Shown here: piece by piece, positions 1 through 27,016 of the stretch
How the letters are laid out: each line of letters begins with the position of its first letter
How positions within the stretch are numbered: the stretch's first letter is position 1
IMG/VR virus record: IMGVR_UViG_3300030104_003973
Span: 1-27,016 of that record
Source of the DNA: a virus
Strand: one strand, 5' to 3'
Length of the DNA: 27,016 nucleotides
Translations under genes and position numbers: made by a program
Notes under the pieces: generated by a model
Seen by the model: only the letters and a program-made list of their open reading frames with translations
What the model was told of the DNA's origin: nothing
The model's database searches: none

Positions 1-477
1 CCTCATTTTAATGAAGAAGGGGATGTTACAAAAACAGGTCTTATAGGAGGATTAACTACAGGTGTTTACGGTGCCTATAATCCTGAAAATTATAATCTTG
101 GACCTTATAAACAAGATATGTTTAATCAAGAAGCAATGAATGCACTCTATAATCCAGATCAGGAAAACACAGATATACTTGGTAATCCGGGATACACTGT
201 CAACGAAGACGCTTTTAAAAACGTTTTAGCAGAGTATGGTGTTCTAGATCAGTATAAGGATTTATCTCTTGAAAAATCATTAGAGCAAATTAAAGGAGAA
301 TTAGAACGAAAACTTGGAGGAGGAAATAATACACTTCCACCTATTCCTATGCTTACTGAAGAACAAATAATTGCTTCTAAGTTTGAAGGCGACGAAGAAA
401 AATTAGCTTTATATAAATCATATATACAAAAAGGATACCCAGCAGATTACGCTTCTATGCTTGTAGATTTAGCTTAA
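1..477 (+). CDS. C-terminal part of an unrecognised phage protein (5' end outside window)
   Basis: The frame is open from the first base to a TAA at 475-477, giving 158 residues with the start outside the window. An internal ATG at 118 exists, but the upstream 39 codons read as normal protein (a Gly/Tyr/Asn-rich stretch), so the gene very probably begins further left. The visible part is hydrophilic, mixed-charge and lacks membrane segments. Residues around 80-110 (KDLSLEKSLEQIKGELERKL) could form a short helix or coiled coil, and the end (GYPADYASMLVDLA) looks like a compact helical C-terminus. I do not recognise the family. Its place at the head of a late-gene block suggests a virion or assembly protein, which is inference only. 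The stop overlaps the start of the next gene (TAATG), so the two are translationally coupled. Confidence 0.75.
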   Translation, partial: PHFNEEGDVTKTGLIGGLTTGVYGAYNPENYNLGPYKQDMFNQEAMNALYNPDQENTDILGNPGYTVNEDAFKNVLAEYGVLDQYKDLSLEKSLEQIKGELERKLGGGNNTLPPIPMLTEEQIIASKFEGDEEKLALYKSYIQKGYPADYASMLVDLA

Positions 478-668
478 TGGCAATTTCAAGATCAAATCTT
501 AGTTCAACAACTGATAAAAAAGAAAAGAAAATCAGCAAGGTTATGCGTGAATTTAAAAAACGAAAACTAAAATCTGGTAAAAGCAATAAAAAAGTGGTAA
601 ATAGAAAACAAGCTATCGCTATTGCAATTAGTGAAGCTAACAAAAAGAAAAAGAGGAGGTCATCATGA
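477..668 (+). CDS. Small lysine-rich phage protein (DUF6496-like)
   Basis: A 63-residue, strongly basic protein. The core 'KVMREFKKRKLKSG...NRKQAIAIAISEA' matches a short family common in phages and environmental bacteria that I recall as DUF6496, whose hallmark is a KVM.E(F/Y)K.G.L.SG segment followed by (S/N)RKQAIAIA(L/I)SEA. This is pattern recognition, not a search result. Function is unknown; the charge suggests nucleic-acid contact. The start ATG at 477 overlaps the previous stop (TAATG), and the stop overlaps the next start (ATGA). The Lys/Arg tail (KKKKRRSS) is also where the next gene's Shine-Dalgarno sequence (AGGAGG, near 654-659) is embedded. Confidence 0.8.
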   Translation: MAISRSNLSSTTDKKEKKISKVMREFKKRKLKSGKSNKKVVNRKQAIAIAISEANKKKKRRSS

Positions 669-781
669 TCGAAGAACTCAAAGAAAAAATTATGGACAAG
701 TGGAATGACATGTCTGTAAAAACAAAAGTAATAGGAGCAGTTGTAATAGCTGTTGTTATTGTCGCAATAATATCATCATAA
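665..781 (+). CDS. 38-residue single-span membrane protein
   Basis: ATG at 665 overlaps the preceding TGA (ATGA), with a strong AGGAGG ribosome site just upstream; the stop is TAA at 779-781. The product has a charged N-terminal half (MIEELKEKIMDKWND) followed by one hydrophobic segment of about 16 residues (residues 22-37, VIGAVVIAVVIVAIIS) that ends the protein. This gives a predicted tail-anchored or N-in membrane microprotein. No family is recognised. The position, in a run of tiny membrane proteins next to a holin-like gene, makes a lysis-accessory or envelope role possible, but nothing in the sequence proves it. The ribosome site and coupled start make it likely to be translated. Confidence 0.7.
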   Translation: MIEELKEKIMDKWNDMSVKTKVIGAVVIAVVIVAIISS

Positions 782-786
782 AAGTC

Positions 787-885
787 GTGTTTAAAAATCT
801 TTTTAGAAGACATAAAAAGCTAATGCTAAGACGTATTTTTGATATTGCAGTTGCTGTTGCTTTAATATACCTTATATTTGTATGA
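787..885 (+). CDS. Possible 32-residue membrane microprotein (GTG start)
   Basis: A frame from GTG at 787 to TGA at 883-885 encodes about 32 residues: a basic N-terminus (FKNLFRRHKKLMLRR) followed by one hydrophobic span (FDIAVAVALIYLIFV). An alternative ATG at 823 would give a 20-residue product that keeps the span. The ribosome site is weak, so the start is uncertain. It fills an otherwise empty gap, its stop overlaps the next ATG (ATGA), and the positive-inside charge pattern is that of a real single-pass protein. Function unknown. Confidence 0.45.
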   Translation: MFKNLFRRHKKLMLRRIFDIAVAVALIYLIFV

Positions 886-1268
886 TATTCGACGTAGTCA
901 AATTAGCAATCGGCGCTGGCACACACATTATGAAAAACAGGCAGCAGCGCAAAATGCTCGAGTCAGATGCTGCAATGTTGCATGCACAGAAAATGGCTAG
1001 TGGTGAAATTGAATATCAACAAGTTGTAAGACAATCAAATGACAAAGGATGGAAGGACGAATTCGTTCTTATTTTAATATCACTACCGATTTTACTTTTA
1101 ATATGGAGTGTCTTTAGTGATGATCCAATGATTAAAGAAAAAATAGATATATTCTTTGTACAGTTTGCAGCTCTCCCGATGTGGTACCAGATGCTATTTG
1201 TAGGCGTCGTGGGCAGCATATACGGACTCAAGGGCGTAGACATATTTAAAAACAATCAGAAAAAATGA
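882..1268 (+). CDS. Putative holin of the 3TM type
   Basis: A 128-residue protein. Residues 1-56 are hydrophilic and helical. A GWKDEF motif at about residues 56-61 opens a first membrane span (about 61-78, FVLILISLPILLLIWSVF). After a charged linker comes PMWYQ and a second span (about 102-117), then a short basic tail (KNNQKK). The order 'GWKDE + span + linker + WYQ + span with G..YG(I/L)' is what I know from the phage 'holin of 3TMs' family (Pfam HOLIN_3TMs), whose members permeabilise the inner membrane at lysis or are linked to gene-transfer-agent release. The third predicted span of the family may be the amphipathic stretch at 85-100. The start overlaps the previous frame (ATGA). Assignment is by remembered motif layout; another membrane scaffold remains possible. 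Confidence 0.62.
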   Translation: MIFDVVKLAIGAGTHIMKNRQQRKMLESDAAMLHAQKMASGEIEYQQVVRQSNDKGWKDEFVLILISLPILLLIWSVFSDDPMIKEKIDIFFVQFAALPMWYQMLFVGVVGSIYGLKGVDIFKNNQKK

Positions 1269-1280
1269 TTGCGGGGCTAA

Positions 1281-1520
1281 ATGTATTTCATCATTACGGC
1301 AATGTTGTTTTTTTCAGGGACAGATACTATTATTTATACCCAGTATGATAAAGCGACTTTTGACTCAGTTCCGGCTTGTCAAGAATTTTTGTTTCAAAAT
1401 AAGGTACAGTTAACTTTAGACCTATTAGAAAATCACAATAAAAATGGCGATATGAAAGGGTTTGAGTACTTTTGCGAGTCACGGTATTCAGTACCGACAC
1501 CAGAAGGGCCAGAAGTATGA
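1281..1520 (+). CDS. Small exported two-cysteine protein
   Basis: A 79-residue product with a hydrophobic N-terminus (residues 1-12) that could be a signal sequence or anchor, followed by a soluble part with exactly two cysteines (C33, C65) set in 'SVPACQEF' and 'FEYFCES'. If exported, the pair could form a disulfide in the periplasm. The protein at 2577-2810 has the same size, N-terminal hydrophobic run, an 'SVP' near the first Cys and a second Cys about 20-30 residues on, so the two may be distant relatives. No function is recognised. The start has only a weak ribosome site (GCGGGG). The stop overlaps the next gene (ATGA). Confidence 0.7.
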   Translation: MYFIITAMLFFSGTDTIIYTQYDKATFDSVPACQEFLFQNKVQLTLDLLENHNKNGDMKGFEYFCESRYSVPTPEGPEV

Positions 1521-1600
1521 TTGATTTTTCAGGCTACGGAGTGTATTTTTTCTATTTAGCTATTTTAATATTAATGTATAATCATCAGAAAAGGAGATAA
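1517..1600 (+). CDS. 27-residue single-span membrane microprotein
   Basis: ATG at 1517 overlaps the upstream TGA (ATGA); the frame ends with TAA at 1598-1600. The product is a short polar N-terminus, a hydrophobic and aromatic span (about residues 7-21, GVYFFYLAILILMYN) and a basic tail (HQKRR). The last codons supply the AAGGAG ribosome site of the next gene. No family is recognised. Size and topology resemble several neighbours (665, 787) in what appears to be a cluster of membrane microproteins. Confidence 0.55.
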   Translation: MIDFSGYGVYFFYLAILILMYNHQKRR

Positions 1601-1603
1601 ATT

Positions 1604-1930
1604 ATGGTTAAAAAAACAGGACAAACACCTCAAAGAAAAAGAAAAACACCTAAAGGAATTAAAAAACCACCTAAAAAGAAAAATACAATAGATAAGTTGT
1701 TAGAAGACAGAAGGCGTAAAATTCTTCCGAAGTCTAATAACATAATAGCATTGAAAAAAGGTGGAAAAGTTCCTGAAGGATATCACAGAACTAAAGACGG
1801 TGGAGTTGCTAAAAAAGGTTTATATTATTATATGAACAAAGCAAAAAAAGCAGGTAAGAGTAGACCGGGTAAAGGAACTGTAACTGATAAAGCATTAAAA
1901 GCATCTGCTAAAACTGCAAAGAAAAAATAA
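1604..1930 (+). CDS. Highly basic small phage protein
   Basis: A 108-residue, Lys/Arg-dominated protein with few acidic residues. The first 30 residues are a KR/P tract (RKRKTPKGIKKPPKKKN) reminiscent of disordered nucleic-acid-binding tails. The second half has the motif 'GYHRTKDGGVAKKGLYYYMNKAKKAGKSRPGKGT', which I associate with small conserved proteins of marine phages of unknown role. The charge suggests DNA or RNA binding, for example packaging with the genome or altering the host nucleoid, but this is inference. A good AAGGAGATAAATT ribosome site lies upstream. The stop overlaps the next start (TAATG), and the next gene is another basic protein of similar style. Confidence 0.78.
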   Translation: MVKKTGQTPQRKRKTPKGIKKPPKKKNTIDKLLEDRRRKILPKSNNIIALKKGGKVPEGYHRTKDGGVAKKGLYYYMNKAKKAGKSRPGKGTVTDKALKASAKTAKKK

Positions 1931-2175
1931 TGGCTACAAGGCGCGAAACACCTATTAGAAGAACTACTGGCAAAGGCGGTAACTATCGTAAGACTAAAGC
2001 TGGTGCAGGCATGACTAAAAAAGGTGTTGCTGCGTATAGAAGAGCTAATCCTGGCAGTAAATTAAAAACAGCCGTTACAGGTAAAGTTAAAAAAGGCAGT
2101 AAAGCAGCAAAAAGACGTAAATCATATTGTGCACGATCAGCAGGACAAAAAGCTAGATCGTCTGCTAAAACGTAG
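1930..2175 (+). CDS. Basic phage protein (DUF6321-like)
   Basis: An 81-residue basic protein. The central pattern 'GAGMTKKGVAAYRRANPGSKLKTAVTGKVKKGSKAAKRRKSYCARSAGQ' (given here by its key parts: GAG.T.KGV.AYR..NPGSKL.TAVT, KKGSKAAKRRKS(F/Y)CAR) closely resembles a small family widespread in marine and environmental phages that I recall as DUF6321. A single Cys lies in the conserved (F/Y)CAR. Function is unknown; members are often near virion genes. It is coupled to the previous basic gene by TAATG. The family name should be confirmed by a profile search. Confidence 0.78.
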   Translation: MATRRETPIRRTTGKGGNYRKTKAGAGMTKKGVAAYRRANPGSKLKTAVTGKVKKGSKAAKRRKSYCARSAGQKARSSAKT

Positions 2176-2188
2176 ATGGAATTGTTAA

Positions 2189-2584
2189 ATGAAACTATCA
2201 GACTCGACTCAAATTTCTCTCCCTGCACGTAACCTTTTAGCAATTCTGGCTGCCGTGGCTGTTGGCACTATGAGTTTTTTTTCAATCCAGGAAAGATTAA
2301 ACAAGTTGGAGACTACTCAACAGCTAATGGCACAAGACATGGAAGCTGCTAATGAATTTATTTCCGGTGTCCCCAAAGGCACCATGGTCAGCCCACAGAT
2401 AAACGAGCTCTACATGCTCGTGGAATGGCTGTCAAAAACACAAGAAGAACTTCGTACTCATGTTAATAAAGAGGTTCCAGAGATTGCAAAACTAAATATG
2501 CAAATACAATTTATAGAAGAACGTATGATCGATGTTGAAATGTTAATTGATAAGATAAGACAGAACGGAATATCGCATGATTGA
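2189..2584 (+). CDS. Membrane-anchored coiled-coil protein
   Basis: A 131-residue protein with one hydrophobic span near the N-terminus (about residues 14-33, ARNLLAILAAVAVGTMSFFS) followed by heptad-rich helix (about 34-60 and 80-125, with LNKLE, IQFIEERMIDVEMLIDKI). The topology, a short cytoplasmic N-terminus with a long helical domain outside, is what inner-membrane spanin subunits and other phage envelope proteins show. Nothing here is diagnostic of a spanin, and no lipoprotein partner with a clear lipobox was found nearby. The start ribosome site is weak (GATGGAA). The end overlaps the next gene by 8 bp. Confidence 0.72.
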   Translation: MKLSDSTQISLPARNLLAILAAVAVGTMSFFSIQERLNKLETTQQLMAQDMEAANEFISGVPKGTMVSPQINELYMLVEWLSKTQEELRTHVNKEVPEIAKLNMQIQFIEERMIDVEMLIDKIRQNGISHD

Positions 2585-2810
2585 GACATTGTTCGCAGTA
2601 TTATTAATTGTAAACGGTGGTGTAATAGAATCAGTGCCAACTAAAGGCATGGCTGATTGTCTTAAAACTAAACGCACAGCTATGCAAAACATAGGCCCCG
2701 ATCAAGAAGGAATTTATATGCAATGTGTACAGGTAGAGGCTGAGGTCGAGATGGACATGGGGAGGAAGAGAATTGTCAAAATCCTCACAGAAAACCCAAC
2801 GGGGAATTAA
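2577..2810 (+). CDS. Small exported two-cysteine protein
   Basis: A 77-residue product with a hydrophobic N-terminal run (residues 4-13, TLFAVLLIVN) and two cysteines (C28, C50) in 'MADCLKTKR' and 'YMQCVQVE'. The layout parallels the 1281-1520 product: short hydrophobic start, SVP, first Cys in a helix-like segment, second Cys after a G-rich turn. It may be a periplasmic or membrane-tethered disulfide microprotein; no function is known to me. It overlaps the upstream gene by 8 bp, and its 3' end contains the ribosome site and TTG start of the next gene, a 38-bp overlap. Confidence 0.7.
   Translation: MIETLFAVLLIVNGGVIESVPTKGMADCLKTKRTAMQNIGPDQEGIYMQCVQVEAEVEMDMGRKRIVKILTENPTGN
2759..2766 (+). 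promoter_or_regulatory. Strong Shine-Dalgarno sequence for a TTG start
   Basis: GGGGAGGA lies 6 to 7 bases before the TTG at 2773, inside the 3' end of the preceding gene. It is the main argument that translation of the 73-residue membrane protein starts at TTG rather than at an internal ATG. Confidence 0.65.
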
Positions 2811-2994
2811 GAAATATTTTAATCTAGATAACATAGTAGATACAGGAGTTGACATAGCTCTTGTTATATTTGATGTTTTATCTAGCCCTATACTTATTGT
2901 AATGCGTGTGGTAAGGTGGTTTTTAAATGAATTTGTGCTGGGGCATATAAAAAAGTTTATTAAGTTTATAGTTAAAATTTTTATTAAATATTAG
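2773..2994 (+). CDS. Small membrane protein with basic amphipathic tail (TTG start)
   Basis: A 73-residue product read from TTG at 2773, chosen because a near-perfect Shine-Dalgarno sequence precedes it and because the N-terminal 20 residues have ordinary composition. A hydrophobic segment spans about residues 24-45, followed by a helical C-terminus alternating Lys and bulky hydrophobics (HIKKFIKFIVKIFIKY), which resembles membrane-active or amphipathic peptides. No family is recognised. It closes the small-gene cluster; the longest non-coding stretch in the window follows directly. A lysis-accessory or holin-like role is possible but unproven. Confidence 0.62.
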   Translation: MSKSSQKTQRGIKKYFNLDNIVDTGVDIALVIFDVLSSPILIVMRVVRWFLNEFVLGHIKKFIKFIVKIFIKY

Positions 2995-3033
2995 ATTTTA
3001 TAAAAAATAATATGCATAAATCTAAAGATGTTG

Positions 3034-3039
3034 TATAAA
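3034..3039 (+). promoter_or_regulatory. Candidate -10 promoter element
   Basis: TATAAA at 3034-3039 in an AT-rich stretch is a plausible sigma70-type -10 hexamer. No convincing -35 is present at the usual spacing. If used, transcription would begin around 3045-3047, almost exactly at the 5' edge of the stem-loop that follows. AT-rich phage DNA throws up such hexamers by chance, so this is weak. Confidence 0.22.
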
Positions 3040-3043
3040 TAAA

Positions 3044-3101
3044 TATCACTAGCAACGTCTACCACAGAGGTGTCGGGACACGTGCACAGTTGCTAGTGGT
3101 A
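3044..3101 (+). ncRNA. Structured 5' leader / stem-loop (uncharacterised)
   Basis: Bases 3044-3056 pair with 3089-3101: a perfect 10-bp core (CACTAGCAAC with GTTGCTAGTG) extended by one G-T wobble and two A-T pairs, 13 bp in all. The 32-base loop is GC-richer than its surroundings and can fold again: 3063-3065 with 3082-3084, a four-base bulge, then 3070-3073 with 3078-3081 closed by a CGGG tetraloop. No T-run follows, so it does not look like an intrinsic terminator. It ends 12 bases before the Shine-Dalgarno sequence of the 3126 gene. It could be an mRNA 5' stabiliser, a translation control element, a processing site or a small RNA. I match it to no known RNA family. Confidence 0.5.
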
Positions 3102-3113
3102 ATTAATTATTCC

Positions 3114-3121
3114 GGGGGGAG
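3114..3121 (+). promoter_or_regulatory. G-rich Shine-Dalgarno sequence for a GTG start
   Basis: GGGGGGAG lies four bases before the GTG at 3126. It supports initiation at this GTG, which also places a normal signal peptide at the very N-terminus of the product. Confidence 0.65.
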
Positions 3122-3125
3122 TTAA

Positions 3126-3827
3126 GTGAAAAACATTCTTATTATTGTAGGTGTAACTGTAGCTATGCTATGGGTATTCGGTGCTTTAATGAATTCAGCG
3201 ATGGCAGATGTTACAAATACAGGCGCCACGACAAACGATCAAGTAAACTCTACAGGCAGTAATACCGCCATTACCGGAGGATACGAAAGTACTTCGAGCA
3301 CGACATATCAAAGTGGTTCATCAGCTAATACAACTACCACCTCAACTACTAATAACAATTCTTATACTGGTGACACTAGAACAGTTCCATCAGCATCAGC
3401 GCCTGGAATTTCAGCCATGTCGCAAGACCTTTGCACTGTAGGGGTTTCTGCTGGAATACAAAAACCATTAATAGGTGCATCTATAGGTATTACAAAACGC
3501 GATATGAATTGTGAAAGAATGAAATTATCAAAATTATTGTTTGACTACAACATGAAAGTCGCGGCTGTGTCTATACTTTGTCAAGACGCTAGAGTGTTTC
3601 AAAGCATGGTTCATGCGGGAACACCGTGTCCTTTTAATGGTAAAATTGGGACGGAAGCTCTAGAAGAATGGAATAAGTACGACGAACAAAGACCGGACTA
3701 TGAAGAGTACACAAAAGCTTTAAGTTATATGGAAGAGGTTGATGCAAAGATTACGGAGGCAATGGATGATAAGGAAGCATATATCGTTGATGGCAGCGGT
3801 AATCCTATTCAGCTCGGCAGCGAATAG
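3126..3827 (+). CDS. Exported Cys-containing phage protein of unknown function
   Basis: A 233-residue protein starting at GTG. Residues 1-27 form a signal peptide (basic start, hydrophobic core ILIIVGVTVAMLWVFGAL, SAMA cleavage site). Residues 28-90 are a Ser/Thr/Asn/Gly-rich, probably disordered linker. Residues 91-180 form a compact domain with four cysteines (C103, C129, C152, C168) and the motifs 'DLCTVGVSAG', 'CERMKLS', 'MKVAAVSILCQDARVF' and 'AGTPCPF.GKIG'. I recall this Cys-motif domain from uncharacterised proteins of marine phages; no activity is known to me. The C-terminal 50 residues are charged and helical. Export suggests action in the periplasm or outer envelope of the infected cell, or on the virion after lysis. 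The 3' end overlaps the next gene by 62 bp, implying coordinated translation. Confidence 0.8.
   Translation: MKNILIIVGVTVAMLWVFGALMNSAMADVTNTGATTNDQVNSTGSNTAITGGYESTSSTTYQSGSSANTTTTSTTNNNSYTGDTRTVPSASAPGISAMSQDLCTVGVSAGIQKPLIGASIGITKRDMNCERMKLSKLLFDYNMKVAAVSILCQDARVFQSMVHAGTPCPFNGKIGTEALEEWNKYDEQRPDYEEYTKALSYMEEVDAKITEAMDDKEAYIVDGSGNPIQLGSE
3755..3759 (+). promoter_or_regulatory. Shine-Dalgarno sequence that fixes the next start at 3766
   Basis: GGAGG at 3755-3759 sits six bases before ATG at 3766. The longer frame beginning at ATG 3739 has no comparable site and would put nine extra residues (including three Arg) ahead of the signal peptide. The site therefore decides the start. Confidence 0.65.
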
Positions 3828-5661
3828 TCAGACTGTAACTCTTGAAGACACTCCGCATCCAGGAGACACAACAGTAATAGAAACTATTACAACAGGTAAT
3901 CCTGTAACTACTGACAATTTATTATCACAACAATGGAATGACGGCAGCTGGCAAGGTGATATGTTTCCTGATTCATCAGATATAAACGAAAACATTTATC
4001 TTACTGGTAAAGATGGTAAGTATGCAGAGTCCACAATAAATTCTCAAGGACTATTAACTGAACAAGAAATACAGCAAGGTTTAACTTCTACGTTAAGTGC
4101 ACAAGTACGCTGGTGGAATCAGTGGGAAAGCACAATTGAGATGCGTCAAACAGCAACTAACGGCATTGATACAACTACTCAAAGTATAATATTAGAAGAT
4201 ACTACTAATCATAATAATCAATTTAATTCACACTCTAACACTTTAACTATTGCACCTAACCCAGAAAACACACACGGCACAATCACTGCAAGATTTTCAT
4301 TTGATATAGATAATGCTGCTGGTAATTGGAATAATGGCCACAGCGGACCAGATATTATACGTCCCGAACTCAAGCTAAACTATCAAGCTTTATCCTCTAC
4401 AACAGTAACTACAGTAACGCATTGTTACGAAAAAACACCACCTACTTGTGCTGCGCAAGACGAGATAGCTGAAGTTGATACCTTTCTTGATACGTTTGAA
4501 CAAGGCATGCAAGATTTATATTTTGAGGAACTGTATTATGAAGAGCAACCGTTTATACCACAGGAGATGGATTTTGAATACTCATTCAATGATGATTATT
4601 TTGAAGAAGAAGAGTTTGAAGTACAGGATGATTATTTAGCACTTGATGAATTTTTTTTTGAAGAGGATTACTATCAAGATGACTATTACGAAGAGCCTTT
4701 CATGGAAGAATTTATTCCAGAAACTCTTACCTTTGAGCAAGTAGAATTTTTTAATGAGCCTCCACCAATGGAAGAAATGTTTTTTAAAGAAGAAATGTTT
4801 TTTGAAGAAGAAATGTTTGTTGAGGTATTTACTGATGAAGCGTTTATAGAAGAGTTTGATGAAATGTTTGAAGAAATGCCTATGGAAGAATTTAACATGG
4901 AAATAGCAGAAGAGATGTTTGAGGAAATGTTTGAAGAATATTTTGAAGAAGAGCCTCCTATGGAAATTGTAGAAGAAATAATTGAAGAACCAATAGAAGA
5001 AGATATAATAGAAGAGGAGCCCATGGACGAACCTCCAATGGAGGAAATAGCGTCCGTTGACAACAAACCGCAAATGGAGGAACCTGATGAAGTTGAAGAA
5101 CAACCCAGTAGCGAAGAGCCTATTGCAGACGAACCGCAAGAAACAGCAGAAGATCCCCAACAAGAAGAAGTTGACGAGAAGCCAACTGAGCTCGCAGCTG
5201 TTAAAGGAAGTACAACTAAAGAACCAGCTACTGTTGACGAAGATGTTTCAGACGGACCAGAAATAAATACCGAACTTGACGTTAAAATAGCAGCCATTGA
5301 AAGTGTTATTAAATCACAGATAAAAAACACCGTACAACGAACAACGGCTACTCTTAATGTAATTAATGAGATTGTAAGTCGAGAAATGGTGTCTCAACAG
5401 CCAGACATGTCAAGCTATTTTAATATGAACGCAGCGTTGTTTGATACTAAGCAATTACCTAGCGGAAATCCTGCATTCTTCAATCAAATCAGTCTAGACA
5501 CATACGATTATACCATTTATAATGAACAGGTTGCTATGGTCACAAATATGGTCGGCCAAGATCCTGTGGTCCAGCATGAGAAAAAAATGCGGGATATCAA
5601 CAGCAGGAAAACTAAGGTTTTAATAGAATTGAAGGAGATGTTAAATGCCAGATATAATTAA
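3766..5661 (+). CDS. Exported protein with a long hyperacidic, Phe/Met-rich tract
   Basis: Read from ATG 3766 the product is 631 residues; an upstream in-frame ATG at 3739 is less likely. Residues 1-21 are a signal peptide (MIRKH start, hydrophobic AAVILF core, AANS end). Residues 22-215 are Thr/Asn-rich with beta-type patterns (LLSQQWNDGSWQGDMF, TLTIAPNPEN, ARFSFDIDN), plausibly a beta-sandwich. A close Cys pair (C220, C228) follows. Residues about 232-471 are low complexity, made of E/D with F, Y, M and P; by hand count about 99 of 240 residues are acidic, with only two Lys and no Arg. Residues about 500-631 return to ordinary helical composition. Related-looking acidic exported proteins occur in marine phages as far as I recall, without known function. 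Possible roles are cation binding, blocking or coating a basic or cationic partner, or spanning the periplasm. It overlaps genes on both sides. Confidence 0.78.
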   Translation: MIRKHISLMAAVILFSSAANSQTVTLEDTPHPGDTTVIETITTGNPVTTDNLLSQQWNDGSWQGDMFPDSSDINENIYLTGKDGKYAESTINSQGLLTEQEIQQGLTSTLSAQVRWWNQWESTIEMRQTATNGIDTTTQSIILEDTTNHNNQFNSHSNTLTIAPNPENTHGTITARFSFDIDNAAGNWNNGHSGPDIIRPELKLNYQALSSTTVTTVTHCYEKTPPTCAAQDEIAEVDTFLDTFEQGMQDLYFEELYYEEQPFIPQEMDFEYSFNDDYFEEEEFEVQDDYLALDEFFFEEDYYQDDYYEEPFMEEFIPETLTFEQVEFFNEPPPMEEMFFKEEMFFEEEMFVEVFTDEAFIEEFDEMFEEMPMEEFNMEIAEEMFEEMFEEYFEEEPPMEIVEEIIEEPIEEDIIEEEPMDEPPMEEIASVDNKPQMEEPDEVEEQPSSEEPIADEPQETAEDPQQEEVDEKPTELAAVKGSTTKEPATVDEDVSDGPEINTELDVKIAAIESVIKSQIKNTVQRTTATLNVINEIVSREMVSQQPDMSSYFNMNAALFDTKQLPSGNPAFFNQISLDTYDYTIYNEQVAMVTNMVGQDPVVQHEKKMRDINSRKTKVLIELKEMLNARYN

Positions 5662-5977
5662 TAAGTTGTCATCATATGCAGCGCTGATTGGTGTTATAGG
5701 AGCCATTGGCGGAGGCTTTTATGCATGGGGAGAATTTAATACAAGACTATCAGCAATAGAAGAACAAGAATTTGTAGTTAATCAAACTGTTGATTTAACA
5801 GATACGCATGATCGTATAGTTTTAGGTGATAAAGAAACAATGGAGGCAATACGTTCTCTTGGGGCAGCACTTGAAAGTTTAAGAGGCGACATTGCAATTA
5901 ATGCAAAGGCAATAGAATTTAACGGGATAATAATTGAAGAAGCAATAGCTCGATCAGAAAATCCATTGGCAAATTAA
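5645..5977 (+). CDS. Small membrane-anchored coiled-coil protein
   Basis: A 110-residue protein with an N-terminal Gly/Ala-rich span (about residues 11-28, YAALIGVIGAIGGGFYAW) and a helical remainder with heptad-like spacing (TRLSAIEEQEF, ETMEAIRSLGAALESLRGDI, AIEFNGIIIEEAI). An AAGGAG ribosome site (about 5632-5637) lies inside the 3' end of the acidic-protein gene, and the two genes overlap by 17 bp. The topology resembles the 2189 product, suggesting a repeated design: an inner-membrane anchor with a periplasmic or cytoplasmic coil. Its tight linkage to the two exported proteins makes a shared envelope-related process plausible, though unproven. Confidence 0.7.
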   Translation: MPDIINKLSSYAALIGVIGAIGGGFYAWGEFNTRLSAIEEQEFVVNQTVDLTDTHDRIVLGDKETMEAIRSLGAALESLRGDIAINAKAIEFNGIIIEEAIARSENPLAN

Positions 5978-5978
5978 T

Positions 5979-6317
5979 ATGGCACGAGCAAGAGGAAAAT
6001 ACTCAAAAGCTATATCGGATAGAAGTGGGGTTGCTTTTCCCTATAAAGAAATGGTAAAAGAATGGAATGGTTCTTTCGTTCACAAATCTGAATACGAAAG
6101 CAAACATCCGCAGTTAGAGCCTAAACCAGTTACTGCTGATGCACAAGCGTTGGAAAATGCAAGGCCAAAAGAAGCACACACAGTAACAGCTGGTATTGGT
6201 CGAGGTGCAGAAGCATTATTTAGTGTAAATGCATCAGGTGCTACAAAACCTGCAGATCCAATAAAAGATTTAACAATGAGATTTGAGATGGGAACAGTTA
6301 CTGTTTCTACATCATAG
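5979..6317 (+). CDS. Conserved small phage protein upstream of the adaptor
   Basis: A 112-residue soluble protein. The N-terminal 45 residues carry 'RARGKYSKAISDRSG', 'PYKEMVKEWNG', 'VHKSEYE..HPQLEPK'. I recall this segment order (A(I)xDRSGF, P..EMV.EW.G..VH.SE.E..HPQL.P) from small proteins encoded next to head-tail adaptors in many phages, some with Cys at the DR(S/C) position forming a zinc ribbon; here there is no Cys at all. The C-terminal half is Ala/Gly/Thr-rich and ends in a beta-like 'TMRFEMGTVTVST'. Likely virion-associated, exact role unknown. It begins two bases after the previous stop. Confidence 0.72.
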   Translation: MARARGKYSKAISDRSGVAFPYKEMVKEWNGSFVHKSEYESKHPQLEPKPVTADAQALENARPKEAHTVTAGIGRGAEALFSVNASGATKPADPIKDLTMRFEMGTVTVSTS

Positions 6318-6326
6318 CGAGGAATT

Positions 6327-6944
6327 ATGACAACTTATGCAATATTAAAAGCAGACCTAATTGATTTAACAGAAAATAATAGTTCTGATTTTGCAACTGA
6401 AAGTGATCAGTTTATTGATACTGTTGAATTGCGTTTATCAAGAGAGTTAAGAAACTGTCCTGAACTATATAAACACCAAACGTCAACATTAACAATAAGT
6501 GATCCTTTTATTACTAAACCAACTGATTTAATTACTATGATATCGTTTCAAGTATTATCTTCGGCTGCTAAAAGAACAGCTATTGAATATAGAGACGTTA
6601 GTTATATTAATGAGTATTGGCCTACACGCACGAGCACAGGTACACCAAAATACTATGCAGACTGGAATGATGATGTTTACATTGTAGCACCAACACCTAG
6701 TGCTGGGTTGACTATTGAAATAAATTACAGAAAAAGATTTGAAGCGTTATCTAGTTCAAATACTACAAACTGGTTAACAGCAAATGCATATGATTTATTA
6801 TTGTATGGATGTTTAATTGAAGCTGCTATCTACGACAAGAATCCGCAAATGATGCAGATGTATGAAAAACGTTATCAAGAATCGTTAGCTGCAGTAAATG
6901 CTGAATTAGAAAATCGTAGAGGCGATCAATCTAATAAAGGATAG
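6327..6944 (+). CDS. Head-tail adaptor (phage adaptor / tail tubular A-like)
   Basis: A 205-residue protein matching, by motif memory, the phage adaptor family found in many podoviruses: an N-terminal 'TYAILKADLIDLTENNSSDF...IDTVELRLSRELR' helix pair, a beta region 'TSTLTISDPFITKPTDLITMISF', the segment 'YINEYWPTRTSTGTPKYYADWNDDVYIVAPTPSAGLTIEINYR' (here split by its key parts EYWP, GTPKYYA, I.APTP), and the helical end 'WLTANAYDLLLYGCLIEA...YEKRYQESLAAVNAELENRR'. Such proteins form a dodecameric ring under the portal to which the nozzle attaches. A GAGGA ribosome site precedes the ATG. Length is normal for the family. Confidence 0.85.
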   Translation: MTTYAILKADLIDLTENNSSDFATESDQFIDTVELRLSRELRNCPELYKHQTSTLTISDPFITKPTDLITMISFQVLSSAAKRTAIEYRDVSYINEYWPTRTSTGTPKYYADWNDDVYIVAPTPSAGLTIEINYRKRFEALSSSNTTNWLTANAYDLLLYGCLIEAAIYDKNPQMMQMYEKRYQESLAAVNAELENRRGDQSNKG

Positions 6945-6946
6945 AT

Positions 6947-9900
6947 ATGGCATTAGTATTAGATGATAGAGTCCGCGAAACGTCGAGCACCACAGGAACA
7001 GGCACATTAAATTTAGGTGGAGCTGTTGGTGGATTTCAAACTTTTGTTGCTGGAGTAGGTGACGGCAATACAACTTATTATGCAATTGTTCATAGAACAG
7101 AAGATGAATGGGAGTTAGGTGTAGGAACAGTTACTGATGCAACAACTGATACACTTGCACGAACAACAGTAATCTCAAGTTCTAATAGTGATAGTGCTGT
7201 TGATTTTAGTGCAGGTACTAAAGATGTATTTGTAACACAACCAGCGAGTAAAGCAGTTTATGAAGACGCAGGTGCTGATGTAACACTACCTGATGATTTA
7301 ATACTTGGATCTGATTCTGCAATATTAAAGTTTGGTGCTGATTCTGACACAACTTTGACTCACACAGATGGAACTGGTCTAACATTAAATTCAACTAATA
7401 AACTAACATTCCAAGACACAGGGACATACATCCACTCAAACGCTGATGGCGATTTAGATTTAGTATCTGACGGCACAGCTGTTGATTCTATTAATTTAGA
7501 ATCTGCTGGAGGTATTACACTAGATGCTGGTACAGCCGGTAGCGGTATTGTCTATGAAGATGACGGCACAGAAATGGCACGTATCTATAATTCTAGTAGT
7601 GATGTAATTTTAGAAACTAAAGTATCAGATAAAGATTTTTCAATTAAAGGTAATGATGGAGGTTCTGCAATTACAGCATTATCTCTTGATATGTCAGCAG
7701 CAGGAGCAGCTACATTTAATGATAAAGTAATTGCAACTGAATTAGATATTTCTGGTGACATAGATATTGATGGGGCTGCTAATTTAGACAACACAGACAT
7801 TGATGGTACACTTACTGTAGATGGTACAGCTATTGATTTTAATGCTACATCAACACTAGCTATAGACAATACTAATACAACAAACGGTATTACAATTGGT
7901 ACATCTACTTCAGGTGTACCAATTTCAATTGGACACGGAACATCTGAAGTAACTATTAATGATAATCTTACAGTTACCGGAACATTAACTCTTGGTTCTA
8001 ACGCAGAACTTACTGAAGCAGAATTAGAAATGTTAGATGGAATAACTGCAGGTACAGTTGCTGCAAGTAAAGCAGTTGTTGTTGATTCAAATAAAGACAT
8101 AGCTAGTTTTAGAAATGTAACATTAACTGGGGAACTTGATGCAGCGACACTAGATATATCAGGCAATGCTGATATTGATGGCACAACTAATTTAGATGCA
8201 GTAGACATTGATGGTGCAGTTCAACTAGATGCAACTCTTACAGTTGGTGAAGATGATACTGGTTATGATGTTAAATTTTTTGGAGCTACAGCAAGTGCAT
8301 ACATGTTATGGGATGCATCTACAGATGATTTGGTTTTAGCAGGAGCTGCAGGAATTGACCTTGCTGGCGACATAGATGTAGATGGTACAGCTAATTTAGA
8401 TGTAGTTGATATTGACGGAGCAGTTGATATGGCTACTACTTTAACTCTAGGTGGTAATGCTGATTTTAATGGTGACTTAGATGTAGACGGAACTACAAAT
8501 TTAGACGCTGTTGATATAGATGGTAATGTACAAATAGATGGTACAGTTACTGTTGGTGTTGATGACACAGGTTATGATGTAAAATTCTTTGGTGCTACTT
8601 CTGGTAGTTTTGCTTTGTGGGATGAGTCTGCAGATTCATTATTATTAACTGATTCTACACCAATTAAAGTTGGTGATTCTCAAGACATGACTTTTTATCA
8701 TGATGGGTCTAACTCTTATATTACAAATGCAACAGGTGCTTTAAAACTTGCAACTGAGACTTCAGGTATTGCAATTACAATTGGACACTCAACTTCAGAA
8801 GTTACTGTTGCCGACAACCTAACAGTAACAGGAGACTTAACCGTTAGTGGAACTACAACAACTGTAAACTCAACTACTGTTAATTTAAATGACCACAACA
8901 TAGTATTAGATAGTGGTAATAGTACATCTGCTGTTATTAATGGAGCAGGTATTACTCTTGAAGGCGGCTCGGGTGATGATGCTACATTTACATATAATAC
9001 GTCAGGACCTAAGTTTGAATTAAAACTTGGTTCTAGTTATGAAGATTTAAAAGTTGCTGAACTTATTGCATCTTCTTTAGATATTGATGGCACAGTTACT
9101 GTAGGAGTAGATGATACTGGTTATGATGTAAAATTCTTTGGTGCTACTTCTGGTAAATATATGGAGTGGGACGAATCTGCTGATCAGTTAGATGTTACAG
9201 GAAGTTTAGATGTAACTGGAAACACTGGTATGGTTGGCACATTAACCGTAGGTGTAGATGACACCGGACATGATGTTAAATTTTTTGGCGCAACATCTGG
9301 TGCTTATATGTTGTGGGATGAATCAACAGACGATTTAGTTTTAGCAGGAGCTGCAAAATTATATTTATATGATGCAGGTGGTGGAGAAAATATTTCTTCT
9401 GATGGTACTGATTTAACTATAGCTTCTGGCGCTAAAATTAATCTAACAGCTACTTCTGATGTAGTTGTTCCCGCAAATGTTGGAATAACGTTTGGAACAG
9501 GAGAAAAGATTGAGGGAGATAACACCGATTTAACAATTACATCTGGCGCTAAAATTAATCTAACAGCTACTTCTGATGTTGTTATTCCTGCAAATGTTGG
9601 AATTACATTTGGAACAGGAGAAAAGATAGAAGGTGATAGTACAGACCTTACTATTACATCTGGCGCTAAAATTAATCTAACAGCAACTTCTGACGTTGTT
9701 ATCCCTGCAAATGTTGGCATAACATTTGGAACAGGAGAAAAGATTGAGGGAGATAATACAGATCTAACTATTACATCTGGGGCAGATATTGACTTAACTG
9801 CAACTGCTGATGTTAATGTTCCGCCTAATGTAGGAATGACTTTTGGTGATGATGGCGAAAAGATAGAAGGTGATGGCACAGATCTTACAATTGCATCTAG

Positions 9901-10135
9901 TGGAGTTATAAACCTTGCAGCTGGAGGAACAACTAACCAAATTAAAGTAACTGACGGGGCTATTCTACCTATTACTGATGATGACGTAGATTTAGGTAGC
10001 GCAAGTTATCAGTTTAAAAATGCGTTTTTTGATGGTACATTAGAGGCAGATGCTATAACTATAGGAGGTTCAGCTGTAACGGCTGGAGGAGCATCTACAG
10101 CTGACGCTACCGCTCTTGCAATAGCTTTAGGATAA
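6947..10135 (+). CDS. Long repeat-rich fibre / virion shaft protein
   Basis: A 1062-residue, Asp/Thr/Gly/Ala-rich protein with hardly any Cys or Trp. Residues 1-110 (DDRVRETSSTTGTGTLNLGGA, GNTTYYAIVHRTEDEWELGVGTV, TLARTTVISSSNS) form an N-terminal beta domain that I recall from the start of many marine phage fibres and that probably attaches to the virion. The rest is built of repeats: 'DIDGTxNLDxVDIDG' units, four copies of a VG.DDTG.DVKFFGATxG module, and 39-residue 'TDLTITSGAKINLTATSDVV' units. The C-terminus has 'LPITDDDVDLGSASYQFKNAFFDGT', common in fibre ends, and no self-processing chaperone. Most likely a trimeric beta-rich shaft or side fibre. Coding is normal throughout despite the repeats. 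Confidence 0.82.
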   Translation: MALVLDDRVRETSSTTGTGTLNLGGAVGGFQTFVAGVGDGNTTYYAIVHRTEDEWELGVGTVTDATTDTLARTTVISSSNSDSAVDFSAGTKDVFVTQPASKAVYEDAGADVTLPDDLILGSDSAILKFGADSDTTLTHTDGTGLTLNSTNKLTFQDTGTYIHSNADGDLDLVSDGTAVDSINLESAGGITLDAGTAGSGIVYEDDGTEMARIYNSSSDVILETKVSDKDFSIKGNDGGSAITALSLDMSAAGAATFNDKVIATELDISGDIDIDGAANLDNTDIDGTLTVDGTAIDFNATSTLAIDNTNTTNGITIGTSTSGVPISIGHGTSEVTINDNLTVTGTLTLGSNAELTEAELEMLDGITAGTVAASKAVVVDSNKDIASFRNVTLTGELDAATLDISGNADIDGTTNLDAVDIDGAVQLDATLTVGEDDTGYDVKFFGATASAYMLWDASTDDLVLAGAAGIDLAGDIDVDGTANLDVVDIDGAVDMATTLTLGGNADFNGDLDVDGTTNLDAVDIDGNVQIDGTVTVGVDDTGYDVKFFGATSGSFALWDESADSLLLTDSTPIKVGDSQDMTFYHDGSNSYITNATGALKLATETSGIAITIGHSTSEVTVADNLTVTGDLTVSGTTTTVNSTTVNLNDHNIVLDSGNSTSAVINGAGITLEGGSGDDATFTYNTSGPKFELKLGSSYEDLKVAELIASSLDIDGTVTVGVDDTGYDVKFFGATSGKYMEWDESADQLDVTGSLDVTGNTGMVGTLTVGVDDTGHDVKFFGATSGAYMLWDESTDDLVLAGAAKLYLYDAGGGENISSDGTDLTIASGAKINLTATSDVVVPANVGITFGTGEKIEGDNTDLTITSGAKINLTATSDVVIPANVGITFGTGEKIEGDSTDLTITSGAKINLTATSDVVIPANVGITFGTGEKIEGDNTDLTITSGADIDLTATADVNVPPNVGMTFGDDGEKIEGDGTDLTIASSGVINLAAGGTTNQIKVTDGAILPITDDDVDLGSASYQFKNAFFDGTLEADAITIGGSAVTAGGASTADATALAIALG
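8243..9343 (+). repeat. Four dispersed copies of a 32-residue fibre module
   Basis: Copies begin at 8243, 8552, 9101 and 9248, each about 96 bp. The shared protein pattern is VG(V/E)DDTG(Y/H)DVKFFGAT(S/A)(G/S).(Y/F)..W(D)(E/A)S.D.L. The aromatic/Asp pattern suggests one repeating beta module. Nucleotide identity is partial, so the duplications are not recent or are under selection for sequence change. Confidence 0.7.
9407..9877 (+). repeat. Tandem 117-bp repeats (four units) in the fibre gene
   Basis: Units start at 9407, 9524, 9641 (each 117 bp, 39 codons) and 9758 (120 bp, one extra Asp codon), followed by a degenerate fifth start at 9878. The pattern is TDLTI(T/A)SGA.I.LTATSDV.(V/I)P.NVG(I/M)TFG.GEKIEGD. 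The first three units are nearly identical in DNA, while the fourth has diverged, indicating in-frame tandem duplication. Such arrays can change fibre length by recombination. Confidence 0.85.
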
Positions 10136-10147
10136 GGAGAAAAATAA

Positions 10148-10498
10148 ATGGCAAATACATTCAAAGTTAAAACACACACAGCAATGCCTGATACAGCTGG
10201 AACATTTTTAACGTTATACACTTGCCCAGGAAGTACAACTGCGGTTGTCATTGGTCTACGTTTAACAAATCTTGATGGTTCAACTCGAACAGCTAGTGTT
10301 CAATTAGTGTCTGATACAAGTGATACGGAAACTAATGAAACAGTTACGCTTCTTAAAGATGCACCGATTCCGGCTGGTTCGTCTATTGAGGTTTTAGGTG
10401 GTGCAAAAATAGTTCTGCAACAAACAGATGTTTTAAAAATAGATTGTGATACTGCAGATAAAATTGATGCAGTACTGTCCATAATGGAGATAGATTAA
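10148..10498 (+). CDS. Small beta-rich virion protein
   Basis: A 116-residue protein: 'FKVKTHTAMPDTAGTFLTLYTCPGSTTAVVIGLRLTNLDGS' followed by alternating polar/hydrophobic strands, 'KDAPIPAGSSIEVLGGAKIVLQQTDVLKIDC' and a final 'DAVLSIMEID'. The pattern (CP.GTTAVV.GL.L.N.D..T..V.L; P.PAG.S.....KIVL...D.L....) is that of a small beta-sandwich common in phage tail/fibre loci. The two halves of the 17763-18461 product have a similar strand pattern. It probably sits on the virion, perhaps as a fibre collar or decoration. A GATAAGGAG ribosome site lies upstream. Confidence 0.7.
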   Translation: MANTFKVKTHTAMPDTAGTFLTLYTCPGSTTAVVIGLRLTNLDGSTRTASVQLVSDTSDTETNETVTLLKDAPIPAGSSIEVLGGAKIVLQQTDVLKIDCDTADKIDAVLSIMEID

Positions 10499-10499
10499 G

Positions 10500-10976
10500 A
10501 TGGTCGCCACAATTAACACACCAGCTTTTGCGGTTACTAAATCAGCAGATCAAAGTATTTCTGATGTTACCTTAACAACAGTTACTTTTGACACAGAAGA
10601 TTTTGATACAGATGCTGCTTTTGCAAGCAACAAGTTTACTGTGCCTTCTAGTAAACCAGGGGTATATTTTTTTCAATGTGAATTATATTGCGATTCAAGT
10701 AGTGACATAGGATCAATAGAATGTGAGTTTTACAAAACTCCAAGTGGAGGTTCTGCGGCTTCTGTTGCAGCCACTGAAGTTTATGTTCACAGTACTGGAA
10801 GTCCAAGAGGTTATATGGCAAGAGTATCTCATTCAGAAAAATTAGCAGCAGGAGATTCTATGGAAGTTAAAATTAATTCTGACCTTGCAAGTAGTGGCAC
10901 ATTAAATGTAAACCAAAGTAATGCAGCTACAGACAACAGAACGAGATTTAGTGGATTTAGGATAGCAGGAGTATGA
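10500..10976 (+). CDS. C1q/TNF-like jelly-roll virion protein
   Basis: A 158-residue protein whose pattern 'FAVTKSADQSISDVTLTTVTFDTEDFDTDAAF' then 'NKFTVPSSKPGVYFFQCELYC' fits the C1q/TNF-type jelly roll: an 'A.....Q.I......T.V.FDTE.FDT...F' opening, the 'FT.P..GVY.F' strand pair, and a hydrophobic 'RFSGFRIAGV' ending. In phages such trimeric domains act as tips or receptor-binding heads of fibres. Here it is a free-standing protein between fibre genes. The end overlaps the next start (ATGA). C1q assignment is by motif, not search. Confidence 0.68.
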   Translation: MVATINTPAFAVTKSADQSISDVTLTTVTFDTEDFDTDAAFASNKFTVPSSKPGVYFFQCELYCDSSSDIGSIECEFYKTPSGGSAASVAATEVYVHSTGSPRGYMARVSHSEKLAAGDSMEVKINSDLASSGTLNVNQSNAATDNRTRFSGFRIAGV

Positions 10977-12487
10977 GTTATATAGGACAACATTTACCAC
11001 CTGATGCTTTTCACGGTTTTACAACTGACACTTTTACAGGTGATGGCAGTGCAACAACTTTTACATTATCAAAAGCACCTTTCTCAGAAGACAGTTTAAT
11101 AGTTGTTGTAGACAACGTAATACAACAACCAACAACAAACTTTACAGTATCCGGCACAACACTAACGATAGTTGGCACAGCAATAGTGTCTGGTATTAAA
11201 GGTTATGCAATACACACAGGCGGTGCATTACCGATCGGCGAAGCATCAGGTTTATCTTCAAACATACTTACAAAACAAACAGACATTGGCGCAGCAATTG
11301 TTGACGCTGATTTATTTTTAGTTGACGATGGAGCAGGAGGCACGCTTAGAAAAGTGACTGCCTCAAGAATTAAAACATATGCTGGCACTGATCTTGACGC
11401 TGCAGTTACTATTAATGATTCAGGAGCGGCGGTAGATTTTAGAGTTGAAGGTGACACAAAACAAAATTTACTTTTTGTAGATGGTAGTGCGGACAAAGTA
11501 GGCATTAACACTAATGCCCCTGATATGTTTTTAGATATTACCGGAACTGTAGATGCTGGTGGAGGCAGTGATGAAAAACTACAACAATGGAATATTAATT
11601 CTGATAATGTAAAAGCTGAAATAGAATATTTAGATGCAAGTGCCAACAGAGGATATGCCATCGGCACAAGCTCTCAACATGATTTTTTTATACGTACTCA
11701 CGACACTATTAGATTAAAAGTACATTATGGTGGTGATATAACTATAGGTAGAACTGCTGCTGATCTAACAGTTGCAGGAATTAGTTTAGAGGCTGCTGGT
11801 ACAGGCGGTTTTGTAAGAGACAATGGTCCTTGTGTTATAGCCAACAGATTATCCAATGACGGTGAAATTATTAGAATTGTTCAAGACGGAACAACTGAAG
11901 GAACTATTTCAACTAGTGGTAGCACTGTTTCTTATAATGCATTTACTGGTTCTCACTGGTCAAGACTTGCTGATAACTCTAAACCAACAATTTTGCGTGG
12001 TACTATTATGGAATCATTAGATAGTATGATAGATTGGTACCAAGCTGTAAATTCTGATGGAACTGTTAAAAAAGAAATAGCTTTACCTAATGGTAAATCT
12101 GTTGGTGATGCTGTAACATTTACACATTATGGCACTGAATATACAGGTGTGTATGCTAAAGAAAATGATGTAAAACACGTTCACTCTAAAATATCAACTA
12201 CAGCTGATAGCACTAGAGTTTACGGTGTATTTCATTGTTGGGGTTATGACAATATTGATGATGTAAACGACATGGAAATAGCACAAGTTGGAACATATAT
12301 TATAAGAGTAAATAAAGACGTAACTGTAGCTGCTGGTGATTTACTTGTATCAAATGGTGATGGCACAGCTAAAAAACAAGATGATGATATTATAAGAAGC
12401 AAGACAGTTGCTAAAGTAAATTCAAATATAAAAGTAGAGACGTACAGTGACGGTAGTTATACCGTGCCTTGTACGTTGCATTGTTAG
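10973..12487 (+). CDS. Tail fibre with possible self-processing C-terminal module
   Basis: A 504-residue protein. Residues 1-85 (MSYIG start, DTFTGDGSATTFTLS, VVVDNVIQQP.TNFTVSGTTLTI) form an N-terminal beta domain shared in outline with the 13797 fibre, likely the virion attachment part. Residues 90-140 include a 'DADLFLVDDGAGGTLRKVTASRIKTY' linker typical of fibres. Residues 150-310 are beta-rich shaft. From about residue 318 comes a distinct module: 'VSYNAFTGSHWSRL', 'KPTILRGTIMESLDSMIDW', 'RVYGVFHCWGYD', 'VGTYIIRVNKDVTVAAGDLLVSNGDG' and 'SDGSYTVPCTLHC'. I associate this with C-terminal intramolecular chaperone/autoprocessing modules of the Peptidase_G2 kind, but am not certain. ATG overlaps the previous stop. 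Confidence 0.75.
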   Translation: MSYIGQHLPPDAFHGFTTDTFTGDGSATTFTLSKAPFSEDSLIVVVDNVIQQPTTNFTVSGTTLTIVGTAIVSGIKGYAIHTGGALPIGEASGLSSNILTKQTDIGAAIVDADLFLVDDGAGGTLRKVTASRIKTYAGTDLDAAVTINDSGAAVDFRVEGDTKQNLLFVDGSADKVGINTNAPDMFLDITGTVDAGGGSDEKLQQWNINSDNVKAEIEYLDASANRGYAIGTSSQHDFFIRTHDTIRLKVHYGGDITIGRTAADLTVAGISLEAAGTGGFVRDNGPCVIANRLSNDGEIIRIVQDGTTEGTISTSGSTVSYNAFTGSHWSRLADNSKPTILRGTIMESLDSMIDWYQAVNSDGTVKKEIALPNGKSVGDAVTFTHYGTEYTGVYAKENDVKHVHSKISTTADSTRVYGVFHCWGYDNIDDVNDMEIAQVGTYIIRVNKDVTVAAGDLLVSNGDGTAKKQDDDIIRSKTVAKVNSNIKVETYSDGSYTVPCTLHC

Positions 12488-12496
12488 GAGCATAAG

Positions 12497-13603
12497 ATGA
12501 GTCAAACAAAAGTAGGAGCACCATTTGTAGAGAACAGTAGACACTTTAGAAATTTTATAATTAATGGTGACATGGAAATATGGCAAAGAGCCACTGCTGC
12601 AACTGCAGTATCAGACGGTTCTTATTCTGCATGTGACAGATGGCATTTTCCTTTTTATGGCACAGATGGTGCGATGACAACTGAAAGAGAAACTTTGTCT
12701 GACGCTGACCAAGCCACAACAGGAATGTATTATTGTAATTTATTAACATGCACAACTGCAGATACAAGTGTTGCAGCAAACTCTATTGTTCAAATGAGAC
12801 AAACAATTGAAGCTCAATTTTGTCAACCTTTTAAATACGGAACATCAGCAGCTAAAACATTAACTCTGTCTTTTTACGCAAAAGCAAATGCAAGCAAAAC
12901 ATATGGTGTCAGTATATGGAAGAGAGACTCAACTGCATATTATTGGTTTCAAGATATAGCTGTTACAACGTCTTGGAAAAAATTTGAAATAGTTATATCT
13001 CCAACAGCTGGTTCAACAAGTTTAATAACAGCTAGTGGTGGAGACATTGTTAATGATAACGGTGAAGGTATTGAGGTTAGTTTTGTTTTAGCAAGTGGTT
13101 CCAATTATCAAGCAACGGCCGACACATGGACAGCAAACCAAGATTTTAACACATCAAGCTTAGATAATTTTTTAAGCTCAACAGATAACACATTTAGAGT
13201 TACTGGTGTTCAACTAGAAATAGGAGACGCAGCCACAGAATTTGAACACCTACCTCATGATGTTCAGTTACAAAGATGTCAAAGATATTATCAAAGATGG
13301 CAAGCTGATCAAACTTATGACCAAATGGGAGAAGGTGCAGCTTGGAGCGATACAGCTTTTATATGGTCATATAGATTATGCCCACGAATGAGAGCACAAC
13401 CTACAGCAGCAGCCACTGGGAATTTTGCTGGTGCTATGGTTGGTAATGATAGAGCTTTATCAAGTATTGCAATCAATAGAACAACAGTTGATGTATGCCA
13501 ATTTACTAGTGCTATATCAGATAATAATGAACAAGGTACACCTGGTTTTTGTAGAGACAACAATGATGGTGATGCTTTTATAGAGTTTAAAGCGGAGTTA
13601 TAA
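12497..13603 (+). CDS. Carbohydrate-binding-type tail fibre/receptor-binding protein
   Basis: A 368-residue protein of a layout very common in phage fibre loci. It opens with 'NFIINGDMEIWQRAT' (residues 19-33), then 'DRWHF', a beta-sandwich to about residue 240 with 'LTLSFYAKANASKTY' and 'TTSWKKFEIVI', and the signature 'VTGVQLEIGDAATEFEHLPHDVQLQRCQRYY' (about 235-265, key parts VQLE.G..AT.FE, C.RYY). The first 250 residues resemble a carbohydrate-binding (CBM/galactose-binding-like) fold. The C-terminal 100 residues vary among phages and probably contact the receptor. Ribosome site TAGGAG upstream. Likely a host-range determinant. Confidence 0.8.
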   Translation: MSQTKVGAPFVENSRHFRNFIINGDMEIWQRATAATAVSDGSYSACDRWHFPFYGTDGAMTTERETLSDADQATTGMYYCNLLTCTTADTSVAANSIVQMRQTIEAQFCQPFKYGTSAAKTLTLSFYAKANASKTYGVSIWKRDSTAYYWFQDIAVTTSWKKFEIVISPTAGSTSLITASGGDIVNDNGEGIEVSFVLASGSNYQATADTWTANQDFNTSSLDNFLSSTDNTFRVTGVQLEIGDAATEFEHLPHDVQLQRCQRYYQRWQADQTYDQMGEGAAWSDTAFIWSYRLCPRMRAQPTAAATGNFAGAMVGNDRALSSIAINRTTVDVCQFTSAISDNNEQGTPGFCRDNNDGDAFIEFKAEL

Positions 13604-13605
13604 TT

Positions 13606-13797
13606 ATGAAAATTTTATTAGCAAAATATTATAAAGATGCAACGGGAACAGGGCAAGTGGTAGGTATTAGAGTTACTACTCCTGAAACTAGCGCAACACA
13701 CATGGTTTCGGTTCCAATAGCAAATGATAATTCAGACTATCAAGAAATACTTGAATGGGCGAAAATAGACGGAAATGATATAGAGGCGGCAGACTAA
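13606..13797 (+). CDS. Small fibre-associated protein
   Basis: A 63-residue acidic protein: 'MKILLAKYYKDATGT', an 'IRVTTPETSATHMVSVPIANDNSDYQEILEWAKIDGNDIEAAD' remainder whose key parts are VP....N..Y.EILEW...GN.I..AD. I recall this short pattern from proteins encoded beside phage fibre genes, where the 'Y.(A/E)ILEW...GN.I..AD' end is constant. Role unknown: a structural adaptor or fibre-assembly helper. It lies two bases after the preceding gene and is coupled to the next by TAATG. Confidence 0.65.
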   Translation: MKILLAKYYKDATGTGQVVGIRVTTPETSATHMVSVPIANDNSDYQEILEWAKIDGNDIEAAD

Positions 13798-15098
13798 TGA
13801 GTTATATAGGAAGAGGTTTACAATCAGGAGCGTTTAGACAACTAGATAGTATAGCATCTAGTTTTAACGGCTCAACAACTGGTTTTACTATGCAGGTTAA
13901 TTCAACCAATGTGATTATGGGTGATGTTAACCAAATACTATTATCTCTTGGTGGTGTTATCCAAAAGCCAGGCACAGACTTTACCGTATCTTCTAGCACA
14001 CTAACATTCACAACGGCCCCCGCTGCAAACACAAGTTTCTTTGCCATACTACTAGGTTCAGATAATGGCGGAACAACGACACCGACTGACTTGTCTGTTA
14101 CTACAGCTAAGATTGTTGATGCTAATGTTACTACAGCTAAAATAACAGATGCTAATATTACAAAAGCAAAACTTGCAGATAGCATAGATGTTTTTGCAGG
14201 GACAGCATTAAGTGCTGCTGATTTAGGTGTCGGTATACATATAAAAACTGCTGATAGTTCCGCAGCAACCCACACTTCTGTTGATGAATTGGTTTTAGAA
14301 AATAATGGTCATTGTGGAATAAGTATTTTATCAGCTACAGACGCAACTGGTAATATATATTTTAACGATAGTGGAGGAATAGCAAGAGGATATTTTGAAT
14401 ATAACCATGACGGTGATGCACTTAGTATTGGTACATCTGGCTCAACTCAAATGACTATTGCTAGTACTGGTAGAGTTACAATAGGTGGTACAAGTACATC
14501 TGGTGATACTTTATTTAATCTTTATTCAGTTAGTCATGCACAAAATGCTATGGCTCACGTTAACTCATCTGATACTGGCACTATACATAATTTAAGATGT
14601 ATAAACGCAAGTGGAACTCTTGTGGGTGGGATAACTAATGATGGTAGCTCTACTGCCTTTAATACCTCATCAGATTATAGATTGAAAGAAAATGTTGAAA
14701 CAGATTGGAATGCAACAACGAGACTAAAACAACTCAAGCCATCAAGATTTAATTTTATAGCTGACGCAGACACAACATTAGATGGATTTTTAGCACACGA
14801 AGTATCAAGCATAGTGCCTGAAGCAATTAATGGTGATAAAGACGCAACTGAAACTAAAACAAATGTTGTTATAAATGCTGATGGCCACTTAATAGATGAA
14901 GGAATTACAGAAGCTAAATGGACTGCAGGTAAAGTTGAAGATGAAGAAGGATATACAAAATACCCAACTGATTCAACTTGGGTAGCTAGTAAAGTTATTC
15001 CTGTGTATCAGGGTATAGACCAATCTAAACTTGTACCATTGATGGTGAAAACCATACAAGAACTAGAAGCAAGAATTAAAACATTGGAGGACGCGTAA
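13797..15098 (+). CDS. Tail fibre with C-terminal Peptidase_S74 chaperone domain
   Basis: A 433-residue fibre. Residues 1-90 (MSYIG start, SFNGSTTGFTM, VIQKPGTDFTVSSSTLTF) parallel the N-terminus of the 10973 fibre. Residues 95-130 hold three 'TTAKI.DAN' linker repeats. Residues 150-285 are beta shaft with 'TGRVTIGGT'. From residue 291 comes the S74 intramolecular chaperone signature, SSDYRLKENV, containing the expected Ser292-Lys297 catalytic pair, then LKQLKPSRFNF, GFLAHEVSSIVPEA and the closing helix LVPLMVKTIQELEARIKTLE. By analogy with endosialidase and T5 fibres, the last ~140 residues should trimerise, fold the shaft and be cleaved off at Ser292. The domain appears intact. Confidence 0.88.
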   Translation: MSYIGRGLQSGAFRQLDSIASSFNGSTTGFTMQVNSTNVIMGDVNQILLSLGGVIQKPGTDFTVSSSTLTFTTAPAANTSFFAILLGSDNGGTTTPTDLSVTTAKIVDANVTTAKITDANITKAKLADSIDVFAGTALSAADLGVGIHIKTADSSAATHTSVDELVLENNGHCGISILSATDATGNIYFNDSGGIARGYFEYNHDGDALSIGTSGSTQMTIASTGRVTIGGTSTSGDTLFNLYSVSHAQNAMAHVNSSDTGTIHNLRCINASGTLVGGITNDGSSTAFNTSSDYRLKENVETDWNATTRLKQLKPSRFNFIADADTTLDGFLAHEVSSIVPEAINGDKDATETKTNVVINADGHLIDEGITEAKWTAGKVEDEEGYTKYPTDSTWVASKVIPVYQGIDQSKLVPLMVKTIQELEARIKTLEDA

Positions 15099-15117
15099 TG
15101 TTAGGAAAGGAAGAACC

Positions 15118-15285
15118 ATGGACGAAAAAACAACCCAATACGTTAACAATTTAATTAGATTGTTAACGCAGCAAAGAAACGAAGCAATGGACTTAAATGC
15201 GAAGTTGCAGGTCGAGCTTGCTATGGCTAAAGCTGAATTAGCAGAAGCTACTAAAAAGGACGAAGAAACAAAAGAGGATAAATAA
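15118..15285 (+). CDS. 55-residue coiled-coil protein
   Basis: ATG at 15118 with a purine-rich ribosome site (AGGAAAGGAAG, 15103-15113), ending at TAA 15283-15285. The product is a single long helix: 'TQYVNNLIRLLTQQRNEAMDLNAKLQVELAMAKAELAEA' with hydrophobic residues at heptad spacing, then an acidic Lys/Glu tail. It resembles short helical proteins that accompany phage fibre genes. Role unknown; it could trimerise with a fibre or act as an assembly chaperone. Coupled to the next gene (TAATG). A competing 18-codon frame from ATG 15098 has no protein-like features. Confidence 0.68.
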   Translation: MDEKTTQYVNNLIRLLTQQRNEAMDLNAKLQVELAMAKAELAEATKKDEETKEDK

Positions 15286-15524
15286 TGGCAACAGAACTCT
15301 GGTCACCAGTATACATTTTAGAGGCGATCAGTACTGACGTTGCCGGAACTTTTGAAACTTCTGGTTTCGGAATGGTGGCTTTTGGTGTATCATCGTTTGG
15401 TGGCACACCTGACGTCGGCCGTGAATTTTGGTCCGCTATTAGTACATCTAGTACAACTGAATCATGGTCAGCTATCAGCGCCACAGGGACAGGCGAATCG
15501 TGGTCTGAGGTAAGTACCGCATAG
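15285..15524 (+). CDS. Small Ser/Thr/Trp-rich virion-type protein
   Basis: A 79-residue protein with 'ELWSPVYILEAIST', a Gly/Phe-rich middle ('FGMVAFGVSSFGG') and a C-terminal triple of short repeats: 'FWSAISTSSTTE', 'SWSAISATGTGE', 'SWSEVSTA', each W-S-x-(I/V)-S. Such W-containing mini-repeats are seen in small phage structural proteins, where they may stack as beta turns. No family is recognised. It is translationally coupled to the preceding coiled-coil gene and sits directly before a conserved virion protein. Confidence 0.65.
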   Translation: MATELWSPVYILEAISTDVAGTFETSGFGMVAFGVSSFGGTPDVGREFWSAISTSSTTESWSAISATGTGESWSEVSTA

Positions 15525-15533
15525 GAGATTTTT

Positions 15534-15956
15534 ATGGCAATAACACAAGCAATATGTAATTCATTTAAAGAAGAGCTACTCGAGGGTACGCATGATCTTG
15601 ACGGTCATACATTAAAGTTGGCTCTTTATACATCGAGTGCAACACTTGGAGCAACAACAACTGCTTATTCAACAACTAATGAATCAAGTGGTACAAACTA
15701 CACGGCAGGTGGAGCAACGTTATCAAGTGTAACGGTCGCTTCTTCAGGGTCAACGGCCTACGTTGATTTTGCCGATGTATCTTTTTCAAGTGCAACTATT
15801 AGTGATGCAGCCGGTGCATTAATTTATAATTCATCAGCGAGCAACAAAGCTATTGCAGTCATTGATTTTGGTGCAAAAAAGTCAGTAACAAGTGGAACAC
15901 TAACAATATCATTACCGGCAGCAGCAGCATCAACAGCTATTATAAGGATTAGTTAA
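15534..15956 (+). CDS. Conserved phage virion protein (beta-sandwich)
   Basis: A 140-residue protein beginning 'AICNSFKEELLEGTHDLDGHTLKLALYTSSATLGATTTAYSTTNESSGTNYTAGGATLSSVTV', of which the key parts IC.SFK.ELL.G.H, LALYTSSATL.A.TT.Y..TNE.SGTNYTAGG.TL are shared with a very widespread phage structural family. It continues with 'TAYVDFADVSFSSATISDAAGALIYN' and the ending 'VIDFGAKKSVTSGTLTISLPAAAASTAIIRI'. It is usually encoded near tail and fibre genes; the exact position in the particle is not known to me. TAGGAG ribosome site. The next gene begins immediately after its stop. Confidence 0.8.
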   Translation: MAITQAICNSFKEELLEGTHDLDGHTLKLALYTSSATLGATTTAYSTTNESSGTNYTAGGATLSSVTVASSGSTAYVDFADVSFSSATISDAAGALIYNSSASNKAIAVIDFGAKKSVTSGTLTISLPAAAASTAIIRIS

Positions 15957-17468
15957 ATGCCTTTAACTAAAATGAACATACAGCCTGGGGTGTTTAAGGA
16001 CGATACAGTTTACTCGCAAGAAGGTAAATGGGTAGATTCTGAAAAAATACGTTTTATGAAAGGTCGACCTGAAAAAATTGGTGGTTGGGCAAAACTAGAT
16101 TCAGACAATATTGCAAGTGGTGTGGTTAGAGCATTGCTTCCTTTTCGCGGACAAGTAGCAAATAACAAAAGATATATAGGCATTGGCACACATAGTCATT
16201 TTTATTTGTATGACGATGGTGCGGGTAGTTACATAGACATTACTCCTGGATCAAATTATACAGCCGGCGCACAACATACAACGGTCAGTTCAGGTGTGTA
16301 TACGTTTGCTGGTATATGGACATTAGATACGTTTGGTGAAGATTTAATTGGAGTTAATAAAATAGGTGGCAAGTTATATAAACTTGATTTAAGTGCATAT
16401 CAAGGTGATGCATCGACTAACGCAGCAGTGGTTAGTAATGCACCGTCATCGGTCAACGGTGTGGTGGTCAATCAATCATCAAGGCAAGTTGTATGTTATG
16501 GAGCACACGATGGCACATCTAATGCACCCATGCGAGTAGCTTTTTCTGATATAGAAGACATAACAGATTGGACACCAACGTTAGATAACTTTGCTGGAGC
16601 AATTGAACTACAAGGTGGTAATTTATTACTTGGAGGTATTAGAACCAAAGGACAAATTGTTCTTTTCTCTGACACTACTGCTTTTTCTATGACGTTTGTT
16701 GGTCAACCTGACGTGTTCCAATTTCAAACACTAGCTGAAAACGCTGGTATTGTTGGACCAAAAGCATGTGTCGAACATAACGGAACAGTATATTGGATGG
16801 GTAATGATGGTTTTTATGCATACAATGGACAAGTACAACACATACCTTGTCCAGTTGAACGTCATGTATTTGATAATTTAACTAAACAACAAAAATTAAA
16901 ATGTTTTGCAGGATTAAATGCAAAGTTTAATGAAGTGTGGTGGTATTATCCAACAGGAGATACTGATGCGTCAGATGACATTACTAACTATGTTATATTT
17001 AACTATGTAGAACAGTTATGGTCTGTTGGTACATTGGTAAGAGGGGCATGGGCACCAGAAGGTATTTACGATAATCCGCTTGCAAGTTCTGTGGCTGCAT
17101 CAACATCTTATATATACAAACACGAATCAGGAACGGACGATGAAAGTTCTGCAATTACATGTTCAGTTACATCAGGTGACATTGAGATAGATACTGACGG
17201 CAATCAGATAATGTACGTACGTGATTTTATTCCAGACTTTAAAGACCAAGCAGAAGATGTAACTGTAACTTTAAAATTTAGAGATCATCCAAACGGAACA
17301 CAACGAACAGAAGAAACTATTACATCAGCTACGTCTACAACACATGCAAGCCTGCGCGCACGTGGGCGTCAAGTATCGTTAGTTGTATCTAGTGCGGCTA
17401 CAAGTTCGCATTGGAGATTAGGTGATTTAAGATTTAATATGCAACCAGATGGAGAACGCAACACATGA
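15957..17468 (+). CDS. Phage stabilisation / tail nozzle-like beta-propeller protein
   Basis: A 503-residue protein with the N-terminal pattern 'IQPGVFKDDTVYSQEGKWVDSEKIRFMKGRPEKIGGWAKL' (key: PG......Y...G.W.D..K.RF..G.PEKIGGW), repeated 'GI(G)THS.FYLYDDGAGSYIDITP'-type blades and '(V)EHNGTVYWMGNDGFYAYNGQVQ' towards the middle. This is the layout of the phage stabilisation protein family (P22 gp10-like, comparable to tail tubular protein B/nozzle of T7-like phages), which seals and extends the tail below the adaptor. Length is normal. The C-terminal 90 residues form a beta domain (DVTVTLKFRDHPNG). The stop overlaps the next start (ATGA). Confidence 0.8.
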   Translation: MPLTKMNIQPGVFKDDTVYSQEGKWVDSEKIRFMKGRPEKIGGWAKLDSDNIASGVVRALLPFRGQVANNKRYIGIGTHSHFYLYDDGAGSYIDITPGSNYTAGAQHTTVSSGVYTFAGIWTLDTFGEDLIGVNKIGGKLYKLDLSAYQGDASTNAAVVSNAPSSVNGVVVNQSSRQVVCYGAHDGTSNAPMRVAFSDIEDITDWTPTLDNFAGAIELQGGNLLLGGIRTKGQIVLFSDTTAFSMTFVGQPDVFQFQTLAENAGIVGPKACVEHNGTVYWMGNDGFYAYNGQVQHIPCPVERHVFDNLTKQQKLKCFAGLNAKFNEVWWYYPTGDTDASDDITNYVIFNYVEQLWSVGTLVRGAWAPEGIYDNPLASSVAASTSYIYKHESGTDDESSAITCSVTSGDIEIDTDGNQIMYVRDFIPDFKDQAEDVTVTLKFRDHPNGTQRTEETITSATSTTHASLRARGRQVSLVVSSAATSSHWRLGDLRFNMQPDGERNT

Positions 17469-17581
17469 TTACTGAAGAAAAAAAATGTTTTAAGTGTGGT
17501 AAAAAAATTAGAAATAATAGTGACACTTGTGAACCGCTTGAGTGTTTTAATATTACAATAAATTTTAAAAACAAAGAATAA
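17465..17581 (+). CDS. 38-residue Cys4 zinc-finger-like microprotein
   Basis: ATG at 17465 overlaps the preceding TGA (ATGA); the stop is TAA 17579-17581. The product contains 'KKCFKCGKKIRNN' and 'DTCEPLECFNIT', giving cysteines at residues 8, 11, 22 and 27, i.e. C-x2-C-x10-C-x4-C. The C-F-K-C-G-K-K knuckle is typical of a zinc ribbon, so metal binding is likely; a target (nucleic acid or protein) is not evident. It is small enough to be missed by automatic calling. Its place between nozzle and virion genes could mean a structural accessory or a transcription/translation modulator. Confidence 0.66.
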   Translation: MITEEKKCFKCGKKIRNNSDTCEPLECFNITINFKNKE

Positions 17582-17583
17582 AT

Positions 17584-17763
17584 ATGTCTGGAAATAGATT
17601 TAATAGATTACCTGTATCAAATGCAACAGAACTTATACAATTAAAAAATGATTTAAATATTTTGTCAGGAGCATTAGAAAGAGAATTTTTAAAAGCAGAT
17701 AGAGTAATAACTGAAGACGATATGCTTGACTCTACTGCTCAACTTACTTGGTTTTTTGAATAA
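17584..17763 (+). CDS. 59-residue helical protein, unknown
   Basis: ATG at 17584, two bases after the previous stop; ends TAA 17761-17763, overlapping the next ATG (TAATG). The product has a short polar start (SGNRFNRLPVSNA), a helix with heptad-type leucines (TELIQLKNDLNILSGALEREFLKADRV) and a tail with 'DDMLDSTAQLTWFFE'. No family is recognised. Coding-like composition and coupling to both neighbours support reality. The upstream ribosome site is weak, so expression may depend on re-initiation. Confidence 0.62.
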   Translation: MSGNRFNRLPVSNATELIQLKNDLNILSGALEREFLKADRVITEDDMLDSTAQLTWFFE

Positions 17764-18461
17764 TGGCACAACAATTTAAAAATAAAATTTTTACAATAGA
17801 TACAACGGGAAGTAATGTAGACGCTATAACTTGCCCTGCTGGAAAAACAATTGTTATAAGAAACATATTAATATTTAATGGTAATGCAGCTACAGCGACG
17901 CAAAGTTTATTTTTTATTGATAATTCGCAAAGTTCTTCTACAGCAAATTTGTTTGGTGATACTTATACAATTTCTGCAGGCGGAAACACTGCTTTTACTT
18001 ATAGATGGGTGCTTGAAGAAAACGATAAAATACAAATTCAAACTAATAAAAATGCTCAAAGATTTTCAATTCATTATGTTGAAATAGATAAATCTGCAGG
18101 CACACAATATAAAATGACGTCAGTAAGAAGCACGACAGAAGACTCGTACGTTTTGTTATTAACTGTTTCTACAGGACATACTATGATAGTGAAGAATATA
18201 GCATTAAAAAATTTATCAGGAAGTGACGCAACAGCTAGTTTACGTTTAGTAGAAGCCACTACAAATACATATGTTCCCATAACAGAGGGAACACTTGAAG
18301 ACGATACCGTTTCTGGAGACAGTGAATTTGATTATTTTATAAGCACAAACACTATAGTATTAGAAGCAGGAGATTCTTTACAGTTTCAACTATCAGAGCA
18401 ACCTTGGACGTCAACTGTGCATTATATGGAAATACCTGTTCCACAAATTAGAGGACAATAA
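17763..18461 (+). CDS. Virion protein with duplicated beta domain
   Basis: A 232-residue protein made of two similar halves (about residues 1-110 and 114-226). Each has a start of the form 'K..(F/S)........(V/S)....(L/A)(T)CP.G.T..(V/I).NI.(I/L)(F/K)N.....ATASL/QSLFFID', a middle 'T(I/L)......G(N/D)..F.Y......LE..D.(I/L)Q.Q', and an end '(V)HY(V/M)EI'. The two 'HY.EI' strands (about residues 103-107 and 219-223) mark the ends of the halves. The pattern also resembles the single-domain 10148 product. Likely a beta-sandwich virion component; role unknown. TAATG coupling upstream. Confidence 0.7.
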   Translation: MAQQFKNKIFTIDTTGSNVDAITCPAGKTIVIRNILIFNGNAATATQSLFFIDNSQSSSTANLFGDTYTISAGGNTAFTYRWVLEENDKIQIQTNKNAQRFSIHYVEIDKSAGTQYKMTSVRSTTEDSYVLLLTVSTGHTMIVKNIALKNLSGSDATASLRLVEATTNTYVPITEGTLEDDTVSGDSEFDYFISTNTIVLEAGDSLQFQLSEQPWTSTVHYMEIPVPQIRGQ

Positions 18462-18501
18462 TGATTGAAAATAACGCAAAATACGATAGATTGGAGAAAT
18501 C

Positions 18502-19716
18502 ATGGGCATAGGAAGTAGTTTAAAAAAATTTGTTAAAAAGGTTATACCAAAGGAGGTTTCAAAAGCGGCCCCTATTGTAGGTGTATTTAACCCAGCACTT
18601 GGTGCTGCGTTAGGTGTCGCAGGAGGACTTAGAGAAGGTAATCTTGGCAAAGCAGCTCTTGGTGGATTAGGTGCGTACGGTATTGGGCGATTTGCTCAAG
18701 GCATGGGTGCACCATTAATTGGTCAAAATATGTCTGCAGGACTCGGAAGTTTGTTAAAAGGCATACCAGGTATCTCTCAACTTGCAGCTTCTCCGTTTGG
18801 ACAAGGTGTTGGTTCTATCTTTGATAAAGTTGAAGGCTATGGAGGAGGATTTAAATCTTTCCTTGGTGGCGGTGGCGGTGGCGGTGCACAACAAGCAGGA
18901 AGTTTTTCAAGTTCTTATAGTCCAACTCAAACAAATTATCTTGATGCAGCAAGTGATGCTGCAACTGGTAAGTTTTCTGGAATGCCTTCTTCTAAATATT
19001 CAGATATAGCAATGGATGCTGCAACCGGTAAATTTTCAGGTTTTCCAGGAGCTGACACAGATGAAGGTAACTTATTTGGCAACATAGTTGATCAATATAA
19101 CGTTGCAACTGAAGGTGAGGGAACTAAAAGTGGTTTTATGGATTTTGTAACAAATATGTTTAATGAAAGAAATCTTCCGTTAACAGCTGGTATTCTTGGT
19201 GGTCTTGCACAGATGTTTGAGAACAAACAAAACGAAGGAGCAGGTGATGTAACTTTGGGAGAAGGTTTAGATTACTATACTGATGGTCGCGGAGTTTTAA
19301 CAGGATTAGCTAACGGTGGCCGTATAGGGTTTGCAGATGGTGATGAGGTAAGAGACGCTGAGTATGAAGGATGGAAACAAATGTACGAAAAAAATCCAGA
19401 GGTAGCAATGATGATGCATGGTAATTCTGCAGAATATCTTGAAAAATATAATAAGGAAATGGAATTGAATAGTAAAGCTAAAGGTGGTATTATAGGGCTC
19501 GCAAACGGTGGAGAGCCAACGATGGAAATGGATTATCGTGGTGGTGGTTTTATACCGGTAGGCGCTAAAGAACGGGCAGACGATGTGCCTGCAAGATTAT
19601 CTAAAAACGAATTTGTTATGACGGCTGACGCAGTGCGCGCAGCTGGTGGTGGCAGCATAGAAAAAGGATCACAAAGAATGTATGATCTTATGAACAGTTT
19701 GGAGGCGCGAGCATAA
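18502..19716 (+). CDS. Internal virion / ejection-type protein with tape-measure-like C-terminus
   Basis: A 404-residue Gly/Ala-rich protein. Residues 1-20 are basic and amphipathic; 21-110 form small-residue hydrophobic helices (AALGVAGGL, AALGGLGAYGIGRFA) suited to membrane insertion. A Gly7 run is at 122-128. A 20-residue repeat around DAATGKFSG occurs at 152-160 and 172-180. 'NGGRIGFADG' (271-280) and 'GGIIGLANGG' (328-337) follow. The last 57 residues carry 'GGGFIPVGAKERADDVPARLSKNEFVMTADAVRAAGGG', whose core D(V/I)PA.LS..EFVM is common at the ends of phage tape-measure and internal proteins. It most likely is packaged and ejected with the genome. GGAG ribosome site; a 16-codon frame from 18461 runs across the start. 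Confidence 0.75.
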   Translation: MGIGSSLKKFVKKVIPKEVSKAAPIVGVFNPALGAALGVAGGLREGNLGKAALGGLGAYGIGRFAQGMGAPLIGQNMSAGLGSLLKGIPGISQLAASPFGQGVGSIFDKVEGYGGGFKSFLGGGGGGGAQQAGSFSSSYSPTQTNYLDAASDAATGKFSGMPSSKYSDIAMDAATGKFSGFPGADTDEGNLFGNIVDQYNVATEGEGTKSGFMDFVTNMFNERNLPLTAGILGGLAQMFENKQNEGAGDVTLGEGLDYYTDGRGVLTGLANGGRIGFADGDEVRDAEYEGWKQMYEKNPEVAMMMHGNSAEYLEKYNKEMELNSKAKGGIIGLANGGEPTMEMDYRGGGFIPVGAKERADDVPARLSKNEFVMTADAVRAAGGGSIEKGSQRMYDLMNSLEARA

Positions 19717-20489
19717 TGGCAACTTTAGAAGAACTAGCCCAACAGAAATACGCATCTACAATTTTACCAACTTATGAAAAATTAATTCAACCTGGTGTTA
19801 CTCCGTCTGGTGCACAACTTGCTCCGGGATTTACTGCGGAACAAACTCAAGCACAAGGCGTACTTCAAGGTGGTCTTGAAGCTTACTTACCATTTTTAAC
19901 GCAAGCAGGACAAACAGCAACAACTGCGATGCAGTCAACAGGTCCTGGTGCTATTCAACAATATATGAATCCGTATATACAACAAGTTGCGGATACAACA
20001 ATGACTGATCTTAATCGTCAATTTGGTGCGCAGCGAGCACAACAGCAGCAGCAGCAAATTCAATCTGGTGGTTTTGCTGGGTCAGCAACACGTGGCGCGG
20101 TAATGGATGCAGAACTTGCACGAGCTCAAGGTGACGCTACTGCTAAAGCAATGTCTGGATTATATGCTGGTGGTTTTGACACGGCATCTCAACTTGCGCA
20201 ACAAGCAGCCGGAACACAAGCAGGTATTGCAGGTGGTTTAGGAAGTCTTGGCCAAATGGCTCAGTCGGGTGCGTTCGGTGACGTTAATCAGTTGTTCAAA
20301 ATGGGTGAAGCACAAAGACAAATACAAGGAGCGCAAGCATTGGCTGGGTATCAAACTCCGTTCTACGGACTTGGACAGTACGCTGGAGCATTAAGAGGCA
20401 CACCTAACGTTGGTACACAGTATCAAAATCCAAACCCAATACTTACAGGATTACAATTTGGTTTAGGCGCTGCCGGAATGGGCGGTTAA
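19716..20489 (+). CDS. Internal virion / DNA-ejection protein
   Basis: A 257-residue Gln/Ala/Gly-rich helical protein. 'QYMNPYIQQVADTTMTDLNRQFGAQRAQQQQQQIQSGGFAGSATRGAVMDAELARA' (key: YMNPY.Q.V.D.TM.D.NRQ, GGFAGSA.RG.V..AEL.RA) matches, from memory, a widespread class of small ejection-type proteins in podoviruses and marine phages. It continues with 'GLYAGGFDTASQLAQQAA' and ends in a Gly-rich tail. A Gln6 run is encoded by repeated CAG/CAA triplets near 20040-20058. It is coupled to the gene before (TAATG) and followed two bases later by the next internal protein. Comparable in position to T7 gp14/15 or P22 gp7. Confidence 0.75.
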   Translation: MATLEELAQQKYASTILPTYEKLIQPGVTPSGAQLAPGFTAEQTQAQGVLQGGLEAYLPFLTQAGQTATTAMQSTGPGAIQQYMNPYIQQVADTTMTDLNRQFGAQRAQQQQQQIQSGGFAGSATRGAVMDAELARAQGDATAKAMSGLYAGGFDTASQLAQQAAGTQAGIAGGLGSLGQMAQSGAFGDVNQLFKMGEAQRQIQGAQALAGYQTPFYGLGQYAGALRGTPNVGTQYQNPNPILTGLQFGLGAAGMGG

Positions 20490-20490
20490 A

Positions 20491-22311
20491 ATGAGCAACG
20501 TTTTAAAGAGAAAAATGTTTAGTGCGCCAATGCACAATCATAAAAGCACAGGTATCGCTAGTGGCTTGGAATACAGACCAGGGTACAGGGTCGGCGGCCG
20601 AGTTGGATATAAAGACGGAACAGATCCTTTAGATTTTGAATATTTGCCTGACTATAACCCTGAATTAGATATGAGTATTCCTCTTGAACTACAAGACGAC
20701 GTACAAAACAAATTAGATTTATACAACAAACTTACAGAAGGAAGAGGAAAAGCTGCTGAAGAAAGTGTAGGATATAGCACTATATTTCCTAAACTAAAAG
20801 GTGACCCTAAAGGGTATGGTATTGAAGGTATTGATTTTGGTGGTTTAGGGATTGGTGGAGATGAGCTTTATGGTAAACCAGGCGGTACTGAAGATGTTTA
20901 CCCAGGTCCTAAAGAAGTACAAATAAGCCCAGAACTAAAAAGATTTTTAGATTCAATGAGTGAAGACCCTAGTCAAAAAGGTACACCTGTTCTTGATAAA
21001 ATGAAAGAAGGCATAGATGCTGACATAAAAAAATATTATGAAGATAAAGAAACAAATTTAAGTGAACAAAGAGCTCAAGATCCCGGACCTGAAGGACGAC
21101 CAAGTGATTTTTACGGTGAACAAGGATCAGATGGAGAATTAAACATTATAAATGAAAATAGTATTGACGGAGTAATAGGAGATATATTTAAATCGACTAA
21201 GGCACAAGATGAGAGTAGAGCAGAACTTGATGCAATGTTAAAAGGATTACGTGAATCTCAAGACGCTGAAATAAAACAATTAAGAGAAAAACAAAGCCAA
21301 GATAAAAATAAATTAGCTATACTAAATATGGTTGCTGCTGCTAACGATCCTAATTTACAAGTAGGACAATCAAGAGTTGCTGCGGCTGCTGGTTCATTAA
21401 CAGAGTCTGCTAGAGATAAAGCTGCGTTTAGAGACGATATTGCACAAAAAGATTTAGAGTTAAAACACGCACGTGAAGAAGGTGATTTAACAATGCAATA
21501 CCAAAGAGCTGAAAAAGACATAGCGTTTCAACAAGGTTTAGAAACTATGGAATATGAAAAAATGCTTGCTAAAAAATATGGAACTAATACCGCAACAATA
21601 AAAAATATAACTTTCTTAACAAACAATAGAAAATTATTAGGTTTAGAAGACGACGCAGATTTTCAAGAAGCTTTATTAAAATACATTGGCGCAAATAATG
21701 TAATGACAGATACAGATTTAAGTCAATTCTTGTTAGAACAAGGAACAATTGATCCTAATGGGGTTAGAGAAATGCTTGGCGGTGAACCAAGATTTGAAGA
21801 CGATGAAGAAACCCCAACACCAATTACTGCAGAAGAAATAAGTCAATTATTAGAAATGAGAGATTTAATGCAGATACCTTTTAAAGATGGAGGACGAGTT
21901 GGTTATCAAGAAGGTGGTGACGTTGAATCAATGAACAACGATGTACCAATGGTGATGACTTACGATCAATTAAGAGCAAAACTTCCTGACTTTATTACTG
22001 ATGATATTGTAAAATTAATTGCTTACAGTCCACCGGCATTTAAAGATTTTGCAAGCATTGAAACGCAACAAGATGTGGAGGAATTTAACGACAAATACGA
22101 TGTAAACTTGGTATTACCGAACATGGATCAAATTGACTATGCAATGCCAAGCGACAATGTAGATGATACATCTACAGGACAAGTACCCGTGCCACCTGCT
22201 GTCGCGGCAAATCCACAAATGCCCATGCAGACTGGTACGGGGCAGTTGACGCCGACAGAAACAGCTCTACTAGACCCAACAGAGCAAGCTATAAGAATGA
22301 GAAATCGGTAA
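20491..22311 (+). CDS. Probable internal virion protein with coiled coil and GGRVGY motifs
   Basis: A 606-residue hydrophilic protein. 'VGGRVGYKDG' (34-43) and 'DGGRVGYQEGG' (466-476) are copies of the motif seen in the 18502 product. Residues about 236-365 are a long charged helix (AELDAMLKGLRESQDAEIKQLREKQSQ and following, interrupted by an Ala-rich turn near 281-300), likely a coiled coil. The C-terminal 'TGTGQLTPTETALLDPTEQAIRMR' ending is one I recall from marine-phage virion proteins. No enzymatic motif seen. Position between two ejection-type genes and composition suggest an internal core or scaffold protein. Confidence 0.65.
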   Translation: MSNVLKRKMFSAPMHNHKSTGIASGLEYRPGYRVGGRVGYKDGTDPLDFEYLPDYNPELDMSIPLELQDDVQNKLDLYNKLTEGRGKAAEESVGYSTIFPKLKGDPKGYGIEGIDFGGLGIGGDELYGKPGGTEDVYPGPKEVQISPELKRFLDSMSEDPSQKGTPVLDKMKEGIDADIKKYYEDKETNLSEQRAQDPGPEGRPSDFYGEQGSDGELNIINENSIDGVIGDIFKSTKAQDESRAELDAMLKGLRESQDAEIKQLREKQSQDKNKLAILNMVAAANDPNLQVGQSRVAAAAGSLTESARDKAAFRDDIAQKDLELKHAREEGDLTMQYQRAEKDIAFQQGLETMEYEKMLAKKYGTNTATIKNITFLTNNRKLLGLEDDADFQEALLKYIGANNVMTDTDLSQFLLEQGTIDPNGVREMLGGEPRFEDDEETPTPITAEEISQLLEMRDLMQIPFKDGGRVGYQEGGDVESMNNDVPMVMTYDQLRAKLPDFITDDIVKLIAYSPPAFKDFASIETQQDVEEFNDKYDVNLVLPNMDQIDYAMPSDNVDDTSTGQVPVPPAVAANPQMPMQTGTGQLTPTETALLDPTEQAIRMRNR

Positions 22312-22317
22312 TGACTT

Positions 22318-25300
22318 ATGGCTCAAAAAAAAGATAATTACTTTTACGGAGACACAGGCACTCAAGGACTTCCATTTTACGAACAAATAGGATTAGGAGT
22401 AGCGTCTGGTGTACTTAAAATTGGTGAAGGTATTGCAGAACTTGGCGCTGGTTTTATTGACTATGCCGCAGACACAGATTTTCTAGAATATTTAGAAGAG
22501 AACTATCCTAAAATAAATGTAGACGACGGTCTTGGAAAAATGATTGAACTTATAGTTCAATATGGTGTTCCATATAGTGCTGCAGTTAAAATTGCTGGTA
22601 AGGTATCAAAAGTAAAAGACCTTGGTAAAGCAGCAAAGGCAGGCGGTGTATCGGGCGCTGCTGCAAAAGTTGGTTACTATGGTTTACCTGCTGCAGTTAG
22701 TGAGCCACTCGTATCTACATCAAGAGATGTAACATTAGGTCAAGCATTTGGATTGTATTCAGATGAAATGATGGAACGTTTAGATCCTACACAATACGAA
22801 GGTAAAAGCAGAGCTGCTGCACAATTACAACAAAAATTATTATTTGGTTTAGAGGGTGGTCCTCTTGTCGGCGGTATAACAACAGCGCTTGGCCCAGTTA
22901 TTAGAGGAGCTGCAAAGTACGGAGCTAAAGCCGCAGGGCCAGTTGTTAGGGGAACTGGAGATTATGTTCTTAATCCATTGGCAAAAACTTTAGCTAGTGA
23001 AAAAACAGGTATTCCACAAAGTATAAGAGCATTAGAAAGAGGAAGAGTTGCGGCTGGTGAAAAGTTGGGTATTCCTAAATACGAAGACTGGCGTTTATAT
23101 CATACTAATTCTACAAAAATGAAACAAAGAGTCTTTAAAAGATTTGATAACATGCTCGCTGCTCTTAGAACTTCTGGAGATACACCTGTTGCTGTTAGAC
23201 CTATAAAAGAAGCTGGAGAAGGTTACATTGAGTCGCAAAGAAAAACAGCAGATGTATTTTTAAATGACATTGAAAAATCTGCACATAAATTAGCTGAGTC
23301 TTTAGGAACAACTGGAAAACAAAATACCAAAGTATTTACTAATAATTTAATGGAAGACATAGGTAAGTTTATTACTGGCGACAAAACCATAAGTAGTATT
23401 AAACATTTTGAAAGAGGTCCAATAAGAGATGGGGTTAAAGGTCTTAAAAAACAATTTGATCAAATAAAAAATCATCTTAAAGGTGTATTAGATGAAGACG
23501 AATTAAACTCATTGTTTAGAGGCGATATTAACAGATATTTAAACAGAACATTTCAAATAGCGACAAACTCTAAGTACAGGCCCTCAGCAGATGACATTAC
23601 TAAAGTGTCTGCTTTGTTTATGAGAATGATGAGAAAAATGCCAGAACACGCTGGTAAAAGCAGAGAAGAGCTAAAGGCAATGGCTAAAACACAAGTTGAA
23701 GATTTAATTGATCTTGGGATGGCAGAGGGTAAGTCAACGGAAACTATAATCAAAGACGCAGCAAACTTTATTTCTGCAGAAGTAGGAAGTGTAAAAGGAT
23801 TTTTAAAACCAGGAGAAGAACTACCAAAAGTTGTAAGACGTTTAATGGGTGAAACTAAAGATGCTAAATCACAGTTGTTAGATACTGTTGGTGATATGGC
23901 AACGGTTATTGGTAAGACAGACGTGTTTGATAACATGGCTCGTATTGGAGATGATGCAGGATGGTTAGTAACAGCAGATACTGCAACTGAAGCCAGTCGT
24001 CTTTTTGCTGCTAAGACGGGTGTAAGAAGAGGAGGTCTTGTTCAAATTAAAACAGGTGACGGCATGAATTCTTTAATGGCTAAAAATTTAATTGGTAAAT
24101 GGACTACACCAGAAATTGCTGCAGCCCTTAAAGGAGAAACTTTATGGTCAGACTTCCTACTTAAAAACTCAGTATACAAAGCATTCTTAACATTCAAAGG
24201 AGCGTCACAATTATCTAAAACTGTGCTTAGTCCAACTACACAAATCAGAAACGTTGAATCAGCTGCAATGTTTGCAATGGCCAACGGTCATTTTGGTAAG
24301 GGCGCAAGTTTAAGTGATTCGATGAAAATTATATTTAGAGATATATTTGGTCCTGACGGTGCAATGAACAGCACAAAGTTAGCTGAAAAATCGGCTGAAT
24401 ATAGAAGACTAGGTGTTACTAATTCTAACATTATAGTTAGAGAAGTTGCTGCGCAAGCGGACGACTTACTACGGTCAGTTGAAAAAGGTAAGAAACTTGG
24501 TTACACAGAAACTATGTTAAAAAGTTTACAAGATCAATCTATAATGAGAAACATGACAAAAGTCTATCAATCTGGGGATGACTTGTGGAAAATATATGGA
24601 TATGAATTTGAAAAATCTAAAATGCTTAATGTTATTAAAAACGGTACACATATAGATGATGCTGAAAAATATTTTAGAGAAGTGTTTGGTAGAAAATTTG
24701 ATAGATATTTACCTGACGGCAAAACAATTAAAAGCCGTGGAGAAGCAATTAGAGAAATAGCTGCTGAAACAATTAAGAATACTTACCCTAACTATAACTA
24801 CGTGCCTAGTTTAGTTAAGAATTTAAGAAGAATGCCTCTTGGAAACTTTATTTCGTTTCCAGCAGAAATGTATAGAACCAGTTTTAACTTAATGAAGTTT
24901 GGTTTTAGAGAGATGAGATCAAGTGATCCGTTCGTAAGACAGTCGGGTGCAAGGAAGTTGATAGGATTTTCGTCTGCTATTGCTGCGGGTAAAGTTGCAC
25001 AAGAAACAGCAAAAGAATTAGTAGGCGTTACTGATGAACAATTAAATGCAATAAGAGAATCTTTTGTTGCGCCGTGGAATAAATCAGGACCGCTTGTGCC
25101 TATATCTAAAGAAGTAAAAGGCGACAAGGTTGTTTATAAATTTGTAAACTTTGCATACCAAAGTCCGTATGATGTTGTTACTGCGCCATATTATGCGGCT
25201 ATGACACAATTTAATAAAGCAAGACTAGAAGAAAAAGATTTAGATGCTGCAATGTTTAATGCGTTTTTTGGTTCAGGAAGAGATCCAGGTGCTTTTACTG

Positions 25301-26031
25301 CTTTGGTGGAACCATTTATTAGTGAAGCAATTCTTACTGAAAAATTAATGGACTTAACAGCACGAGGCGGCAAAACAAGAAGTGGTAGAAAAATATTTAG
25401 TTCAGAAGATTCTGTTGGAGATAGAGTAGTTTTAGGAATGACTCACGTTTTAAATGGTTTAAATCCTGGTGCTCTTACACAGGTAACAAACTTTGCTCGT
25501 GGTGTTGCGGGCGAACAGACTAAATATGCTAAACAGATGAACGCTTCTGACGAAGCTCTTGCATTATTTGCGGGCATAAGAGTTAATGAAGCTAACATTG
25601 ACCAATCATTAAGGTATCAAGTAAACGGATATCTATCTGATCAACGAGAAGCTAAAAGATTGTTAACTAGTAAAATGAGTTTAACTAATGTTAACCCAGA
25701 AACAGTATACAGAGAATACGAAAAAATGCTTGCTAACAAATATGAAAACTTTGCAGAAATTAGAAAAGCTTTTGCCGATGCAGAAAAACTTGGTTATGGT
25801 AAACAGTACATTATTAGACAGCTTAAAAAAAGAAAAGTCAGTAAAAAAGATTTAGCTGTTATATTTTCAGGTCAGTTCATTGCAGATGATTATACAAAAA
25901 TAATTAAAGACTCTAGGCTACTTAGAACATTAAAAGAAAGAGGAATATCTCCTTTAGAATTTTTAGATATTAATAGACTAAGAGAAATATATATGCAATA
26001 TAATGGAAGACGATTCGCAGGGGAATTTTAA
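22318..26031 (+). CDS. Large internal virion protein
   Basis: The largest gene, 1237 residues. Near the N-terminus (about 20-210) are several small-residue hydrophobic stretches ('GLGVASGVLKIGEGIAELGAGF', 'GGPLVGGITTALGPVIRGAAKYGAKAAGP') that could insert into a membrane during genome delivery. The middle (about 270-520) is helical and charged. Two segments I recall from marine-phage internal proteins are present: 'LSKTVLSPTTQIRNVESAAMFAMANGHFGKG' and 'YPNYNYVPSLVKNLRRMPLGNFISFPAEMYRTSFN'. The C-terminus is basic and helical. No lysozyme or transglycosylase motif was seen. It corresponds in size and position to T7 gp16-type proteins. Start at 22318; the ribosome site is weak. The stop overlaps the next ATG. 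Confidence 0.75.
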   Translation: MAQKKDNYFYGDTGTQGLPFYEQIGLGVASGVLKIGEGIAELGAGFIDYAADTDFLEYLEENYPKINVDDGLGKMIELIVQYGVPYSAAVKIAGKVSKVKDLGKAAKAGGVSGAAAKVGYYGLPAAVSEPLVSTSRDVTLGQAFGLYSDEMMERLDPTQYEGKSRAAAQLQQKLLFGLEGGPLVGGITTALGPVIRGAAKYGAKAAGPVVRGTGDYVLNPLAKTLASEKTGIPQSIRALERGRVAAGEKLGIPKYEDWRLYHTNSTKMKQRVFKRFDNMLAALRTSGDTPVAVRPIKEAGEGYIESQRKTADVFLNDIEKSAHKLAESLGTTGKQNTKVFTNNLMEDIGKFITGDKTISSIKHFERGPIRDGVKGLKKQFDQIKNHLKGVLDEDELNSLFRGDINRYLNRTFQIATNSKYRPSADDITKVSALFMRMMRKMPEHAGKSREELKAMAKTQVEDLIDLGMAEGKSTETIIKDAANFISAEVGSVKGFLKPGEELPKVVRRLMGETKDAKSQLLDTVGDMATVIGKTDVFDNMARIGDDAGWLVTADTATEASRLFAAKTGVRRGGLVQIKTGDGMNSLMAKNLIGKWTTPEIAAALKGETLWSDFLLKNSVYKAFLTFKGASQLSKTVLSPTTQIRNVESAAMFAMANGHFGKGASLSDSMKIIFRDIFGPDGAMNSTKLAEKSAEYRRLGVTNSNIIVREVAAQADDLLRSVEKGKKLGYTETMLKSLQDQSIMRNMTKVYQSGDDLWKIYGYEFEKSKMLNVIKNGTHIDDAEKYFREVFGRKFDRYLPDGKTIKSRGEAIREIAAETIKNTYPNYNYVPSLVKNLRRMPLGNFISFPAEMYRTSFNLMKFGFREMRSSDPFVRQSGARKLIGFSSAIAAGKVAQETAKELVGVTDEQLNAIRESFVAPWNKSGPLVPISKEVKGDKVVYKFVNFAYQSPYDVVTAPYYAAMTQFNKARLEEKDLDAAMFNAFFGSGRDPGAFTALVEPFISEAILTEKLMDLTARGGKTRSGRKIFSSEDSVGDRVVLGMTHVLNGLNPGALTQVTNFARGVAGEQTKYAKQMNASDEALALFAGIRVNEANIDQSLRYQVNGYLSDQREAKRLLTSKMSLTNVNPETVYREYEKMLANKYENFAEIRKAFADAEKLGYGKQYIIRQLKKRKVSKKDLAVIFSGQFIADDYTKIIKDSRLLRTLKERGISPLEFLDINRLREIYMQYNGRRFAGEF

Positions 26032-26261
26032 TGACAGATGAAGATACAAAGTATGCGTTAGAAGCGCACTTAAAAGAGTGTCAGCTACGGTATGAAATGT
26101 TTGAAGAGAAGCTGGACAATGTTCAAGAGCAGCAAGAACGAATTAACAAGCATACATTCGAACTGCGTCAAATGATGACATGGTTCATGGGTGCTGCAGC
26201 GTCGTTTGCTGCTATCTCTATCCTTCTTGGAATAATTTATTTAATTGTAGAGATTGTCTAG
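26031..26261 (+). CDS. Small coiled-coil protein with C-terminal membrane anchor (XhlA-like)
   Basis: A 76-residue protein: an acidic helical N-terminal part with heptads (residues 8-48, including YEMFEEKLDNVQEQQERINKH) and one C-terminal membrane span (about 51-73, WFMGAAASFAAISILLGIIYLIV). This topology is that of the XhlA (hemolysin XhlA) family, small accessory proteins of phage lysis, although XhlA assignment by topology alone is weak. It is coupled to the large internal protein (TAATG). Its TAG stop shares the palindrome CTAG with the stop of the convergent helicase gene. Confidence 0.66.
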   Translation: MTDEDTKYALEAHLKECQLRYEMFEEKLDNVQEQQERINKHTFELRQMMTWFMGAAASFAAISILLGIIYLIVEIV

Positions 26262-27016
26262 ATCCAACCTTTTAAATCTTCACCTAGTATTTCATTAGCA
26301 ACATTAACTTTATTACGTAAAGCTTTTACTATCTTCTCATCAACTGTATTTTCACATATCAAATCAATGTAAGTAACTTTATTTGTCTGACCAATTCTAT
26401 GTGCTCGATCTTCTGATTGTAGTCTTTTTTCTAGATCATAGTTGTTAGAGTAGTATACTACCGTACTAGCAGCAGTTAACGTAATTCCATACCCTCCGGT
26501 TTGCGGGTTTCCAACGAAATAGCGCGCAGGGCCGTTTTTCTCTTGAAATAGAGCAATTTGCTTCTGGCGGATCCTTTGGTCCACTGCACCGTGATATTCG
26601 ACTGTAGAGGCCTCTCCGTGCGTTTTTTTTAAAGTTTTGACTATATTTTTTATGTCTTCTACGTAGTTTGCCCAGATAATAACTTTGCCTTCAGTTTCTT
26701 CTAACAATGACATTAATTCGTCAAGTCGATTGTTTTTTAGATGAGTAATCGTGCCATCGTCTGTTTTTAAATGGCCGCAAGTAATTTGATGCAAACGTAA
26801 AAGTTGTGTCAAAACATTCATCGTCGAACAAACTTTACCATTAAGTTCTGCAAGAGCAATTTGTCTCATACTATTGTATGCTGACTGTTGCTCTTTAGTT
26901 AACTCAATAGTTCTTTTCTCAAATACTTTGTCAGGTAAATCTAAACAATCTTCTTTTAAAATTCTATAAGAGAACTGACTGACCTTATCAGACAACTCGC
27001 CAAGATTCCGATAACT
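26258..27016 (-). CDS. SNF2-type DNA helicase, C-terminal part (5' end outside window)
   Basis: The minus-strand frame is open to the window edge, giving the last 252 residues. They include the second RecA-like domain of a SNF2/SF2 helicase: 'LPDKVFEKRTIELTKEQQSAY' opening, 'LLRLHQITCGH', motif IV 'GKVIIWANYVEDI', motif V region 'YFVGNPQTGGYGITLTAAS', 'VVYYSNNYDLEKRLQSEDRAHRIGQ' (motif VI) and 'VTYIDLICENTVDEKI'. These are the hallmark signatures of phage SNF2-like helicases, which remodel replication or recombination intermediates; the Walker motifs lie in the part not seen. A TTG at 26995 is not the true start because seven more codons continue upstream. It faces the late genes, indicating a replication block on the opposite strand. 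Confidence 0.88.
   Translation of the reverse strand, partial: SYRNLGELSDKVSQFSYRILKEDCLDLPDKVFEKRTIELTKEQQSAYNSMRQIALAELNGKVCSTMNVLTQLLRLHQITCGHLKTDDGTITHLKNNRLDELMSLLEETEGKVIIWANYVEDIKNIVKTLKKTHGEASTVEYHGAVDQRIRQKQIALFQEKNGPARYFVGNPQTGGYGITLTAASTVVYYSNNYDLEKRLQSEDRAHRIGQTNKVTYIDLICENTVDEKIVKALRNKVNVANEILGEDLKGWI

Follow-up and report, generated by a model that had tools for sequence, protein, structure and literature searches.

A recurrent three-gene cassette of marine phages encodes predicted envelope-directed proteins that may assist lysis at the outer membrane

Three consecutive genes, here called A, B and C, form a conserved cassette in marine phages, and the evidence supports the view that they are an envelope-directed unit. 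The reading that we prefer, with a probability of roughly 45%, is that their products make up a late envelope complex that helps to lyse the cell at the outer membrane, in a role like that of spanins but outside every spanin family. The cassette was analysed in a 27,016-nt stretch of viral DNA (IMG/VR record IMGVR_UViG_3300030104_003973, positions 1 to 27,016), which we call the window, and in related sequences. No description of the cassette was found in the open-access literature. None of A, B and C falls into a Pfam or NCBIfam family, and PHROGs cover only A (PHROG 20531, E 8.9e-12, function not given), leaving B and C without a PHROG. The PADLOC models of anti-phage defence did not match A or B and gave only KwaB at E 0.05 for C.

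The features of the cassette and of its neighbourhood are listed in Table 1. GGGGGGAG stands upstream of the GTG start of gene A. The mechanical open reading frame of gene B opens earlier, at TTG 3739; the ATG preceded by the Shine-Dalgarno sequence, six bases past ACGGAGG, yields an A/B overlap of 62 bp, which is the commonest value among the relatives (55 loci, with 53-59 bp in 25 more). This overlap comprises the first 20 codons of B, i.e. nearly all of the signal-like segment of B is encoded in the end of A, in the other frame. The overlap between B and C is mostly 1-20 bp among the loci. The coordinates, the 62-bp overlap, the Shine-Dalgarno-defined start of B and the overlapping membrane coiled-coil gene after B were all as described in an earlier, sequence-only reading of the window. 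That reading also proposed a shared leader, which holds for the window, where a hairpin precedes A, but not outside a few near relatives: exact copies of the hairpin core occur in only six contigs, always before A. With this narrow distribution and no Rfam match, a universal leader RNA for the cassette was rejected. The scan for promoters and terminators gave nothing clearly above chance.

Table 1. Positions of the cassette genes and of accompanying features; coordinates refer to the window unless a locus is named.
Feature	Position	Strand	Remarks
PHROG 2524 membrane protein	882-1268	+	holin-like by position (after endolysin in relatives)
Small 2-Cys protein, hydrophobic N-terminus	1281-1520	+	recurs upstream of A
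TM and coiled-coil protein, PHROG 20984	2189-2584	+	similar protein replaces C in HTVC115P
Small 2-Cys protein, hydrophobic N-terminus, PHROG 24646	2577-2810	+	
Cationic hydrophobic protein, 73 aa	2773-2994	+	
Leader hairpin	3035-3110 (arms 3035-3056 and 3089-3110)	+	before gene A, z about -4
Gene A	3126-3827	+	GTG start, 233 aa, predicted exported-type protein
Shine-Dalgarno sequence of gene B, ACGGAGG	3753-3759	+	inside gene A
Gene B	3766-5661	+	ATG start, 631 aa, predicted exported-type protein
Gene C	5645-5977	+	110 aa, TM and coiled coil, overlaps the end of B by 17 bp
Right flank of island, PHROG 28581 homologue	5979-6317	+	HTVC023P gp55 / HTVC027P gp65
Roseophage lipoprotein ORFs	L088 5603-5863; L091 1725-1940; L207 886-1101		directly before A

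Relatives of A were confirmed in 429 stretches with A alone and in at least 599 with a broader profile. Gene order was followed in the 120 loci whose sequence runs for at least 3 kb beyond A; many of these contigs are near-duplicates and many are fragments, so that the counts do not stand for 120 independent events. B is the next gene after A in 119 of the 120, and C follows in 112, in order and on the same strand. Co-occurrence in relatives had been named beforehand as one of the points on which the claim of a single unit should stand or fall, and the order kept in 112 of the 120 testable loci upholds it.

Judging from their sequences, A and B both look exported. Signal peptides were called with a heuristic of our own rather than with SignalP, by a basic n-region, a hydrophobic h-region and small residues at -3/-1. 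By this heuristic A has a signal-like start with a putative cleavage site, MKNILIIVGVTVAMLWVFGALMNSAMA^DVTN, and B has the signal-like start MIRKHISLMAAVILFSSAA(NSQ). The pattern was also called in 177 of 190 A homologues and in 161 of 172 B homologues, with a background of 20 out of 423 other plus-strand ORFs of at least 200 aa. In other words, the signal-peptide starts proposed earlier for both proteins are present as a heuristic pattern and kept in more than 90% of homologues. Residues 3-22 of A are only 23% identical between homologues and keep their hydrophobic character, whereas identity is 57-65% in the mature part and 65% in the conserved domain; an N-terminus that diverges faster than the mature part matches the usual evolution of signal peptides. 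Cleavage, export and the envelope layer of each protein are predictions from these patterns.

These patterns bear on the idea that A and B are packaged in the virion or attached to the particle, e.g. as glycan-binding decorations. The cassette genes do stand among virion genes, and the predicted sugar-binding-type domain of B (see below) belongs to a class found in phage appendages. Nevertheless, the signal-peptide pattern persists at this frequency despite the divergence of the sequences, A has four invariant cysteines, and the island that holds the cassette is dispensable to the virion gene order, so we consider a virion or entry component improbable.

Protein A is composed of the predicted signal peptide, a Thr/Ser/Asn-rich disordered segment (residues 26-100) and a conserved domain (101-195) with a beta-hairpin and helices. 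Cysteines 103, 129, 152 and 168 are invariant in 64 of 64 aligned homologues, which is consistent with two disulfides in an oxidising compartment. AlphaFold models of A and B were built from alignments of the locus proteins. The model of A is of moderate confidence (pLDDT 63, pTM 0.37); in it, a signal helix comes first, the hairpin at 104-125 has one face with conserved Gly/Ser and an opposite face of mostly aliphatic residues, and the other helices come after it. Foldseek and VIA-align gave no convincing solved match for the fold of A, and there was no sequence match in the PDB.

The Thr/Ser/Asn-rich segment could also be read as part of an exported matrix, adhesin or uptake function that alters the behaviour of the infected cell, as suggested for phage curli genes, and pelagiphages are known to carry other exported cassettes of unclear use, namely curli/T8SS genes (PMC9599517, PMC7029224, PMC9004378). 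Pfam and NCBIfam gave no match to curli proteins for A, B or C, however, by which a CsgG/CsgF identity was rejected, and the lysin linkage of the cassette and the membrane-anchor-like appearance of C also speak against such a host-physiology module, which we hold to be improbable.

Protein B begins with the predicted signal peptide, which is followed by a beta-sandwich (about 35-218), a CX7C pair, a Glu-rich disordered linker (about 256-500) and a helical C-terminus (502-630); its net charge is -117. The beta-sandwich is modelled confidently, with a pLDDT of about 90 over most of 80-180, and resembles the sugar-binding protein Fbs2 (Z 13.6, rmsd 3.0 A, 151 residues) as well as Fbs1, CBM16, CBM61 and the PP2 lectin. 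By the criterion of fold, the modelled B carries a carbohydrate-binding-module-like (CBM-like) beta-sandwich. Its likeness to CBM16/CBM61 and to the Fbs sugar-binding domain, over residues of about 41-207 (Z 11-13.6), is one of fold, with an identity of only about 10-13%, and Pfam CBM_4_9 appeared below the cut-off in one homologue. B is a candidate glycan-binding protein, as fold likeness alone does not show binding.

A sugar-binding fold would suit masking equally well. A and B could be embedded in the outer membrane or exposed on it, where they would bind or mask the receptor glycan of the phage; further phages would then be excluded from the infected cell, or its debris would not capture the released progeny, a role like that of T5 Llp or Cor. 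The CBM-like fold is the fold class of phage tailspike domains, in S28C10 and CRP-810 the cassette lies between tail-fibre genes and terminase or capsid genes, and like exclusion genes it is accessory and apparently horizontally mobile. On the other hand, the sandwich has no profile link to the tail-fibre protein of the window (12497-13603), of which it was rejected as a copy, and in many genomes the cassette occupies a late-region, lysin-linked position, whereas exclusion genes are usually early or lysogenic. We regard such conditioning of the cell surface as rather unlikely.

Protein C has an N-terminal hydrophobic membrane segment, a coiled coil and an NPL motif near the C-terminus. Both C and the PHROG 20984 protein have a predicted layout that would suit an i-spanin, i.e. 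an N-terminal transmembrane segment (TM) and then a periplasmic coiled coil; the Rz-like PHROG 739 was found at E 0.48 for the latter, with no match for C. Two roseophage products annotated as lysozyme, CRP-810 gp51 (L088 7207-7629) and CRP-207 gp73 (L091 3292-3873), are C-type by the same layout of TM, coiled coil and NPL end. Roseophage products named lysozyme or OmpA family are members of the A-B-C cassette, which corrects their annotation. The C homologues of HTVC023P and HTVC033P (L086 8029-8388; L085 8050-8373) have His-rich loops, which are possible metal sites.

The genes had been placed inside a virion gene block. Virion genes do surround them, but the cassette block itself is an insertion with lysis and membrane genes, and an envelope/lysis island within the virion gene block is the more fitting description of the surroundings. 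Five of the seven window products with a best 19-residue hydropathy mean of at least 1.6 are encoded between 882 and 3827. The island also encodes, at 1604-2175, two small, very Lys/Arg-rich proteins, one of them a DUF6321 protein whose match in the HTVC023P island is 85% identical over 55 residues. The gene after the adaptor (6947-10135) encodes a 1062-aa protein, likely of tail-fibre type, with strong internal DNA repeats.

In HTVC023P the island (gp43-gp53, between gp42 and gp54) contains a DUF6321-type protein, A, B, C and an M15 peptidase; its gp44 (L204 14432-15076) is annotated PurM, yet matches PHROG 3704 (ferredoxin) at 1e-77. L002 and further relatives of the window carry A-B-C together with an amidase in an island between the homologues of gp54 and gp55, i.e. 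the same cassette travels with two unrelated endolysins and in two neighbouring positions. HTVC027P and 023Pt_psg01 lack A-B-C, and there the homologues of gp54 and gp55 are direct neighbours; in HTVC027P an M15 peptidase is retained beside the replication genes. L002 is 98% identical to the window from 881 on (over 8 kb). It has the amidase directly before PHROG 2524, and a 36-aa TM protein upstream, where the window instead has unrelated genes (118-668). The identity breaks exactly at the position of the amidase, and the window has no lysin beside the cassette; the break at 881 is either a mosaic junction or an assembly join.

A peptidoglycan hydrolase is encoded on the same strand, from -4 to +6.5 kb, in 38 of the 66 loci with enough flank, a count that leaves out a few endolysins which a PHROG scan found among unclassified neighbours and which are not assignable to loci. 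The families were amidase, GH24-like, M15 and a fourth, searched with phmmer from few annotated seeds, and the lysin usually abuts, directly before PHROG 2524. Adjacency to a lysin is frequent but has exceptions: the lysin of HTVC202P, Baldr, HTVC115P and CRP-810 lies away from the cassette, which weakens strict membership of a lysis module. What these isolates share is a cassette on the late, structural strand, in many cases close to tail-fibre or terminase genes. Mosig departs from this pattern, the displayed neighbours of its cassette being a primase and a reductase. Among the three functions suggested by the sequence-only reading, envelope weakening fits best, since endolysin and holin-like genes are often neighbours of the cassette, while superinfection exclusion and receptor coating are less favoured.

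A was detectable in only eleven of 50,697 phage records. These are the Pelagibacter phages Mosig (Kyanoviridae), HTVC202P, Baldr, HTVC033P (HMO-2011-type), HTVC023P and HTVC115P, the Autographiviridae phage S28C10, the roseophages CRP-207 and CRP-810, and two freshwater phages. The cassette is carried by Pelagibacter and Roseobacter phages from several unrelated phage groups. The helicase of the window shares 62% identity with its 023Pt_psg01 counterpart and has matches in HTVC027P and HTVC023P too, which places the window phage near the HTVC023P-type pelagiphages. In the tree of A, by contrast, the window groups with Mosig (support 91/87) and stands apart from HTVC023P, the type that the remainder of the phage resembles. 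This mismatch points, with moderate support, to horizontal movement of the cassette. Cellular homologues were considered and rejected: the 19 matching MAG contigs are spread over unrelated phyla and have the look of binned phage contigs.

Neither A nor B has a lipobox, so the o-spanin of a canonical two-component spanin is lacking and membership in that class was rejected; nor was the layout of a unimolecular spanin seen, i.e. an N-terminal lipobox and a C-terminal TM in one protein. A pattern scan (not a trained predictor) gave no lipoprotein candidates in the window, in HTVC023P (14-61 kb) or in the complete HTVC202P. In CRP-810, CRP-207 and ct7L0027 a lipobox ORF of 71-86 aa, not annotated as a lipoprotein, precedes A as an extra gene beside A-B-C. 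The Cys pattern of these lipoproteins resembles the helical motif of A (profile E 0.003-0.005 among the ORFs of all loci, hhalign probability 55%, PHROG 20531 E 0.007), and they are the only non-A matches, all in the same place and in three of 50,697 records; the likeness is weak, and convergence might account for it. The lipoprotein gene of CRP-810 and that of ct7L0027 come just after a TM coiled-coil gene, which is the layout of a two-component spanin pair. We note that HTVC027P, a close relative, lyses its host without A-B-C, and that a scan of HTVC027P and 023Pt_psg01 up to their last 8-10 kb found no lipoprotein spanin in either. The idea that the cassette is a required replacement for spanins is weakened by these phages, which show neither.

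Lysis at the outer membrane leads among the readings because the cassette is linked to lysins, has a lipoprotein neighbour in roseophages and encodes products with an anchor-strut-partner anatomy. According to it, A-B-C would be a late-region cassette of marine phages with mostly alphaproteobacterial hosts that helps progeny release by destabilising the periplasm and outer membrane. Sec would export A and B, and C would be an inner-membrane protein. B would bind a glycan, either peptidoglycan or LPS core, through its CBM-like head, cross the periplasm with its long acidic linker and contact the coiled coil of C with its helical tail, while the disulfide-bonded domain of A would act on the outer membrane from the periplasmic side. 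After removal of the peptidoglycan by the endolysin, the complex would bridge or disrupt the outer membrane, in a spanin-like role played by unrelated proteins. The contacts, the timing and the part in lysis are inferred. A bolder form, unlikely in our estimate, is a lipid-anchor-free machine for disrupting the outer membrane, made of an inner-membrane coiled-coil anchor, a glycan-binding acidic strut in the periplasm and a disulfide-bonded A that acts at the outer membrane and is possibly oligomeric through the alternating hairpin 104-125; this machine would have spread horizontally among phages of the commonest ocean bacteria and would stand in for missing spanins.

In a survey of spanins, about 13% of the genomes had none that could be recognised, and the way in which spanin-less phages breach the outer membrane is an acknowledged open question (PMC6139136). 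The A-B-C cassette is a concrete and recurrent candidate for this step in phages that infect the most abundant bacteria of the ocean. With HTVC023P, HTVC033P, HTVC202P and CRP-810 as cultured carriers and HTVC027P, for which RNA-seq data have been published (PMC12753301), as a cassette-free natural control, the question is directly testable.

Among the known systems, the exclusion or receptor-masking proteins T5 Llp and phi80 Cor are single small proteins; they have an exported, envelope-directed and accessory character, which the cassette appears to share. The csgGF curli genes of pelagiphages and methylophages are also genes of marine phages for exported, outer-membrane-directed proteins, and a role in lysis timing has been proposed for them as well, but they show no sequence match to the cassette and differ in genes and layout (PMC9004378, PMC9599517). 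With spanins of the lambda Rz/Rz1 type (PMC6139136) the cassette has in common a predicted small membrane coiled-coil protein with apparently exported partner(s), overlapping genes and a frequent position near endolysin or holin-like genes, and the roseophage cassettes have in addition a lipoprotein directly upstream. In contrast to such spanins, A and B have no lipobox, C has no significant Rz-like PHROG match, and there is a third, much larger partner with a CBM-like head.
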